Below are positions 1 through 64,000 of a DNA stretch of 64,000 nucleotides, one piece after another. The notes beneath the pieces were generated by a model, which saw nothing but the letters and a program-made list of their open reading frames with translations, was not told the DNA's origin and did not search any database. Both the position numbers and the translations under genes were made by a program. The first letter of the stretch is position 1. Every line of letters begins with the position of its first letter. The stretch is from Streptosporangium becharense (lineage in GTDB: Bacteria; Actinomycetota; Actinomycetes; Streptosporangiales; Streptosporangiaceae): assembly GCF_014204985.1 (NCBI RefSeq), contig NZ_JACHMP010000001.1, positions 3,968,001 through 4,032,000 on the forward strand, in the 5' to 3' direction.

Positions 1-470
1 TCGAGCGCGTCCCAGAGCCGGGCGATGCGCTCGAGCTTGCGGGCCATGGCGTTGCCGCCGCCCGCGGTGTTCTCGATCAGCACCGGGACGCCGTGCCCGC
101 CGAGGTCGAGGCGCTCGAACACCTTGCGCCAGTTGTCGAAGCCGAGCTGCGGGTCGTCTCCGGCGCCGACGTGCCCGCCGTGCACGATCAGCCCCCTGGC
201 CCCCAGCTCGGCCGCCGCCGCCAGGTGCGCGCTCAGCAGTTTGCGACTGGGGATGCGGATCCGGTTGTTGCCGGTCGCCACGTTGATCACGTATGGGGCG
301 TGGACGTACACCTCCACCCCCGAGTCTTTGATCTCCCGGGTCTTCTCCCCGATGACCGGGCCCTTCCAGCCCTGCGGGTCACCGAGGAAGAACTGCACGA
401 CCTCGGCGCCGAGCGCCCTGGCGTGGGCCAGCGGGTCGTCCTGGTCGACATGGGCTCCGATAAGCGGCAT
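1..470 (-). CDS. nfo: Deoxyribonuclease IV (apurinic/apyrimidinic endonuclease), C-terminus cut by window edge
   Basis: Base-excision repair endonuclease IV, a zinc-dependent TIM-barrel enzyme that nicks 5' of abasic sites. About 156 N-terminal residues are visible. The protein starts MPLIGAHVDQDDPLAHARAL; further on come FFLGDPQGWK, VHAPYVINVA, IVHGGHVGAG and LIENTAGGGN, which match the family's H-A-P-Y, V-x-H-x-G-H and E-N-T-A-G metal-site segments. The remainder lies left of base 1. Family assignment is by motif recognition; the start ATG is at 470. Confidence 0.88.
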   Translation of the reverse strand, partial: MPLIGAHVDQDDPLAHARALGAEVVQFFLGDPQGWKGPVIGEKTREIKDSGVEVYVHAPYVINVATGNNRIRIPSRKLLSAHLAAAAELGARGLIVHGGHVGAGDDPQLGFDNWRKVFERLDLGGHGVPVLIENTAGGGNAMARKLERIARLWDAL

Positions 471-628
471 GCCTCCGAGGGTAGCCCTCCGGGCCCCGTC
501 CGGGCCGTTTCGAGGACCGGCCCGGCCGCAGTGGCCCCGGGCCGTTTCGAGGACCGGCCCGGGGGCAGTCGCGAGGTGCGCTCCCCGACGCCCGCCCCGC
601 GGCGGGCCGAACCCCCCAAGGAGTCGAA

Positions 629-811
629 GTGGCTTACCACCGCAGAGGCATCGGCGTCTTCGGCCTCGTCTACCTCCTGGTCGGCCTGTATGTCGCCTGG
701 GTCTACGACTACATCACCCCCGGGCTGCTCAGGGACGTCGCCGAGGCGCTCCTGGCGGTCGTCCTGTGGGTCCTCGTCCTGCTGGGCGTGGATCTCCACC
801 TGGGCGGCTGA
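629..811 (+). CDS. Small membrane protein, 60 aa
   Basis: Unknown function. GTG start at 629 preceded by AAGGAG at 618-623, an ideal ribosome-binding distance. Residues about 9-25 and 38-55 form two hydrophobic stretches separated by a short polar loop (DYITPGLLRDVAEA), so a two-helix inner-membrane protein is likely. It is divergent from the nfo gene and convergent with the next small membrane gene. The clear RBS and compact two-helix pattern support a real gene despite its size. Confidence 0.7.
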   Translation: MAYHRRGIGVFGLVYLLVGLYVAWVYDYITPGLLRDVAEALLAVVLWVLVLLGVDLHLGG

Positions 812-895
812 CCGTCTTCGCGGCCTTTCCCCGCCTTCCCGCCTCCCCACGCGGTGTGGTCCCCGGTGCTCGGGCCCCCGGCCCCCGGCCCCGGC

Positions 896-1213
896 CTACG
901 GGAGGAAGCCTCCGTGGTAGATGCCGAGGGCCACACCGACGAACGAGCCCACCATGCCGACGATGTTCAGCGAGCGTTCCGGTGTCGTCGCGGAGACGTA
1001 CTGCGACAGGAACCCCCCGGCGAAGCCCACCGCCCCCGCCCACGACGCGATCACGTGCGCGTCCGGGATGAGACCGGTGACGAAGGCGATCAGCCCGCAG
1101 GCGAGCGTCGCGACGCTCATGATGTTCTCGACGGGGTGGGGCTGCCCGTCGTCGTTCAGCGTGAACCGGAACGGCCGGCGTCGAGCGGGTCCCAGCGCGT
1201 GCGGCATCTTCAC
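896..1213 (-). CDS. Small conserved-type membrane protein, 105 aa
   Basis: Unknown function. A short Arg-rich cytoplasmic N-terminus (about 1-30) is followed by three hydrophobic segments near residues 32-48, 56-72 and 84-100. GTG start at 1213 (MKMPHALG), with an internal ATG two codons later as the alternative start. It is transcribed away from rpsF, so the 1214-1431 gap holds both promoters. No catalytic motif is visible. Confidence 0.65.
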
Positions 1214-1379
1214 CGCCCCCTCTTTCCACGTCCTTTGTGGTGGGGTTCCCGCCGGTCCGGCGGCTCAACCCTCGGCGGACTGGTAAGCTGTCACGGCTGC
1301 GTCGAATGGGTGTGTCATCGCCCACCCCACCACGAGCGCCGAAATGGGCGCCCATGGTGAAGAACGTCAGCGTCCTCCT

Positions 1380-1400
1380 GTCACGGCACGGTGTCGTGAC
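1380..1400 (+). promoter_or_regulatory. rpsF leader hairpin
   Basis: Two 10-base arms (GTCACGGCAC and GTGTCGTGAC, one G-U pair) flank a single central base about 32 nt before the rpsF ATG, followed by ACCGCAA and the RBS GAGGAGG (1413-1419). Many bacteria autoregulate rpsF through an S6:S18 binding leader structure with a CCG element; this hairpin and the adjacent CCG are positioned to serve that role, but the match to the published motif is not proven. Confidence 0.4.
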
Positions 1401-1431
1401 CGCAACAGTCCAGAGGAGGTTGGAAACCAGC

Positions 1432-1722
1432 ATGCGCCGTTACGAAGTGATGGTCATTCTCGACCCTTCGCTCGATGAGCGTACGGTGGCTCCTTCCCTC
1501 GACCAGTTCCTCACGGTCGTCCGCAACGACGGCGGCACCGTGGAGAAGGTCGACGTGTGGGGTCGTCGCCGGCTCGCCTACGACATCGCCAAGAAGCCCG
1601 AGGGCATCTACGCGGTCATCGACCTGAGTGCGGAGCCCGCCACGGTCAAGGAGCTCGACCGGCAGATGAACCTCAACGAGGGCATCCTGCGCACCAAGGT
1701 CCTGCGTCCGGACGTGCACTAA
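1432..1722 (+). CDS. rpsF: 30S ribosomal protein S6
   Basis: Small-subunit protein that pairs with S18 on the central domain of 16S rRNA. It has 96 residues, the usual size, starting [16 protein letters not shown] and containing the [20 protein letters not shown] core typical of S6. The ATG at 1432 follows GAGGAGG at 1413-1419. It is first gene of the rpsF-ssb-rpsR-rplI operon. Confidence 0.97.
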
Positions 1723-1798
1723 CTCCCCGAATTTGTCGGGCGTCAGCCGTACTCTGAGCCGATAACCAGCGAAGGCCGCAGGAAGGGCAACGCTAGCC

Positions 1799-2344
1799 AT
1801 GGCAGCAGGCGACACCACGATCACCATCGTCGGCAACCTCGTCGACGATCCCGAGCTGCGCTTCACCCCGACGGGGCAAGCGGTGGCCCGGTTCCGCATC
1901 GCGTCCACTCCGAGGTTCCTCGACAAGACGACCAACGAGTGGAAAGACGGCGAAGGCCTGTTCCTGACCTGCAACGTCTGGCGGCAGGCGGCGGAGAACG
2001 TCGCCGAGAGCCTCCAGCGCGGCATGCGGGTCATCGTTCAGGGACGTCTTCGCCAGCGGTCCTACGAGACCAAGGAAGGCGAGAAGCGCACCGTCTACGA
2101 GGTTGAGGTCGACGAGGTCGGCCCCTCCCTGAGGAACGCGACCGCCAAGGTCAACAAGACCTCCCGCCAGGGCGGTGGCGGCGGCGGCTTCGGCGGCCCC
2201 GCCAACGACCCGTGGGCCTCCGCCGCTCCCGCCCCGCCTCAGGGCGGCGGTTACGGCGGTAACCAGGGTGGCGGCGGCTACGGCGGCGGCAACCAGGGCG
2301 GCGGTTTCGGCGGTGGCGACTTCAGCGACGAGCCCCCCTTCTAA
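1799..2344 (+). CDS. ssb: Single-stranded DNA-binding protein
   Basis: Coats single-stranded DNA during replication, repair and recombination. The N-terminal OB-fold (about 1-115) includes [19 protein letters not shown] and the [18 protein letters not shown] segment. Residues about 120-175 are a Gly-rich, Asn/Gln-containing flexible linker, and the tail ends DFSDEPPF, the acidic tip that recruits partner proteins. At 181 residues it matches the long actinobacterial housekeeping SSB. It lies between rpsF and rpsR, as in the conserved operon. Confidence 0.97.
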
Positions 2345-2444
2345 GGGGTTCGCCGAAGACGGCCGCGACCACGTCTTCCACATCCAGTCCATATCCGCAG
2401 CGACCATTCCCGCCTGACGGCGGGGCTCTGAAAGGAGCACCACG

Positions 2445-2681
2445 ATGGCCAAGCCGGCACTGCGCAAGCCGAAGAAGAAGGTTTGCCTGTTCTGCCATGA
2501 CAAGATCTCCTACGTCGACTACAAGGACACGGCGCTGCTTCGGAAGTTCATCTCCGACCGCGGCAAGATCCGTGCCCGCCGGGTGACGGGCAACTGCACC
2601 CAGCACCAGCGTGACGTGGCGACCGCTATCAAGAACGCTCGTGAGATGGCGCTCCTGCCCTACATGAGCACCGCGCGCTAA
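2445..2681 (+). CDS. rpsR: 30S ribosomal protein S18, zinc-ligand form
   Basis: Central-domain small-subunit protein, partner of S6. It has 78 residues with VCLFCHD near residue 16 (CxxC) and [10 protein letters not shown] near residue 50, giving three Cys plus His as a plausible zinc site, i.e. the C+ type. Actinobacteria often carry a second zinc-free S18 elsewhere that is induced on zinc starvation; this operon copy is the zinc form. RBS AAAGGAG at 2430-2436. Confidence 0.96.
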
Positions 2682-2694
2682 GGAGGTCAGGCAA

Positions 2695-3141
2695 ATGAAG
2701 CTCATTCTCACCAGTGAGGTCACCGGCCTCGGCGCCCCCGGCGACATCGTCGAGGTCAAGAGCGGCTACGGCCGTAACTACCTGCTTCCCCGCGGCTTCG
2801 CGATCCTGTGGACGCGCGGCGGCGAGAAGCAGATCGCCTCGATCAAGAAGGCCCGCGACGCCCGCGAGATCCGCGACCTCGGCACCGCCAAGGAAGTCGC
2901 CGCTCAGCTGCGGGTTCTGAAGGTGGTCCTGAAGACCAAGGCCGGCGAGTCCGGCCGCCTCTTCGGTTCCATCACCACGGGTGACGTCGCCGAGGCCGTC
3001 CAGGCCGCCGGCGGTCCGGTTCTCGACCGCCGCCGCATCGAGATCGCCTCCGCGATCAAGAGCGTCGGCTCCCACCGGGTCAGCGTCAAGCTGCACCCGG
3101 AGGTGTCCGCGTCCCTCGACATCGAGGTCGTCGCGGCCTGA
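2695..3141 (+). CDS. rplI: 50S ribosomal protein L9
   Basis: Large-subunit protein binding 23S rRNA near L1. It has 148 residues with the N-terminal RNA-binding domain (MKLILTSEVTGLGAPGD, SGYGRNYLLPRGFA) and a C-terminal domain joined by the central helix, as expected. It starts 13 nt after rpsR behind AAGGAGG at 2681-2687. Last gene of the operon, followed by a terminator-like hairpin. Confidence 0.97.
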   Translation: MKLILTSEVTGLGAPGDIVEVKSGYGRNYLLPRGFAILWTRGGEKQIASIKKARDAREIRDLGTAKEVAAQLRVLKVVLKTKAGESGRLFGSITTGDVAEAVQAAGGPVLDRRRIEIASAIKSVGSHRVSVKLHPEVSASLDIEVVAA

Positions 3142-3156
3142 GCCAGGCCCATGCGA

Positions 3157-3196
3157 CAAGGGTCCCTCTCCATCCGGAGCGGGGCCCTTGCCTTTT
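3157..3196 (+). terminator. Terminator after rplI
   Basis: Arms CAAGGGTCCC (3157-3166) and GGGGCCCTTG (3181-3190) form a GC-rich stem with one mismatch, followed by CCTTTT. It lies 16 nt after the rplI stop and closes the ribosomal operon. Confidence 0.7.
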
Positions 3197-3311
3197 CCCC
3201 GGAAGATCATCCATATGGTGGTCGCCGTGACGTTCAGTGACCTCCAATACGTACAATTCGCCTCGTCGCCTGTTCAGATTCGGCGATCACCGTTTCGCCC
3301 TGGAGGTCTTC

Positions 3312-4190
3312 ATGGTTCGTTCTTCGACGCTGCTCGCCCTCGGTGCCCTCACGGCCGCCGCGGTGGCCTGCGCTCCCGCCTCGGAGACGACGACCCAGGC
3401 GAGCCCCGCGGCCCCGGGAGCCTCGGGCTCCGCCGACACCTGCGCCAAGGACAGCCTCACGCTGAAGACGCCGGGCAAGCTGACCGTCGGCACCGACAAG
3501 CCCGCCTACGAACCGTGGTTCAAGGACGACAACCCGGCCAACGGTGAGGGCTTCGAGAGCGCGGTGGTCTACGCCGTCGCCGGTCGGCTCGGCTTCGCCC
3601 CCGGCGACGTCACCTGGGCCACGGTGAAGTTCGACTCCGCGTTCGCCCCCGGCGCCAAGCAGTTCGACTTCGACCTCAACCAGGTCTCGGTCACCCCGGA
3701 TCGGGCCAAGGTCGTCGACTTCAGCAAGGGCTACTACACGGTCAAGCAGGCCGTGGTGGCGCTGGAGGGGTCCAACATCGCCTCCGCGACCGACCTGGCG
3801 GGCCTGAAGGACGCCAAGATCGGTGTGCAGGTGGGCACCACCTCGTTGCAGGCGGTCAAGGACGTCATCAAGCCCCCCGCCGGACCCAACGTCTACAACG
3901 AGCAGATCGACGCGGTCAACGCGCTGAAGAACAAGCAGGTCGACGCGATCGTGGTCGACCTGCCCACCGCCTTCTACGTGACCGCCGCCCAGATCGAGAA
4001 CGCCAAGATCGTCGGCCAGTTCGGCACCGCCTCCGGCGAGCCGGAGGTCTTCGGCGCGGTCTTCGAGAAGGGCAGCCCGCTGGTGGGCTGTGTCAACAAG
4101 GCACTCGACGAGCTGACCGCCTCGGGTGAGCTGGCGAAGATCGAGTCCAAGTGGCTGGGCTCGGCGGCGGGCGCGCCGGAGCTGAAGTGA
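3312..4190 (+). CDS. Amino-acid ABC transporter substrate-binding lipoprotein
   Basis: Extracytoplasmic binding protein of a polar amino-acid importer (family 3 type). The ATG at 3312 follows GGAGG (3302-3306) and begins a lipoprotein signal peptide, MVRSSTLLALGALTAAAVAC, with the lipobox Cys at residue 20. The mature part has family features: GKLTVGTDKPAYEPWF, then FDSAFAPGAKQFDFDLNQVS and GLKDAKIGVQVGTTSLQAV. The stop overlaps the permease GTG start. The substrate is not determinable from sequence. Confidence 0.92.
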   Translation: MVRSSTLLALGALTAAAVACAPASETTTQASPAAPGASGSADTCAKDSLTLKTPGKLTVGTDKPAYEPWFKDDNPANGEGFESAVVYAVAGRLGFAPGDVTWATVKFDSAFAPGAKQFDFDLNQVSVTPDRAKVVDFSKGYYTVKQAVVALEGSNIASATDLAGLKDAKIGVQVGTTSLQAVKDVIKPPAGPNVYNEQIDAVNALKNKQVDAIVVDLPTAFYVTAAQIENAKIVGQFGTASGEPEVFGAVFEKGSPLVGCVNKALDELTASGELAKIESKWLGSAAGAPELK

Positions 4191-5077
4191 TCTCGCCGCC
4201 GTCGCGGCCACCGGGGAGCGACGATCGCCCGCAGGCCGCCTCGGAGTGGGTGAAGAGCGAACGTCAGACCGAGCGTGAGCGGCTCCGCAGAAGGTCGGCG
4301 ATCCGCTCGGGGTCGATCGCGACGGCCTCGACGATCCTGGTGATCGTCCTGCTCGCCTGGGTGTTCACCAACTCGCCGGGCTGGCCCCGCGTCCGGGAGA
4401 CGTTCTTCGACTTCGAACAGTTCACCGGTGCGCTGCCGGACGTGCTGGACGGGTTCCTGCTCAACATCAAGATCTTCCTGATCGCCGAACCGCTGATCCT
4501 GGTCGTCGGACTGCTCGTCGCACTGACCCGCACCCTCACCGCGCCGGTGTTCTTCCCGCTGCGCGCGCTGGCGGTGGCCTACACCGACGTCTTCCGCGGT
4601 GTGCCGACGATCCTGGTCATCTACCTGGTCGGCTTCGGCCTGCCCGCGCTCGGCCTGCAGGGCACCCCGACGGACCTGACGACGCTGGGCGTCATCGCCC
4701 TCACGCTCTCCTACGGCGCGTACGTGGCGGAGGTCTTCCGGGCGGGTATCGACTCGGTTCACCCCAGCCAGCGGGCCGCGGCCCGCTCCCTCGGCCTGAG
4801 CCACGGCCAGACGATGCGTTACGTGGTGATGCCCCAGGCCGTGCGCCGGGTGGTGCCGCCGCTGCTCAACGACTTCGTCTCGCTGCAGAAGGACACCGCG
4901 CTCGTCGCCACGATCGGCCCGCTGGAGGCGCTGCGGCAGGCGCAGATCCATGTCGCGAGCACCTTCAACTACACCCCCTACCTGGTGGCGGCGCTGCTGT
5001 TCATCCTGCTCACCATCCCCATGGCCCGCTTCACCGACTACCTGGCGGCCCGATCGCAGAGGCGGCGAGGCCAGTGA
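4187..5077 (+). CDS. Amino-acid ABC transporter permease
   Basis: Membrane subunit of the importer (His/Glu/Gln/Arg opine type). The GTG at 4187 overlaps the preceding stop (GTGA). A polar N-terminal 45 residues precede several membrane helices; the ABC-contact EAA loop is visible as RSLGLSHGQTMRYVVMPQAV, followed by RRVVPPLLNDFVSLQKDTAL. 296 residues. Translationally coupled on both sides, so the three subunits form one operon. Confidence 0.93.
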   Translation: MISPPSRPPGSDDRPQAASEWVKSERQTERERLRRRSAIRSGSIATASTILVIVLLAWVFTNSPGWPRVRETFFDFEQFTGALPDVLDGFLLNIKIFLIAEPLILVVGLLVALTRTLTAPVFFPLRALAVAYTDVFRGVPTILVIYLVGFGLPALGLQGTPTDLTTLGVIALTLSYGAYVAEVFRAGIDSVHPSQRAAARSLGLSHGQTMRYVVMPQAVRRVVPPLLNDFVSLQKDTALVATIGPLEALRQAQIHVASTFNYTPYLVAALLFILLTIPMARFTDYLAARSQRRRGQ

Positions 5078-5817
5078 GCCTGCTCACCATCGACGGGCTG
5101 TGGAAGAACTACCGCGGTCACAGCGTGCTGCGCGGGATCGACCTGGTGGTCGAACCGCACGAGGTGGTCTGCCTGATCGGTGCGTCGGGTTCGGGCAAGT
5201 CCACGCTGTTGCGCTGTGTGAACCTGCTGGAGACCGTCGACGACGGCACGATCCACCTGGACGGCGAGGAGATCACCGACGTCCGTACGGACCCCGACAC
5301 CGTCCGCAAGCGCATGGGCATCGTGTTCCAGTCGTTCAATCTCTTCCCGCACATGACCGTGCTCGACAACATCACGCTGGCCCCGCGCAAGGCGCACGGG
5401 GTCGGTCGCGGGGAGGCCGAGCGGCAGGCACGCGACCTGCTGGCCAGGTTCGGCCTGGCGGACAAGGCGACGGCCTATCCCGACCAGCTCTCCGGTGGCC
5501 AGCAGCAGCGCGCGGCCATCATCCGGGCGCTGGCCACCCGGCCCCGGCTGATGTTGCTGGACGAGGTCACCTCGGCGCTCGACCCGGCGCTGGTCAAAGA
5601 GGTGCTAGGGATCATCAGGGAGCTCAAGGAGGGCGGGATGACCATGATCCTGACCACCCACGAGATGGGCTTCTGCCGGGAGATCGCGGACACGGTCTGC
5701 TTCCTCGACGGCGGTGTGCTGCTGGAGCGCGGCACCCCCGAGCAGATCTTCACCGATCCCCGCGAGCCGCGTACCAGGGAGTTCCTGCAGAGTGTGATCG
5801 ACGCCCGGCGCCTGTGA
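5074..5817 (+). CDS. Amino-acid ABC transporter ATP-binding protein
   Basis: Nucleotide-binding subunit of the importer. The GTG at 5074 overlaps the permease stop. Visible motifs: Walker [11 protein letters not shown]-loop [13 protein letters not shown], signature [11 protein letters not shown], Walker [13 protein letters not shown], and the switch His in TTHEMGF. Walker B has the DE-V-TSALD form typical of the amino-acid uptake subfamily. 247 residues, full length. Confidence 0.95.
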
Positions 5818-5882
5818 CAAGTCCCCCTTCCCCGGCACCGCGGGGCGGGGGACATCAGCGGTGGCGCCGGAGGCGGCGGGCC

Positions 5883-7574
5883 TCAGCGGCGGTGCCGGCC
5901 GCGCGGGCTCGGCCCCCCGGTGTCACCGGGATCGACGGGCCTGCGGCCGGACCCGTACCGGGGACCCGCACCCGGCCCGGGACCGGCACCGTGTTCCGGA
6001 CCGTACCCCGGCGTGAGGCCGGACACGGACCCGCCGGGACGCCGGACGAAGGGCGGGACGGGCTCGGGCAGCGACTGGAGCATGCCGGCGAGCACGCTGT
6101 TGCGCCTGCCGTACACCAGGTAGACCAGCACGCCCACGGCCATCCAGACGATGAAGTACAGCCACGTCACCAGCTGCAGGTTCACCATGAGCCACAGGGA
6201 GGCGACGATCGAGGCGATCGGCACGCCCGGGGAGAGCGGGACGCGGAAGCCTCTCGGCAGGTCGGGCATCGTCCGGCGCATCCTGATCACCCCGTAGGCC
6301 ACCGCGACGAATACGAACAGGGTGCCGATCACCACCAGCGGTTCGAGCGTCAGCACCGGGACGAACTCGGCCAGCACGATCGCCAGGACACCGATCAGCA
6401 GGGTCACCCTCGTCGGGCTGTGGTAGCTGCGATTGATCTTGGCGAGCGGCCGCGGGATCAACCCGTCGCGGGCCATGGAGAACATCACCCGGGTCAGGCC
6501 CACCAGCAGCACCAGGATGACCGTGGTGAGGCCGAGCACCGCCCCGATGTTGATGACGTGCACCATGAAACCCTCTCCGGCTTCCCGGAAGGCGTTGGCG
6601 AGCGGTGCGTCGGTGTCGATTCTGTCGTACGGGGTCATGCCGACCATCACCACGCCGACCGCGATGTAGATGACCGTGGTGATCACCAGGCCGCGGATGA
6701 TGCCCTTCGGGATCGAGCGCGGGGCGTCCTCCGCCTCCTCGGCGGCGGTGGCGACGACGTCGAAGCCGATGTACGCGAACGTGATGGCCGCTGAGGCGGC
6801 GAAGATGCCGAACCAGCCGAAGGCCCCGGTCTGACCGAACAGGATGCCCAGCAGCGGGGAGTGCAGGGTGTCCGCCGCCTCCTTGGCGGGTGCGGCGGGC
6901 ACCGGGATGGCGGCGAGGTTGCGCCGGTCGAAGTGGAGGGCCCCGACCACGATGACCGCGCCGACGGCCACCAGTTTGGCCACCACGATGATCCACAGGG
7001 CACGCAGGCCGACCCTGGCGCCGAGCGCGACCACCCCGGTCAGGAGCAGCAGGATGAGGAGCGTGAAGAGATCGAAGCCGGTGCCTTGGCCGACGACCCC
7101 CGCGATCGCCTCAGGGAGGCGCACACCGAGGTCGCCGAGCATCTGGGCGGCGTACAGCGACCAGACGCGCGCCACCACCGCCGTGGCCAGCAGGAGCTCC
7201 ATCACCAACGCCCAGCCGACGATCCAGGCCCAGACTTCGCCGAAGATGACGTAGGTGAAGGTGTAGGCGCTCCCGGACGCCGGCATGGCGGACGACAGCT
7301 CTGCGAAGCAGAAGGCCACGAGCAGACTGGTGATACCGGCGATCATGAAGGAGAGGATCACGCCCGGACCGGCCATGGTCGCGGCCTGGCGACCGGCGAC
7401 GCTGAAGATGCCTGCGCCGATCATCACGCCGAGGCCGAGCACGATGAGGGCCGCGGGGCCGTAGGCGGTGGGCAGACCATGACGCGCTCCGGTCCACCGG
7501 CCGGTGGCCTGGCTCGGGGGCATGCGGCGCATGATCGACGAGGGGAGACCTTCGGGCACGACGTGACCAATCAT
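5883..7574 (-). CDS. APC-superfamily amino-acid permease (cationic amino-acid transporter type)
   Basis: Secondary transporter. The first membrane helix has the APC substrate-loop pattern LGLGVMIGAGIFSVAG, followed by FAELSSAMPASGSAYTFTYV and AYIGFDVVATAAEEAEDAPR, the hallmark of CAT-type permeases. About 12-14 hydrophobic segments lie over residues 20-480; the C-terminal about 55 residues are Gly/Pro-rich and likely cytoplasmic and disordered. The ATG at 7574 lacks a clear RBS; the ATG at 7532 (MRRMPPSQ) is an alternative. Convergent with the importer operon. Confidence 0.9.
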   Translation of the reverse strand: MIGHVVPEGLPSSIMRRMPPSQATGRWTGARHGLPTAYGPAALIVLGLGVMIGAGIFSVAGRQAATMAGPGVILSFMIAGITSLLVAFCFAELSSAMPASGSAYTFTYVIFGEVWAWIVGWALVMELLLATAVVARVWSLYAAQMLGDLGVRLPEAIAGVVGQGTGFDLFTLLILLLLTGVVALGARVGLRALWIIVVAKLVAVGAVIVVGALHFDRRNLAAIPVPAAPAKEAADTLHSPLLGILFGQTGAFGWFGIFAASAAITFAYIGFDVVATAAEEAEDAPRSIPKGIIRGLVITTVIYIAVGVVMVGMTPYDRIDTDAPLANAFREAGEGFMVHVINIGAVLGLTTVILVLLVGLTRVMFSMARDGLIPRPLAKINRSYHSPTRVTLLIGVLAIVLAEFVPVLTLEPLVVIGTLFVFVAVAYGVIRMRRTMPDLPRGFRVPLSPGVPIASIVASLWLMVNLQLVTWLYFIVWMAVGVLVYLVYGRRNSVLAGMLQSLPEPVPPFVRRPGGSVSGLTPGYGPEHGAGPGPGAGPRYGSGRRPVDPGDTGGPSPRGRHRR

Positions 7575-7981
7575 GGTGGAGGAATGACCCGTATTGCCGG
7601 ACTCCTCACAGTGCCGTAGTCAGGTTCCACCCGACAAGGGGTAACCGGTCACGTGGTGGACACCACCCGATCACGCAAGGATCACCCGCTCACCGGGTGA
7701 CGCTCGTCACACGCCGTCGACCAGCAACGATGTGCCGCCGACGCACGTCTACGCCCAGCCGGGACGTGCCGCGCGTCACACACCGGCGATCGGCCGTGAC
7801 GTCCCGACCGCCGCACCGGCTGTCGACCGTGACGGACCACCCACCGCACACCGGCAACGAGCCGGGACGTGCCGCGCTTCACAAACCGGCGATCGGTCAT
7901 GACGGACCGCCGGTCACACGGCGGGCCGCCGGTCGCATGGTGGACCGCCGGTCATACGCCGACAACGAGCCAGGACGTGCC
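7575..7981. repeat. Degenerate repeats of about 103-108 bp downstream of the MATE gene
   Basis: The segment around AGCC[A/G]GGACGTGCC occurs near 7757, 7860 and 7968, with GGCGATCGG.C.TGACG following the first two copies. The third copy is the 3' coding end of the MATE gene (read backwards it encodes RARGTSWLVVGV). The two outer copies lie in non-coding DNA, so this 377-bp gap consists largely of duplicated gene-end sequence. No ORF or RNA gene is supported here. Confidence 0.6.
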
Positions 7982-9262
7982 CCGTGCCCGTACGGCCAGC
8001 GTGACCAGCCGCGCCGCCATCCACACCCCGAGCGCCAGCCACAGCGCGACCAACCCGCCGCCGGCGGTGACCACGAGGAGCGCGGCGGGCAGGTAGGCGA
8101 GCGTCGTCCACACCCCCGCCCAGGCCAGGTAGCGCTGGTCACCCGCGCCGATCAGCACCCCGTCCAGAACGAAGACCACACCGGCGACCGGCTGCAGTGC
8201 CGCCACCACCCACAACGCGTCGAGCAGCTCCCCCGCCACGGCCGGGCCCGCGTCGAACAGCGCGGGGGTGAACGGCCTGGCCACGATCACCAGAAGGCCG
8301 AGCACCACACCCGAGCCGATGCCCCACACCACCATCCGGCGGGTGGCCCCGCGAACCTCAGCCACATCGCCGGCGCCCAGGGCACGGCCGGTGATGGCCT
8401 GCCCGGCGATGGCGATCGCGTCCAGGGCGAACGCCAGGAGGGTCCAGACCCTGAGGGCGACGGTGTGCGCCTCGATCTGGTTCTCCCCCATCCGGGTGGC
8501 GACGGCGGTCGCGACGCCCAGCACCAACTGCAGGCAGGCCGTCCGGACGACCAGGGCGATCCCGGCCGATCCCGCGGCCCGGACACCCGCCAGATCGGGC
8601 CGGAACGGCGCGCCGTGCCGGATGAAGATCAGTAGAAGGTAGACGGCGGCGGCGGCGGACTGGGCCAGGACCGTCCCCCAGGCCGAGCCCGCGATCCCCC
8701 AGCCCAGGCCCAGGACGAACGTCACGTTGAGCACCGCGTTGAGCGTGAAGGCGCCCACCGACACCACCAGCGGGGTCGTGGTGTCCTGCATGCCGCGCAG
8801 CACGCCGGTGCCCGCGAGCACCAGCAGCATGGCCGGGACGCCGAGCAGACTGATCCGCAGGTAGGTCACCGCCTGCCGGGCGAGCTCCCCCTCGGCGCCG
8901 ATCAGCCCGGCGAGGGAGGGGGCGAGCGGCCAGAGCACCACGACGATCACCAGCCCGACCCCGGCGGCCAGCCAGAGACCGTCCACCGCCTGCCGGAGCG
9001 CCTGCCCGGTGTCGCCCGCCCCGATCCGCCGGGCCACCGCCGCCGTCGTCCCGTACGCCAGGAACACGCACAACCCCACCGCGGTGCTCAGCACCGTGCT
9101 CGCCACCCCCAGGGCACCGAGCGCGGGGGCGGGCAGGCGGCTGACCACCACAGTGTCGGTCAGCAGGAAGAGGGGCTCGGCGATCAGGGCGCCGAAGGCC
9201 GGGACCGCCAGCCGCAGGATCTGCCCGTCATAGCCACGGCCTGAGCGAGAGGTAAGAGGCAC
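7952..9262 (-). CDS. MATE-family multidrug/DinF-type efflux transporter
   Basis: Sodium- or proton-coupled exporter. Twelve hydrophobic segments are spread over the protein; family landmarks include LRLAVPAFGALIAEPLFLLT at the first helix, GVLRGMQDTTTP after helix 6 and FVLDGVLIGAGDQRYL in the second half. GTG at 9262 is chosen because family proteins begin just before ILRLAVP; an in-frame ATG at 9322 is the alternative. Divergent from dnaB. Confidence 0.88.
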   Translation of the reverse strand: MPLTSRSGRGYDGQILRLAVPAFGALIAEPLFLLTDTVVVSRLPAPALGALGVASTVLSTAVGLCVFLAYGTTAAVARRIGAGDTGQALRQAVDGLWLAAGVGLVIVVVLWPLAPSLAGLIGAEGELARQAVTYLRISLLGVPAMLLVLAGTGVLRGMQDTTTPLVVSVGAFTLNAVLNVTFVLGLGWGIAGSAWGTVLAQSAAAAVYLLLIFIRHGAPFRPDLAGVRAAGSAGIALVVRTACLQLVLGVATAVATRMGENQIEAHTVALRVWTLLAFALDAIAIAGQAITGRALGAGDVAEVRGATRRMVVWGIGSGVVLGLLVIVARPFTPALFDAGPAVAGELLDALWVVAALQPVAGVVFVLDGVLIGAGDQRYLAWAGVWTTLAYLPAALLVVTAGGGLVALWLALGVWMAARLVTLAVRARGTSWLVVGV

Positions 9263-9363
9263 CTCTCCATTGTGCCCATTACGCTTGGGTAGATCTTCGG
9301 TGGGATGAACCGGTCGGGCCATGCCATGCGGGGCACTTGTCGGCGTGTCATCCCAACTTTCTT

Positions 9364-9491
9364 TTCTCCACAGGCGGTGGATGAAGTTTCCGCTGGTCAG
9401 AGCGTTTTCCCCGACTGTGGACGAGAGTTATCCACAGGACTGTCCCCAGGGTTCCCACAGGCCTGGGGAAGAACTGCACAACTTATCCACA
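9364..9491. promoter_or_regulatory. DnaA-box cluster upstream of dnaB
   Basis: Four nonamers fit the actinobacterial DnaA-box pattern [TC][TC][GAC]TCCACA: TTCTCCACA (9364-9372), TCGTCCACA on the minus strand (9416-9424), TTATCCACA (9428-9436) and TTATCCACA (9483-9491). A weaker GTTCCCACA lies at 9451-9459. They lie 110-240 bp before the dnaB start, between divergent genes. No dnaA gene or AT-rich unwinding region accompanies them. Confidence 0.6.
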
Positions 9492-9601
9492 GCCCTGTCG
9501 ACAGGTCGCGTTGCCACCCGCCCCGTGAAGCCGGGAAACTTGTCAGCCCGGTCGGCTACAAATGGGGATAGCGTAACTGTGTTCGAAAGAGGAGGTGGGG
9601 A

Positions 9602-10957
9602 GTGAGCATCGCGGAGCCGCCGGTCTTCGAGCCGGGTTTCGAGCGCACCCCACCGAACAACATCGAGGCCGAGCAGTCCGTCCTGGGCGGCATGCTCCTG
9701 TCCAAGGACGCCATCGCCGACGTCGTCGAGATCATCCGTGCCGACGACTTCTACCGTCCGGCCCACCAGATCATCTACGACATCATCACCGACCTCTACG
9801 GGCGTGGTGACCCCGCCGACGCCGTCACCGTCTTCGACGAGCTCCAGAAACGGGGCGAGGTCGCCCGGGTCGGCGGCGGGGCCTACCTGCACACGCTGAC
9901 CGCCGTCGTGCCCACCGCGGCCAACGCCGGCTACTACGCGCGGATCGTCCGTGAGCAGGCCATCCTGCGGCGCCTCATCGAGGCCGGTACCCGCATCGTC
10001 TCCTTCGGCTACGGCGGGCAGGACGAGGAGGTCGACGACCTCGTCGACCGTGCCCAGGCCGAGATCTACAAGGTCACCGAACGCCGCACCTCCGAAGACT
10101 ACGTGCCGCTGTCCGAGATCATGCCGGGCGCGCTCGACGAGCTGGAGGCCATCGGCGGCCGGAGCGGTCAGATGGTCGGCGTCCCCACCGGCTTCCAGGA
10201 TCTCGACGCCCTCACCAACGGCCTGCACCCCGGCCAGATGATCGTCGTGGCCGCCCGACCGGCCATCGGCAAATCCACTCTGGGGCTGGATTTCGCCAGG
10301 TCCGCCGCCATAAAGCATGGCATGACCACTGTGGTGTTCTCGCTGGAGATGTCCCGCAACGAGATCACCATGCGTCTGCTTTCGGCCGAGGCCAGGGTGG
10401 CGCTCCACGCCATGCGCTCGGGCACGATGACCGATGACGACTGGGCCAAGCTGGCCCGCCGGATGGGCGAAGTGGCCGAGGCGCCGTTGTTCATCGACGA
10501 CTCGCCCAACATGTCGATGATGGAGATCCGGGCCAAGTGCCGCCGGCTCAAGCAGCGCAACGATCTGCGGTTCGTCATCATCGACTACCTGCAGCTGATG
10601 TCCTCGCCCAAGAAGACCGAGAGCCGTCAGAACGAGGTCTCCGAGATCTCCCGCTCGATCAAGCTCCTCGCCAAGGAGCTGGAGGTCCCGGTCATCGCGA
10701 TCTCCCAGCTCAACCGTGGCCCCGAGCAGCGAACCGACAAACGCCCCATGGTCAGCGACCTTCGCGAATCCGGCAGCATTGAGCAGGATGCGGACATGGT
10801 CATCCTGCTCCACCGGGAAGACGCCTACGAGCGCGAGTCGCCCAGGGCCGGCGAGGCCGACCTGATCGTCGCCAAACACCGTAACGGCCCCACTGCCACG
10901 GTGACCGTGGCGTTCCAGGGCCACTACAGCCGCTTCGTCGACATGGCCACCCACTGA
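9602..10957 (+). CDS. dnaB: Replicative DNA helicase
   Basis: Hexameric helicase at the replication fork. GTG start at 9602 behind GAGGAGGTGGGG. N-terminal domain about residues 19-120 (PPNNIEAEQSVLGGMLL); RecA-like ATPase domain with Walker A ARPAIGKST at 219-227 and Walker B FVIIDYLQL at about 324-332; then PVIAISQLNR and SDLRESGSIEQDADMV. 451 residues, full length and without an intein, although inteins are common in dnaB. DnaA-like boxes lie in its upstream region. Confidence 0.96.
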   Translation: MSIAEPPVFEPGFERTPPNNIEAEQSVLGGMLLSKDAIADVVEIIRADDFYRPAHQIIYDIITDLYGRGDPADAVTVFDELQKRGEVARVGGGAYLHTLTAVVPTAANAGYYARIVREQAILRRLIEAGTRIVSFGYGGQDEEVDDLVDRAQAEIYKVTERRTSEDYVPLSEIMPGALDELEAIGGRSGQMVGVPTGFQDLDALTNGLHPGQMIVVAARPAIGKSTLGLDFARSAAIKHGMTTVVFSLEMSRNEITMRLLSAEARVALHAMRSGTMTDDDWAKLARRMGEVAEAPLFIDDSPNMSMMEIRAKCRRLKQRNDLRFVIIDYLQLMSSPKKTESRQNEVSEISRSIKLLAKELEVPVIAISQLNRGPEQRTDKRPMVSDLRESGSIEQDADMVILLHREDAYERESPRAGEADLIVAKHRNGPTATVTVAFQGHYSRFVDMATH

Positions 10958-11189
10958 GTTCGGGTCACTGCTGCCGGGTGGCCACTCCTGCCGGGCGGGC
11001 ACTCCTGCCGGACAAGGATTCCGGCCGGGTGGCATCCCCCGGATGAGCATTCCAGCCGGACGGGAACTCCGGCTGTGCCGCTCCTGGCGGGCGGGTGTCC
11101 CTGCGGGCAGAGGCGGCCACAGTTCGACAGGAGGCGGACCGGAGTCCCAGGCTGCTGCGGCCTCACTTTCTTCCTGGCAGGGTGGGCGT
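10958..11189. repeat. Degenerate GC-rich repeats after dnaB
   Basis: The gap between dnaB and the HAD gene contains imperfect copies of a roughly 17-22-bp unit related to ACTCCTGCCGGGCGGGC (10984 onward). No gene, terminator or RNA is confidently recognised; the 3' part (about 11095-11180) is presumed to hold the HAD promoter. Confidence 0.4.
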
Positions 11190-11996
11190 ATGACGATCCG
11201 TGGGGTGTTGTTCGACATCGACGACACGCTCTTCGACTACTCGACTTCGGAACAGATCGGTCTGCTGAAACATCTGGACGTCGAAGGGCTGCTGGAGCTG
11301 TTCCCGTCGCCCGCCGACGCGGTGGCGGTCTGGCGGGAGGTCATGGAGGAGGAGTACGCGCGGTTTCTCGCCGGCGAGTTGACGTTCACCGGTCAGCAGC
11401 TCGTACGGACCAGACGGTTCCTGGCGCGGGCCGGGAGCCTTCCGGCCGACGGCATCTCCGACCATGAGGCATCTGTCTGGTTCACCAGGTACAACGAGTT
11501 CCGGATCGCCGCGTGGTCCGCCTTCCCGGATGCAGGAGCCGTGCTCAGGACGCTCGCTCCGCGATTCCGACTCGGCGTCGTCTCCAACTCGTCACTGGCG
11601 CACCAGCGGAACAAACTGCGCACGATCGGCCTTCTGCACCATTTCGGCGACTCGATCGTCTGTTCCGCCGAGCATGGTGCCCCCAAGCCGGATCCGAGCA
11701 TCTTCCTGGCGGGATGCGCGACGCTCGGTCTGCCCGCGCACCAGGTCGCGTACGTCGGCGACAAGTACGAGATCGACGCTCTGGGCGCCCGAGAGGCCGG
11801 CCTCCACTCGTACTGGCTCGACAGGGCGATCTCCGGGATCGCGCCAGCGAAGGGGATCACGGTGATCCGATCGCTGGAGGAACTGGTGACCGACCTGAAC
11901 GGAACCTCCGGCGCCTCGGGAACGACCGGCCGGGCAGAGGCGGAGGGCGGCCGGGTCACTCCCACCGGAACAGCCGTGCCGCCAGCACCCCGGTGA
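11190..11996 (+). CDS. HAD-superfamily hydrolase (probable phosphatase)
   Basis: Cytoplasmic haloacid-dehalogenase-type phosphohydrolase. Motif I VLFDIDDTLFDYS (nucleophile Asp about residue 9), motif II VVSNSS, motif III Lys in HGAPKPDPSIF and motif IV VGDKYEIDALGAREAG are all present; a helical cap lies at about 20-100. The last about 30 residues are low-complexity and run 41 bp into the convergent ABC permease gene. The substrate is unknown. ATG at 11190 is chosen because motif I begins seven residues later. Confidence 0.88.
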   Translation: MTIRGVLFDIDDTLFDYSTSEQIGLLKHLDVEGLLELFPSPADAVAVWREVMEEEYARFLAGELTFTGQQLVRTRRFLARAGSLPADGISDHEASVWFTRYNEFRIAAWSAFPDAGAVLRTLAPRFRLGVVSNSSLAHQRNKLRTIGLLHHFGDSIVCSAEHGAPKPDPSIFLAGCATLGLPAHQVAYVGDKYEIDALGAREAGLHSYWLDRAISGIAPAKGITVIRSLEELVTDLNGTSGASGTTGRAEAEGGRVTPTGTAVPPAPR

Positions 11997-12690
11997 CCAG
12001 CACGGTCACCGCCATGACCACCAGGTGGAGCGTCTGGGGCGCGTTCCCCGCCCAGGTGGCGCGGAGCGCGTCGGCGAAGGGCGCCATGGGGAGGAAATCG
12101 CCGATCCGCCGCACCACCTCGGGCATGATCTCCCGGGGGATCCACATCCCGGCCATGAAGAGCAGCGGGAACATCAGCAGCGAGCCGACGCCCTGCGCGG
12201 TCTGCGCGCGGGAGGTGACGGCGGCGACCAGCAGCCCCAGGCCGAACATCGAGGCGGTGCCCAGCACGAACACCCCCGCGAAGGCCAGGGGGCTCCTCGG
12301 CGGGACCGAGCCCAGCACCAGGAATCCCAGGCCGACGAGCAGGGCGGTGGACACGACCGCCACCACGAGGTTGTTGACGACCTGGGCGGCCAGCAGCCGG
12401 GCCGGGCTGACCGGGGTGGTGGACATCCGGCGCAGCACGCCCTTCTCCCGATAGCCCACCAGGGTGCCGGGCAGCACGGTCAACGCCATCGTCACCACCG
12501 ACAGGATCACCATCATCCCCGGGAGCTGGGTGTCGACGATCCGTTCCCCGCCCAGGGCGGGGTCGGCCTTCTGGAAGCCGGGGATGCTGCCCAGCCCGAG
12601 CAGCAGTGCCAGGGGAAGCAGCACGGCGAAGATCGTTCCCGCCGGATCGCGGAGGAAGAGCTTGGCCTCGGTCAGGATCATCTTCTTCAT
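11956..12690 (-). CDS. ABC-2 type transporter permease
   Basis: Membrane subunit of a two-gene exporter. 244 residues starting MKKMILTEAKLFLRDPAGTI, with six hydrophobic segments and the ABC-2 landmark FPLLFMAGMWIPREIMPEVV before the last pair of helices. Lies 49 nt downstream of its ATPase partner on the same strand. Its 3' end overlaps the convergent HAD gene by 41 bp. Confidence 0.9.
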   Translation of the reverse strand: MKKMILTEAKLFLRDPAGTIFAVLLPLALLLGLGSIPGFQKADPALGGERIVDTQLPGMMVILSVVTMALTVLPGTLVGYREKGVLRRMSTTPVSPARLLAAQVVNNLVVAVVSTALLVGLGFLVLGSVPPRSPLAFAGVFVLGTASMFGLGLLVAAVTSRAQTAQGVGSLLMFPLLFMAGMWIPREIMPEVVRRIGDFLPMAPFADALRATWAGNAPQTLHLVVMAVTVLVTGVLAARLFRWE

Positions 12691-12739
12691 CGAACGTCTC
12701 CAGGGCGAAGGACGCCGGTCTCCGGCGCGGGTGAGGGAG

Positions 12740-13639
12740 TCAAGAGGAGATCTTCTTTCCGGTGAGGGCGAGGAAGGCGTCGTCGAGAGAGGGCCGCTCC
12801 ACGCGCAGGTCGGCCGGGGTGACACCGGCGGTGGCGAGGGCGACGGTGACCGCCAGGAGCAGGTCACCGGTGCCGGTGACCGCCAGCTGCCCGCCACTGC
12901 GCCGCACCTCGGTGACCTCGGGGAGGTCGCCGAACACCGCGTCGTCGACCGGCCGGGTCGGCCGGAACCTGACGGTCTGCCGGCTGCCGATCCTGGCGAT
13001 CAGTCCCTCCGGGCTGTCCACGGCGACCACCCGGCCGGAGTCGATCAGCGCGAGCCGGTCACAGAGCCGTTCCGCCTCCTCCATGAAGTGGGTGACCAGC
13101 AGGATCGTCACCCCGTCCTCCCGGACCCGCTCGATGAGCTCCCAGGTGTCCCGGCGAGCCTGAGGGTCCAGGCCGGTGGTCAGCTCGTCCAGGATCGCCA
13201 CCCGAGGGCCGCCGATCAGGGCCAGCGCGATGGACAGCCGCTGCTGTTGGCCGCCGGAGAGCCTGCCGTAGTGCGCGTCGCGCTTGTCGGCGAGACCGAC
13301 GCGCTCCAGCAGCGCCGTCCGGTCCGCGGGCGCCCGGTAGAAGGAGGCGTACAGGTCGAGCGCCTCCCAGACCTTGATCTTCTCCGGCAGCGCCGAACTC
13401 TGCAGCTGGACGCCGAGGCACTCCTTCAACGCGGTGCCGGTGAGACCGCCGAGCACGCTGACGGTGCCGGAGTCGGGGGCACGCAGGCCGGCGACGCATT
13501 CGACGGTCGTCGTCTTGCCCGCACCGTTGGGACCGAGAACGCCGAAGATCTCGCCCTCCTCGACGGAGAACGAGACGTCGTCCACCGCGAGCCGGTCACG
13601 GTACTGCTTACGGAGGTTGCTGACCTCGATGACCTTCAT
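12740..13639 (-). CDS. ABC transporter ATP-binding protein (drug/lipid exporter type)
   Basis: ATPase of the ABC-2 exporter. Walker A GPNGAGKTT, signature [12 protein letters not shown], Walker B VAILDELTTGLDP, and H-loop VTHFMEEAERL are present; a C-terminal domain after residue 210 is typical of DrrA-like subunits. ATG at 13639 (or 13645). It is divergent from the sensor kinase gene starting at 13778, an arrangement often seen where the two-component system controls the exporter (inference). Confidence 0.92.
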   Translation of the reverse strand: MKVIEVSNLRKQYRDRLAVDDVSFSVEEGEIFGVLGPNGAGKTTTVECVAGLRAPDSGTVSVLGGLTGTALKECLGVQLQSSALPEKIKVWEALDLYASFYRAPADRTALLERVGLADKRDAHYGRLSGGQQQRLSIALALIGGPRVAILDELTTGLDPQARRDTWELIERVREDGVTILLVTHFMEEAERLCDRLALIDSGRVVAVDSPEGLIARIGSRQTVRFRPTRPVDDAVFGDLPEVTEVRRSGGQLAVTGTGDLLLAVTVALATAGVTPADLRVERPSLDDAFLALTGKKISS

Positions 13640-13777
13640 GCCCATCGACGCTACGAACCGCGCCGCCGCCGCAGAAGCCGCCTGGGCACCTGGTACGGAT
13701 GGCCCTGGGCCCCCGGCGGGGGTGGGGCTACCTTCACCTTCCGGCGGCGTTCGCCACCACTGGGCACGCGGGTGTCG

Positions 13778-15319
13778 ATGGCCGAGACTTGGCTCGTGAG
13801 GACATACGCGGTGGTTATCGGGCGGGCCCTGGCCTTCGGGGCGCTGGCCGTGGCGGACCTCGTCCTGGCGGTGCTGATCCTGGTCGCGGCCGTGCCGATG
13901 TTCGGGCTTGGGATGATCTTCATGTTCCCCCCGGTCGTCCGGGTCGTCAGGTGGCGTACGCGCCTGGCGAGGAAACTGAACGGTGCGTGGCTGGAGACAC
14001 GGGTGCGGGCCCCCTACCTCCCCCCGCCGCCGCCCACCCGGCCCCAGCCCGACGGCTGGTACCGCTACCAGCGTCAGCTCTACAAGACGCCGCGCTGGCC
14101 CGACTGGAACAACCGCTGGAAGTGGATGTTCGGCGACCCGGCCACCTGGCGGGACGGGCTCTGGATGCTCCTGAATCCGCTGGTCGCCGGGGTGTTCCTG
14201 CTGCCGTTCGCCGTGCTCGCCCGCCTCCTGGCGACCCCCTGGCACCCGGTCTCACCGGCCACGCTCCCCGCGGCCGGTGTCGCCGTCGCGCTGCTCGCCG
14301 CACTGCCCTGGCTGCTCCGCGGGTACGCGTGGTGGAACCGGCTGCTGCTGTCCCCCACGGCCACGTCCATCCTGGCCGGACAGCTCCAGCGGCTCGACCA
14401 GGCGCGCCTGGAGACGGTCGACTCCCAGGCGGCCGAGCTGCGGCGGATCGAGCGCGACCTGCACGACGGAGCACAGGCCAGGCTCGTCGCGATGGGCATG
14501 ACCCTCGGCGCGGTCGAGGAGCTGATGGACAAGGATCCGGCGGCGGCCAAGGCCCTGCTGGGCAAGGTCAGGGAGGCGTCCTCCGCGGCGCTCACCGAGC
14601 TGAGGGATCTGGTCAGGGGGATTCACCCGCCGGTCCTGGCCGAGCGCGGGCTCGGCGACGCCGTGCGCGCTCTCGCGCTGGACAGCCCGCTGAAGGCCAG
14701 GGTCACCGTCGATCTCGGGACGCGCCCCGAGCCGCCCGTCGAGTCCGCCGCGTACTTCTCGATCAGTGAGCTGCTGACCAACGCGGCCCGCCACGGTGGG
14801 GCGGAGCGTGTGTGGATCGACATCAGCGCTCACGACGGCGCGCTGCGTGTGACCGTCACCGACGACGGTTCCGGCGGTGCCGACCCCTCTCGGGGCAGCG
14901 GACTGCGCGGCATCGAGCGCAGGCTGGCGGCCTTCGACGGGGTGCTCGCGGTCAGCAGCCCGCCGGGCGGCCCGACCACCGCCACGATCGACCTGCCCGG
15001 CGCGCTGGACCGGAAGGTTCCGGACTGTACCGTGATGCCCCGCTGGAAGACGGCCGTCGTCGCGATCGGTTGGGGGCTCGGCTGGCTCCCGCTCTTTCCG
15101 CAGGGCCTGATCGCGATGATCCTGAAGCTCGCCGGCACCGACCGCTTCAGCTGGTTCCTCGCGCTCTATCTGCCCGAGCCGTGGCAGTGGCCGCTGATCG
15201 TCTTCAACATCGTCCTGGGTGTCTCGTTGTACACCGCGGCCATATTCATTCCGATCCACCACTCCCGCCATCGGTGGATGGCGGAGGCCGCCCCGACCCG
15301 CCTATGGTTGGGCCGGTGA
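13778..15319 (+). CDS. Sensor histidine kinase with extra C-terminal membrane segments
   Basis: NarL-type (HisKA_3) kinase, 513 residues. Hydrophobic segments near 12-55 and 128-185 form the N-terminal sensor region; the phospho-acceptor His is H229 in RRIERDLHDGAQARLVAMGM; the N-box is ELLTNAARHGG (331-341) and the G-boxes are DDGSGG and GSGLRGIERRL. Unusually, about 100 residues follow the ATPase domain and contain two hydrophobic helices (about 424-449 and 471-493). ATG at 13778; GTG at 13772 is possible. The stop overlaps the response-regulator start (GTGA). Confidence 0.92.
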   Translation: MAETWLVRTYAVVIGRALAFGALAVADLVLAVLILVAAVPMFGLGMIFMFPPVVRVVRWRTRLARKLNGAWLETRVRAPYLPPPPPTRPQPDGWYRYQRQLYKTPRWPDWNNRWKWMFGDPATWRDGLWMLLNPLVAGVFLLPFAVLARLLATPWHPVSPATLPAAGVAVALLAALPWLLRGYAWWNRLLLSPTATSILAGQLQRLDQARLETVDSQAAELRRIERDLHDGAQARLVAMGMTLGAVEELMDKDPAAAKALLGKVREASSAALTELRDLVRGIHPPVLAERGLGDAVRALALDSPLKARVTVDLGTRPEPPVESAAYFSISELLTNAARHGGAERVWIDISAHDGALRVTVTDDGSGGADPSRGSGLRGIERRLAAFDGVLAVSSPPGGPTTATIDLPGALDRKVPDCTVMPRWKTAVVAIGWGLGWLPLFPQGLIAMILKLAGTDRFSWFLALYLPEPWQWPLIVFNIVLGVSLYTAAIFIPIHHSRHRWMAEAAPTRLWLGR

Positions 15320-15975
15320 GCCTGCGCGTCGTCATCGCCGAGGACCTGTACCTGCTCAGGGACGGCCTGGTGCATCTGCTGCAGGCCCACGGTCTGCAGG
15401 TGGCGGCGGCCGTCGAATCCGGGCCGGAGCTGCTGACGGCGCTGATCGAGCTGCGGCCCGATGTGGCGGTGGTCGACGTCCGGCTCCCGCCCACGTTCAC
15501 CGACGAAGGGCTCCAGGCCGCGCTGGCGGCGCGTCGGGCCGTCCCCGGCCTGCCGGTGCTCGTCCTGTCGCAGCACGTCGAGCAGCTCTACGCGCGTGAA
15601 CTCCTGGCCGACGGCTCCGGAGCGGTCGGGTACCTCCTCAAGGACCGGGTCTTCAACGCCGATCAGTTCGTCGACGCGGTCCGCCGGGTCGCGGCGGGCG
15701 GCACCGCGATGGACCCCGAGGTGATCGCCAAGCTCCTGGCGAGCACCGCCCGTCACCAGCCGCTCGCCACGCTGACCCCGCGCGAGCGCGAGGTTCTGGA
15801 GCTGATGGCCGGGGGCCGGTCCAACTCGGCCATCTCCCAGCGTCTGTTCCTCAGCGAGAGCGCGGTCGGCAAGCACACGGCCAACATCTTCGCCAAGCTC
15901 GGTCTCACCCCTTCCGACGACGACAATCGCCGCGTGCTCGCGGTTCTCGCGTACCTCGACGCCGCCCGCGGGTGA
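15316..15975 (+). CDS. NarL/LuxR-family response regulator
   Basis: DNA-binding partner of the upstream kinase, translationally coupled by GTGA. The receiver domain has acidic residues in VVIAEDLYLLRDG, the phospho-Asp D54 in VAVVDVRLP and Lys in GYLLKDRV. The LuxR helix-turn-helix (about 150-215) includes LTPREREVLELMAGGRSNSA and SESAVGKHTANIFAKLGL. 219 residues. Probable targets include the divergent ABC exporter operon (inference from arrangement). Confidence 0.94.
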   Translation: MSLRVVIAEDLYLLRDGLVHLLQAHGLQVAAAVESGPELLTALIELRPDVAVVDVRLPPTFTDEGLQAALAARRAVPGLPVLVLSQHVEQLYARELLADGSGAVGYLLKDRVFNADQFVDAVRRVAAGGTAMDPEVIAKLLASTARHQPLATLTPREREVLELMAGGRSNSAISQRLFLSESAVGKHTANIFAKLGLTPSDDDNRRVLAVLAYLDAARG

Positions 15976-16378
15976 GCCCACCGGGCACGCGCCGCGACGG
16001 GCCTCCCAGGCACGATGCGGCGTTCTCCCTGGTACGATGCGGCGTTCTCCCTGGTACGGCATCCTTCCGGGATCGGTGCGGCAGGTTCCCCAGGTATGAC
16101 GTGATCGAGCCCTTCGGCGCGCCGCGACGGGCTTTCCCGGGAGTGACGCAGCGGCTTTCCCGGGCATGACACGACGGCCCCCCTGGTGCGATGCGCCAGG
16201 CTTCCCAGGCACGCAGCGACGGCCCTCCTGGTGCGATGCGCCGGGCCCCACCCGGTTCCGTGCGGTGTCCCTTACTCCCGTCGCAACGCCCTGACGTTCT
16301 GTCGGTGTGAGCGGATAACGTGCTGTGGAAGTACGGCTCCCGCGGCGGGGCGGTGCCGTCGGGCGAAGGGATGCTCAG
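15976..16378. repeat. Repeat-rich gap with a perfect 22-bp tandem duplication
   Basis: A 22-bp unit beginning ACGATGCGGCG is present twice head-to-tail without mismatch at 16012-16033 and 16034-16055. Related degenerate units follow, including CTGGTGCGATGCGCC twice (16183-16197 and 16228-16242) and several TTTCCCGGG/TTCCCAGG variants. The final about 80 bp should contain the promoter of the beta-clamp gene. No other gene is seen. Confidence 0.7.
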
Positions 16379-17476
16379 GTGAAGTTCCGGGTTAACCGTG
16401 ATGTCCTGGCCGACGCCGTGGCCTGGGTGGCCCGGGCGCTGCCGAACCGGCCGGCTGTTCCCGTCCTGTCCGGCCTCCTCGTGGAGGCCGGTGACGACCT
16501 CGTGCTGTCGGTCTTCGACTACGACGTCTCCGCCCGCGTCTCGATCGAGGCGGATGTGGCCGAGCCCGGCCGGGCGCTGATCCCGGGCCGGATCCTCGCT
16601 GAGATCACCCGCAGCCTGCCCGGCGAGGTCGTCGAGTTCGCCACCGAGAGTTCCGAAGCGGTGCTCACCTGCGGTAGCGCGGAGTTCGGCCTGCTCACCA
16701 TGCCGGTGGAAGACTTCCCTTCGCTGCCCGAGATGCCGCCGAAGGTCGGCGCGATCGGCGGCGGGGTCTTCGCGGCCGCCGTCGGCCAGGTCGCCCCGGC
16801 GGCCAGCCGCGACGAGACGCTCCCCATGCTGACCGGCATCCGGGTCGACATCTCCGGCGAGAACGTCACCATGGCCACCACCGACCGTTACCGCATCGCG
16901 GCCAGGGAGTTCGACTGGCGTCCCGAGCGGCCCGACGTCGCGGCCGCCGCCATGGTGCCCGCGCGAGTGCTCGTCGACGTGGCCAAGTCACTGCGCGGCG
17001 GTGAAGTGTCGGTGTCGCTGGGCGACGGCATCGCCGGCTTCGAGAGCGTCGGCCGCAGCACCACGGTGCGGCTCCTCGATGAGCAGTTCATCGACTACCG
17101 GTCGCGGCTGGCCGGCGACTGGTCCATCCGGGCCGACGTGCGGGTGACCCCCTTCGTCGACGCGATCAAGCGCGTCGCCCTGGTCGCCGAGCGCAACACC
17201 GCGATCCGGCTCTCCTTCAGTCAGGGGCACGTCCTCATCCAGGCTGGCGGCGGTGACATCGGCCGCGGTGCCGAGGTCGTCGACGCCGAGTTGTCCGGCG
17301 GTGACATCCAGATCGCCTTCCAGGCTCAGTTCCTCCTCGACGGCCTCAGCGGTGTCGAGACCGATTTCGTCCGGCTCAACATGGAGTCGCCGAGCCGACC
17401 GGCCCTCATCACGGAGGTTCCCGGTGACGCCGATCCCGCTTTCCGCTACTTGGTGATGTCCCTGCGTCTCGGCTGA
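16379..17476 (+). CDS. dnaN: DNA polymerase III sliding clamp (beta subunit), stand-alone copy
   Basis: Processivity clamp family. 365 residues, starting KFRVNRDVLADAVAWVARAL and showing the three-domain pattern: PVLSGLLVEAGDDLVLSVFD, then TLPMLTGIRVDISGENVTMA with TDRYRIAAREF, then VALVAERNTAIRLSF, ending FRYLVMSLRLG as clamps do. It is isolated from dnaA, recF and gyrB, suggesting a second clamp gene in addition to one at oriC (inference). GTG at 16379; the next gene is convergent. Confidence 0.9.
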   Translation: MKFRVNRDVLADAVAWVARALPNRPAVPVLSGLLVEAGDDLVLSVFDYDVSARVSIEADVAEPGRALIPGRILAEITRSLPGEVVEFATESSEAVLTCGSAEFGLLTMPVEDFPSLPEMPPKVGAIGGGVFAAAVGQVAPAASRDETLPMLTGIRVDISGENVTMATTDRYRIAAREFDWRPERPDVAAAAMVPARVLVDVAKSLRGGEVSVSLGDGIAGFESVGRSTTVRLLDEQFIDYRSRLAGDWSIRADVRVTPFVDAIKRVALVAERNTAIRLSFSQGHVLIQAGGGDIGRGAEVVDAELSGGDIQIAFQAQFLLDGLSGVETDFVRLNMESPSRPALITEVPGDADPAFRYLVMSLRLG

Positions 17477-17608
17477 CCGCGTCCGCCGACGCCGCGACGG
17501 CAGGGCCCCTCGAACGCGCCGGGGACCGACGGGCCCTGCTGGTTCAGGAAGACAGCGATAACCCACGCTCCGGGAGACGGCAGGGGGTTCTCCCGCCTGG
17601 AAAGGCGA

Positions 17609-17646
17609 CAGGAGGCCCCGATCCCACCCGGGAACGGGGCCTCCTG
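17609..17646. terminator. Bidirectional terminator between dnaN and the GntR gene
   Basis: Perfect 12-bp stem: CAGGAGGCCCCG (17609-17620) and CGGGGCCTCCTG (17635-17646) around a 14-nt loop. Located between convergent genes; no long T-run. Confidence 0.75.
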
Positions 17647-17664
17647 TGCGCGGTACGGCGAGAG

Positions 17665-18366
17665 TCAGACAGAGAGTTCCTGCTCTTCCGTCAGGGCGAT
17701 CAGGATGTGCTCCATGCACGCGTGACCGGCGCGCTCGGCGGCGGCGGCGTCACCGGCCGCAATGGCACGGGCGATGGCCTCGTGCGGGATGTACGTGCTG
17801 TTCAGGGTGCTGTGCAGTGAGGTTCCGGCGGCGGTGATGCTGGCGCGCAGCGCGGTGGAGAAGTCCTCGTAGAGGTCGATCAGCACCTGGTTGTGCGTGG
17901 CGTGGACGACCGCCATGTGGAAGGCGAGGTCGGCTTCGACGAAGGCCTCGGGCTCACCACGTCCCCACGCGTGCTCGCGCTCTGCCAGGGCGGCCTCGAT
18001 CAGGGCGATGTCGCGGTCGGTGCGCCTGGTGGCGGCCAGCCGGGCCGCCTCCACCTCCAGCGCTCTGCGCACCTCCAGGATCTCCAACTGCTCGGCGGTG
18101 CGTAGCCGTCGCAGCATGGCTCCGGACAGCTCGCTCGTGGCCCGGACGTACGTTCCGTCGCCTTGGCGGCACTCCAGCAGGCCCGCATGGGTGAGCGCCC
18201 GCACCGCCTCGCGTACGGTGTTGCGGCCGACGCCGAGCTGCTCGGCGAGCACGGTCTCTGTAGGAATCTTCGCGTGCATCTGCCAGGAGTGAGAAGTGAT
18301 CTGCTCCTTGAGCTGGTCGATCACTTGGTCGACGAGGGATGCTCGCTGCGCCGTACGCAGACTCAC
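17665..18366 (-). CDS. GntR/FadR-family transcriptional regulator
   Basis: Metabolite-responsive DNA-binding protein. The winged helix-turn-helix is at about residues 10-75 (KIPTETVLAEQLGVGRNTVR, then LTHAGLLECRQGDGTYV), and the all-helical FCD domain at about 88-225 contains D..H pattern residues in FVEADLAFHMAVVHATHN, which often bind a metal and carboxylate ligand. 233 residues. The effector is unknown. Unusually AT-rich DNA upstream (18378-18470) probably holds its promoter and operator. Confidence 0.92.
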   Translation of the reverse strand: MSLRTAQRASLVDQVIDQLKEQITSHSWQMHAKIPTETVLAEQLGVGRNTVREAVRALTHAGLLECRQGDGTYVRATSELSGAMLRRLRTAEQLEILEVRRALEVEAARLAATRRTDRDIALIEAALAEREHAWGRGEPEAFVEADLAFHMAVVHATHNQVLIDLYEDFSTALRASITAAGTSLHSTLNSTYIPHEAIARAIAAGDAAAAERAGHACMEHILIALTEEQELSV

Positions 18367-18474
18367 CGTCCGCCTCCTCCAGAGAAACCAATCATCCTAT
18401 GAATCAATGACTGGTAGACCCTAATTATTCCGGAGGCACAAAAACAAATCTGGAACCCCAGCAGTGGGCCGTCT

Positions 18475-19836
18475 TTAACGCACGAGAGCGGAATCGACCG
18501 TCACGCCCACCATCGCATCGCGCACTCCGGCAGCTTCGAGTGCTCTACGATACGCGGCGGCCTGTTCCTCGCCCGCGCCGACCCTGCCGTAAAGGTCGCC
18601 GAGATCACGCCAGACCCGTGCGACCTCCCGATCAGGGCTGGAGGGTGCACTGCCCGCGGCGCTCAGCAGCAGTTCCCCGGCGGCGGTCAGCGGCTCCGGG
18701 ACGCCTTCCTGCCCGCGGGCGAACTCCACCTGGGTGAGAACCAGCTGGGCGGTCGCCGCGATGACGGACCCCTGTCCGCTCAACGCGGCCAGCGCGGCCC
18801 GGGCCCGGTCGGCCGCGCCGTCCAGGTCGCCGACGCCGAGGTGGACACGCGCGAGTGCCACGAGGCTCCTGGCATGTTCCTGGGCGTGCTCGGGGAAGGC
18901 GGCGAAGACCCTGCTCGCGGAGGTCGCCAGGTCCACGGCCTCGTCGAGTGACTCCTGGCCCAGTGAGACGGCCACGGACGCCCACTCCATCGCGATGAAG
19001 GCGAGCCGACACGCCATTCGGGCCGGACGGCCGGTGACGATCGCCTCGTCGGCGAGGTGGACGGCCAGCGCGGAGTCCTCGTCGCCGGCGGCGGTGAGGC
19101 TGGCCTGCCACAGCGCGTGGATCTCTGCGGTGCGGTCGACCACGGCCGGGACCCCGTTGACCGCCAGGACGGTGCGGATGTAGGCCGTGTTCGGCGAACC
19201 CGGCTCCTGGGCGGCGCCGGTCTGCAGCAGAGCGGCGGCAAGGTCGACGGCGATCTCCCCCTGGGTCAGGACGAGCCGGTCTACCTGGGAGAATGCCTGG
19301 GCGGCCAGATCGCGTGCGCGCCGGGTGTCTCCGGCCACCTGATAGCAGCGGCTCAGGGCCACTGTCAGCGGCAGGTCGGCCAGGCGCTCCGGGTGGGCGG
19401 CCGCCTCGCGGCGGAGCCGCTCGAACGCCTCCACCGCCGGCCCGATCCTGCCCTCGGCCTCCAGCGCACGGGCCCGGCCGAGCCGAGCATGTGCGGCCAG
19501 CATGACGTTCTCCTCGCCGACCGCCTTGACGATCTCCCCGAACCGCTCCGCGGCGGCCGAGGGGCTGCCGTGGAGCAGCTCCAGCTCCGCGTGGCGCAGA
19601 CCGAGCTCGGTGTCGATGCGCTGGCGAGGCTCGATCCCGCGCAGCAGGAACTCGGTGGTACAGCCCAGGCGCTCGGCAAGGAGACGCGCGACCACGGGGG
19701 TCGGCGTGCGCTTGCCGGACTCGATGAGCGAGACATAACTGTCGGAGAGGTCAGGCCCGGCCAACTGGGCCTGAGACATACGCCTACTCAACCGCAGTCC
19801 GCGGACGCGGTCACCGATGGTTCCCTGACTCGGCAT
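18475..19836 (-). CDS. XRE-family regulator with C-terminal TPR-like repeats
   Basis: DNA-binding helix-turn-helix in residues about 5-70 (IGDRVRGLRLSRRMSQAQLA and SDSYVSLIESGKRTPTP), followed by about 350 residues of Ala/Leu/Arg-rich helical repeats resembling tetratricopeptide units. 453 residues. The plan is common in actinobacterial regulators that respond to peptides or protein partners; no specific partner is evident. Monocistronic between two hairpin-bounded regions. Confidence 0.88.
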   Translation of the reverse strand: MPSQGTIGDRVRGLRLSRRMSQAQLAGPDLSDSYVSLIESGKRTPTPVVARLLAERLGCTTEFLLRGIEPRQRIDTELGLRHAELELLHGSPSAAAERFGEIVKAVGEENVMLAAHARLGRARALEAEGRIGPAVEAFERLRREAAAHPERLADLPLTVALSRCYQVAGDTRRARDLAAQAFSQVDRLVLTQGEIAVDLAAALLQTGAAQEPGSPNTAYIRTVLAVNGVPAVVDRTAEIHALWQASLTAAGDEDSALAVHLADEAIVTGRPARMACRLAFIAMEWASVAVSLGQESLDEAVDLATSASRVFAAFPEHAQEHARSLVALARVHLGVGDLDGAADRARAALAALSGQGSVIAATAQLVLTQVEFARGQEGVPEPLTAAGELLLSAAGSAPSSPDREVARVWRDLGDLYGRVGAGEEQAAAYRRALEAAGVRDAMVGVTVDSALVR

Positions 19837-19937
19837 CTGATCTCTCAGGGCGGGGGATGGTCAATGTTCTCGCCATGATGGCACGAAGCGGTCGAATCCG
19901 GTAACCCCATGTGAGGAATCCTCACCGAGAAGTGTTA

Positions 19938-19968
19938 AGTCCCCTATGCCAAAAGGACATAGGGGACT
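19938..19968. terminator. Terminator overlapping the PH-domain gene stop
   Basis: Perfect 11-bp stem AGTCCCCTATG (19938-19948) and CATAGGGGACT (19958-19968), 9-nt loop. The stop codon of the minus-strand PH-domain gene (19967-19969) lies in one arm. It separates that gene from the downstream regulator promoter region. Confidence 0.7.
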
Positions 19969-20491
19969 AATCGTCGTCCCCGCCGGGGAAGAGCATCTGA
20001 CAGACTTCCAGATAGAGAGTCTCCGGGTAGGGGATGTAGTTGACCCTCGACAGGGCCTGGTCCTGACCTGCCGACTCCAGGACGAACTCGCCGAACCCAA
20101 GCATGCGTCCCAGGAGCGAGCGCTCGAAGCGCATGTCCGTGACCTTGCCGAGCGGCATCATGTCGACCTTGCGGGTGATCAGCCCGGTGGTGAGCAGCAT
20201 GCGCTTGGAAGTCACCACGAAGTAGTCGACCGACCACTCCGCGACCTTCCAGACGAAGCGGATCAGGAGCAGGAGCCATGCCCACCAGACGACGACGAGC
20301 AGGCCACCCCCGCCCTGGTTGCCGAACCACGTGCTGAGAAGTCCGGCGAGAATCAGGCCGCCGAGAACTTCGGCGACGGGACGGAGAAGCACGGCCGGGT
20401 GACGCCGCACCATGATGACCTGGTGTTCGTGGGGGAGAAGGTAGCGGTTGACCGACGAGGGAGCGGAGTCCCCGTGGGTCACCAGTCTCAT
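19967..20491 (-). CDS. Bacterial PH-domain membrane protein
   Basis: 174 residues. Two close hydrophobic segments (about 38-55 and 63-80) are followed by the bacterial PH-like domain with DYFVVTSKRMLLTTGLITRK and VTDMRFERSLLGRMLGFGEF, the pattern of the YdbS/bPH2 group. Its role is unknown; members are membrane-anchored with the PH domain probably cytoplasmic. The ATG overlaps the stop of the 52-residue upstream gene (ATGA), so the two are translationally coupled. Confidence 0.88.
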   Translation of the reverse strand: MRLVTHGDSAPSSVNRYLLPHEHQVIMVRRHPAVLLRPVAEVLGGLILAGLLSTWFGNQGGGGLLVVVWWAWLLLLIRFVWKVAEWSVDYFVVTSKRMLLTTGLITRKVDMMPLGKVTDMRFERSLLGRMLGFGEFVLESAGQDQALSRVNYIPYPETLYLEVCQMLFPGGDDD

Positions 20492-20646
20492 GACAGATGT
20501 GAAACGAACTGGGCCAGAGAATCGGCCGCTGTGTAAACCGTATCCATAGCACCCCTCACGGCGTTGGCGGCGTCACCTGGTCGAGTGAACAGGAAGAACG
20601 CAACGAAACCGATACCGCTGTACGTAAGAACCTTCTTGACCTGCAC
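20488..20646 (-). CDS. 52-residue membrane microprotein coupled to the PH-domain gene
   Basis: GTG start at 20646 preceded by GGAGG (20651-20655). The protein begins VQVKKVLTYSGIGFVAFFLF, a single hydrophobic helix after a Lys pair, followed by TRPGDAANAVRG and an amphipathic tail ending SLAQFVSHLS. The stop overlaps the PH gene's ATG. The strong RBS, the coupling and a one-helix-plus-amphipathic-tail design support a real gene that size cut-offs would miss. Function unknown. Confidence 0.75.
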   Translation of the reverse strand: MQVKKVLTYSGIGFVAFFLFTRPGDAANAVRGAMDTVYTAADSLAQFVSHLS

Positions 20647-20737
20647 TTTGGCCTCCTACTACCGCTCACCCACTGCACCCGCCGTATACATTACCCAGGC
20701 CCATGCCGAGGTAAAGCGCATCGACCCGCTTGGTCTT

Positions 20738-20780
20738 ACGCCCCCCGCGAGACCTTTTCCGAAGATCTCGCGGGGGGCGT
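20738..20780. terminator. Strong intergenic hairpin
   Basis: Arms ACGCCCCCCGCGAGA (20738-20752) and TCTCGCGGGGGGCGT (20766-20780) are perfectly complementary over 15 bp. Located between the minus-strand 76-residue gene and the 52-residue gene, downstream of the former; it likely terminates it. Confidence 0.75.
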
Positions 20781-20818
20781 GTCCCGGCCGTCGCGCCTCT
20801 CGTCACCCGTCGATCCCG

Positions 20819-21049
20819 TCACCCGCGTTCGCTCGCGACCAGCGCGAGGACTTCCAGATGCTTGCGGGCGATCCGCTCGACCAGCGCCGGGTGGGCGTGG
20901 CCGGTGACCTCCAGCGCGCCGTAGTGCGCCGCCTCGATGCAGCGGGTCACCGTGGCCGCCGGATGGACATCGGAGAATTCGTCCCTGAGCACGGCGCTGA
21001 AGTCCGCGTAAGGGTCCGGCTCCGTGTCCGGAGTGATTCGCTCGCTCAT
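20819..21049 (-). CDS. Conserved-type small protein, 76 aa
   Basis: Unknown cytoplasmic protein. The ATG at 21049 follows AGGGAGA. After an acidic N-terminus (MSERITPDTEPDPY) the chain looks all-helical: FSAVLRDEFSDVHPAATVTR and ALVERIARKHLEVLALVAS. No catalytic motif. A strong hairpin lies just downstream. Confidence 0.65.
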   Translation of the reverse strand: MSERITPDTEPDPYADFSAVLRDEFSDVHPAATVTRCIEAAHYGALEVTGHAHPALVERIARKHLEVLALVASERG

Positions 21050-21498
21050 GGTTCTCCCTGGTGTGCGCCCGCCGTTACGGCGGATCGGGAACACAGAAGA
21101 GATGCCTTCGCAACTCTTCGTACCCACGCAAGCACATTATGTAACCGAGAACCGGCGGGAGAACCCCCTTTTCGGCAAAAAGGAAGGCACGCGCCGCTCC
21201 GGGGTACGTACCAAGGTGTCCCGGGACATCCCGCTGGGGCGGCGCGCCGTCCTGGTGAGAACGCGATGGGAACGCGATGGGAACGGTGAGGACACCGTCG
21301 GCCCTTCCGCGGCGACCGGCGGCACCAGTACCGATGCCCGAGACCGGGGAACGACCGCGGCCACGGCGCCCGAAGCCGGGAAACGACCAGGGCGCCCGCG
21401 GCCGGGGAACGACCGCGACATCGGCCGTCCGCGCGCGGCCGGGGAGCGGAGGGGCCCACCGGCGCCGGCAGAGGGCCTGCCGCCGCGGGACGGAGAGG
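21050..21498. repeat. Repeat-containing gap before upp
   Basis: No gene seen. Contains GAACGCGATGG directly repeated (about 21260 and 21270) and three or more imperfect copies of GCCGGGGAACGACCGCG between 21340 and 21445, part of the window-wide pattern of short GC-rich intergenic repeats. Confidence 0.5.
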
Positions 21499-22137
21499 TC
21501 AGACGACGCCGTAGAGGCGGTCTCCCGCGTCACCCAGGCCGGGCACGATGTAACCGTGCTCGTTCAGGCGCTCGTCGAGGGCCGCGGTCACCAGCCGGAT
21601 CGGCTTGTCACTGCCGCTGAAGACCTTGTCCATGTACGCGATGCCCTCAGGTGCGGCGAGCAGGCACAGCGCGGTCACGTCGTCGGCTCCCCGGTCGAAG
21701 AGGAACTGGATCGCCGCGGCCAGCGTGCCGCCGGTGGCCAGCATCGGGTCGACCACATAGACCTGACGGCCCGACAGGTCCTCCGGCAGCCGGGTGGCGT
21801 ACGTCTCGGCCATCAGGGTCGACTCGTTGCGGACCATCCCCAGGAAGCCGACCTCGGCCGTGGGCAGCAGCCGGGTCATGCCGTCCAGCATGCCCAGCCC
21901 GGCCCGCAGGATCGGGACCACCAGCGGGTACGGCTGGGCCAGCCGCACGCCTCTGGCCGGGGCGACGGGGGTCTCCACCGTCAGCTCGGTGACGCGGACA
22001 TGCCGGGTGGCCTCGTAGGCGAGCAGGGTCACCAACTCGTCGGCGAGTCGCCTGAAGGTGGGCGAGTCCGTGTTCACATCCCGCAGGACGGTCAGCTTGT
22101 GCGCCACCAGCGGGTGGTCGACGACCAGGGTCTCCAT
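21499..22137 (-). CDS. upp: Uracil phosphoribosyltransferase
   Basis: Pyrimidine salvage enzyme converting uracil and PRPP to UMP. 212 residues from the ATG at 22137. Type I PRTase landmarks are present: [13 protein letters not shown], the PRPP loop [18 protein letters not shown] and the uracil-binding C-terminus [15 protein letters not shown]. An in-frame TTG at 22146 is a less likely start. Divergent from the tadA cluster. Confidence 0.95.
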
Positions 22138-22298
22138 GACGCCCAAAGGTATCCGGTACGGTCACCGGGGAGATAACGGACGTCATCTGTTCGGTGCCCT
22201 CCGCTCACTGGGATTTGATCACAATTTGGTCGGAGAGGCCCACGTCGGGCCCTCGCTTCTGAAAACATTGACCTCCGTAGAGAAAGCATTCGGTGGGG

Positions 22299-22814
22299 AT
22301 GGCCATGTCAGACGAAGACTCGCTGGACTTTGCCATCGTGATCTACCGCGAGGACGACCGCTGGGAAGCGGAGATGCTCCCCGTGGCACTCACATCCGAT
22401 CTCGAGGGCCTCATCCACGCCCTCCGCCAGCAGCCGAGTATCAACGGCACGATTGGCCTGGTCGCGGTGGGGGATGAGTTCTTCGTGGCGCTACGCGTGT
22501 TCGGCGAGAGGGTCGAGGTGTTCCTCTCTGACATCGCCGCGTCCTGGGACTTCCCGCTCGCCCAGCAGGCGCTGGAATACCTGGACGTGCCGATTCCCGA
22601 CGAGGACGAGCTCGAGGCGATCCTCCAGGACGAGGAGACGGCCCTCCCCGCGGGGAACCTGTCGATCTTCGCGGACCTGGGTCTCGACGAGATGGAGCTC
22701 GGCATCCTCTCCGGCGACATCGACCTCCTGCCCGAGGACGTGCTGTCCAGTATCGCGGCGCGGCTGGGGTTCTCCGAGCCGTTCGAGCGCGCCATCGACT
22801 CCGTGTTCGGCTGA
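22299..22814 (+). CDS. tRNA adenosine deaminase-associated protein (first copy)
   Basis: Strongly acidic protein of the actinobacterial family found next to tadA; biochemical role unknown. About 171 residues: FAIVIYREDDRWEAEMLPVA, then LIHALRQQPSINGTIGLVAV, VFLSDIAASWDFPLAQQALE, and a C-terminal half with LSIFADLGLDEMELGILSGD followed by SSIAARLGFSEPFERAID. Starts at 22293 (GTG), 22299 or 22305 are all possible. Followed 16 nt later by a paralogue. Confidence 0.85.
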   Translation: MAMSDEDSLDFAIVIYREDDRWEAEMLPVALTSDLEGLIHALRQQPSINGTIGLVAVGDEFFVALRVFGERVEVFLSDIAASWDFPLAQQALEYLDVPIPDEDELEAILQDEETALPAGNLSIFADLGLDEMELGILSGDIDLLPEDVLSSIAARLGFSEPFERAIDSVFG

Positions 22815-22830
22815 CCTCGGGAGATCGGCC

Positions 22831-23319
22831 ATGCCCTCCAGACCATCAGGCAACGTGTTCTCCGCCGCCTTCGTCCGTACCGCGGACGGTTGGAACGGTG
22901 CGGAGGTCGATCTCAGCGAGGCCGAGATCGTCGACGACCTCGGCGACGCCGTCCAGGAGCACCTCGGGCTCGGCGGCGACGAGCTCGCCCTGCTGTGCGT
23001 GGAGGTGGAGGACGAATGGTTCGCGATCGTCCGCTACCAGGGTGATCTGGAGCCGCGCGCGTTCCTGTCCGACGCCCAGGCGGGAGTGTCCGATGAGCTG
23101 GGTGAGCTCTTCACCGAACTCGCCGGGGTCGCGGTCGACAAGGAGACCCCCGATCTCGGTGTACGGCCGGCCGGTGACTTCGAGCTGCTGAGCGACCTCG
23201 GCCTGAGCCCGGAGGAACTCGTCGAACTCAGCATGGAGGAAGGCGCCCTCCCGGGAGACACGCTCTCGGTGATCGCGGAGCGGCTGGCGTTCGCGGACGA
23301 GCTCGACCGGTTGCGGTGA
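22831..23319 (+). CDS. tRNA adenosine deaminase-associated protein (second, diverged copy)
   Basis: Paralogue of the preceding gene: same order of segments, with FSAAFVRTADGWNGAEVDLS, a central RAFLSDAQAGVSDELGELF, then FELLSDLGLSPEELVELSME and LSVIAERLAFADELDRLR. 162 residues, also acidic. Its stop overlaps the tadA GTG start (GTGA), tying it to TadA translation. Tandem pairing suggests the two may act as a heterodimer with or on TadA (inference). Confidence 0.85.
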   Translation: MPSRPSGNVFSAAFVRTADGWNGAEVDLSEAEIVDDLGDAVQEHLGLGGDELALLCVEVEDEWFAIVRYQGDLEPRAFLSDAQAGVSDELGELFTELAGVAVDKETPDLGVRPAGDFELLSDLGLSPEELVELSMEEGALPGDTLSVIAERLAFADELDRLR

Positions 23320-23780
23320 CGGACTACGTCCGGGAGATGCGGCTCGCCCTGCGGGAGGCCGCGTCCGCGTCCGCGCGTGGTGAGGTGCCGGTGGGCGCGG
23401 TCGTGCTCGGCCCGGACGGGGCGGTCCTGGCACGGGCCGGAAACGACAGGGAAGCCGCGGTCGACCCCACCGCGCACGCCGAGGTGCTCGCCCTGCGGGA
23501 GGCGGCGCGGGCACGCGGCGAGTGGCGGCTGACCGGCTGCACGCTCGTGGTCACGCTGGAACCCTGCACGATGTGTGCGGGAGCCGCGGTCCTGGCCAGG
23601 GTCGAGCGCGTCGTCTACGGCGCGATCGACGCCAAGGGCGGCGCCGTGGGCTCCCTCTGGGACGTCGTCCGGGACCGCCGGCTCAACCACCGGCCCGAGG
23701 TTCTCCCAGGAGTGCTCGCCGACGAGTGCGCGGCGGTTCTCACCGATTTCTTCGCCGCTCGCCGGATGCGCGAGCAGTAG
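23316..23780 (+). CDS. tadA: tRNA-specific adenosine-34 deaminase
   Basis: Converts the wobble adenosine of tRNA-Arg(ACG) to inosine. Zinc cytidine-deaminase fold with the catalytic HAEVLAL motif (His ligand and Glu proton shuttle) and TLEPCTMCAGA (PCxxC ligands). 154 residues. GTG start coupled to the upstream associated protein. Followed by tRNA-Ser(CGA). Confidence 0.94.
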   Translation: MTDYVREMRLALREAASASARGEVPVGAVVLGPDGAVLARAGNDREAAVDPTAHAEVLALREAARARGEWRLTGCTLVVTLEPCTMCAGAAVLARVERVVYGAIDAKGGAVGSLWDVVRDRRLNHRPEVLPGVLADECAAVLTDFFAARRMREQ

Positions 23781-23804
23781 CGCTTATCCGGTAAGCTGCT
23801 CCGC

Positions 23805-23894
23805 GGTGGAGTCGCCTAGTGGCCGAGGGCGCACGCCTCGAAAGCGTGTGATGGGGCAACCTATCCGTGGGTTCAAATCCCACCTCCACCGCCA
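23805..23894 (+). tRNA. tRNA-Ser (anticodon CGA), attachment-site tRNA
   Basis: Acceptor arms GGTGGAG (23805-23811) and CTCCACC (23884-23890) pair fully; discriminator G 23891 and encoded CCA 23892-23894. The anticodon stem CACGC/GCGTG encloses CTCGAAA, giving anticodon CGA. A long variable arm (class II tRNA) and T-arm GTGGG-TTCAAAT-CCCAC complete it. Its 3' part is duplicated at 27,615. Confidence 0.96.
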
Positions 23895-23895
23895 C
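23867..23895 (+). other. attL core within tRNA-Ser 3' end
   Basis: The 29 bases from the T-arm through CCA recur at 27615-27643 with one mismatch, 3,748 bp away. The sequence just after it is also similar for about 200 bp. This is the left end of the integrated element. Confidence 0.85.
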
Positions 23896-23899
23896 TGAA

Positions 23900-23937
23900 A
23901 AGGGCCTCTGACCTGTGCAAACAGGTCAGAGGCCCTT
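23900..23937 (+). terminator. tRNA-Ser terminator, carried in the repeat
   Basis: A perfect 16-bp stem with arms at 23900-23915 and 23922-23937 (core GGGCCTCTGACCTG) followed by TTCGCGTTT. A degraded copy follows the second att site at about 27647-27680. Confidence 0.85.
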
Positions 23938-24044
23938 CGCGTTTCAAGATCGTGGGGGAACAGTGGGGGAACGCCCCTGTTCCCGATCTCGAAACGTGGT
24001 CCCTGGTGGCGGTGGTGCTCACCTTCCGAAGCGGGAAGGTAGAC

Positions 24045-25317
24045 ATGGCATCGACCGAAAAGAGAACCGGCACAGGCGGACGCACGACCTATCGCGTCTC
24101 CTGGGTCATCGGCGGCGCCCGTGGCGGTGGTCGCGACAGTGAAACCTGCGACACTCGGACCATCGCCAAGCGCTTCAAGGCCCTCGTAGAGGCTGCCGGT
24201 GAGCGTCGTCCCGAAGGGCTACCCGAAGCGCTGCCGAGGCCTCTCTCTGGCCCCTGCAGAGCCGGAGACGGAGCCACAGGAGGCCGGGCCCGCCCTCACC
24301 GCAGTTGTGTATGCCTACCTCGCCTGGCTCACCACCACGGGCAAGGCCGAGCCGCGCCAGATCGAGGGCTACCGTCGGCTCTACGACCGGCACGTGCGCG
24401 GCGCGATCCTCGCCCTGGCGGACGGTACGCGCATCGGCCCGCTCGGCGGGCTCCCGGTGACCGAGATCAGCACCGACCTCGTGCAGGCGTGGATCACCTG
24501 GATGGGCACCCGCAAGTACAAGCGCAAGGGCGAGCTGGTCGCCTACAGCCCGAAGACGATCGCCAACGTGCACGGCGGTGTCATCAGCCCGGCGCTGTCC
24601 TGGGCGGCGCGACAGAAGGGCGTGCCGATCGACACCAACCCCTGCGTCGGCGTCATCCTGCCGGACCGGCCAGGACGGCCGGTGCCCCTGGAGCAGGTGC
24701 CGACCGGCCTGAAGATCGCCGACTGGATCACGATCGCGTATGAGGTAAGCCAGCTCGCCGGCGACATCGTCACCCTGGCCATGGGCACCGGGCTGCGGTG
24801 GGGCGAGATCATCGCCCTGCGGCCGAGGGACATCGACCTGAAGCGGCGGCTCCTCACCGTTGCCCAGGTCGTCAAGGAGGACCCCCAGCGGCGCAACTAC
24901 CTCGCGCCGTACGGCAAGTCCGAGGCGGCCATGCGGACGATCCGCATCCCCGAATCCGTCGTGCTCATGCTCAAGCGGCGCATGAAGGGCCTGCCGAAGA
25001 AGACTCTGCTCTTCTCGGGCGCCCGCGGCGGCATCCTCAACTCCTCCGGCTGGCACCAGACCCACTGGTCCAAGGTCACCGTCAAGGCCACAGAACGGGA
25101 CATCACGACCCGGGCGACCGTGCACAAGATGCGCCACGCGCACGCCGTCGAACTGCTCGCCGCGAACGTGTCGCTGGACACGGTGTCCAAGCGCCTCGGC
25201 CACGAGTCGATCGTGGTCACCAGCGACCTGTACAGCCACTTGTCGCCGGAAGCTGATCAGCGCGCCGCCGATGTCGTCGACCAGGTGATGAGCGGTAGGC
25301 GAAGCGCCTCGGCCTGA
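24045..25317 (+). pseudogene. int: Tyrosine-recombinase integrase, frameshifted
   Basis: Site-specific integrase of the tRNA-Ser element. The ATG at 24045 follows GGGAAGG and encodes MASTEKRTGTGGRTTYRVSW and on to VEAAGERRPEG; near 24220 one extra base breaks the frame, after which the other frame continues YPKRCRGLSLAPAEPE to the stop at 25317. The C-terminal catalytic domain is intact: Arg in GTGLRWGEI, HKMRHAHAV, LGHESIV and tyrosine in SDLYSHL. Either a recent pseudogene, a sequencing error, or a slippage site; restoring one base would give a full-length protein of about 424 residues. Confidence 0.85.
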
Positions 25318-25494
25318 GTCTCAGTGCCATTCTCCGGTGCTCGCAGCTCTCGTTCCATGTAGCGCGTGGTGGGTATCGCGATCTTCGTGAATGGGAGGCG
25401 AGTGCGCGCACGCAGCCACCGCTGCGTGCGCGCACCCGCCGAGGCTCCTGGTCAGGGCACCGGTGTCATACAGGTGCGAGGGCAGCCGGGGTTG

Positions 25495-25908
25495 TCAGGG
25501 GACGATGACGTGAAAGCCGGTGTCGCGTGCTCCTGCGGCGGTGCCGGTGCCGACGAAGATGTCGCGGTGGTCGTTGCAGTTGTCATCGTGGCGGACGAAG
25601 ATGCTGGAGTCCCAGGGCGCGCTGGTCCACTGGGAGGTGGCGACCGGGACGGTGGCGCGGGCGTTGATGTCGGAGTCGAGGCGGACGCAGTACTGGCCGG
25701 TGGCGATCTTGCGGACGCCGGTGACGCCTTTGGACCGCACCACCGAGCCGTCGCTGTTGACGATGGCGGCGGCGCGGATGTGGGGGGCGGAGGCGCCGCC
25801 GAGGTCGGCCAGCGCGGGGAGGGCGAACACGCCGACCAAGCCGGCGCCGGTGAAGGCCAGGGCGGCGGCGGCCAGGGCCGCGGTCTTCTTGGAGGTGGGG
25901 AAGGTCAT
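25495..25908 (-). CDS. Secreted protein of unknown function
   Basis: 137 residues with a Sec signal peptide: Lys-Lys then AALAAAALAFTGAGLVGVFA and a probable cleavage after ALA near residue 34. The mature part (about 100 aa) is a small polar domain containing QYCVRLDSDINARATVPVAT and FVRHDDNCNDHRDIFVG; two Cys could form a disulfide. ATG at 25908 behind GTGAGG. Cargo of the tRNA-Ser element. No family recognised. Confidence 0.75.
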   Translation of the reverse strand: MTFPTSKKTAALAAAALAFTGAGLVGVFALPALADLGGASAPHIRAAAIVNSDGSVVRSKGVTGVRKIATGQYCVRLDSDINARATVPVATSQWTSAPWDSSIFVRHDDNCNDHRDIFVGTGTAAGARDTGFHVIVP

Positions 25909-26245
25909 GCTGCCTCACTTTCCGGATGGGGATACGGAGCAAGCAGCGCACGAGTGTGGATTTGTGGTCGTTGTGACCGATGGTGTCTCCACACCTCGTG
26001 AGCCATCACTGAGAGTAGTGATGTGAGTGCAGAGAGTAATATTACTTGATGGTGAGGAAGACCTGTCCTTGTGACACGGAAAACGTCCACAAGGCTGCAG
26101 CCTCCAACTCCAGGCCAGGGCTATATCTGCCCAGTTTTCCGCGAGTATTACGGGGACCCTGCTGGAATCAGCACGTCCTCTGGGTGGTCGAGCTTCTCTG
26201 CTTCGTCCGCTGGGGCGAGACTTCAATCACGTCGTAGGCTGTGCC
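25909..26245. other. Lower-GC intergenic region in the element
   Basis: No gene supported. Distinctly lower GC than the surroundings; includes the palindrome GTAATATTAC (26035-26044) that could belong to a promoter or operator for the secreted-protein gene. Confidence 0.4.
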
Positions 26246-26844
26246 TTATTGTTCTTGTGCTGCCTGCTGGTACGACAACTCGTAAATATGGCCACCCTTA
26301 ATCAAAATAGATACCTCTACCGGCCGTTGGTTGTTGCTGTATATCACGCGAAACTGTCGCATTACCGGAACCTCGATCGGTAGGTCCAGTTCTTCCACCT
26401 CATGTGTTGTGGGCTGCCGCACGGAAATCCGATCCTTGAAATATTGCTGAGGGAACCCGAGGTCGGCCAAGGCTTGAGGGGCGCCTCCGCGCTTCGTGGC
26501 CTGTGTCCGAGCTGGGCGAGCATGGCGACGGCTTCCCCGGGGACCTTACGATTCTCGGCCAGGAGACTGCCACGAATGATCGATGCCGGGTAGTAGGAGT
26601 CTGCGAGCTCTACGGGTTGTTCGTCCAGAAGAACCAGGCGGCGGCGGACGATGACGGTGTCTTCGGGGCCCAGGCCGAGGGCTTGGGCGATCTCCTCTGG
26701 GGGCCGGACTTCCTCCACGCCGCGAAGCTGATGAGTTCCGGCGTGGCCTCGCTGGCTTGCCTCCTCGGCCCAGGCATCCGGCTCTCCCGGCTGGCGTGGC
26801 TTGATGTAGGGCGTGGAAACGCTGGTCCAGGGCTTGTCGGTCAC
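26246..26844 (-). pseudogene. UTRA-domain (GntR-type) regulator, frameshifted
   Basis: GTG start at 26844 encodes MTDKPWTSVSTPYIKPRQ, then a UTRA ligand-binding domain: AQALGLGPEDTVIVRRRLVL and VELADSYYPASIIRGSLLAE. The frame breaks near 26460-26480; the other frame carries ADLGFPQQYFKDRISVRQPT, VPVMRQFRVIYSNNQRPVEV and IKGGHIYELSYQQA to the stop at 26246. No helix-turn-helix is evident at the N-terminus. UTRA/GntR regulators are typical of actinomycete integrative elements (KorSA-like role). Confidence 0.8.
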
Positions 26845-26943
26845 GCGCTCTTCCCTGGTCGCGAAGGGTCATTTAGCGGCCACGGTACCGGCTGGGGGCG
26901 TGCTTGATTGATCTCGGGATGTCCTTTGAGGGATCTAGGCTCC

Positions 26944-27114
26944 TTACCGCCTTTCGGGAATCGCAGTATGGTCAATGATGAACCATGAATCATCGAGCTC
27001 AATGAGAACGATGTCCGGCGTCGATGCCAACCAGGCATAAGACGAGCCCGGCAGGCGCTCGCAACGCCATACCGGGCCCTTGATCAGGAATCGAGGTCCT
27101 GACCCGTGACACAC
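26944..27114 (-). CDS. Possible small protein, 56 aa
   Basis: Weakly supported. From the GTG at 27114 the frame reads VCHGSGPRFLIKGPVWRCER and later DIVLIELDDSWFIIDHTAIP, a plausible small beta-rich domain. It overlaps the divergent 27106 gene start by 9 bp, and no strong RBS is seen. It could instead be a fragment of a decayed gene. Confidence 0.35.
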   Translation of the reverse strand: MCHGSGPRFLIKGPVWRCERLPGSSYAWLASTPDIVLIELDDSWFIIDHTAIPERR

Positions 27115-27411
27115 ATTAGACCTCCGGATCCCGAAGGCGAACCTGTCTATGGTCCGTGCTTCTCTGTGGAACGGCCACCGCTTCCGATGGGGTGCGCCGT
27201 CTGCGGGCACCCGCTCCCCGAGCTTTACGAGTACTCCATCCGTCGCCATGGCCACCAGGTGGTCATCGTGATGTCTCCCGGCTACGACCGGAAGGTCGTC
27301 ATGAGCCATGCGAGCCGGCACCGGCCGAAGGAGGAACTACCGGCCATACGGGAGGCGCTCGGGCTCACGGAGCCGAGTCCTCCAACGGAGGCGGCACTCG
27401 AGGCGAGCTGA
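27106..27411 (+). CDS. Small Cys-containing protein of the element
   Basis: 101 residues from GTG 27106. Carries CAVCGHPLPELYEY, a single CxxC that resembles half of a zinc ribbon, and a basic central part RRHGHQVVIVMSPGYDRKV. A terminator hairpin follows. Unknown function; location next to the right att site and the good terminator favour a real gene. Confidence 0.55.
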   Translation: MTHIRPPDPEGEPVYGPCFSVERPPLPMGCAVCGHPLPELYEYSIRRHGHQVVIVMSPGYDRKVVMSHASRHRPKEELPAIREALGLTEPSPPTEAALEAS

Positions 27412-27441
27412 ATACGTCGGACCGCAGAGGTCTTCATGAAG

Positions 27442-27475
27442 ACGGCACTCCAATTCGGAGGTGCCGTTTCGTTTT
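27442..27475 (+). terminator. Terminator after the CxxC protein
   Basis: Arms ACGGCACTCC (27442-27451) and GGAGGTGCCGT (27457-27467) with a one-base bulge, followed by TTTCGTTTTA. Thirty bases after the stop at 27411. Confidence 0.75.
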
Positions 27476-27614
27476 ATGACCCACAAAGATCGTCGGTTCC
27501 CCCATTTGGGGGACTCTCGCGTCCAATCGCGTCCGGAGTCATCCGGCAGGGTCTGTCCTGGTCTGGTCCGACCGGCTAAAATTCGAGTTCTAACAGATCA
27601 GACTTGGTGAGCGG

Positions 27615-27643
27615 GTGGGTTCAAATCTCACCTCCACCGCCAC
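27615..27643 (+). other. attR / internal att site
   Basis: Copy of the tRNA-Ser 3' end (T-arm to CCA plus one base), 28 of 29 bases identical to 23867-23895. The tRNA 5' half is absent, so it is not a tRNA gene. It marks the right end of the 3.75-kb element and the left end of a second, more decayed unit. Confidence 0.85.
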
Positions 27644-27780
27644 CGGAAGGGCCTCTGACCTGCCTGAGCAGTCAGAGGCTCTTCGCGTTTCAAGATCGTG
27701 GGGGAACAGTCCTCTCCGTGATCCTGAAATGCGGCCCACGGTGACGGCGGTGTTCACCTTCCGGGAAACGCAAGGCGGAC

Positions 27781-27900
27781 GTGACACCGACCGAGAAGCG
27801 CACCGGATCGAACGGGCTTGTGATCTGCCGCGCAAGCTCCTTCCGGCTGAACGCGCCTATCGGGGGGGTGCCGTTCTCACCTCCGAAGCACGGATCATGA
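27781..27900 (+). pseudogene. Remnant of a second integrase N-terminus
   Basis: From GTG 27781 the frame reads VTPTEKRTGSNG, matching MASTEKRTGTGG of the 24045 integrase, and the preceding about 140 bases (27644-27780) align with the region before that gene, including its terminator and the GATCGTGGGGGAACAG stretch. The similarity fades within about 15 codons and a stop follows at 27900, so only the gene start survives. Confidence 0.7.
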
Positions 27901-29130
27901 CAACCCGTCTCGGAATGATTTCTGGAGAACTGAGGTCATCAGGCGCTGTGCGGTGACCCTGGCGCCGTCGGTACGCACCGCGTCGGCGATGACCTGGGCA
28001 CGGGCCGCCACGTCAGGCCGGAGGACTCGTCCGAGAGCCGTGGCCAGCGAGTCGGCGGTCGGCTCGACGGGCGGATGTGCGGTTCCGTTCCCGAGCCGGT
28101 CAACGCGTTGTGCCCAGTAGTACTGATCGTAGACCTGGGGAATGACGACCTGCGGTGCTCCAGCTCGCGCGGCTGCGGTCGTGGTGCCCGCCCCGCCGTG
28201 GTGGACGACGGCCGCGACCTGTTCGAAGAGCTCCTGGTGGTTGACCTCACCGATGGACAGGCAGTCGGGGGCGTCGTCCACCGGTGACAGGCCGGCCCAC
28301 CCGCGGGACACGATCGCGCGGCGCCCGAGCGCGCGGGCCGATCCGATCATCGCCTGGGAGAGTCCCCGCGGAGCACGCATACTGCCGAGGCCGAAGTAGA
28401 CGGGTGGTTCGCCGGCCTGGAGGAACGCCACCAGCTCGGGCGGTAACGGACGCCGATCCGGCAGGATCCAGGCGCCCGTCTGCACGACGCCGCCGTTCGC
28501 GGGTTCGGGCCAGGGAGCCAACGTCGGGTCGGCGGCCAGCCAGGGCCGGTCGGTGAGGATGTGGCTGCGTACGTCACCGACCGGGGCCAGGCCGACTGAC
28601 GTCCGATGGGAGTTGAGCACGGCGCCGAACATGTCGTTGAAGCGTGCCCTGTCCCGAGCCCACAGCTCACGGTTGTCAGCCGTCGCGGACACCGTCATGG
28701 GCGAGGAAGGCGGCGCGTGACGCGGCGATGGCAGAACCGCCGGGCAGTAGGCGGCGAAGACGTAGGGAATCGCCATCAGCTCCGCCACCGAGTGGGCGGC
28801 TACCTGCAGGGCGGTCGCGGCCACGATGACGTCGCAGCCTTCGGCCGCCGCCGCGACCGCCTCGAACTGGGCGGTGACCGTAGCCTGCGCGAGCTGACGC
28901 AGGTGCTCGGGCGACGGCGGAGCCGGCGTCGCCGGCGGGTCGGCGGCAGCGGTCTGGCGCAGCTCGGGTCCGATGGGTGTGACGGGGATCGCGAGACTGT
29001 CGATCCAGTCACGGAAGTCGGGGGGTACGCACAGATGGACTTCCTGTCCGAGATTCCGCAATTCCAGGGCCAGCGCCACCAACGGCTGGACGTCGCCACG
29101 CGACCCGATGGTGGACAGCAGCACACGCAT
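27895..29130 (-). CDS. GT1-family (UGT/MGT-like) glycosyltransferase
   Basis: Transfers sugar from a nucleotide sugar to a small-molecule acceptor; GT-B fold. ATG at 29130 starts MRVLLSTIGSRGDVQPLVAL, the typical N-terminal motif. The C-terminal donor site has VYFGLGSMRAP and VVHHGGAGTTTAAARAGAPQ followed by PQVYDQYYWAQRVDRLGNG. 411 residues. RBS GGGGGAA. It resembles antibiotic and lipid-modifying enzymes, but no biosynthetic cluster surrounds it. Its stop overlaps the integrase remnant. Confidence 0.9.
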   Translation of the reverse strand: MRVLLSTIGSRGDVQPLVALALELRNLGQEVHLCVPPDFRDWIDSLAIPVTPIGPELRQTAAADPPATPAPPSPEHLRQLAQATVTAQFEAVAAAAEGCDVIVAATALQVAAHSVAELMAIPYVFAAYCPAVLPSPRHAPPSSPMTVSATADNRELWARDRARFNDMFGAVLNSHRTSVGLAPVGDVRSHILTDRPWLAADPTLAPWPEPANGGVVQTGAWILPDRRPLPPELVAFLQAGEPPVYFGLGSMRAPRGLSQAMIGSARALGRRAIVSRGWAGLSPVDDAPDCLSIGEVNHQELFEQVAAVVHHGGAGTTTAAARAGAPQVVIPQVYDQYYWAQRVDRLGNGTAHPPVEPTADSLATALGRVLRPDVAARAQVIADAVRTDGARVTAQRLMTSVLQKSFRDGLS

Positions 29131-29368
29131 GTGAATTCCCCCTGTGACGGTCTTGGCCCCGGCCCGAGGGACCGCATGGTGAATGCGGGCCTGCGTACGC
29201 ATCCGCCCGGTGTTTTCCCAGGCCGGTTCGGCGCACGGCCCCCGATTGTGGATCAGCACCGGGGTCTTGCCGCAAGTCCCCCTCCCCGCTGTACGTTGAA
29301 AGTGGCGAGGAGAGTGGAGCGTTTCTGAGCGCAGGGCCCGACCGATGCTTTCCGCCCGACACTCCGTT

Positions 29369-29415
29369 CGTCTCAGGACGAGTTTCGTCTCAGGGCGAGT
29401 TTCGTCTCAGGACGA
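29369..29415. repeat. 17-bp tandem repeat at the 3' end of the PPOX gene
   Basis: CGTCTCAGGACGAGTTT at 29369-29385, then a one-base variant at 29386-29402, then a partial third copy from 29403 that includes the PPOX gene's stop codon. The rest of the 29131-29406 gap shows no gene. Confidence 0.8.
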
Positions 29416-29823
29416 GCCGTAGGACCAGCCGCTCCACGACTCGACTGTCACGGTGACAACGGGGCCTTCGGGCGGGTGATCCCGGTACTGGTCGTAGCGC
29501 GCGCTCAACCGCGTGATTGCGCGGGCACGGGTGGCGGGGTCAGTCGTGATCTCCGCCTTGCCGTCCGCACGTGCCCACCACAGCCGGGACCAGTCGTCGT
29601 CGTAGAGATCCACCAGCAGGCAGACACGATCGTTCTCGCCGATGTTACGCAGCCGTCGAAGGTTCATGGTGCTCTTCGGTTTGTGATCGACGGCGAAGGT
29701 GATCACATTCCCGTCCAGGGCGAACACGATCGGCACTATGTGTGGGACACCGGCCCTGTCGGCTGTGGCGAGCTTCGCGCTCCGCGCGGTCGCGAACTTC
29801 TCGCGGGCAGTGGCCTCGTTCAT
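29407..29823 (-). CDS. PPOX-class F420-dependent oxidoreductase (split-barrel)
   Basis: 138 residues of the flavin/F420-binding split-barrel fold. Visible: ARSAKLATADRAGVPHIVPI, then VITFAVDHKPKSTMNLRRLR and RVCLLVDLYDDDWSRLWWAR, the pattern of the Rv0121-type F420 family. The substrate is unknown. ATG at 29823 lies 24 nt downstream of the UTRA remnant's stop on the same strand. Confidence 0.88.
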   Translation of the reverse strand: MNEATAREKFATARSAKLATADRAGVPHIVPIVFALDGNVITFAVDHKPKSTMNLRRLRNIGENDRVCLLVDLYDDDWSRLWWARADGKAEITTDPATRARAITRLSARYDQYRDHPPEGPVVTVTVESWSGWSYGSS

Positions 29824-29847
29824 CGATCGGAGTCGGTCGTCCCGTTC

Positions 29848-30000
29848 TCACCGCGCAGTCGGGCGGTATGACAGCTCATGAATCCGGCCACCCTTGGTCC
29901 GGCCGTGGCCAGGGAGTCCGCCTGCGGTCGGCGACCTTGACGGCGAACGGTTGGTTTCCGCGTACGTCCTCTCCCTTGCCTGCACGGCCACGTACAAACC
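29848..30000 (-). pseudogene. Remnant of a second UTRA-domain regulator C-terminus
   Basis: The minus strand encodes TKGGRIHELSYRPTAR, matching IKGGHIYELSYQQA of the 26246 pseudogene; DNA of the two regions is similar around CTCATGAATCCGGCCACCCTT. Upstream, the pieces RTYAETN and QPFAVKV in shifting frames match the RVIYSNNQRPVEV part. The gene is broken by several frameshifts and lacks its front. Confidence 0.6.
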
Positions 30001-30361
30001 CTTCATTCTTCCAAGTCGGTGAGGCGCGCTGAATCGTCGCCCGGTCGCGTTGAAGCGCGCGACGCGATACGGCGTGGGCGGGAGTCGCCCGTCCTTTCCA
30101 CGGCACCCGGCATGGTCGAGGAACGCGGTCCTGCGGCGGTCGGACCTCCCCCACATCGCGGAGCCGATCGGGGTCTGCTTCTCCGCGGGACGGCCGCACC
30201 CGTGCGTGCCAGAGCCGGTAGCCGCCGGGCAGGCCCCGCAGGTGCGCGAGGCCGCCTCGGAACCTCCCGGGCCCGTCCGCCCGGTCGAGCGTGTTCCTCG
30301 GTCCGGAGTTCAGCCGGCGGCAGCGGCGACTCCTCGCGGCTCCCGGTCCGCGCGTGGCCGG
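30001..30361. other. Gap without recognisable gene
   Basis: GC-rich DNA after the UTRA remnant. No reading frame has a credible start, RBS and protein pattern; it is probably the right part of the decayed second element merging into core chromosome. Confidence 0.4.
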
Positions 30362-30664
30362 TCAGCGCTCCGGCGGCAGGTCCAGCACCCGCGCATGCAG
30401 GACGGATCGCTGGTGCAGGGCCGAGCGCAGCGCCCGGTGCAGGCCGTCCTCCAGGTAGAGGTCGCCGCGCCACTGGACCACGTGGGGGAAGAGATCGCCG
30501 TAGAACGTGGAGTCCTTGGCGAGCAGGGAGTGCAGGTCGAGCACCGCTTTCGTGGTGATCAGCGAGTCGAGCCGGACCTGCCTCGGCGGTATCTGTGCCC
30601 ACTCACGATGTGAGAGGCCGTGCTCGGGGTAGGGCCGCCCATCACCGATCGACTTGAAGATCAC
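30362..30664 (-). CDS. Actinobacterial protein with ParB-like LEDGLHR motif
   Basis: 100 residues from GTG 30664: VIFKSIGDGRPYPEHGLSHR, then PPRQVRLDSLITTKAVLDLH, STFYGDLFPHVVQWRGDLYL and EDGLHRALRSALHQRSVLHA. The GxHR-type element after a short beta strand resembles the ParB/Srx fold's active loop (cf. DGxHR), but the rest is too short to assign. No strong RBS precedes the GTG, so translation may be leaderless. Function unknown. Confidence 0.7.
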   Translation of the reverse strand: MIFKSIGDGRPYPEHGLSHREWAQIPPRQVRLDSLITTKAVLDLHSLLAKDSTFYGDLFPHVVQWRGDLYLEDGLHRALRSALHQRSVLHARVLDLPPER

Positions 30665-30734
30665 AGTACGTAGTTTAGGAGAGAACTCGAACCCCTGCTT
30701 GGTCGGCCTCCGTTTCACCAGGTCGTGGGGGTTT

Positions 30735-31592
30735 TCAGAGAGTTCCGGAGAACGTGTCGCACCGGTTGGGGTCGCCGCTCTCATAACCGGTGGTGAACCA
30801 CTTCACCCGCTGCGCGGACGTGCCGTGGGTGAAGCCCTCGGGGTTCACCCGGCCTTGGGTGCGTTCCTGGATCCGGTCGTCGCCCACCGCGGCGGCGGCG
30901 CTCAGCGCCTCCTCGATCTCCGCCGTGGTGAACCGCTTCTCGAACAGGCCGGTCTCGTAGGCGTTCTTGGCCCACGCACCCGCGTAGCAGTCGGCCTGCA
31001 ACTCAAGCCGGACCGACCCGCTCTGCGGGCCCTGCCGGTCACCCTCGGCCCTGGCGTTGGTGCCGAGCAGGTTCTGCACGTGGTGGCCGTACTCGTGCCC
31101 GATGACGTACGCCTGGGCGAACGGACCGCCCTTGGCCCCGAACCTGCTCTCCAGCTCCTTGAAGAAGCTCAGGTCCAGGTAGACCTTGCTGTCGGCCGGG
31201 CAGTAGAAGGGGCCGACGGAGGAGTCGGCCGCACCGCACGCGGTGTTCACCTGCTGCTGGAACAGGACCGTCCGGGCCGGTTCGTAGCCCCGCACGACCT
31301 TCGGCCAGTACTCCTGGATGCTGTTGACCACGCCGACCACGCGGCACTCCTCGTTCTGGTCGGCGTCCTGCCCGGTCCTGCACTGTGCGGACAGGTCGGA
31401 GCTCGGGCCCACCGGGGCCGGGTCACCGCCGCCGGTGACTTCTCCGGGGTTGATCCCGAATATCAGCGCCACGATGAGCGCGATGATCCCGGCGGCACCG
31501 CCACCGACCGCGAGGCCGCCGCCCGGGATCCTCCCCCTGCCGCGGCTCTCGACCTGCGAGCTGTCCAGCTGGACATCGTCCTTGAAATCCAT
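30735..31592 (-). CDS. Neutral zinc metallopeptidase (YpfJ family)
   Basis: Membrane-anchored putative protease. A cytoplasmic N-terminus (MDFKDDVQLDSSQVES, RGRGR) precedes one helix at about 45-65; the extracellular domain carries the zinc motif in YVIGHEYGHHVQNLLG, with ELQADCYAGAWA as the distal ligand region. The C-terminus has DRIQERTQGRVNPEGFTHG typical of YpfJ proteins. 285 residues from ATG 31592; substrate unknown. Confidence 0.92.
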   Translation of the reverse strand: MDFKDDVQLDSSQVESRGRGRIPGGGLAVGGGAAGIIALIVALIFGINPGEVTGGGDPAPVGPSSDLSAQCRTGQDADQNEECRVVGVVNSIQEYWPKVVRGYEPARTVLFQQQVNTACGAADSSVGPFYCPADSKVYLDLSFFKELESRFGAKGGPFAQAYVIGHEYGHHVQNLLGTNARAEGDRQGPQSGSVRLELQADCYAGAWAKNAYETGLFEKRFTTAEIEEALSAAAAVGDDRIQERTQGRVNPEGFTHGTSAQRVKWFTTGYESGDPNRCDTFSGTL

Positions 31593-31862
31593 CGCCGACG
31601 CCCCTTCGATCCGTTCAGGGGGCTTCCCCTTCCCCGGGAAGGGCCCGGCATGCCCGGGGCCTTTCCACATTCGGGTCATCGGCCGTCACGAGGCGGGAAG
31701 CCGCCGGGACCGCTCGCTTCGTGCGGCGGGTACGGGGCGACACCCCCTCGGGGCGGGAAGCCGCCGGCCCGGGGCGGAGGGGTACCGGGTCGGGTGCCGC
31801 GGCCCAGCTGTCTGCAAGTCAACGACAAGTCATGATCAAAGGGGGGTGAATAGGTTCGCGCT

Positions 31863-32186
31863 GTGAATCTTCGAATGGTGTCGTCCCAGTCATGGGCCGC
31901 TCTCGTCGTCGGGCTGCTCTCCCTCTTCGTACGCGTCAATGTGATCAAGACGGAGTGGATCGGGGAGGTCGCCTCCTGCAGCCACGTCGACTTCGCGGGG
32001 ATGGGGCTGGGTGGTCTCGCGGTGCTGCTCGCCCTCGGAGCCGGCAGGGACGTCGCCACCGGTCTCATCGCCTACAAGCCTCAGTTGCACAAGGGGGCCA
32101 CCCTGGCCGTGGCGGTCCTCGGACTTGTTCTCGGCGTGGTCGGCCTGCTCAGGGGCTTCGACGTCATCATGAGCCCCTGCGGCTGA
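31863..32186 (+). CDS. Small membrane protein, 107 aa
   Basis: Unknown function. Three hydrophobic segments (about 10-24, 45-60, 78-98) and two Cys, one in the extracytoplasmic-looking loop EVASCSHVDFAG and one at the C-terminal SPCG, that may be disulfide-linked. GTG start at 31863. Divergent from the metallopeptidase gene; a strong hairpin follows at 32267. Confidence 0.7.
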   Translation: MNLRMVSSQSWAALVVGLLSLFVRVNVIKTEWIGEVASCSHVDFAGMGLGGLAVLLALGAGRDVATGLIAYKPQLHKGATLAVAVLGLVLGVVGLLRGFDVIMSPCG

Positions 32187-32266
32187 TGCTCCCGGCCTCC
32201 GGGTCGTCGTGTCACTCCGCCGGGTGCCTGCGGCCCGGAGCGGACGAGGGGGCGACGAGAACACGA

Positions 32267-32301
32267 AAAAGGGGCCGGTTTGGATGGGACCGGCCCCTTT
32301 T
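32267..32301. terminator. Terminator between the small membrane gene and tRNA-Ser(GGA)
   Basis: Perfect 13-bp stem AAAAGGGGCCGGT (32267-32279) and ACCGGCCCCTTTT (32289-32301); A- and T-runs on both sides make it bidirectional for two convergent genes. Confidence 0.9.
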
Positions 32302-32323
32302 CGTTTACTGCCTCAACCAGGCG

Positions 32324-32409
32324 CGGAGGATAGGAGATTCGAACTCCTGAGGGGTTGCCCCCAACACGCTTTCCAAGCGTGCGCCCTAGGCCAACTAGGC
32401 GAATCCTCC
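32324..32409 (-). tRNA. tRNA-Ser (anticodon GGA)
   Basis: On the minus strand acceptor GGAGGAT pairs with ATCCTCC, discriminator G; the anticodon stem CACGC/GCGTG holds TTGGAAA (anticodon GGA). Class II long variable arm, T-arm GGAG-TTCGAAT-CTCC. CCA is not encoded. Confidence 0.96.
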
Positions 32410-32495
32410 GTGGAGAAGCTTACCGAACTTTCCGGGGTGCACGAACCATCAATTCGCGGCCCCGCTCACTCGGATGTGGGGCTAGACTGTGGGCG

Positions 32496-32582
32496 GACCC
32501 CTCGCGCGGCGTCATCCTGTGAACCTCCCCAGGGCCGGAAGGCAGCAAGGATAAGCAGGCTCTGGCGGGTGTGCGAGGGGTC
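32496..32582 (+). ncRNA. ffs: Signal recognition particle RNA, small (4.5S) type
   Basis: Scaffold of the SRP with Ffh. Terminal arms GACCCCTCGC (32496-32505) and GCGAGGGGTC (32573-32582) pair perfectly; the conserved apical part includes TGAACC, CAGGGCCGGAAGGCAGCAAG and the returning strand GCTCTGGCGGGTGTG. The apical GGAA loop and asymmetric internal loop needed for Ffh binding are intact. A likely -10 TAGACT lies at 32483. It immediately precedes dnaX. Confidence 0.95.
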
Positions 32583-32619
32583 TCCTCGTTTCAGGACCCC
32601 TCGCAGGTGGGATCGTCGC

Positions 32620-34887
32620 ATGAGTCTTGCGCTGTACCGCAAGTACCGGCCCGGGACCTTCGCCGAGGTCAAGGGGCAGGAGCACGTCACCGAGCCGCTG
32701 CGTCAGGCGCTCCGCAGCGGGCGCATCAACCACGCCTACCTCTTCAGCGGCCCCCGGGGATGCGGCAAGACCTCCAGCGCCCGGATCCTCGCCCGCTCGC
32801 TGAACTGTGAGAAGGGCCCGACCCCCGACCCGTGCGGGGAGTGCGAGTCGTGCGTGGCGCTGGCCCCCACCGGCCCCGGCCACCTCGATGTCATCGAGAT
32901 CGACGCGGCCTCGCACGGTGGCGTGGACGACGCCCGCGACCTGCGGGAGCGGGCCTTCTTCGCTCCTGTGTCGTCACGCTTCAAGATCTACATCATCGAC
33001 GAGGCGCACATGGTGACCCGCGAGGGTTTCAATGCGCTGCTCAAGCTCGTCGAAGAACCGCCGCCGCACCTGAAGTTCGTCTTCGCGACCACCGAGCCCG
33101 AGAAGGTCATCGGGACGATCAAGTCCCGCACCCACCACTACCCCTTCAGGCTGATCCCGCCCGCCGCGCTGCGCACCCTCATGGAGGAGATCCTCACCTC
33201 CGAGAACGTCCCGTTCGAGCCCGCCGCGCTCCCATTGGTGGTCCGGGCGGGCGCGGGTTCGGCCCGCGACTCCCTGTCGATCCTCGACCAGCTGTTCGCC
33301 GGTTCCGACGAGGCGGGGATCACATACGCCCGCGCGGTCTCCCTGCTCGGTTACACCGACGGCGACCTGATCGACGAGATGGTCTCCGCTTTCGCGGGCC
33401 GTGACGGCGCGCGGGTGTTCGAGGCGGTGAACCGGGTCGTGGAGGGCGGCCACGACCCCCGCCGGTTCGCGATGGACCTGCTGGAGCGCTTCCGTGACCT
33501 GGTGATCCTCGCCAACGTGCCGGAGGCGGCCACCAGTGGGCTGCTCGACCGGCCGGGTGACGAGCTGGAGCGGCTGCAGGCCCAGGCCGCCTCGATGGGC
33601 CCGGCGGAGCTGACCCGCACCGCGGAGATCCTCAACGCGGGTCTCACCGAGATGCGCGGTGCGGCCTCGCCCCGGCTGTTGCTGGAGCTGATGTGCGCCA
33701 GGATCCTCCTGCCGGGCGCCGCCCAGGGTGAGACGGCCCTGCTGACTCGTTTGGAGCGGCTGGAGCGGAGCGGCCCCGCGACGGTCCCCATGGCGGCGGC
33801 TCCGACGGCCCACCTCGTGCCCGCTCCGGCGACCCACCCCGTGCCTGTCCTTTCGGTCTCCTCGCCGGTGCACGGCACCGGCGTCCACGGGGCCCCCACC
33901 GCCGCGTCGGCCGCCGCCTCTCCGGCTGTCCCCGCGCCGCCCGTCGTGCCGACGGCTCACGCGGCACCGCAGCCCCCGGCCGGGCCCGCCGCGGCGTCCG
34001 GGGCCGGTGCGGCCCCCGCCGGAGACGACGACTGGCCCACCCCGGCCAGGCTCGGCGCGCGGACCGCGCCACCGCAGCCCCCGGCGCCCGCGGGGCAGAC
34101 TCCGTCCGCGGACTCCTCCCCGGCCGCCTCGGGGCCGGGCGGCGAGAGCCCCCCCGGGACGGCGATCGCGCTCGTACGGCAGGCATGGCCGCAGGTGCTC
34201 GCCACGCTGAAGCAACGCAGCATGTTCGTGTGGGCCACCGTCAACACCAACGCGCAGGTCGTCGGAGTCGAGGGCAACATCGTCACCCTCGGCTTCACCC
34301 AGCCAGGCGCGATGAAGAACTTCACCGGCGGCGGCAAGGAGGTGGTGGTGGCGGCGGTGCTCCAGGACGTCCTGGGCGGCACCTGGAAGGTCGAGGCCGT
34401 CGTCGGCAACGGCCCCGCCCCGTCGGGCGGCGGCCGTGCCCCGGCCGTGCCCGCGCGACCGCCGGCCCCTCAGCACCAGGCCGCGCCTCAGGGCCAGGCC
34501 GCCGCACCTCAGAGTCCGGTCGCCGCGCCGCAGCGTCAGCCCGAGTCCGCCCCCACCCCTGCCCGCACGGCTCCTCCCGCCACGGACGAATCCTGGCCGG
34601 ACGCCCCGCTGCCGGACGACCCGGGGGTGCCTCCCTCACCCAGCCCCGGCCTGGCCGCTGCCCGCTCGGCCGCCAGGGCGGCGGCCCAGACGGGGCCCAG
34701 GGCCGCGGTCAAGATCGGCGCCAAGGCAGCCTGGCCCGACGCGGTGCCCGGCCGCGGCGCCGTACCCGACGCGGACGAGGTCGACCCGCTGAACGACGCG
34801 GACGCCGACGTCGACGCGCTCACCGGCATGGCCCTCATCCAGCGGGAGCTGGGCGGTCAGATCATCGGTGAGATCGACCACACCTGA
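32620..34887 (+). CDS. dnaX: DNA polymerase III gamma/tau subunit
   Basis: Clamp-loader ATPase. ATG at 32620 encodes MSLALYRKYRPGTFAEVKGQ. AAA+ motifs: Walker A GPRGCGKTS (44-52), zinc-finger Cys in NCEKGPTPDPCGECESC, Walker B IYIIDEAHMV, and the SRC-type sensor region. 755 residues; residues about 390-470 and 570-700 are Pro/Ala/Gln-rich linkers around a small folded region (about 475-565) with QAWPQVLATLKQRSMFVWAT. No obvious slippery sequence for making a short gamma form was noticed. Confidence 0.95.
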   Translation: MSLALYRKYRPGTFAEVKGQEHVTEPLRQALRSGRINHAYLFSGPRGCGKTSSARILARSLNCEKGPTPDPCGECESCVALAPTGPGHLDVIEIDAASHGGVDDARDLRERAFFAPVSSRFKIYIIDEAHMVTREGFNALLKLVEEPPPHLKFVFATTEPEKVIGTIKSRTHHYPFRLIPPAALRTLMEEILTSENVPFEPAALPLVVRAGAGSARDSLSILDQLFAGSDEAGITYARAVSLLGYTDGDLIDEMVSAFAGRDGARVFEAVNRVVEGGHDPRRFAMDLLERFRDLVILANVPEAATSGLLDRPGDELERLQAQAASMGPAELTRTAEILNAGLTEMRGAASPRLLLELMCARILLPGAAQGETALLTRLERLERSGPATVPMAAAPTAHLVPAPATHPVPVLSVSSPVHGTGVHGAPTAASAAASPAVPAPPVVPTAHAAPQPPAGPAAASGAGAAPAGDDDWPTPARLGARTAPPQPPAPAGQTPSADSSPAASGPGGESPPGTAIALVRQAWPQVLATLKQRSMFVWATVNTNAQVVGVEGNIVTLGFTQPGAMKNFTGGGKEVVVAAVLQDVLGGTWKVEAVVGNGPAPSGGGRAPAVPARPPAPQHQAAPQGQAAAPQSPVAAPQRQPESAPTPARTAPPATDESWPDAPLPDDPGVPPSPSPGLAAARSAARAAAQTGPRAAVKIGAKAAWPDAVPGRGAVPDADEVDPLNDADADVDALTGMALIQRELGGQIIGEIDHT

Positions 34888-34914
34888 CGGCCGGTCGGTG
34901 GCGGGCGGCCCGGT

Positions 34915-36534
34915 CTATGAAAGACCGATTCCGGCGAGACGGACCCGGGCCGCCACGGCACGGTGGTCGTGGCGGGGCAGGGTGGCGACCAGGCGCTCCA
35001 GGATCTGGATGTCGTCCCTGCCGTGCTCGGTCTCGGCGTAGGTCCACAGGTCGTCCGGTCCGCCCTGGAGCAGGAGCCGGGCCCGGACCTGCCCCTCCAG
35101 TTCCTCGCGTTCGCGGCGCAACGTCGGAGCCTCGGAGCGGGGCAGCAGGGGGCCGCCGTAGGCACGGGCGAGCGGCGCGACCTCGTCGCCGGCGAGTAAC
35201 CGCTTGAGCTCCAGGAAGTCGGCTTTCACCGTGCAGGCCAGGCGATACGGCTTGGCGGCGACGGTGCGGCCCAGCCGGGTGCGAAGACGGTGGATCTCGG
35301 CGCGGACGGTCACCGGGTTGCCCGCGTCCCCGTAGAGGTGGAAGGAGAGCTGGTCGGCGGTCATCCCCTGGGGGATGAGGGCCAGCAGCGTGAGGATCTC
35401 GGCGTGGCGGAGGGAGAGCGCCAGGCGCATCCCGTCGAGGTCGATGGAGGGGTGTTCGGCGCCGAGGAAGGACAGTGAGAGCACGGGGGTGCGTTCCCCG
35501 GGAGAGGGCGGACCGGACGCCGGCCTGGGGAGCCGGAGCAGGAAGCCGTCGCCCAGCGCGTCCAGGAAGGCGGTGCGCCCGTCGGGCAGGGTCACCCGGT
35601 CGCCGCTGTCCGGCAGGCGGACACGGCGCCCCAGCCGGGGCACGTCGCCGGCGATGATCCGGCCGGTGGGCGTGACCAGCACCCCGGGCTCGCCGCGCAG
35701 CGCGCGCAGCCGGCTCTCGTGGCGGCTCCTGAGCCGCTCGTCGCGTTCGAGCATACGCAGTGTGAGGTGGCTCTCGGCCAGGCGGGCGGTGGTCGCGACG
35801 AGGGCGACGGTCGCCGGGTGCAGGGTGTCGGAGGTGCCGCTGATGTCGACGCAGCCCAGCAGGTCACCGCTGTCGGGATCGACGACGGGTGCCGCGGAGC
35901 AGGACCAGACGCGCAGCGCCTTGACCAGGTGTTCGGCGGAGAAGACGTGCACTGGGCGGCGGGTCGCGAGCGCGGTGCCCATGCCGTTGGTCCCGATGGC
36001 CTCCTCGCTCCACAGGAAGCCGTCGGCCAGCCCGACCTGGTCGGCCCGTTCCATCGTCCGGGGGGCGCCGTCGCGCCACAGCACCCTGCCCCGGGCGTCG
36101 GCGACCAGGAGGATCTGGTCGCTGCGGCTCACGGTCTCCAGGAGTGTCCCGGTGATGAGGGGCAGCAACGCGCCCATCGGATGGGCCGCGCGGATCTCAC
36201 GGATGTCCTCGGCCCCGGGGGCGGGAGGGGCGGAGCCGGTCTCGGGGTCGATGCCGGCGTCCAGCGAACGCCGCCATGAGGCGGAGATGAGACCCCGCGG
36301 GACATCACCCACCCGACACTCCCCGGTGACCGTGCTCTCGTGGCTCTCGTGGCCTTCGTGCAGGTGGTGTAGCCGCACCGAGTAGGCCTCCAGATCGGGG
36401 AGCGCGAGGCCGCTCAGGTGACCGTTGCCCACATACCCCCCCGAAAACGAGCCGATGGCCGAAGCATCCGGGGTCACGGTCCGTGCCCGCAACCCGTTCG
36501 CCCAAAGAGGGTGTGCGAAGGGTGAGTGAATCAT
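34915..36534 (-). CDS. GAF-domain transcriptional regulator (AcoR-like sensor, no AAA+ domain)
   Basis: About 539 residues from ATG 36534; a start further in is possible since the recognisable part begins at [16 protein letters not shown] (residue about 81). The GAF domain with [15 protein letters not shown] and [20 protein letters not shown] resembles AcoR-type sensors. Instead of a sigma-54 AAA+ domain, the C-terminal half has a winged-helix-like segment, [20 protein letters not shown] then [14 protein letters not shown]. Such proteins are usually activators of alcohol/aldehyde metabolism genes; none lie nearby. Confidence 0.85.
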
Positions 36535-36757
36535 CGCAACGTGTGTGCAACGTATGGTGGGCTACTTTTCGATCACACGGCACCGTGTGCGGCCGCTCCG
36601 GTGCGTGTCCTGTCGGGTCCCGGGCGTCTGGAGGGGGGCCGGGACCCGACGAGGTTTAATCCTCGTCCCCGGGGAACACATGTCCGCTCAGTGCAACACC
36701 CGGCTCGGACCCCGTAGGCTCGTGACGACTGACGTCACGGACGAGGAGCACACGACG

Positions 36758-37111
36758 GTGAACCCAGGGGATGTCAACCTGCAGCAGCTGCTGGAGCAGG
36801 CACAGCTCATGCAGCAGCAGCTTGTCAGCGCCCAGCAAGAGTTGAACGACGCGGAAGTCCAGGGGTCCGCGGGCGGCGGCCTCGTGGTGGCCACGGTCAA
36901 CGGCGGCGGCGAGCTGCTCGAACTCAAGATCAGTCCTGAGGCCATCGATCCCGGTGACCCCCAGGAAACAGCCGACACCATCGCGGATCTGGTCATCGCG
37001 GCCATCCGTGACGCCGTGCGCGCGGCTTCGGACCTCCAGCAGGAGAAACTCGGGCCGCTCGCCCAGGGGCTGGGCGGCGGGGGCGGGCTCGGCCAGCTGC
37101 CCGGGTTCTAG
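36758..37111 (+). CDS. YbaB/EbfC-family nucleoid-associated protein
   Basis: Small dimeric DNA-binding protein typically encoded between dnaX and recR. 117 residues from GTG 36758 (RBS GAGGAG): helical [20 protein letters not shown], then [20 protein letters not shown] and a Gly-rich tail [12 protein letters not shown]. Three nucleotides separate it from recR, so the pair is an operon. Confidence 0.92.
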
Positions 37112-37114
37112 GCC

Positions 37115-37714
37115 ATGTACGAAGGGGTCGTCCAGAACCTGATCGACGAGCTGGGCATGCTCCCGGGCGTCGGTCCCAAGAGCGCGCAGCGCATCGCGTT
37201 CCACCTGCTGGCCGCGGATCCGGGTGACGTGAAACGGCTGGCGCACGCTCTTCTGGAGGTCAAGGAGCGGGTCCGCTTCTGCCGGGTGTGCGGCAACGTG
37301 GCCGCCGAGGAGGAGTGCCGGATCTGCCGTGACACCCGGCGCGATCCCCACGTGATCTGTGTGGTCGAGGAGCCGAAGGACGTCGTCGCCATCGAGAAGA
37401 CCCGGGAGTTCCGCGGCCGGTATCACGTGCTCGGCGGAGCGATCAGTCCGATCGACGGCGTCGGCCCCGACGACCTGCGCATCCGCGAGCTCATGACCCG
37501 CCTGGCGGACGGCCGGGTGACCGAGCTGATCCTCGCGACCGACCCCAACCTGGAGGGGGAGGCGACGGCGACCTATCTCGCCCGTCTGGTGAAGCCGATG
37601 GGTCTGAAAGTCACACGACTGGCCAGCGGTCTGCCGGTAGGCGGTGACCTCGAATACGCCGACGAGGTCACCCTGGGCCGCGCGTTCGAAGGAAGGAGGC
37701 TCCTCGATGTCTGA
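37115..37714 (+). CDS. recR: Recombination mediator protein RecR
   Basis: Works with RecF/RecO to load RecA at gaps. 199 residues: N-terminal helix-hairpin-helix ([20 protein letters not shown]), zinc finger [16 protein letters not shown], Toprim domain [17 protein letters not shown] with [15 protein letters not shown], and a C-terminal Walker-B-like tail [20 protein letters not shown]. All standard features are present. Confidence 0.97.
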
Positions 37715-38240
37715 CGACGCCTGGGGCGCCCTAGCACAGCGGGTGGCGGAGCACGCCGAGAACTACATCGACGGCCTGACCCGTCTGGCGGGCGGCGAGG
37801 GCGGTGACGCCATCCTGCCGCTGTTGCTGGTGGAGGTGGCGCAGGTCAGCTCCGCCGGCGCGCAGCTGGGCGCCAGCCGGGACGTGATCCTGTCGGGCAA
37901 CTGGGAGCCGCATCTGGGCGAGGACCCCGACGTCGACGTCGTCCGCACGGCCCTCGCCGAGCGGTTGAAGCCGGTCGACGACTACGCGGAGGTGTTCGAC
38001 CCGTACAAGGACACCGGCGTGACGCCCTACCGGCTGTCGGACGACCTGACGGCGGTGGCGGCCGACCTGTTGCACGGCCTGCGGCACTACAAGGCGGGCC
38101 GTCCGCTGGAGGCGCTGTGGTGGTGGCAGTACTCCTACTTCAACACCTGGGGCAACCACGCCGGGGCGGCGCTGAGGGCACTTCAGGCGCTTGTCGCCCA
38201 TACGCGTCTTGACGTGGCTGAAGAGCGCACAACCGTGTGA
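37707..38240 (+). CDS. DUF5063-family protein
   Basis: 177 residues; ATG at 37707 overlaps the recR end by 8 bp, with AAGGAGG just before. All-helical N-terminus ([20 protein letters not shown]), then [40 protein letters not shown] and [20 protein letters not shown]. The family is regularly found behind recR in actinobacteria, role unknown. Confidence 0.9.
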
Positions 38241-38241
38241 T

Positions 38242-38277
38242 TGTCCACATGCTGGGCGAAAGCAGAAGAGCCCAGCT
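38242..38277 (+). promoter_or_regulatory. Consensus DnaA box and hairpin before lysC
   Basis: TTGTCCACA (38242-38250), the common Streptomyces DnaA-box sequence, is followed by a hairpin with arms GCTGGGC (38252-38258) and GCCCAGC (38271-38277). A possible lysC -10 TAGACT lies at about 38288. The hairpin may end the recR operon transcript; the box could be incidental. Confidence 0.5.
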
Positions 38278-38331
38278 AGGGCGCCAGTAGACTGAGAGCT
38301 CCACAGCCCTAGATTGCTTCGGAGACATCTC

Positions 38332-39606
38332 GTGGCGCTCGTTGTTCAGAAGTATGGTGGTTCGTCCGTCGCCGACGCGTCCTGCATCAAGCGGGTCGCG
38401 CAGCGGATCGTCGCGACGAAAAAAGCCGGCAACGACGTCGTGGTGATCGTCTCGGCGATGGGCGACACCACCGACGAGCTGCTGGACCTGGCCAAGCAGG
38501 TCTCGCCGCTCCCGCCGGGCCGCGAGCTCGACATGCTGCTCACCTCGGGTGAGCGCATCTCGATGGCGCTGCTGGCGATGGCGATCGCCAATCTGGGGCA
38601 GGAGGCGCGTTCGTTCACCGGTTCCCAGGCCGGCGTGATCACCGACTCCACGCACGGCCGCGCCCGCATCATCGATGTGACGCCCGGCCGGATCCGCGAG
38701 GCCCTCGACGGCGGCCAGATCGCGATCGTGGCCGGTTTCCAGGGCGTCTCCCAGGACACCAAGGACATCACCACGCTCGGCCGGGGTGGTTCCGACACGA
38801 CGGCCGTGGCGCTCGCCGCCGCGCTGGACGCCGACGTGTGCGAGATCTACACCGACGTGGACGGCGTCTTCACCGCCGACCCCCGCATCGTCCCGGCCGC
38901 CCGCAAGATCCCCAGGATCTCGTACGACGAGATGATGGAGATGGCGGCGTGCGGTGCGAAGATCCTGCACCTGCGGTGCGTCGAGTACGCTCGCCGCTTC
39001 AACCTGCCGATCCACGTCAGAAGCTCGTTCAGTACCAAGGAAGGCACGTGGGTCGTCTCCGACCCCGACAGTGAAGGAACAGAGATGGAGCAGCCGATCA
39101 TCTCCGGCGTCGCGCACGACCGGAGCGAGGCCAAGATCACCGTTGTCGGGGTCCCCGACAAGGTCGGCGAGGCTGCGACGATCTTCAAAACGCTGGCCGA
39201 CGCCGAAATCAACATCGACATGATCGTGCAGAACGTGTCGGCGGCGACGACCGGCCGGACGGACATCTCCTTCACGCTGCCCACGAGCGACGGCTCCACG
39301 GCACTCACCGCGCTGAAGAAGATCCAGGAGCGCATCGGCTTCGAGTCGCTGCTCTTCGACGACCAGATCGGCAAGGTCTCGCTGATCGGTGCGGGCATGC
39401 GCTCGCACCCCGGCGTCACCGCGACGTTCTTCGCCGCCCTCGCCGACGCGGGGGTGAACATCGAGATGATCTCCACCTCGGAGATCCGCATCTCGGTGAT
39501 CGTCGGGCAGGACGAGGTGGACACGGCGGTCAGCGCCGCCCACCGCGCGTTCGACCTCGACGCCGACCAGGTTGAAGCCGTGATCTACGGAGGTACCGGG
39601 CGATGA
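38332..39606 (+). CDS. lysC: Aspartate kinase, with internal start for the beta subunit
   Basis: First step of the aspartate family (Lys, Met, Thr, Ile). 424 residues from GTG 38332: kinase motifs [27 protein letters not shown], and [20 protein letters not shown]; two ACT domains from about residue 265 on bind feedback effectors. An internal ATG at 39085 with GAAGGA ten bases ahead begins [20 protein letters not shown], the start used for the separate beta subunit in related bacteria. Overlaps asd by 4 bp. Confidence 0.96.
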
Positions 39607-40670
39607 GCCGCCGACCCACCCTTGCTCTGATCGGCGCGACCGGTGCCGTCGGCACCGTCATGCGCGACATCATCTCCACCCGGGAGAACGTCTACGGCGA
39701 CATCAAGCTCGTCGCCTCCGCCCGTTCCGCGGGCAAGGTCCTGCAGGTCCGCGGCGAGGACGTGGTCGTCCAGGAGTTGACCCCCGAGGTCTTCGACGGC
39801 GTCGACATCGCGATCTTCGACGTGCCGGACGAGGTCTCCGCGACCTGGGTGCCGATCGCCGCCGAGCGCGGCGCGGTCGTCATCGACAAGTCGGGCACCT
39901 TCCGGATGAACCCCGAGGTCCCGCTGGTCGTTCCGGAGGTCAACCCCGAGGCCGCGCGCGACCGGCCGCTGGGCATCATCTCCACCCCCAACTGCACCAC
40001 CCTGTCGATGATGGCCGCGATGGGAGCCCTGCACGAGGAGTACGGCCTGCGCGAACTGGTGGTCGCCTCCTACCAGGCGGTCTCCGGTGCGGGTGTGGCC
40101 GGTTCGGCCCGCCTGTACGACGAGGTCGAGGCCCTGGCCGGTGACCGGACGGTCGGGCAGACCGCCGGTGACGTGCGCAAGGCCCTGCAGAACAAGCTCG
40201 GAGACGGGGAGTCGCCCTTCCCGGCGCCGGTGGCGTTCAACGTCGTGCCGTGGGCGGGTTCGCTCAAGGACGGCGGCTGGGCCTCGGAGGAGATCAAGCT
40301 CCGCAACGAGTCGCGGAAGATCCTCGGGATCGACGACCTGAAGGTCTCGGCGACCTGCGTGCGGGTGCCGGTGATCACCACTCACTCGCTGGCCGTGCAC
40401 GCGACCTTCGAGCGGGAGATCACCGTCGCCGACGCCCACCGGATCCTGGAGGCCGCTCCGACCGTGGTCGTCATGGACGACCCGGCCAACGGCGTCTTCC
40501 CCACCCCGGCCGACGTCGTGGGCACCGACCCGACCTACGTGGGCCGGATCCGCCAGGCGCTCGACTTCCCGAACACCCTCGACCTGTTCGTCTGCGGCGA
40601 CAACCTGCGCAAGGGTGCCGCCCTGAACGCGGCGGAGATCGCCGAGCTGGTCGCGGCCGAGTTCGTGTAG
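39603..40670 (+). CDS. asd: Aspartate-semialdehyde dehydrogenase
   Basis: Second step of the aspartate pathway, NADPH-dependent reduction of aspartyl phosphate. 355 residues. Nucleotide-binding [18 protein letters not shown]; catalytic Cys131 in [13 protein letters not shown]; the active-site His is in [22 protein letters not shown] overlaps the lysC stop (ATGA), forming the lysC-asd operon. Confidence 0.96.
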
Positions 40671-40719
40671 CCGCACGGCGACGGGCCGCGCGTCTCGCGC
40701 GGGACCCGTGCCGGCCTCG

Positions 40720-40752
40720 CCCGTACGGCGGCCTCCCACGCCGTCGTACGGG
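40720..40752 (+). terminator. Terminator after lysC-asd
   Basis: Arms CCCGTACGGCGGC (40720-40732) and GCCGTCGTACGGG (40740-40752) pair over 13 bp with one G-U, 7-nt loop. Between convergent asd and the secreted peptidase gene. Confidence 0.7.
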
Positions 40753-40812
40753 CCCTTCCGGTGGGCGGGCCGGACCCGCTCTCCAGCGGAGGGCGGGCCG
40801 GGGAACGGGGCC

Positions 40813-42030
40813 TCAGTGGAAGAGGATGTCCCAGTGGTCCGGTTCGCGGGCGTAGACGGTTCCGGAGGAGCCGTACAGACGGGCTCCGTCACCGCGTACG
40901 CCCTGTAGCGAGTTGTTCCGCCGGATGTAGCGATTGATGCATCGGTTGGGCTTGATATCCAGTTTGTAGCCCGCGTAGTGGCTGTAGGTTCCCGGCGCGT
41001 GGCCCACCTCGGTCCCGCCGGTGACGACGATCGGGCAGTCGCTCCGGCGTCTCAACGCGATGACACTGGCGACGGTGGTGCTTCGCACAGCCTCCAGCGA
41101 GGTGCAGGTCCGTATGTGGCGGTCGGCACAGCCGCCGGACGAGGTCCAGCGCAGGCCCGCCTTCCGCAGTCGTAGCGCCGCATCGGTGTGCTGAAGCCGG
41201 GCGGGCATGCCGCTCGCGGTCGTATGCGCCTTTCTGGTTTTCTGCGTTTTCTGTACTTTCTGCGTTTCCTGTGTCACCGCTGTTTCCCGCGACTTCTGGG
41301 GTGTCACCTCGGCCGGTGTTCCCGGCAGTTGCCGGGCTCCGGCCGCGGCGTCGAGCCCTGGCGCGCTCCGCCGTGGTGACAGGGCACGCGCGGGCCCGGC
41401 GGCCTGCGCGGTCGCGGGTGCCCGCTCCGTTTCGGGAACCCGCACGGTTCCGGTGACCTGTGTCGTCCCGGGGGCCGGTGCGGTTCCGGCGGGCGGTGCG
41501 GCCTGGGAAGCCGGTGCGGTTCCGGCGGCGTGGTCGGGCCCGGCGGCCTGCGCCGTTTCGCCGGTCCGTACGGAGCTCTGGGCATACGGGACCTGCCGGG
41601 GCTGGGCGGCCTGGCCGGTTCCGGCGGTCTGTGCGGTCCGGGGGGCGGCCACGGGCCCCTCGGCCGGTGCGAACCGCCGGGGAGTCCGCCGGACGGGCGT
41701 GATGTCGTGCGGACGCGCCACGGCTCGTCCGTCCGTGTTCCGCCCGGCGAGCGCGGCGCCCCGAGCACGTACGGAGCCGAGGCCCGCACCGTTCTCGCGG
41801 ATGCGCATGGAGCCGTGCGACCAGGCCGGGATGAGTGCCGGGCGTCGGGCCGGTGCCGGCCTCGCCGCCGGGCGGTTCACCGTTTCGCCGGTCCGCACCG
41901 CGCTTCGGCTCCCGCCGGACGCGGCGACCGCGGTGCCGTGCGTGGTCGATGCGATGAAAGATATCTGCAGAACGAGCAGCGCTCCGGTGGTGAACCGGGC
42001 AGCCCGCCATCTACAGGGACGTGTCCCCAT
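40813..42030 (-). CDS. Secreted protein with M15/LAS-like peptidase domain and long disordered linker
   Basis: 405 residues from ATG 42030 (RBS AAGG). Arg-rich N-terminus and signal helix (FTTGALLVLQISFIAS); then about 240 residues of Pro/Ala/Thr/Gly-rich low-complexity sequence, and a Lys/Gln-rich stretch (TQETQKVQKTQKTRKAHTT). The C-terminal about 120 residues contain CPIVVTGGTEVGHAPGTYSH, YAGYKLDIKPNRCIN and EPDHWDILFH: H-x6-D and a terminal DHWD resemble zinc ligands of D-Ala-D-Ala/LAS peptidases. Probably acts on cell wall; the assignment is motif-based. Confidence 0.7.
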   Translation of the reverse strand: MGTRPCRWRAARFTTGALLVLQISFIASTTHGTAVAASGGSRSAVRTGETVNRPAARPAPARRPALIPAWSHGSMRIRENGAGLGSVRARGAALAGRNTDGRAVARPHDITPVRRTPRRFAPAEGPVAAPRTAQTAGTGQAAQPRQVPYAQSSVRTGETAQAAGPDHAAGTAPASQAAPPAGTAPAPGTTQVTGTVRVPETERAPATAQAAGPARALSPRRSAPGLDAAAGARQLPGTPAEVTPQKSRETAVTQETQKVQKTQKTRKAHTTASGMPARLQHTDAALRLRKAGLRWTSSGGCADRHIRTCTSLEAVRSTTVASVIALRRRSDCPIVVTGGTEVGHAPGTYSHYAGYKLDIKPNRCINRYIRRNNSLQGVRGDGARLYGSSGTVYAREPDHWDILFH

Positions 42031-42174
42031 CTTGTATCCCTTGTCGCGGGAGCCCTTCCGCAGATGGATCAATCCCACGCCGGAACCCGGATGATCCCTA
42101 CTTAAGCGTGGATTTTGCCCCGTACTGGTGATCATCGTGCGGCTCGATGACCTAACAGGGGCAGGCGCCGTACA

Positions 42175-42858
42175 GTGACCAACGTGGCCGAGCCGACCCC
42201 GAGAACCCGTGGATCAGACAAGACCCGTGAGGTCATCGTGGAGACCGCCCTGCGGTTGTTCCGGGAGCGGGGGTACGAGGCGACCACGATGCGCGCCATC
42301 GCGGCCGAGGCCGGCGTGTCGGTGGGCAACGCCTACTACTACTTCTCCTCCAAGGAGATCCTGGTGCAGGCGTACTACGACCGTGCCCAGGCGGAGCACG
42401 AGGCCGCGTGCGGGAAACTGCTGGACACCGAGCGCCGGTTCGCGGTGCGGCTGGGCGGGGTGCTGCGGGAATGGGTGCGGGTATCCGAGCCGTACCACGG
42501 GTTCGCGGTCAAGTTCTTCAAGCACGCCGCCGAGCCGAGCAACCCGCTCAGCCCGTTCAGCGCCGAGTCGTCGCCCGCGCGGGACGCGGCGATCGAGCTC
42601 TACCGGCGGGTGGTGGAGGGATCCACCGACCACATCGACGCCGAGCTCAAGGCTGAGCTGCCCGAGTTGCTGTGGCTGATGTCGATGGGCGTGGTCCTGT
42701 TCTGGGTGCACGACACGTCGGAGGGGTGTCAGCGGACCTACCGCCTCATCGAGCTGACCGTGCCGCTGGTGGACCGCCTGGTCGGGCTCTCCCACCTCCC
42801 CGGGCTGCGCGGCGTCGCCCGTGACTTCATCGCGGGGATCCACGAACTTCGCGAGTGA
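42175..42858 (+). CDS. TetR-family transcriptional regulator
   Basis: 227 residues. N-terminal helix-turn-helix: IVETALRLFRERGYEATTMR, then IAAEAGVSVGNAYYYFSSKE. The ligand-binding half is helical with no recognisable ligand signature. Starts with GTG at 42175, divergent from the secreted peptidase gene across a 144-bp gap, which may hold its operator. Confidence 0.93.
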   Translation: MTNVAEPTPRTRGSDKTREVIVETALRLFRERGYEATTMRAIAAEAGVSVGNAYYYFSSKEILVQAYYDRAQAEHEAACGKLLDTERRFAVRLGGVLREWVRVSEPYHGFAVKFFKHAAEPSNPLSPFSAESSPARDAAIELYRRVVEGSTDHIDAELKAELPELLWLMSMGVVLFWVHDTSEGCQRTYRLIELTVPLVDRLVGLSHLPGLRGVARDFIAGIHELRE

Positions 42859-42939
42859 ATCCATGACGAACTCCGGAATTCAACGTATCGGAACGATTAC
42901 CCTGAGTAGTTGATTCGATGACGGATTCAAGGGAGTCTC

Positions 42940-43707
42940 ATGGGCTGGGTGACCATACTGGTGATGCTGTCCGTCGCGATCCTTCTGATCGCGTTCCGGG
43001 TGCTCAGGAGGCGGGGGCGTGACGACGAGGGGCATGGTTCGTCGTCGGTCGACTTCTCGGTCAACCTCGCCCTCGCCGTCTACCTGCTCGTCCTGGCCTA
43101 CGCCGCGGTGCTGTGCCGCGACGGCCTCTCGGTCGCGGAGACGGACGTCCAGGCGGAGGCGGAGAGTCTCACCGAGATGTACTGGGCGGTGGCGCCGATC
43201 CCGGAGGCGGCCCCGGTCCGCGCGCAGATCCGGCAGTACACCGCGCAGAGCGTCTCCCTCGACTGGCCGCTGATGTCCGAAAGCGCCATGTCACAGGTCC
43301 CCGCGCACACCCTGGAAGACATGAGAGCCGCGGTGATCCGGCTTCGTCCGGCCGACGAGCAGGGCAAGAGCCTCCAGCAGGACGCTCTCGCCCGGGTCGC
43401 CGAGATCTCTCACGCGCGCGCCGTCCGCGCCGATGACGCGCGCGCCGGACTGGAGAGCATCTTCATCATCTCGATGATCATATCCGGTCTGGTAGTGATC
43501 ATGCTTCCCTGGACGCTCGGAGTCAGGCCCACCCGTTCGTCGATCATCGCCGACATGGTCAGGGTGGGGGTGGTCCTGATCGGGGTGTGCTTCATCATGC
43601 TGATCAGTCACCCCTTCGACGGGATCGGCGCGATCCAGCCGGATGCGTTCAAGGCCGCGCAGCAGCAGTACGACCAGATCGACGGCCAGTTCCCCGCGCA
43701 GCCGTAA
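42940..43707 (+). CDS. DUF4239-type membrane protein
   Basis: 255 residues, four hydrophobic segments (about 4-20, 44-60, 175-192, 208-226) with an extracytoplasmic or cytoplasmic helical region between the pairs. Topology and the SVDFSVNLALAVYLLVLAYA and IIADMVRVGVVLIGVCFIML segments resemble bestrophin-like DUF4239 proteins. ATG at 42940. Function unknown. Confidence 0.75.
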   Translation: MGWVTILVMLSVAILLIAFRVLRRRGRDDEGHGSSSVDFSVNLALAVYLLVLAYAAVLCRDGLSVAETDVQAEAESLTEMYWAVAPIPEAAPVRAQIRQYTAQSVSLDWPLMSESAMSQVPAHTLEDMRAAVIRLRPADEQGKSLQQDALARVAEISHARAVRADDARAGLESIFIISMIISGLVVIMLPWTLGVRPTRSSIIADMVRVGVVLIGVCFIMLISHPFDGIGAIQPDAFKAAQQQYDQIDGQFPAQP

Positions 43708-43755
43708 CCGGCCGCTCCAGCCCGTCCCAGGCGACCCGCCCCCGCCCCCGTCCCC

Positions 43756-43779
43756 GGCCCGCCGGATCCCCGGCGGGCC
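43756..43779. terminator. Bidirectional terminator
   Basis: Perfect 10-bp stem GGCCCGCCGG (43756-43765) / CCGGCGGGCC (43770-43779), 4-nt loop, then TTTCG. Lies between the convergent DUF4239 and repeat-protein genes. Confidence 0.8.
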
Positions 43780-43832
43780 TTTCGCGCCCGTTCGTGCCGC
43801 CGGTTGCCGCGTGCCCTCCGCGCTCCGGCCCG

Positions 43833-44864
43833 TTACCGGCGGGTCCTGCCGCTCAGCGCGGAGAATGCGGTCACCGAGATGACACCGGTGAACAGCACGA
43901 CCAGGACCAGTCTGCGATCGGTCCCGCGACGTCGGTCGGCGTAGCGGTCGAGCACCAGACTCCGGCGCAGCGGTGAGACCGACGCGGAGGGGAGCACCGG
44001 TTTCGGATGCGGAGTGCGGATGCGGGAGGGGATGGGCGTCGGTGGGACGACGGTCTCGGGAGTGCGACCGAACCGGGTGGGCGACGGAGGCGGGGGGACG
44101 GGTCTCGGCCTGGGCGCGGGGGGTGCCGCGGTCGGGCGTGCCGAGGTGGGAGACGGTGACGGCCGTTCCGGCTCCAGGCTCGGCTCGGGTTTCCAGGTCG
44201 GGCTCGGTCCGGGTTTCCAGCTTGGGTCGGGTTTCCAGGTCGGGCTCGGTCCGGGTTTCCAGCTTGGGTCGGGTTTCCAGGTCGGGCTCGGTCCGGGTTT
44301 CCAGCTTGGGTCGGGTTTCCAGCTTGGGTCGGGACGCGGGTTCCGCGTCGGGTCAGGGTGTGGTTGCCGGGTCGGGCTCGGCTCGAATTTCCATGTCGGG
44401 TCGGGATGCGGGTTCCGGGTCGCGTCCGGTTCGGGTTTCCAGGTCGGCTTCTGGTCCGGCACACGGGTCGGTTCGAGAGTCGAAACCGGGTCCCGGACCG
44501 ACGTGAGGTCTGCTCCCTTCGGCATCGGTCTCCGCCCCGGAATCGGTTCCCCGCCCGGCGTCGGTTCCGTGCCTGGTGCCCGGCTCCCGTCCGGCGTCGG
44601 TTCGTGCTCCGGTCTCCCGCCCGGGACAGGGCCGTCGATCGGGCCGTCCACCAGGTCGTCGGCTGTGTCCGGGATCCTGCCGTGCTCCGCCCCGGGGGAC
44701 GGGACCGGCTTCCTGGCGTGCTGCGCGGTGCGTATGGTGGTCGGCCCGGCCCCTGAGGCCATGAGGGCGTGCGCCACGACCGGCACGGACGTCGCCAGAC
44801 ACGTCGCGAGGGCCGCGGTGCCCAGCATGCCCCGTCGTCTGTTCCTCCACCGATTCATCGTCAC
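43833..44864 (-). CDS. Cell-surface Pro-rich repeat protein
   Basis: 343 residues. A signal-like N-terminus (RRRGMLGTAALATCLATSVP), about 200 residues dominated by Pro, Asp/Glu, Lys and Trp-Lys-Pro repeats (DPSWKPGPSPTWKP units), then PSPTS/APPAPRPRP spacers, and one C-terminal hydrophobic segment (LVLVVLFTGVISVTAFSALS) ending SGRTRR. This looks like a wall-spanning stalk anchored by a C-terminal helix. No sortase LPxTG is seen. Function unknown. Confidence 0.75.
   Translation of the reverse strand: MTMNRWRNRRRGMLGTAALATCLATSVPVVAHALMASGAGPTTIRTAQHARKPVPSPGAEHGRIPDTADDLVDGPIDGPVPGGRPEHEPTPDGSRAPGTEPTPGGEPIPGRRPMPKGADLTSVRDPVSTLEPTRVPDQKPTWKPEPDATRNPHPDPTWKFEPSPTRQPHPDPTRNPRPDPSWKPDPSWKPGPSPTWKPDPSWKPGPSPTWKPDPSWKPGPSPTWKPEPSLEPERPSPSPTSARPTAAPPAPRPRPVPPPPSPTRFGRTPETVVPPTPIPSRIRTPHPKPVLPSASVSPLRRSLVLDRYADRRRGTDRRLVLVVLFTGVISVTAFSALSGRTRR
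44187..44330. repeat. Perfect 42-bp coding tandem repeat
   Basis: Three identical 42-bp units (44187-44228, 44229-44270, 44271-44312) plus an 18-bp partial copy, encoding 14-residue units of the WKPDPSWKPGPSPT type in the surface protein. In-frame length (42 = 14 codons) permits copy-number change without frameshift. Confidence 0.92.
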
Positions 44865-44937
44865 GTAAAGTTTCTAACACTGTACGCATGGTGATGGGAT
44901 GGTAAGCGGCACAGTGTCGTAGATCCTTGTCTGTAAA

Positions 44938-45015
44938 CATACCGCCCGGTTGGTATGGTTGATCTCTTGACGGCTCCCGGAGGGGGTGCGGCAAGCTTCA
45001 TCAGAACGTCGTTCT
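44938..45015. promoter_or_regulatory. Two palindromes upstream of the LLM oxidoreductase gene
   Basis: CATACC (44938-44943) and GGTATG (44952-44957) around GCCCGGTT form one inverted repeat; AGAACG-T-CGTTCT (45003-45015) forms another, 45 bp before the LLM start. Both resemble operators of TetR-type regulators. The nearest TetR gene is 2.1 kb left at 42175. Confidence 0.5.
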
Positions 45016-45059
45016 AGTAAGAGATTCCGGGCGGCGACCACCGACACGGAGGCGACACG

Positions 45060-46028
45060 ATGGCCACGACCCCACGCTGGGGGATGACGATCCCCTTCTA
45101 CGACCGCTCACTGGCCGATTCCCAGGAGCTGATCGCCGAGCTTCCCGCGCTCGGCTACACCGATGCCTGGTCCGCCGAGGTCAACGGCGTCGACGGTTTC
45201 ACGCCGCTGGCGCTGACCGCCGGATGGGCGTCCGGGCTCCGGCTCGGCAGTGCGATCGTCCCGGTGTCCACCCGCGGCCCCGGCCTGCTGGCCATGTCCG
45301 CCGCGACGCTCGCCGACCTCGCCCCCGGGCGTTTCGTCCTGGGCATCGGTGCCTCCTCGCCGGCCATCGTCGAGCGCTGGAACGCCGGTGAGTTCGTCAA
45401 GCCGTTCGCCAGGACCAGGGACACCCTGCGTTTCCTGCGCAAGGCCCTCGCGGGGGAGAAGGTCACCGAGAAGTACGAGACGTTCGAGGTGGGGGGTTTC
45501 AAGCTGGAGCGGGCCCCGCGCACCCCTCCGAAGATCGTGCTCGCCGCCCTCCGTCCCCGCATGCTGCGCCTGGCCGCAGAGGAGGCCGACGGCGCGATCA
45601 CCAACTGGCTCTCACCCCAGGACGTCCGCGCGGTCAGGGCGGAGATCGGCCCGGAGACCGAGCTGATCGCCAGGCTCTTCGTGTGCGTCAGCGAGGACGC
45701 GGAGAGGGTACGGGAACTCGGCAGAAGGATGCTCGCGGGCTACCTGACCGTCCCCGTCTACGCGGCCTTCCACGACTGGCTGGGACGCGGCGAGGTGCTG
45801 CGCCCGATGCACGAGGCGTGGGCGGCCGGTGACCGGCGGGCGGCGCTCAAGGCCATCCCCGACGAGGTCGTGGACGACCTGATCGTGCACGGTGACGCCG
45901 CGACCTGCCGGGCCAGGATCCGGGAGTATGTGAGCAACGGACTGGACACCCCGGTCCTCGCACCCATCCCCGGGGGCGAGACGACGATCACCCAGGCCGT
46001 TCGGGATCTGGCCCCCGTCGAGGAGTAG
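45060..46028 (+). CDS. LLM-class F420-dependent oxidoreductase
   Basis: Luciferase-like TIM-barrel enzyme, 322 residues. Family marks: WGMTIPFYDRSLADSQELIA, AVPV-type strand LGSAIVPVSTRGPGLLAMSA, and DLAPGRFVLGIGASSPAIVE, with C-terminal RIREYVSNGLDTPVLAPIPG. Most actinobacterial members of this shape use F420. Substrate unknown. ATG at 45060 with GGAGGCG upstream; six nucleotides separate it from the amidase. Confidence 0.9.
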   Translation: MATTPRWGMTIPFYDRSLADSQELIAELPALGYTDAWSAEVNGVDGFTPLALTAGWASGLRLGSAIVPVSTRGPGLLAMSAATLADLAPGRFVLGIGASSPAIVERWNAGEFVKPFARTRDTLRFLRKALAGEKVTEKYETFEVGGFKLERAPRTPPKIVLAALRPRMLRLAAEEADGAITNWLSPQDVRAVRAEIGPETELIARLFVCVSEDAERVRELGRRMLAGYLTVPVYAAFHDWLGRGEVLRPMHEAWAAGDRRAALKAIPDEVVDDLIVHGDAATCRARIREYVSNGLDTPVLAPIPGGETTITQAVRDLAPVEE

Positions 46029-46034
46029 TCACCG

Positions 46035-47459
46035 TTGGACGATCTGCTGAGGCTGGACGCGCTCGGGCAGGCGCGGGCAGTGCGGAAGGGCGAGGTCTCC
46101 CCGAGGGAGCTCGCCGAGGCGGCGATCGCGCGGATCGAGGCGTGCGACGGGGAGATCAACGCGGTCGTCCACCGCAGGTTCGAACGGGCGCTGGCCGAGC
46201 TCGCGGAGCCCGACGGCGTTTCGCCGGAGGCGCCCTTCGCGGGTGTGCCGACGCTGTTGAAGGACCTGGGCTGGGCCATGGCCGGGGAACCGTACCGGGC
46301 GGGGTCGCGCGCGCTCGACGGGATGTTCGCCGAGCGGGACGGCTACGCCGTGACCAAGCTGCGCCGGGCGGGGTTCACGATCTTGGGCCGGACCAACACC
46401 TCGGAGTTCGGCACCGCGATCACCACCGAGCCGGTGGCGTCCGGCCCGACCCGCAACCCGCACGACCTCGATTTCAGCAGCGGCGGGTCGAGCGGAGGGT
46501 CCGCGGCGGCGGTGGCGGCGGGGATGGTCGCGGTGGCGACGGCCAGCGACGGCGGCGGGTCGATCCGCATCCCGGCGAGCATGTGCGGGCTGGTGGGGCT
46601 GAAACCGAGCAGGGGAAGGGTCAGCTCGGGGCCGTCCTCGGGCGAGCCCTGGGCGGGGTTCTCAGCCTCCGGTCTGCTCTGCCGCACGGTCAGGGACGCC
46701 GCCGCCACCCTCGACGCGGTCGCCGGGACGATGCCGGGCGACCCGTACGGGGCACCCGCGTGGGAGCGCCCGCTGGCCCGGCAGGTCGGCGCCGACCCGG
46801 GACGGCTGCGGATCGGGTTCCTCACCGGGCACCCGACCGGCAGGTTCCCGGCGGACCCGGACCTGGTGGCGGCCGTCACGGTGGCCGCCACGCTGCTGGA
46901 GGCACTGGGGCACGACGTCGAGCCGGGTGGTCCGGCCGCGCTCGCCGAGGACGACTTCGCCCGGCACTTCGGCACGGTCGTGGCGGCCCATGTGGCCGCC
47001 GATCTCGATGAGATCGGCCGCTGGCGTGGCAGGCCGGTGGAGCCCGAGGAGGTCGAGCCGCGCAACCGCATCCTGGCGACGGCGGGCCGCCGGCTGGACG
47101 CGGTCGGCTACCTCGCCTCGCGTACCTGGATCGACGGTTTCCGGCGGCGGATGGCCGCCTGGTGGGACTCCCACGACCTGCTTCTGACGCCGTCCCTGGG
47201 CGTCGCGCCGTTCCGTCTCGGCTGGCTGCCCCCCGACGACGTCAGCCTCTCCCGGGGGCGTACCGACCGGGCGGTGTCGTTCACCTCTCCCGTCAACGCC
47301 ACCGGCCAGCCCGCGATCTCCCTGCCGTTGCACCGGACGGCGGGCGGCATGCCGGTGGGGGTGCAACTGGTGGCCGCCGCCGGGCGAGAGGATCTTCTCG
47401 TCCGGGTGGCCGCCCAGATCGAGGCCGAGCGTCCGTTCACGCATCCGGCGACGCGCTGA
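46035..47459 (+). CDS. Amidase (amidase-signature family)
   Basis: Hydrolyses an amide; substrate unknown. 474 residues with TTG start at 46035. The Ser-cisSer-Lys triad is present: Lys76 in PTLLKDLGWAMAG, the Gly/Ser signature FSSGGSSGGSAAAVAAGMVA (cis-Ser about 152), and the nucleophile Ser176 in ASDGGGSIRIPA. Operon with the LLM oxidoreductase, suggesting a shared catabolic route for an amide or heterocycle (inference). Confidence 0.92.
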   Translation: MDDLLRLDALGQARAVRKGEVSPRELAEAAIARIEACDGEINAVVHRRFERALAELAEPDGVSPEAPFAGVPTLLKDLGWAMAGEPYRAGSRALDGMFAERDGYAVTKLRRAGFTILGRTNTSEFGTAITTEPVASGPTRNPHDLDFSSGGSSGGSAAAVAAGMVAVATASDGGGSIRIPASMCGLVGLKPSRGRVSSGPSSGEPWAGFSASGLLCRTVRDAAATLDAVAGTMPGDPYGAPAWERPLARQVGADPGRLRIGFLTGHPTGRFPADPDLVAAVTVAATLLEALGHDVEPGGPAALAEDDFARHFGTVVAAHVAADLDEIGRWRGRPVEPEEVEPRNRILATAGRRLDAVGYLASRTWIDGFRRRMAAWWDSHDLLLTPSLGVAPFRLGWLPPDDVSLSRGRTDRAVSFTSPVNATGQPAISLPLHRTAGGMPVGVQLVAAAGREDLLVRVAAQIEAERPFTHPATR

Positions 47460-47808
47460 GCGAGACGCCGGGGGCCGGGTGGGATCTCCAGGGGGCGGCC
47501 GGAACATCGAGGGGCCGGCCGGGATGTCCGGGAGAGGATCGGGAAGTCCAGGAGTCGGGCCGCACCTGTGGCCGATCCGGAGCACCCCACGCCGATCCGG
47601 GCCACCCTGCGCCGATCCGGGCCACCCCGCGCCGATCGGAGCATCCCGCGCCGATCGGGAACCGGTCAGGCGGCGGACGGGAACCGGTTCGGCACCGGAC
47701 GGGGAACCCGGCCCCGGGCGGGGAACCGGAAGGAGAAATGACGCGTTATATCGTGAGACGGCGGGGTAGTACGCCGTCAGGCGAACGTGCTCCCAAGGAG
47801 GATCCCCC
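47460..47808. repeat. Gap with 20-bp tandem repeats
   Basis: Units beginning GCCGATCCGG at 47571, 47591 and 47611 (20 bp each), 47631 (19 bp) and a partial at 47650; further degenerate GGGAACCGG copies follow to about 47730. Contains no gene; the last 60 bp hold the RBS AAGGAGG of the next gene. Confidence 0.8.
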
Positions 47809-48147
47809 ATGGCGAAGGCGGCGCGTGCGGCTCAGGCGTGGCGGACGTACCGGGACGTGACGAAGCCGGGCTCGCCCGGCCTCGGCGCCCGGGTGCGTGC
47901 GCTCCCCCGGATGGTCGGCGGGGCGATGAGCGGCCAGTATCCCGGAATGGGCAGAGGCCGGCTGGCCATGCTCGGCCTGGGAGTGCTCTACATCCTGTCA
48001 CCGGTGGACGTCGTCCCCGACTTCCTGGCGCTCATCGGGGTGGCCGACGACTTCGGAGTCTTCCTCTGGCTGACCGGTTCCCTGCTCGGCGAGAGCGGTC
48101 GTTACGTCGAGTGGGAGCGCAAGCGGATCAGAGCTGTTCCATCCTGA
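47809..48147 (+). CDS. YkvA-family (DUF1232) membrane protein
   Basis: 112 residues. Basic N-terminus, then the DUF1232 core LGLGVLYILSPVDVVPDFLA with IGVADDFGVFLWLTGSLLGE, a helical membrane hairpin found widely in bacteria. Function not established. ATG at 47809 behind AAGGAGGATCCCCC. Its 3' end overlaps the convergent amidohydrolase gene by 20 bp. Confidence 0.85.
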   Translation: MAKAARAAQAWRTYRDVTKPGSPGLGARVRALPRMVGGAMSGQYPGMGRGRLAMLGLGVLYILSPVDVVPDFLALIGVADDFGVFLWLTGSLLGESGRYVEWERKRIRAVPS

Positions 48148-49324
48148 GCCAGGCACGTGAAGGCAGCGGGTGGCCGAACAGCCGGGCGGCGTTGCCGTAG
48201 GCCACCCGCGCGATGTCGGCGGGCGGCAGGTTGCCCAGGTTCGTCGCGACGGCGAGCTGGGTGTCGGGCCACGTGGAGTCGGAGTGCGGGTAGCCGCTCT
48301 CCAGCAGCACGTGGTCCAGCCCGACGGCCAGGCGCACCCCCGACAGGGCGTGGTCGTTGAGCGTGCCGAAGAAGAAGTTGCGGCGCAGCACCTCGCTGGG
48401 CTTCAGACCGCCTTCCCAGGACGCCTCACCGGCGACCGGGTGGTCGAGCGCGTAGTCGGCCCGCTCGGCCAGCATCGGCAGCCAGCCGACGCCCCCCTCC
48501 ACGATCAGGATCCGCAGCGCGGGGAAGCGCAGCGGGACACCGGACCAGAGCCAGTCGGCGCACGCGAACATGGCGCTCGCGGGCATCAACGTGGTGATCG
48601 CCTCGATCGGCGTGTCCGGCGACGGGACCGGGGTCCAGGATCCGGCGCCGGTGTGCAGGCAGACGACGGTGCCGGTCTCCTCGCAGGCCTGGAAGAACGG
48701 GTCCCAGTGGTCGCTGTGGACGGACGGCAGGCGCAGCCGGGTGGGGAACTCCGGGAAGAGCACCGCCTTGAAACCGCGGGCCGCGTTGTCGCGGATCTCC
48801 TTTGCGGCGATCTCGGGGTCCGTCAGCCAGGGGAGCTGGAGGGCGATGATCCGCTCCGGGTAGGTGCCGGCCCAGACGTCGACGTGCCAGTCGTTCCAGG
48901 CGCGCAGCACCGCCAGGCCGAGTTCCTGGTCCCGGGTCTTGGCGAAGACCATGCCCGACTGGCCGGCCAGCATGCCGGGGAAGCACAGTGCCGCCCAGAT
49001 CCCGGCGCGGTCCATGTCGTCGACGCGGGCTTCGACGTCGTGGCATCCGGGACGCATGTGCTCGAACCGCACCGGGTCGAGAGTCCACTGCTCGCGGGGC
49101 AGGCCGGCACCCACGTCGAGCCCGGCACACGGGTAGGTGGCCCCGTTGTAGCGCCACACCTGGTGACCCGAGTCGGTTTCGACGACCTTGGGGGCGAGGT
49201 CGGCGTACTTCTCGGGGAGCCGGTCCTCGAACATGTCGGGCGGCTCGATGAGATGATCGTCAACCGAAATGATCACATAGTCCCGCCGCCTGGGCTCGGG
49301 GTCGGGGAGCAGCGGCGTAGTCAC
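48128..49324 (-). CDS. Metal-dependent amidohydrolase (ACMSD-like family 2)
   Basis: TIM-barrel hydrolase/decarboxylase, 398 residues. N-terminal VISVDDHLIEPPDMFEDRLP has the DxH-type metal motif; VVCLHTGAGSW supplies the mid-barrel His; VGLDHVLLESGYPHSDSTWP carries the terminal acidic/His segment; ARLFGHPL ends the family pattern. Actinobacterial relatives often act with F420 or LLM enzymes in ring or side-chain degradation; proximity to the LLM/amidase operon is suggestive. Confidence 0.9.
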   Translation of the reverse strand: MTTPLLPDPEPRRRDYVIISVDDHLIEPPDMFEDRLPEKYADLAPKVVETDSGHQVWRYNGATYPCAGLDVGAGLPREQWTLDPVRFEHMRPGCHDVEARVDDMDRAGIWAALCFPGMLAGQSGMVFAKTRDQELGLAVLRAWNDWHVDVWAGTYPERIIALQLPWLTDPEIAAKEIRDNAARGFKAVLFPEFPTRLRLPSVHSDHWDPFFQACEETGTVVCLHTGAGSWTPVPSPDTPIEAITTLMPASAMFACADWLWSGVPLRFPALRILIVEGGVGWLPMLAERADYALDHPVAGEASWEGGLKPSEVLRRNFFFGTLNDHALSGVRLAVGLDHVLLESGYPHSDSTWPDTQLAVATNLGNLPPADIARVAYGNAARLFGHPLPSRAWLRMEQL

Positions 49325-49512
49325 GCGGTCAACGGTATGACGCTGGAATAACGCTCATCAAGCCGCAAGGTCTCCGCTTGGTATCTGTGTCCCATGTGTA
49401 CCTGCCCGGGTCTTTCCCATAACCGGGCCCCGGGGCCACGCGAGGGGGAAACGCGGCCCGGGACGACCCACGGGGAAGGGCATCGCCGGAAAACGGGTCC
49501 TGACAGCGCGCT

Positions 49513-50250
49513 TTACCCGGAGATCTGGTGAATATCGGGGTTTTCCAAAAGGTGTTCCCGCAAGGCGCTTATGGCGAGCCGGTCGAGCCCGATGGTCCGC
49601 AGGCAGTAGTCGCGCACCGGCCCGAGCTCAGCCAGGAACAGCCGCATCGCCTCGGCGGGCGCCCGGCCGAAACCCGGCCACGGCGGCGGCTCGCCGGGGT
49701 GCTCCTGCTCCCAGTAGGCGAGAAACCGCGGTGTCGCCCGACCGGTCAGGGCGTAGTCGGCGATCACGTCCTCCTCGGCCACTCCGAGCAGCCGCAGGAC
49801 CAGCGCGGTGAGCACCCCCGTGCGGTCCTTGCCCGCCGCGCAGTGGATCACCACGGGCGCGTTCCCGGCGTCGGCGATCACCTCCAGCGCGCTCCTGATC
49901 TCGGCCCGGCCGTCCTGGGACACCTCGCGGTAGCGGTCGGCGAAGAACCGGGCGATCCCGGCGTCGGGTCGGTAGTCGTCCCTGACGTTCCAGCGCCGGT
50001 GCTCGAGCGGCAGGTTGTGGTAGCCGGGCCCGTGCGGTGCCCGGCCCCTGAACTCGACCTCGTCGGGGTGGCGCAGGTCGATGACCGTCCGGATGCCGAG
50101 CGCGTGGTAGCGGTCGAGGTCGTCGTCGGCGAGCCGGTGCAACGAGTCGGAGCGGTAGAGCCGCCGCCACCGCACCCGCCTGCCGTCGTCGGTGCGGTAC
50201 CCGCCCACGTCACGGAAGTTGTGCAGCCGGGCGAACTCGATATGCCGCAT
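49513..50250 (-). CDS. Tyrosine-protein phosphatase (PTP-like, IphP/LipA type)
   Basis: About 245 residues. N-terminal ARLHNFRDVGGYRTDDGRRV, then RWRRLYRSDSLHRLADDDLD, and the catalytic P-loop VIHCAAGKDRTGVL (HC-x5-R). The second basic residue after the Cys (K in AAGKDRTG) is the atypical lipid/tyrosine-phosphatase type. ATG 50250; GTG 50253 is alternative. Monocistronic and divergent from 50301. Confidence 0.93.
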   Translation of the reverse strand: MRHIEFARLHNFRDVGGYRTDDGRRVRWRRLYRSDSLHRLADDDLDRYHALGIRTVIDLRHPDEVEFRGRAPHGPGYHNLPLEHRRWNVRDDYRPDAGIARFFADRYREVSQDGRAEIRSALEVIADAGNAPVVIHCAAGKDRTGVLTALVLRLLGVAEEDVIADYALTGRATPRFLAYWEQEHPGEPPPWPGFGRAPAEAMRLFLAELGPVRDYCLRTIGLDRLAISALREHLLENPDIHQISG

Positions 50251-50300
50251 CACGCCCTCTAACCTATCCAGCGACGGATCTCGCGTGATGGGGGCTACGG

Positions 50301-50990
50301 ATGCGAGTTGCGGTTCCCGCGAAGGCGGACGTCCCGTTCTGGGTCCGCCTGACGCTGCTGTTCGTGCTCGCGCTGTCCACCGTGATCGTCCACTTCAACC
50401 AGAACCCGGAGCTGCGTCCCGCCGAGGACCTCCTGTCGGACCTGAGGGCGGGCGGCGTGACCGAGGTCGTCTACGACCGTAACTGGCCTGCCTACGGCAC
50501 CCTGACGTGGTCCCACGGGCCGCTCTCGTGGAGCCAGGCCCGCTTCGACCAGCCCGACGACGTCTGGGACCCGGAGACCACCCGGCTGGTCCCCGAGGCC
50601 CTGGAACGCCGCCAGGAGGCGTTCATGTCCCAGGTGCGGGCCGCCGCCGACCCGTCGGTGGAGATCGTGCGCTCCGAGGGGTTCCGGGGGATGGTGGGCT
50701 CGCCGGCCTACGCGCGGTGGTGGGAGCCGTTCGCCCCGGTGGCGATGGCCGCCGAGGTGCTGGCGTGGCTGCTGATGCTCTCCCGGCCCGACCCCCGCTA
50801 CGGCACCCGCTGGGCGTGGTTCTGGATGTTCCTCACCGGTGGCTCGCTGGTGTACGTGCTGCTGGAGCCCCGCCCGCTGTGGCGCGGGCCGCACGAGGCG
50901 CTTCTGCCCGTCCCGGACAGGTTGGACGGCACCCGGGGGTTCGCGATCGCGGTGGCGGTTCTCTTCGGCATGGCGATGGTCAGCGCCTGA
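50301..50990 (+). CDS. Membrane protein of unknown function, 229 aa
   Basis: One N-terminal hydrophobic helix (about 13-30), a 110-residue polar region with SWSQARFDQPDDVWDPETTR, then helices near 148-160, 172-190 and 210-228. No family recognised. ATG at 50301 begins inside the 47-bp gap between divergent genes; a weak RBS only. Confidence 0.65.
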   Translation: MRVAVPAKADVPFWVRLTLLFVLALSTVIVHFNQNPELRPAEDLLSDLRAGGVTEVVYDRNWPAYGTLTWSHGPLSWSQARFDQPDDVWDPETTRLVPEALERRQEAFMSQVRAAADPSVEIVRSEGFRGMVGSPAYARWWEPFAPVAMAAEVLAWLLMLSRPDPRYGTRWAWFWMFLTGGSLVYVLLEPRPLWRGPHEALLPVPDRLDGTRGFAIAVAVLFGMAMVSA

Positions 50991-51008
50991 CTCCGGAGCG
51001 TCCCGGGG

Positions 51009-52034
51009 TCAGGTTCCGGCCTGCTCGGTGTCGCGCGCCGGAACCTCGGCCCGTACCGGGACCTCGGATCCTCGCGCCGGAGCACCGGCCTCTCGCGCCG
51101 GGACGGCGTCCGCGGTGTCTTCCGAGGCGTCCCCGGGGGCGTCCTTCGCGGTGTCCTCCGGGGTGCCCGCGTCGTCCTCCGCGGCGTCCTTCGGGGTGCC
51201 CGCGTCGTCCTTCGCGGCGTCCTTCGCGACGGGCGGCCGGACGGGCCCTGCCTCGGCCGCGGCCCTGCGGTCGGCGGCCTCGCGGCGGATCAGCAGGAAC
51301 CAGCCGCCGATCGCGATCCCGATGAACAGCCACCACTGCACGCCGTACGCCAGGTTGAGTCCCCCGCCGCCGCCGACGTCCGGGGCGGGGACGGGGGCGG
51401 GCACGGCGGCGGCCTCGGGCGACTGGGAGGTCAGTTCCACGTAACCGCCGAGGAGCCTGTACGGCAGGGTCCGCCCGATGGCCTCGGTGTTGATCAGCAG
51501 GACCTGGCCCGCGGGCAGGCCCGCCCGGTCACGGATGCCCGAGGTCTCCTCGGTCTCGCTGGCACGTAGCCTTCCGGTGACACTCACCTCACCCGAAGTC
51601 GGCGGCGGGACCTCGGGGAGGGCGTCGGCCGTCGCACCCGCCCTGACCCACCCCCGGTTGACCAGCACGCCGGTGCCGTCCGCCGTCTTCAGCGGGGTGA
51701 GCACGTAGAAGCCGACCGCCCGGTCCTGGGTCCGGCGGCGGACCAGGAGTTGGGCACCCGAGTCGAACGTGCCGGTCACCGTGACGATGCGGTATTTGTC
51801 CTGGTCGCGGATGGTTCCGCCGGGCGAGGTGAGGGTCTGTGCGGGGACGGGGGCGGCGGCCAGGTTGGCGGTGATCTGGTGACTGCTGGTGGACCGCTCC
51901 TCGTACCGCCCGAACTGCCACTGTCCGAGCAGCACGAAAGCGGGGATGACCAGCAGCACCACCACGTGGAGGGCCAGCCATCGGGGAGTCAGCAGGAACC
52001 GGTACACGTACTCCAGGGTAGGCACCGCGGGCAC
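51009..52034 (-). CDS. SURF1-family cytochrome oxidase biogenesis protein
   Basis: Assists cytochrome c oxidase assembly. Two transmembrane helices bracket a periplasmic domain: N-terminal FLLTPRWLALHVVVLLVIPA with LGQWQFGRYEER, and C-terminal GVQWWLFIGIAIGGWFLLIR; PLKTADGTGVLVNRGWV is the SURF1 core. A long Asp/Ala-Pro-Lys tail (DAGTP.KDAA repeats, last 85 aa) is unusual. 341 residues; GTG at 52034, or GTG at 52025. Confidence 0.9.
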   Translation of the reverse strand: MPAVPTLEYVYRFLLTPRWLALHVVVLLVIPAFVLLGQWQFGRYEERSTSSHQITANLAAAPVPAQTLTSPGGTIRDQDKYRIVTVTGTFDSGAQLLVRRRTQDRAVGFYVLTPLKTADGTGVLVNRGWVRAGATADALPEVPPPTSGEVSVTGRLRASETEETSGIRDRAGLPAGQVLLINTEAIGRTLPYRLLGGYVELTSQSPEAAAVPAPVPAPDVGGGGGLNLAYGVQWWLFIGIAIGGWFLLIRREAADRRAAAEAGPVRPPVAKDAAKDDAGTPKDAAEDDAGTPEDTAKDAPGDASEDTADAVPAREAGAPARGSEVPVRAEVPARDTEQAGT

Positions 52035-52195
52035 CGCCCTGTCCGCCGAGTACCGCTTCGGGGGTAGTAAGGTGCCTGGGACTCCTCAAACACCGGTGCC
52101 GAAGTCGTGAAAGGTCTCCCGGACACTCCGGACATCACGTACGGTCTGATGGGGTCACCCCCGGAATGTTCCACTGCCTCCGGAGCCCGCACCTG

Positions 52196-52846
52196 ATGAC
52201 TGTCCTCACGTCCACCTCTCCGGCTCCGGTCGAACTCCCTCCTCTCAAGGCGATGCTGCGCCATGCCGCCCCCCGGGTGCTGGAGGGCATGTTCCTGCCG
52301 GTCGCCGTCTTCTACGTCGCACTTCTCTTCACCGGCGAGGTCGGCGCGGTGTTCGTGACGCTGGCGTGGGTCTACGCCGGTGTCGCCTGGCGGCTGGTCC
52401 GCCGCAGGGAGGTGCCCGGCACGATGATCCTGGCGGCGGTGATGGCCACCGTCAGGGTCGCGCTGGTCGTGGTGACGGGGAATCCGATCCTCTTCTTCCT
52501 CCAGCCCTGCCTCGGGGTGTTCTGCGCGAGCATGGGGTTCCTGCTCACCGCGCCGCTGCGGCGGCCGCTGGCGCAGCGGGTGGCGACCGACCTCGTGCCG
52601 CTCCCCGGCCACGTGCAGGAGCACCCGCGGATGCGCCGCTTCTTCCGGTGGCAGTCGGTGCTGTGGGGGTGCGCGCAGTTGCTGAACGCGGGGCTGAGCA
52701 TCTGGCTGCTGTTCACCCAGACCCTGGAGACCTTCCTTCTCGTGCGGACCTCGGCCGTCGCGGTGCTGCTCGGCGGGGCCGCGCTGGTCTCGGTGCTCAG
52801 CTTCCGGCGGTGCCTGCGCCGGCTGCGCGTTCCGGCGGCGGGCTGA
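52196..52846 (+). CDS. VC0807-like multi-pass membrane protein
   Basis: 216 residues, six hydrophobic segments with paired basic loops (RLVRRREVPGTMILAAVMAT, ATDLVPLPGHVQEHPRMRR), a pattern shared by VC0807-like actinobacterial proteins of unknown role. ATG 52196 preceded by GGAG. The 3' end overlaps the convergent HxlR gene by 50 bp. Confidence 0.75.
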   Translation: MTVLTSTSPAPVELPPLKAMLRHAAPRVLEGMFLPVAVFYVALLFTGEVGAVFVTLAWVYAGVAWRLVRRREVPGTMILAAVMATVRVALVVVTGNPILFFLQPCLGVFCASMGFLLTAPLRRPLAQRVATDLVPLPGHVQEHPRMRRFFRWQSVLWGCAQLLNAGLSIWLLFTQTLETFLLVRTSAVAVLLGGAALVSVLSFRRCLRRLRVPAAG

Positions 52847-53387
52847 CGGCCGCCGGAACGGCCGGGCGGCCGGTGCCCGCGGCGCCGCGGGCGGCGGGTG
52901 CTCCGGGCCCGGCGACCGGGGTGACCTCGCGGGGCCCGGCGACCTCGTGTCCGGCGGCGCAGCGGAAACGCTGCTCGATCAGGGCGCCGCAACCCCGGTG
53001 GGTGAGGTGCACCGGCGGGCCCTCGCGGTCGCTGAGATACCGGTCGCCCCAGTGCATCAGGGCGACCAGGGCCGGATAGAGGTCGACGCCCATCTGGGTC
53101 AGGCGATACTCGTCGCGCTGCCGCTGGCCGGGCTCACGGTAGGGGACCTTGCGCAGCAGGCCCTCGTCCACCAGCCGGGTCAGGCGGGCGCTGAGCACCT
53201 GGCGGGGCGCCCCGGTGGCCGCCTGCATGTCGGCGAAGCGGCGCACCCCGGCGAACGCCTCGCGCAGGACCAGGAACGTCCATTTCTCACCGACGACGCC
53301 CAGTGCACGCTCGATGGAGCAGTTGTCCACCCGGAAGGGCAGGTTGCCGCGGGGCGCCTCACTCATATGCGCATCGTAGGTGGCCAT
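52797..53387 (-). CDS. HxlR-family transcriptional regulator
   Basis: 196 residues. HxlR winged helix: CSIERALGVVGEKWTFLVLR, AFAGVRRFADMQAATGAPRQ, VLSARLTRLVDEGLLRKVPY. The single Cys in the N-terminal VDNCSIE is the redox/electrophile-sensing position conserved in many HxlR proteins. A 60-residue Ala/Pro/Gly-rich tail is extra. Start 53387 or 53366. An inverted repeat lies upstream at 53407. Confidence 0.92.
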   Translation of the reverse strand: MATYDAHMSEAPRGNLPFRVDNCSIERALGVVGEKWTFLVLREAFAGVRRFADMQAATGAPRQVLSARLTRLVDEGLLRKVPYREPGQRQRDEYRLTQMGVDLYPALVALMHWGDRYLSDREGPPVHLTHRGCGALIEQRFRCAAGHEVAGPREVTPVAGPGAPAARGAAGTGRPAVPAAVSPPPERAAGAGTAGS

Positions 53388-53406
53388 GACATCACCTCCA
53401 ACGTCA

Positions 53407-53431
53407 TCTGAGTCTAATTGACATACTCAGA
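53407..53431. promoter_or_regulatory. Candidate HxlR operator
   Basis: TCTGAGT (53407-53413) and ACTCAGA (53425-53431) form a perfect 7-bp inverted repeat 11 bp apart, AT-rich in the middle, in the gap between the divergent HxlR and acetyltransferase genes. HxlR proteins commonly autoregulate from such sites. Confidence 0.6.
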
Positions 53432-53453
53432 CCTCCCGCGAGACTCTGAGTCC

Positions 53454-54065
53454 ATGATGCGAACTCAGACGGCGCGGTCGTACCGCCGTCCGGTCCCGGC
53501 GGCTGTGCCCGAGACGGCGGACGCCCCCCGGCCGCCGGTGAGCCTTCCGCGGGTTGCGGCGGACGTCCCCGGGGTGCCTGCGGGCGTCCTCGGGGTTCCG
53601 GCGGACACGGTGCGGGTCCGCCCGGCGCGGGCGGACGACGGAGAGCGGGTCCGGTGCTTCCTCGGCGGCCTGTCCCCGCGCACCCGGGCGCAGCGCTTCT
53701 TCACCGAGGTCGGCGACCCGGGTACGCGCCTGGTCCGCAGCCTCCTCGCGGTCGACGAGCACCGTGACGCGCTGCTCGCCGTACGCGGGGAACTGGTCGT
53801 GGGGCACGCGATGAGCCATCGGGGGCAGGGGGCCGCCATCGAGATCGCCGTGGTGGTGGACGACGAATGGCAGGCCATGGGGATCGGCTCCCGGCTCGTC
53901 CGCACGCTGATGCGCCGGGCGGCGGCTCGAGGCGCCGCGACCGTGCAGATGGACGTGCTGGGGGACAACCGCAGGGTGCTGGCGATAGTGCGCCGGATGT
54001 GGCCGGACGCGGTCATGCGGGCCTCGTCGGGTGCGGTCGAGGTGACCGCGGCCATCATCCGCTGA
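53454..54065 (+). CDS. GNAT-family N-acetyltransferase
   Basis: 203 residues from ATG 53454. After a 50-residue Pro/Val-rich N-terminus, the GNAT domain begins at DTVRVRPARADDGERVRCFL; the acetyl-CoA loop is DEWQAMGIGSRLVRTLMRRA (Q/RxxGxG/A form). The substrate is unknown. Divergent from HxlR and sharing its operator region, so likely co-regulated. Confidence 0.88.
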   Translation: MMRTQTARSYRRPVPAAVPETADAPRPPVSLPRVAADVPGVPAGVLGVPADTVRVRPARADDGERVRCFLGGLSPRTRAQRFFTEVGDPGTRLVRSLLAVDEHRDALLAVRGELVVGHAMSHRGQGAAIEIAVVVDDEWQAMGIGSRLVRTLMRRAAARGAATVQMDVLGDNRRVLAIVRRMWPDAVMRASSGAVEVTAAIIR

Positions 54066-54377
54066 GGTCCCGGACGTGTTCGCCGCGGGCCGCCCCGTGC
54101 CCGCCGGCCCTTCCGGCGGCCGGGCCCCGCCGGGATCCCCCGCCCCGCGGGAGGGCCACGGGAGGGCCGAGGGGTGTGCGCGGCTCCCGGCGGCGGTGTG
54201 CGGGGGCGTGGGAACGCGGGACGCGGAGCCGCGATCGAGGTGGTGCGCGGGGTGGGACGCGGAGCCGCGATCGGGGTGGTGCACGGGGGTGGGGGCCGGG
54301 ATGCGGAGTGACGATCAAGACGGTACGATTGACGCGCCCCGAGTCATTTGCGCCACGGTTTGCGGAACAAGGTTCTG
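54066..54377. repeat. Gap with 36-bp tandem repeat
   Basis: Two 36-bp units beginning GGGACGCGGAGCCGCGATCG (54218 and 54254) differ at a few positions, with a partial third copy from about 54290. No gene is seen. The last 60 bases contain the promoter region of the TetR gene. Confidence 0.75.
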
Positions 54378-54992
54378 GTGCTTCACCATGAGAGGGTGAA
54401 GACCGCCAAGAACGGACGCGACGGCCGCACCCGGATCGTCGAGGGTGCCCTGCGCCGATTCAGTCAAGACGGTGTGTCGGCCACCACGCTGGCCAGTCTC
54501 CGCCAGGAGAGCGGCGTCAGCGTCGGCAGTTTCTACCACCACTTCGCCAGCAAGGAACACGTCTTCGGCGTGCTCTACGCCGAGACCCTGCACATGTACC
54601 AGGAGGCGTTCCTCGCCGAGCTGCGGCGCCACGAGGGGGCGAGAGAGGGCATCGAGGCCATCGTCGCCCTGCACATGTCCTGGTGCGGCGAGCACCGGGA
54701 GCGGGCCCACCTGCTCATCAGCGAGCGGCCGCCGCGGCGCGACGAACCGGGCGGCACCGAGGTCTCCGAATCTCGCAGGGCGTTCTTCCGGCAGGTCTCC
54801 GACTGGTGGCGGCCCCACATGAAGAACGGCCTGCTCCAGCCCGTCCATCCCACGATGTGCTACGTGCTCTGGCTCGGCCCGGCCAACGAGATGTGCCGCC
54901 TGTGGTTCGCCGGGGCACACCAGCCCACCACCGAGGAGATCACCGGCCTCTGTGAGGCGGCCTGGCACAGCCTGCGCCAGCAGAATCCCTGA
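54378..54992 (+). CDS. TetR-family transcriptional regulator
   Basis: About 204 residues. Helix-turn-helix: IVEGALRRFSQDGVSATTLA, then RQESGVSVGSFYHHFASKEH. The ligand domain has no recognised effector signature. GTG at 54378 is preferred (AAGG five bases ahead); GTG 54396 is the alternative. The target is unknown; neighbours are a GNAT gene and a methyltransferase. Confidence 0.9.
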   Translation: MLHHERVKTAKNGRDGRTRIVEGALRRFSQDGVSATTLASLRQESGVSVGSFYHHFASKEHVFGVLYAETLHMYQEAFLAELRRHEGAREGIEAIVALHMSWCGEHRERAHLLISERPPRRDEPGGTEVSESRRAFFRQVSDWWRPHMKNGLLQPVHPTMCYVLWLGPANEMCRLWFAGAHQPTTEEITGLCEAAWHSLRQQNP

Positions 54993-55119
54993 CCGGAAGG
55001 GGGCACCCCGCCCTCCCGGCGGGCGTCTCCCGGCGTGAGGCGCTCCCGGCGGCCGGGCGGGCGGGTCCCGGTGCGTGAGGCGCGGCCGGGCGGGCGGGTC
55101 CCGGTGCGAGGATTGCCCG

Positions 55120-56571
55120 GTGAACGATCTGCTGGACCGGCTCAGGGGAATCCTGCTCGACACCGGTTACACCATCGACGGCGTACGTGAGCGTCTCGGC
55201 GCCGTCGCCGCCGCGGCGCTCTCCCGCGAGGAGACGGTGCCCGCCCTGCGCGCCACCGCCGGGGACGATCCGCTCGGCCTGCTGATCCGCCTGTGGTGGC
55301 TCGGCGCGCCCGTGCCGGCGCGCGCGGCGCCCGTCGGCCTGCCGGTGGCGGAGCTGGCCGCGGCGGGCCTGGTGGCCGTCGAGGACGACCTGGTCACCGC
55401 CGCGGTCCACCTGCAACCCTGGGAGAGCGGCGGTTACGTGGTGTCCGACCGCAAGGTCAGGCCCGGCGACCCGGCGCTGCGTCCGGACCACGTCGTCGGC
55501 GCGGGCGGGGCCTCGGCGAACCTGGCTCAGCTCGCCTCGCGCCGTCCGGTCGGACGGGCCCTCGACCTGGGCACCGGGTGCGGGGTCCAGGTTCTGCACC
55601 TGGCCGGGCGGGCGGCGGAGATCACGGCCACCGACGTGAACCCCCGCGCGCTGGAACTGGCCCGCATCGGCTGGGCGTTGTCCGGGATCGAGGGGATCGA
55701 CGCGCGCGAGGGCTCGCTGTTCGAACCCGTCGAGGGCGAGCGGTTCGACCTCATCGTCTCCAACCCACCGTTCGTGATCTCCCCCGCGGGCCGTTTCACC
55801 TACCGGGAGTCCGGCTTCTCCGCGGACGGCTTCTGCCGCGACCTCGTCCGCCTGGCACCCCGTCACCTGTCCTCCGGCGGCACCTGCCACCTGCTGGCCA
55901 ACTGGCTGCACGTCCGCGGAGAAGACTGGCGTGACCGGGTCGGCGGGTGGCTGACCGGCACCGGGTGCGACGGCTGGGTGGTCCAGCGCGACGTCCAGGA
56001 CCCGGCCCAGTACGTCGAGCTCTGGCTGCGGGACGCCGCCGAGCAGGGCACCCCGCGCTACCGCGGGCTCTACGACGAATGGCTGGGCTGGTTCGAGGCG
56101 GAGGGCGTCACCGGCGTCGGTTTCGGCTGGATCACCCTGCACGACTCCGGGAGCCTCGACCCCGTCGTGCGGGTGGAGGAGTACGGCGGCCAGGTGGAGC
56201 TCCCGGTCGGCGAGTACGTGGACGAGGTGCTCGGCGCGGTCGCCGTGGCGCACCGGATGTCCGACGCGGCGCTGCTGGCGTCCCGGCCGGTGCTCGCGGC
56301 GGGAGTGCTGGAGGAGCGGATCGGCCCGCCCGGCGCCGAGGATCCGGCGCGGATCGTGCTGCGGCAGACGAGGGGTCTGCGCCGCAGCGTGCGGGTCGGG
56401 ACCGTGGAGGCCGCCCTGGCGGGGGTCTGCGACGGCGACTATCCACTGGGCCCGCTCCTCGACGCGATCGCGGAGCTCACCGGGGAAGACCCTTCTGACC
56501 TGCGGGAAAGGGCACCGCAGGCGCTTCGTCCACTGATCGCCGAAGGGTTTTTCCACATATCCACAGGGTGA
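55120..56571 (+). CDS. Class I SAM-dependent methyltransferase (HemK/PrmC-like, extended)
   Basis: 483 residues from GTG 55120. The N-terminal about 110 residues are a winged-helix-like domain (LRGILLDTGYTIDGVRERLG); the SAM-binding core has ALDLGTGCGVQVLHLAGRAA and the catalytic FDLIVSNPPFVIS (NPPF, amino-group methylation of Gln/Asn/Ade type). The C-terminal about 180 residues are an extension common in actinobacterial members. The substrate is probably a protein Gln or nucleic-acid amino group. The end carries DnaA-like boxes. Confidence 0.9.
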   Translation: MNDLLDRLRGILLDTGYTIDGVRERLGAVAAAALSREETVPALRATAGDDPLGLLIRLWWLGAPVPARAAPVGLPVAELAAAGLVAVEDDLVTAAVHLQPWESGGYVVSDRKVRPGDPALRPDHVVGAGGASANLAQLASRRPVGRALDLGTGCGVQVLHLAGRAAEITATDVNPRALELARIGWALSGIEGIDAREGSLFEPVEGERFDLIVSNPPFVISPAGRFTYRESGFSADGFCRDLVRLAPRHLSSGGTCHLLANWLHVRGEDWRDRVGGWLTGTGCDGWVVQRDVQDPAQYVELWLRDAAEQGTPRYRGLYDEWLGWFEAEGVTGVGFGWITLHDSGSLDPVVRVEEYGGQVELPVGEYVDEVLGAVAVAHRMSDAALLASRPVLAAGVLEERIGPPGAEDPARIVLRQTRGLRRSVRVGTVEAALAGVCDGDYPLGPLLDAIAELTGEDPSDLRERAPQALRPLIAEGFFHISTG

Positions 56572-56592
56572 TTGTCCACAGGCTGTGGATAC
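56549..56592. promoter_or_regulatory. Second DnaA-box cluster
   Basis: Within 44 bp: TTTTCCACA (56549-56557), ATATCCACA (56557-56565), consensus TTGTCCACA (56572-56580) and, on the minus strand, GTATCCACA (56584-56592). One matches the consensus and three differ by one base. They span the 3' end of the methyltransferase gene and the start of the gap. Confidence 0.6.
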
Positions 56593-56901
56593 TGCCGCTA
56601 TCGCTTGGCAATCCGATGTCAAGCGAGCGGGGGGAAGCTTCGAGGGTGGGGCACGGTCCCGGGGGGTGAAGGGCACCGTGCCGAGTCCGGCCGACCGCCG
56701 TTGTGAGGCGGCCGACCGTCGGGTGACGTACCGGATGACCGGGCCCCCTACACGTCACCCGGGGTCAGGCGGCCGGCCGGGCGCCCACGTCCACCTTCAG
56801 CTTCCGGCCGGCCGGGTCGCGGACCGGCGGAGACGGGGATCCGGTTGATCAACCATGTTTGGATGACACGTCTCGACGAGGACCTGTACGACGGGCTGGG
56901 A
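56593..56901. other. Gap after methyltransferase
   Basis: About 310 bp between two convergent genes. GC-rich with the direct repeat GGCCGGCCGGGCGCC/TCCGGCCGGCCGGGTCG (56770 and 56807). The minus strand could encode PAGRKLKVDVGARPAA before a stop at about 56769, possibly a gene-end fossil; not enough for a gene call. Confidence 0.4.
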
Positions 56902-59900
56902 TCAGTCGCCGGTCTGGTCCCGGTCGAGCAGGGCACGCAGATCGTCGGCCTCGGGGGCCCCGAGCGCGCGGAAGATGCCGTGGGCCCGTTCCAGGCAGAC
57001 CCGGCTACGCCCGGCGCTGCCGAGACCGGCGAGCGCCCTGCCTAGCACCGCCAGCGCCTGCGCCTCGCCGTACGGGTGACCGATCTCACGGCTCACGGCC
57101 AGCGCCTCCTCCGCGTGACGGGTGGCATCAGGGAAGCGGCCCGCGTGGATGAACGTCTCGGCCAGCCGGGAGCAGACCCGCTGCTCCCACACCCGCTGGT
57201 TACCGGCCCGGAAGAAGGCCAGGCACTCGGCGTGGTGGTGGACGGCCTCGTTGAGCCGGCCGACCCGCGACAGGATCATCCCCAGGTGGTAGCGGGCACG
57301 GGCGGTGCCCGCGCTGGAGCCCATCTCGATGAACAGGGCCAGTCCCTGCTCGGCGGCGGCGATGGCCTCCTCGGCCTGCCCGAGGAAGAGGTGGTCGCGA
57401 GCGGAGTAACTGAGCGTCAGCGCCTCGCCGCCCTGTGCCCCGGTCTCCCGGAACGCCTCGCGCGCCGCCTCGAACCAGGCCAGGGCCTCTGCATGACGGC
57501 GTCTGCGGCCGGACACGACGGCCAGCGCGTTGAGCAACTCGCCGGCGACGACGCGGTCACCGAGCGAGGACAACTCCAGCGCGGTCCGGAACTCGTCCTC
57601 GGCCTCGGCCAGCCGGTTGGCGCCGAACAGCACCCGGCCCAGCACGTAGCGGCAGCGCAGTTCGCCGGAGACGGAGCCGAGCCGCCGGGCCGCGGCCAGC
57701 ATCTCGCGGGTCCGGCTCTCGAACTCGCGGACGTGGCTGCCCGACTCCAGCAGCGGCTCCATGGCGAGCAGCAGATCGGCCCCGGGCAGCAGCCAGCCGG
57801 GATCACCGGCCGAGGTCGCCCGGAAGACGGAGGCGAACAGCGACTCGGCCTCCACCGACAGCCAGGCCATGGCCTCGTCGGCGGAGGTGAAGGCGCGGCC
57901 GGTGGCGGTGGTCTCGATCCGGTCGGCGATCGTGCTGCCCTCGTAGGCCAGCCGGTGCGCCGAACGCGCGGACGCCAGGTAGAAGTCGAGCAACCGGCGC
58001 GACGCCGCGGCCCCCTCACCACCGGCCGCGGCGGTGTTCTCGGCGCGTTCCGCGGTGCGGCGGGCGAAGAGCCTGAGCAGGTCGTGGAAGCGGTAGCGGC
58101 CGGGAGCCGGGGCCTCCAGCAGGCTGGCGTCCACCAGTGACTCCAGGACGTCCTCGGTCTCCACCGGGTCCAGCGCGAGCAACGCGGCGGCGGCCTCGAC
58201 CGAGATGTCCGGGCCGTCCGGCAACGACAGCAGGCGGAACGCACGGGCCTGTGCCGGGCCGAGCTGCCCGTACCCGAGGGCGAAGGTCGCCTCCACCGCG
58301 AGGTCGCCCACCCGCAGCTCGTCCAGGCGGCGGCGCTCGTCGGCCAGCCGGAGCACCAGCGAGGCGACCGTCCACGACGGCCGCGCGGCCAGCCTCGCGG
58401 CCACGATACGCACCGCGAGCGGCAGGAAGCCGCAGGCGGCGACCGCGTCCATGGCGGCGGGGCGCTCCGCGGACACCCGCTCGTTCCCGGCCACCGTGCC
58501 GAACAGGGCCAGAGCCTCGTCCGGCTCCATGACGTCGAGGTCGAACAGCCGGGCCGCGGCCAGATCGGCCAGCTTGCCCCGGCTGGTCACGACGGCCGCG
58601 CACCCGGTCGAGCCGGGCAGCAGATGGCCGACCTGGGCGGCGTCGCGGGCGTTGTCGAGCAGTACGAGCATGCGCCGGTCGGCCAGCAGCGAGCGGAACA
58701 GCGCCGACCGTTCGGCCAGGCCGTCCGGGACGGCGTCGGCGGGCAGGCCCAGCCCCCGCAGGAAGGCGGCCAGCACCGACTCGGGGGCGGCCGGCTCCGC
58801 GCCGTAGCCGCGCAGGTCGGCGTAGAGCTGACCGTCGGGGAAGGAGTCCTGCATGGCGTGCGCGACGTGGACCGCCAGGGCGGTCTTCCCCACGCCGCCG
58901 ATACCGGATATGGCGGCCACCGGCACGCCCTCGGTGCCGTCGCCGCCGGACAGCAGGGTGCGCAACCGCGTGACGATCCGGCGGCGGCCGGTGAAGTCGT
59001 TCACCGCGGCCGGGAGCTGGGCGGGGCGGGGCAGTTCGGGCGGCGTGGTCCCCCCGGAGGCCGCGGACGTGCCGGTGCCCTCCGCGGTCGCGCGTACCCC
59101 GGCACCCCCTGCCGTGCCCGGTCCGGTGGCCCGGCCGGTCGCGGCCCGGACGGGCACCGGGGCACGTGCGGGCACGGACCGTGCCGGGAGCGCCGCGGGC
59201 GTGAGGGACGGGTCACCGGTGAGGATGCGCCGGTGCAGACTCGTCAGGTCGGGCCCGGGTTCGATGCCGAGTTCCTCGACCAGGGTGGCGCGGGTGTCGG
59301 CGAAGGCGGCGAGCGCCTCCGCCTTGCGGCCGCACCGGTAGTAGGCCAGCATCAGCTGGGCACGCAACCGCTCGCGAAGCGGGTGCTCGGCGCTCAGCGC
59401 GATCAGCTCCGACAGCACGTCGGCGTGCCTGCCCAGCTCCAGGTCCAGGTCCATCAGGACCTCCACCACGCTCATCCTGCGCTCGGCGAGCCGGCCGCGC
59501 TGGTGCTCCGTGTAGGGGCCGACGGCTCCGGCCAGGGGATCGCCCCTCCACAGCCGGAGACTCGCGCGCAGGCTCTCGGCGGCTCGTGCCGGATCGCCCT
59601 CGCGCCGGGCGGCCTCGCTCTCCCGCACGCCCCGTTCGAACCGGACCAGGTCGAGCGCATCGCCGTCCAGCCGCAGCGCGTAGCCCCGGCCCACGGAGGT
59701 CAGCAGCTGGGGGCGTGCCCGCGGTGACCTGTCGGGCTCCAGCACCGCGCGTAACCGCGAGACGTAGGTGCGCAGCGCGCCGAGCGCCCGGGGCGGGGCG
59801 TCGTCGCCCCAGATCGAGTCGATCATCTCGGCGGGCGTCACCGCCCGGCCTTCCCGCAGCAGGAGCATCGTGAGGATGGAGCGTTGCAACGGGGTGCCGA

Positions 59901-59985
59901 GATCGAGCTCGATGCCGTCGCGCCATGCTTGGACAGGGCCGAGTACGGCGAAGCGCAACCCGTCTTCGCTGCCCTGAACAGCCAT
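56902..59985 (-). CDS. SARP-family regulator with NB-ARC ATPase and TPR domains (AfsR-like)
   Basis: 1,027 residues from ATG 59985 (GGAG upstream; TTG 60024 possible). Domains: OmpR-type winged helix (about 10-90, LRTYVSRLRAVLEPDR), BTAD helical domain (about 95-255), a Pro/Ala-rich linker, NB-ARC/STAND ATPase with P-loop ISGIGGVGKTALAVHVAHAM (about 360) and VVTSRGKLADLAAARLFDLD, then TPR-like repeats to the end. This is the AfsR layout: an activator of secondary-metabolism or developmental genes. No biosynthetic cluster is adjacent. Confidence 0.92.
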   Translation of the reverse strand: MAVQGSEDGLRFAVLGPVQAWRDGIELDLGTPLQRSILTMLLLREGRAVTPAEMIDSIWGDDAPPRALGALRTYVSRLRAVLEPDRSPRARPQLLTSVGRGYALRLDGDALDLVRFERGVRESEAARREGDPARAAESLRASLRLWRGDPLAGAVGPYTEHQRGRLAERRMSVVEVLMDLDLELGRHADVLSELIALSAEHPLRERLRAQLMLAYYRCGRKAEALAAFADTRATLVEELGIEPGPDLTSLHRRILTGDPSLTPAALPARSVPARAPVPVRAATGRATGPGTAGGAGVRATAEGTGTSAASGGTTPPELPRPAQLPAAVNDFTGRRRIVTRLRTLLSGGDGTEGVPVAAISGIGGVGKTALAVHVAHAMQDSFPDGQLYADLRGYGAEPAAPESVLAAFLRGLGLPADAVPDGLAERSALFRSLLADRRMLVLLDNARDAAQVGHLLPGSTGCAAVVTSRGKLADLAAARLFDLDVMEPDEALALFGTVAGNERVSAERPAAMDAVAACGFLPLAVRIVAARLAARPSWTVASLVLRLADERRRLDELRVGDLAVEATFALGYGQLGPAQARAFRLLSLPDGPDISVEAAAALLALDPVETEDVLESLVDASLLEAPAPGRYRFHDLLRLFARRTAERAENTAAAGGEGAAASRRLLDFYLASARSAHRLAYEGSTIADRIETTATGRAFTSADEAMAWLSVEAESLFASVFRATSAGDPGWLLPGADLLLAMEPLLESGSHVREFESRTREMLAAARRLGSVSGELRCRYVLGRVLFGANRLAEAEDEFRTALELSSLGDRVVAGELLNALAVVSGRRRRHAEALAWFEAAREAFRETGAQGGEALTLSYSARDHLFLGQAEEAIAAAEQGLALFIEMGSSAGTARARYHLGMILSRVGRLNEAVHHHAECLAFFRAGNQRVWEQRVCSRLAETFIHAGRFPDATRHAEEALAVSREIGHPYGEAQALAVLGRALAGLGSAGRSRVCLERAHGIFRALGAPEADDLRALLDRDQTGD

Positions 59986-60190
59986 TTCTCGATGCTCCGC
60001 CCTACCGCTGAGTTTTATGGCCAAAATGATAGATCCTTTGCCGCTTACCGCGCGGGTAGAGGGCTGCTCGTCGGCTGGAGCGTTGATCGGGCGTTAATCG
60101 GGCATTGAGTCATGACCCTGATGATCGGACATGTCGGGCATGGCCCCGTACGGGGGCGGCTGTGCCCGGGAAAAGATGAGGGGAACATCA

Positions 60191-60215
60191 GGCCCGTCCG
60201 ATTCTCGGGCGGGCC
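60191..60215. terminator. Hairpin terminator
   Basis: Arms GGCCCGTCCGA (60191-60201) and TCGGGCGGGCC (60205-60215), one G-U pair, then TTTGTTCCCTTTT. Lies between the SARP gene and the convergent-facing GNAT gene. Confidence 0.65.
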
Positions 60216-60253
60216 TTTGTTCCCTTTTGTGATTTAAGTGATGTTTTTCGGAA

Positions 60254-60898
60254 TTAAGCTGCTTCGACCATGCCCATCCGGTTATGGAGTCGTTCTCGGA
60301 CGAGCGGCCATTCCGCCCTCAGGATCGAGTAGTACGCGGTATCTCGGACCGTGTCGTCGGCGCCTCGGCTCTCCGCCCGCCGCACACCGTCAAGGTGTGC
60401 GCCGAGGGCCTCGATGGCGGTCCGGGATCGCGTGTTGCGTACGTCGGCCTTGATGGTGATGCGGTGGACCTGCCAGGTCTCGAAGGCGAGCGAGAGCATG
60501 AGGTACTTGCTCTCCCGGTTGACACCCGTGCCCTGGGCCGAAGCGGCCAGCCAGGTGTAACCGATGTCCGCCACGGACGGGACATCGCCCACCGCCCCAC
60601 GTGCGCCCGGTGGCCAGGGCAACGGGCCCTGCCAGTACTCCAGGTTCATGAGACGGGTGGCACCGACCACACGGTCGGTGTGGAGCCACCGGATGGCGAA
60701 GGGCAACGTGCGGCCCTCCGCCTGCTCAGCCAGGGCGGCCTCCACGTAGGAGGCCACCTCGTCCCGGCCGTTGGGGACACGAGTGAAGGCGTAGGTGGAG
60801 CGGTCCTCACTCGCCGCGGCAACGAGGTCGTCGACGACCGCGAAGCTGAGCGGTTCCAGGCGCACGAGGCGCCCGGACAGGGTGACAAAAGCGGGCAT
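60254..60898 (-). CDS. RimJ/RimL-type GNAT acetyltransferase
   Basis: 214 residues from ATG 60898: FVTLSGRLVRLEPLSFAVVD, WLHTDRVVGATRLMNLEYWQ, IGYTWLAASAQGTGVNRESK and WQVHRITIKADVRNTRSRTA carry the RimJ/RimL pattern with ASAQGTGVN as the acetyl-CoA loop. Such enzymes acetylate ribosomal or other N-termini, or small molecules. Monocistronic. Confidence 0.9.
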   Translation of the reverse strand: MPAFVTLSGRLVRLEPLSFAVVDDLVAAASEDRSTYAFTRVPNGRDEVASYVEAALAEQAEGRTLPFAIRWLHTDRVVGATRLMNLEYWQGPLPWPPGARGAVGDVPSVADIGYTWLAASAQGTGVNRESKYLMLSLAFETWQVHRITIKADVRNTRSRTAIEALGAHLDGVRRAESRGADDTVRDTAYYSILRAEWPLVRERLHNRMGMVEAA

Positions 60899-61212
60899 GA
60901 GCACATGATGGGGGCTCAATCCCACGTCTGGTGCCAAACGATACGGGACATCTTGCCGAGCATTGAGGGGAGTGTGGGACCGTTGGCATCCTTCGAGGTG
61001 AAAGAGCAGCTCAGAGGGGTGTCTTCGCCCCACATGGGTGCGGTGCCGCACGGAGCGAACACCGGCCTCGCTCACGCCGCCCGGAGTGCCGCCCGGAGTG
61101 CCGCCCGAAGCGTCGTCCGGGGGGCGGGGGAGACACCGGGGACCACAGTCCGGAAGGGGCGACCGGATACGCCCGGGAGGCGGTGCGGCCCGCCTCCGGG
61201 TAACGTCGGCAC
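60899..61212. other. Gap before rnhB
   Basis: No gene recognised. Contains the direct repeat CCCGGAGTGCCG (61080 and 61092) and a diverged third copy. GC-rich; promoter of rnhB presumed at about 61150-61200. Confidence 0.4.
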
Positions 61213-61881
61213 GTGCCTCCCTCCTACGCGCTCGAACGCCTGCTGAACGACGGCGGGTCGAAGCTGGTCGCCGGGATCGACGAGGTCGGCCGGGGTGCCT
61301 GGGCCGGGCCGGTCGCGGTCTGCGCGGTCATCACCGACCTGTCGGAACCGCCCGCCGGGCTGACCGACTCCAAGCTGCTCAGCCCCGCCCGCCGCGCTGC
61401 CCTGATCCCCGAGATCACCGCCTGGGCCGCCGGGATCGGGTACGGCGAGGCCTCACACGAGGAGATCGACGAGCTCGGCATGACCGGCGCCCTGCGCCGA
61501 GCCGCCCGCCGGGCGCTCGGCGCGCTGCCGGTCCGGCCCGACGTGGTGATCCTCGACGGCAAGCACGACTATCTGGGAGCGCCGTGGCCGGTGCGGTGTG
61601 AGATCAAGGCCGACCTGTCGTCCGTCTCCGTGGCGGCGGCCTCCGTGGTCGCCAAGGTTCGCCGCGACACCCACATGGCGTCGCTGGGATGCGAGGAGTA
61701 CGGCTTCGCGGACAACGCGGGCTATCCCTCCCCGGTCCACCAGGCGGCCCTGGCCGCGCTCGGCCCTACGGAGCACCACCGCCTGTCCTGGTCCTACCTG
61801 GACGACCTGCCCCGCTGGCGCCACCTGAAGAGACACCGCGACCCGCGTGCCGGTGAGGGCCAGCTCGGGCTCTTCGCCTGA
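61213..61881 (+). CDS. rnhB: Ribonuclease HII
   Basis: Removes RNA from RNA-DNA hybrids and initiates ribonucleotide excision. 222 residues with GTG at 61213. Active-site acidic residues are in [16 protein letters not shown] (D..E), [11 protein letters not shown] (D) and [15 protein letters not shown] (D). [12 protein letters not shown] and [12 protein letters not shown] are family-typical. Full length. Confidence 0.96.
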
Positions 61882-61950
61882 AGGACGCCGGGGGCCCGTA
61901 CCCATCCCGCCGGCCGCCTCGCCGCCGGACGGTGCGCGGCTCGCACAGGA

Positions 61951-62004
61951 CCGGTCCCGGTCGCGCCGGACGGTAAGGGGCCGGTCCCGGTCGCGCCGGA
62001 CGGT
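61951..62004. repeat. 24-bp direct repeat with 30-bp spacing
   Basis: The unit beginning CCGGTCCCGGTCGCGCCGG is exactly repeated at 61951-61974 and 61981-62004 between rnhB and the LLM gene. Flanked by degenerate GGACGGTGTGCG copies. Confidence 0.85.
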
Positions 62005-62088
62005 GTGCGCACGGATCCGGCCGCCCCGCGCCGGACGGTGTGCGGCTTGCACGGGTTCGATCACGGTCGTGTCCGGCATCATCGGAAA

Positions 62089-63078
62089 GTGCGCATAGGG
62101 GTCTTTCTGGTGGCGGCGGGTTTCCCCGGTAGGGAACCGGGTCAGGTGCTGCGCGACACCGTGGAGGCGGTCGTCGTCGCGGAGGAGGCGGGGTTCGACG
62201 ACGCCTGGATCGCCGAGCACCACTTCATGTCGTACGGCGTGTGCCCGTCGGCGGTGACACTGGCCGGGGTGGCGCTGGGCCGCACGGCCAGGATCCGGGT
62301 CGGCACCGCGGTGAGCGTGCTCTCCACCCGCCACCCGGTCGACCTGGCCGAGCAGGCGGCGATCCTTGACCACGCCTCCGGGGGACGCTTCACGCTGGGC
62401 GTGGGCAGGGGCGGGCCGTGGGTGGACCTGGAGGTGTTCGGCACGGGACTGGACAGGTTCGAGCGCGGCTTCCGCGAATCGCTCGACCTGCTGTGCGACG
62501 CGCTCACGCGGGACACGGTCTCCGCGGCCGGGGAGTTCTTCTCCTTCAGGACGGTGCCCATCGTCCCGGCCGCCCGGCTCCGGCCGATCGTCGCGTGCAC
62601 CTCGCCGGAGACCGTGGCGATCGCCGCCGCACGCGGCCTGCCGATGCTGCTCGGCATGCACATCGGCGACGCGGACAAGGCCGCCGTACTGCGTGACTAC
62701 GCGGTGTCGGCCGGGGGCCCGCCGTCTCCGCCCGGTCACATCGCGGCCGCCGTGGGCCATGTCGCGGACACGACGGAACAGGCGGTGCGGGAGCTCAGGG
62801 AGGCCATGCCGCGCTGGCTCGAACCGGGGCTTGCGGGTTACGTGCCGGTGGACGGGCGAGTGCGTCCGCCACGCGATGTCCCGGGATACGTGGACTTCCT
62901 GTGCGAGACGCATCCGGTCGGCTCACCCGACCGGTGCGTCGAGATGATCCTGCGGACCGCGGAGGCCACCGGTCTGGGGCACCTGATCCTCATGGTCGAG
63001 GGTGCGGGAGAGCACACCCGCACCCTCGACAACATCAGGCGGCTCGGGGCCGAGGTGCTGCCCCGGGTCCGCGGGTAG
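62089..63078 (+). CDS. LLM-class oxidoreductase (bacterial luciferase-like)
   Basis: 329 residues from GTG 62089. VVAEEAGFDDAWIAEHHFMS, RIRVGTAVSVLSTRHPVDLA and LDHASGGRFTLGVGRGGPWV are the LLM/luciferase landmarks, with AGLG-type C-terminal DNIRRLGAEVLPRV. Cofactor F420 or FMN cannot be decided from sequence. Different subgroup from the 45060 protein (AEHHF motif, SGGRF). Confidence 0.9.
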   Translation: MRIGVFLVAAGFPGREPGQVLRDTVEAVVVAEEAGFDDAWIAEHHFMSYGVCPSAVTLAGVALGRTARIRVGTAVSVLSTRHPVDLAEQAAILDHASGGRFTLGVGRGGPWVDLEVFGTGLDRFERGFRESLDLLCDALTRDTVSAAGEFFSFRTVPIVPAARLRPIVACTSPETVAIAAARGLPMLLGMHIGDADKAAVLRDYAVSAGGPPSPPGHIAAAVGHVADTTEQAVRELREAMPRWLEPGLAGYVPVDGRVRPPRDVPGYVDFLCETHPVGSPDRCVEMILRTAEATGLGHLILMVEGAGEHTRTLDNIRRLGAEVLPRVRG

Positions 63079-63150
63079 ACCGCGCGGCCGCGGGGTCGGC
63101 CGGCAGGTGGGGCAGACCCCGCCGGGAGGCGTTCGGCTGCCCCGTCTCCG

Positions 63151-63537
63151 TCAGCAGTCGACGAGCTCGGGGCTTTGGTTGAGGATCTGCGACCTGGCGG
63201 TGACGAACTCCGCGTGTGCGGCGGTGGCCGACGGGTCGAAGACCGCGACCCGGTGGCAGTTCTGGAAGGCGAGTCTCACTCCGAAGTGACGCTCCAGCGC
63301 GCCGCGCATGGCGTCGCTGGCGAGAGCGCGCAGCAGCTGGCCGCGGGCTTCCTCGTCCGGCGGGGGAACGGTGTTGTCGGCGAACTCGGCACCGGTGTGC
63401 TCGCGCTGCCTGACCAGATCGCTGATCAGCGACCAGGCGTAGGGCAACGAGTCACGGACGCAGGCGACGAACGCCGCGTCGTCCACCTCACCGGCCTTGG
63501 CCTGGTCAAGAAGATCGTTCGAAACGGTCAGCGACAT
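63151..63537 (-). CDS. SCO5389-type conserved protein
   Basis: 128 residues: MSLTVSNDLLDQAKAGEVDD, AAFVACVRDSLPYAWSLISD, DEEARGQLLRALASDAMRGA, then RHFGVRLAFQNCHRVAVFDP. This matches the actinobacterial family typified by Streptomyces SCO5389 as I know it, which lies beside an ATP-binding protein gene; here the same order is seen. Function unknown. The next gene on the same strand ends 63 bp upstream of this start. Confidence 0.75.
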   Translation of the reverse strand: MSLTVSNDLLDQAKAGEVDDAAFVACVRDSLPYAWSLISDLVRQREHTGAEFADNTVPPPDEEARGQLLRALASDAMRGALERHFGVRLAFQNCHRVAVFDPSATAAHAEFVTARSQILNQSPELVDC

Positions 63538-63600
63538 ACTGCCTTCTCCTCTCAGAGGGGGATCAATCAGACACTAGGTGGGTGTGGTGGGCACCACCAC

Positions 63601-64000
63601 CTAACGAGAGAGCGACACTCGTGTGGGCCCGAACACGAAACCCGGGTCGACCTGCGCGGCGAGATCCTCCCCGGTCGCCCTGTTCGCCCACGCCTCGGCG
63701 TTGCGGAGGTGGAAGAGCACGGCCTGGCGGCCGAAGCGGTCCCAGTCTTTCTCCTGGGCGTCGAGACGCCCCAGGATCGTCGCCAGCGCCGCGGCGTTGG
63801 CGGGTTCGAGGTCGCCGAGGGTGAACGGGCGGCCCTGCTCCATCGCGCGGATCGCCGCGGAGTGCTCCAGGCAGACCAGCAGGTCGTCACCGACCTGGTC
63901 GCGGAGGAACGCCACGTCGTCGGGACCGTGCACCTTGTTGCCGACCACCGCGATCGGCACGTCGTAGTCGGCGGCGTAGTCGCGGTACTGCCGGTAGACG
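63601..64000 (-). CDS. ATP-binding protein (CooC/MinD-like P-loop), N-terminus beyond window
   Basis: Only the C-terminal about 132 residues are visible: DVPIAVVGNKVHGPDDVAFL, then LVCLEHSAAIRAMEQGRPFT, LGRLDAQEKDWDRFGRQAVL. VVGNKV (N-K-x base-recognition strand) and the overall layout suggest a CO-dehydrogenase-maturation-like or MinD/ParA-type ATPase. Partner of the SCO5389-type gene. Confidence 0.65.
   Translation of the reverse strand, partial: VYRQYRDYAADYDVPIAVVGNKVHGPDDVAFLRDQVGDDLLVCLEHSAAIRAMEQGRPFTLGDLEPANAAALATILGRLDAQEKDWDRFGRQAVLFHLRNAEAWANRATGEDLAAQVDPGFVFGPTRVSLSR

Follow-up and report, generated by a model that had tools for sequence, protein, structure and literature searches.

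The tRNA-Ser(CGA) gene of Streptosporangium becharense has very probably been entered at least twice by temperate-phage-type elements, first by an older one (unit 2) and later by another (unit 1), both of which are now remnants. The site lies in a 64,000-nucleotide stretch of contig NZ_JACHMP010000001.1 (the window, to whose first base all positions refer), and its features are collected in Table 1. The 3′ end of the tRNA gene had been reported to recur 3,748 bp away (28/29 bases), and a repeat search and a core scan both bore this out, placing the second copy in direct orientation at the end of unit 1. Scanning the whole window with a 25-base att core pattern, at up to three mismatches, returned just these two matches, compared with none in 100 shuffles. 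The resemblance of the ~200 bp after the two cores, including terminator and integrase start, also held: 23867–24070 aligned with 27615–27806 at 76% (E 1.7e-34; 236-base query from 23865), far above chance outside the core, the hairpins fold and the repeat reaches the integrase start. No comparable third copy was found at E 0.01 in the 7.8-Mb genome, the hairpins' own reverse strands aside.

Here, 6.5 kb separate tRNA-Ser(CGA) from the vapB-like gene. In nine of 15 congeners the same gap measures 45–178 bp, so the site is empty in relatives. Neither a glycosyltransferase nor a PPOX gene lay between the two landmarks in any of the 15 congeners fetched, and the genes at 27.6–30.0 kb are thus not a conserved core of the site.

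Table 1. Features at the tRNA-Ser(CGA) site (positions in the window).
Feature	Position	Strand	Basis or remark
tRNA-Ser(CGA), integration site	23805–23894	+	ARAGORN; 3′ end is left att core, 23867–23894
Terminator-like hairpin, unit 1	23900–23937	+	Folding; directly after att core
Unit 1 integrase, N-terminal part, first frame	24045–24227	+	92% to G163 prophage integrase
Unit 1 integrase, remainder, other frame	24211–25317	+	Phage_integrase domain; protein 75% to G159/G219, 66% to G163
Small protein, unit 1 cargo	25495–25908	-	Signal-peptide-like start by eye; nearest relative 82%, in G219
Fused regulator remnant, unit 1	26246–26844	-	UTRA-only gene and GntR-UTRA C-terminus, in different frames
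Mosaic ORF	27106–27411	+	Similarity switches at 27214
Right end of unit 1, through second att (27615–27642)	27214–27642	+	Homologous to G163 prophage right end
Unit 2 left-end scar	27643–27806	+	Hairpin 27647–27683 and start of dead integrase gene; repeat, folding, tree
GT1-type glycosyltransferase	27895–29130	-	EryCIII-like, Glyco_transf_28 and UDPGT matches
PPOX-type protein	29407–29823	-	PNPOx_N; cargo of unit 2 or earlier resident
GntR-UTRA remnant, unit 2	29848–30195 (limits approximate)	-	Middle of UTRA domain missing
Resident vapB-like gene	30362–30784	-	First conserved gene right of insertions

The hairpins after the att cores fold at −36.6 kcal/mol (copy 1) and −31.1 kcal/mol (copy 2), and none of 200 shuffles folded as well. 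A native-type hairpin is present beyond the right att of the prophage of genome G163, described below. The element-borne hairpin, if it acts as a terminator as its fold suggests, would replace the tRNA's own terminator, which would be displaced to the far end. According to PMC13023037, insertion of ICEKp1 at tRNA-Asn likewise moves the terminator of the tRNA to the distal end; int is situated 161 bp downstream with the same orientation, and stem-loops of the int leader are a potential terminator. ICEKp1 differs in being a conjugative element of an enterobacterial host with int driven by the tRNA promoter; here, by contrast, a 15-bp stem stands directly 3′ of the tRNA and would be expected to hinder tRNA-promoter-driven int.

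We searched 250 genomes of the family for relatives of the integrase (E ≤ 1e-60) and found them in eight, including the source genome. Among the seven others, tRNA-Ser(CGA) lies just upstream in five; of the remaining two, one breaks off at the contig end and one has no tRNA in the stretch fetched. Genome G163 carries a complete 36.4-kb tailed-phage prophage at tRNA-Ser(CGA), with att copies at ~2350 and 38741 of the joined stretch and, between them, genes for terminase, portal, major head protein, tape measure, endolysin and integrase. Both ends of unit 1 match it: the left end over 23865–25304 (77%), and the right end over 27214–27658, through the second att (88% over 445 nt; local score 339, compared with 18 for the best of 50 shuffles). 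Since both prophage ends match, unit 1 represents the two ends of a prophage-type element, and at the second att its right end meets the left end of the older element. For unit 2 the left end alone was comparable. The likeness of unit 1 to the prophage thus covers att, hairpin, integrase start (92%) and right end, whereas the G163 element has structural genes over its whole length and unit 1 consists of ends with foreign middle genes. The initial annotation had envisaged a compact element of att, integrase, cargo and UTRA gene; this was not supported, the only complete relative with matching ends being the G163 prophage.

The integrase that had been assigned to unit 1 is present, but its frame is broken relative to G163 and the gene is not intact. 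We at first regarded this copy as the chimera and dropped that view, as the differences between G163 and G159 extend over the entire gene; from the sequence comparisons the integrase appears mosaic, and the recombined copy could be that of unit 1 or that of a relative. The small protein is putatively secreted, from the look of its N-terminus, and its G219 relative sits elsewhere in that genome. Further right, the mosaic ORF resembles a ~250–270-aa gene of G029, G111 and G226 before the switch and the right-end ORF of the G163 prophage after it, as is visible in alignments to three relatives. A plain gene fusion was our first view of this ORF and was set aside, as G191 has a match of 37–38% that runs across the junction; that two versions of a single gene recombined appears just as possible as a plain fusion. 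In all, the best relative changes at three places along unit 1.

Unit 2 begins with a scar. Scar identity is 92% between unit 1 and G163, 73% between unit 2 and G163 and 71% between the two units, so the units' scars are not a recent duplicate. Deep nodes of the scar tree are weakly supported (39–45), and the placement of the unit 2 scar in it is tentative. We also considered a single ancestral scar common to the window and to genomes G004 and G002, which are sister species (support 100) with a scar in common (support 94), but the link of the unit 2 scar to theirs had a support of just 41. We attempted to locate the right end of unit 2 by its att: no third copy was found in the window within three mismatches of the 25 bases, and none of the 12 hits to a looser, 14-base pattern falls within 27643–30362. 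The limits given for unit 2 are therefore provisional. The glycosyltransferase and PPOX assignments made beforehand agree with the domain matches, the F420 type proposed for PPOX being putative; the glycosyltransferase gene lies in a homology block (27932–29314) with 82% to G111 and 79% to G275.

A UTRA-regulator C-terminus had been placed at the far end of each unit. The underlying repeat is real (26269–26299 and 29865–29895, 81% over 31 nt) and is the C-terminus of a GntR-UTRA gene by similarity in unit 1, the unit 2 copy being read in the same way; what stands there, however, is a GntR/UTRA fusion in unit 1 and a deletion remnant in unit 2. The fusion joins a UTRA-only gene (~26484–26844), which lacks a DNA-binding domain, to the C-terminal end of its GntR-UTRA neighbour (~26246–26491), as is visible against three relatives with the gene pair (L161, L162 and L165). 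The unit 2 remnant keeps the DNA-binding-domain end (~29939–30141) and the C-terminus. The one UTRA query tried against the G163 stretch gave no reported match, and the units' GntR/UTRA genes would therefore derive from some other element. Prophage-like DNA of G258, with tail and endolysin genes, holds the pair too, and Micromonospora phage pMLP1 (CP058906.1) has it as adjacent genes on one strand (46% and 40% identity to the queries), the comparison with pMLP1 covering the regulator pair. Genome G026 has three UTRA copies in head-to-tail repeats of ~22.2 kb on a 62-kb contig, where 95% of 40-mers occur more than once; because of these repeats the copies were left out of the insertion count. 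A literature search on UTRA/GntR regulators in prophages turned up a single paper, on Listeria islands, and one on the pMLP1 integrase found nothing. It is a long shot that the element family combines its own replacement tRNA terminator inside att with the regulator pair as a metabolite-sensing lysogeny switch, the pair being kept, fused or trimmed, after the rest is lost while exchange at the tRNA builds mosaics.

The PPOX gene, perhaps with the glycosyltransferase, may instead be a resident neighbour of tRNA-Ser, leaving one decayed element and a bare scar, a tentative reading that we take seriously. In G058 and G275, from two other genera, a PPOX gene follows tRNA-Ser(CGA) without an intervening element, and in G183 it lies just outside the right att; in the tree the PPOX genes of the window, G111, G058 and G183 group together, if weakly (support 64 and 71). 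Yet no congener of the 15 has PPOX at the site, nor does G163, which shares its genus with G058 and G183, and 12 of the congeners have a 57–68% copy at another place that branches apart in the tree. The GntR remnant, moreover, stands to the right of PPOX, and in G111 PPOX, a GntR-UTRA-like gene, the ~250-aa gene and a glycosyltransferase occur within ~4 kb, as travelling cargo might; the 20 kb around that cluster contained no tRNA.

Two direct copies 3.7 kb apart would also result if, with a single insertion, the tRNA 3′ end and the next 200 bp had been duplicated locally. Such a duplication is largely refuted and extremely improbable, as identity of copy 1 is 92% with the G163 prophage and just 71% with copy 2, and duplication does not predict that the 445 bp up to and through the second att equal the prophage right end. 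With an integrase gene and two att sites, unit 1 could be a naturally small (3.7 kb), working satellite-like or mobilisable element rather than a wreck, and an AICE with a stop codon in its integrase gene was suggested still to make a working integrase (PMC3218068); the frameshift, the regulator pair fused out of frame and the match of both ends to a 36-kb prophage make this very unlikely. That the units are AICE remnants rather than prophages is unlikely too. We considered it as UTRA/GntR genes recall KorSA-type regulators: according to PMC3218068, a tRNA gene is the integration site of most tyrosine-recombinase AICEs, tandem arrangements occur, and GntR regulators related to KorSA are found in part of the Frankia AICEs. 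A Pfam scan of ten window ORFs found no phage structural, replication or FtsK/Tra gene, of which an AICE remnant could have lost the latter two; the complete element whose ends match is a tailed-phage prophage, and the regulator pair recurs in pMLP1 and beside the tail and endolysin genes of G258.

We therefore favour successive entry of prophage-type elements. The earlier proposal of successive insertions by one integrase–att family at one tRNA, with the right-hand unit the older and more eroded, is upheld by the two att copies, the G163 ends and the short gaps in congeners. Temperate-phage-type elements with a tyrosine integrase specific for tRNA-Ser(CGA) would have entered the gene at least twice. 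The older unit 2 would survive as a left-end scar (~190 bp) and a regulator fragment, perhaps with cargo. Unit 1 would be the later arrival, derived from a phage whose two ends were close to those of the G163 prophage; deletion and recombination with other elements would have removed or replaced its middle, and of these events the fused regulator pair, the mosaic ORF and the mosaic integrase may be traces. Integrase action, order of arrival and loss of mobility are all inferred.

The locus is a well-documented case of a process already known, not a new system. In tandem accretion of the ICESt1 type, too, att sites are repeated and a single site holds more than one element. The same holds for tandem AICEs at Frankia tRNA-Lys and S. 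avermitilis tRNA-Arg (PMC3218068), from which our locus differs in its prophage-type, strongly decayed and mosaic remnants. Among 50,697 phage and 72,556 plasmid records, all reported integrase relatives had <60% identity, and the family thus marks little-sampled phages of the Streptosporangiaceae; a scan of viral contigs with the integrase gave no relative, one of genome contigs gave a single one (Sphaerisporangium album, position agreeing with G159), and a literature search found nothing on Streptosporangi- prophage integrases with their tRNA attachment sites. The locus offers a readable order of events for the build-up of passenger genes at a tRNA gene, and its relatives, with short-gap sites, scars, remnants and a single complete prophage, allow the stages of arrival and decay to be set side by side.

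The 7.8-Mb genome that contains the 64-kb window holds the 3' end of tRNA-Ser(CGA) a second time, and the stretch downstream of it is repeated as well, as the initial annotation had proposed. A genome-wide search at E 0.01 returned no third copy of this stretch, the reverse strands of its own hairpins excepted. Allowing up to three mismatches, the att core occurs at only two places in the window and at none in shuffled sequences, and a strong hairpin lies directly 3' of both copies.

Positions of the repeated and mosaic features in the window
Feature	Position	Match
tRNA-Ser(CGA)	23805-23894	
tRNA 3' end with downstream stretch, first copy	23867-24070	
Second copy of this stretch	27615-27806	76% to first copy, E 1.7e-34 (whole-genome search)
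Second tRNA 3' end (second att)	27615-27642	
Unit 1, left end	23865-25304	77% over 1456 nt to G163 prophage
Unit 1, right end	27214-27658	88% over 445 nt to G163 prophage, through second att
Mosaic ORF	27106-27411	82-84% to G111/G029, then 88% to G163

The family relative G163 carries an element of 36.4 kb between its tRNA and a second att. Among ten of its proteins, PHROGs recognised terminase, portal, major head protein, tape measure, endolysin, regulators and integrase; its right-end ORF had no PHROGs match. Both ends of unit 1, probably the younger remnant, match this prophage, and because the right-end match runs through the second att, that att is unit 1's right attachment site. The left end of unit 1 is 92% alike to G163, versus 71% (to unit 1) and 73% (to G163) for the second left end, beyond the second att, where the probably older unit 2 lies. 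These values are accounted for by two separate arrivals, but not by a local duplication.

Relatives of the unit-1 integrase were found at E<=1e-60 in 8 of 250 family genomes, counting the window's own, and in none of 15 congeners. tRNA-Ser(CGA) lies just upstream of the integrase gene in five of the seven other genomes; in G019 a contig end cuts the stretch, and in G172 (43% identity) no tRNA was found within the 19.9 kb fetched. Every integrase relative among the matches listed from phage and plasmid records was below 60% identity. In G191, genes resembling lanthipeptide-synthesis enzymes (judged by eye) lie beyond the integrase after tRNA-Ser(CGA) (L075, L076).

A tadA-tRNA query matched 96 of 100 relatives, and 20 loci were fetched, including all 15 congeners searched. 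The usual order is tadA, tRNA-Ser(CGA), a gap, a vapB-like gene, ypfJ, tRNA-Ser(GGA) and dnaX. The gap is 6.5 kb in the window; it is ~45, 77, 79, 82, 85, 91, 117, 132 and 178 bp in nine congeners and 341, 403, 819, 872, 970 and 1245 bp in the other six, and in none of the 15 does it hold a glycosyltransferase or PPOX gene. The sister species G004 and G002 each retain, at the tRNA, a scar that represents the start of the same integrase; the two scars are 80% alike. Next to tRNA-Ser, the ypfJ and vapB-like genes follow each other in the reverse order to that of the window's genus in L051 (G058), L078 (G183) and L164 (G163), and only short pieces of ypfJ match in the congeners L046 (G002) and L048 (G003), as if it were mostly deleted. 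G183 also holds another decayed element of ~3.9 kb at tRNA-Ser(CGA) (L078, ~2769-6657), with att at both ends and only integrase pieces in common with unit 1.

Both units are decayed, and unit 1 is a mosaic. Its integrase changes reading frame ~165-180 nt into the gene, near a switch of best relative: the three 100-nt blocks before the switch are 88-93% to G163, and after 24295 the gene is 74-88% to G159 versus 59-83% to G163, with G159 nearer in 8 of 10 blocks. Either copy may be the recombinant. In the mosaic ORF similarity shifts at 27214, and since a G191 match of 37-38% extends across the switch, the ORF may have arisen by gene fusion, or by two versions of one gene recombining. The UTRA C-terminus first read at the far end of unit 1 belongs to a fusion: a UTRA-only gene runs into the C-terminal part of the GntR-UTRA gene that is its neighbour in most loci of its relatives. 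The unit 2 regulator retains the end of its DNA-binding domain and its C-terminus. Relatives hold intact copies of the regulator and mosaic-ORF genes; the G226 locus at tRNA-Ser(CGA) groups both regulator types, GntR-UTRA and UTRA-only, with the ~260-aa gene.

UTRA-only genes akin to that of unit 1 were found in 38 of the 250 family genomes (E<=1e-20). A second UTRA gene adjoins the first in most fetched loci. Some loci belong to integrative elements, as in phage pMLP1 and in G258, whose element has tail and endolysin genes; others, such as L160 and L161, look by eye like ordinary chromosome. Because some loci look chromosomal and the GntR-UTRA type belongs to a function-unknown family (PHROG 10724), a lysogeny switch is only a guess. 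Micromonospora phage pMLP1 (L215, 2723-4085) carries a GntR-UTRA and a UTRA-only gene side by side, a pair like that of the window's family. The 62-kb contig C1 of G026 (L217-L220) consists mostly of 22.2-kb head-to-tail repeats with a UTRA gene; this may be a tandem array, or a plasmid that the assembly turned into a concatemer.

Among the cargo, the small unit-1 protein matches a gene sited elsewhere in G219 at 82% (at best 47% and 44% in the two matching congeners), the glycosyltransferase is 77% to G111 and G275 (49-55% in the six congeners matching at the cut-off used) and PPOX is 74% to G111 (57-68% in the twelve matching congeners). For all three, congeners are thus more distant than other genera, which is the pattern that acquired genes should show. 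PPOX adjoins tRNA-Ser(CGA) in G058 and G275 and lies directly beyond the right att in G183, so it may be an older resident rather than an arrival with unit 2; it is absent from this site in G163.

Past the right att of G163, the sequence resembles the hairpin 3' of the tRNA in element-free G058; the native terminator thus seems to have been displaced to the far end, the element carrying its own replacement. ICEKp1 insertion is described as displacing its tRNA terminator in the same manner (PMC13023037). Across ten sequences, 96% of 149 hairpin cells are paired, three pairs are changed on both sides, and slid alignments score far worse; for two of the five measures, however, 39 and 53 of the 500 shuffles did as well, which makes the covariation modest. 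Short-gap sites likewise carry a hairpin, and some sites that lack an integrase scar have hairpins of similar sequence, so part of this family may be native.

Tandem AICEs at one tRNA, in unstable arrays, are described in actinobacteria (PMC3218068). The window's units reflect the same accretion process, but are clear remnants of prophage-type elements; the tRNA-Ser(CGA) locus is a further example of this known tandem-insertion process.
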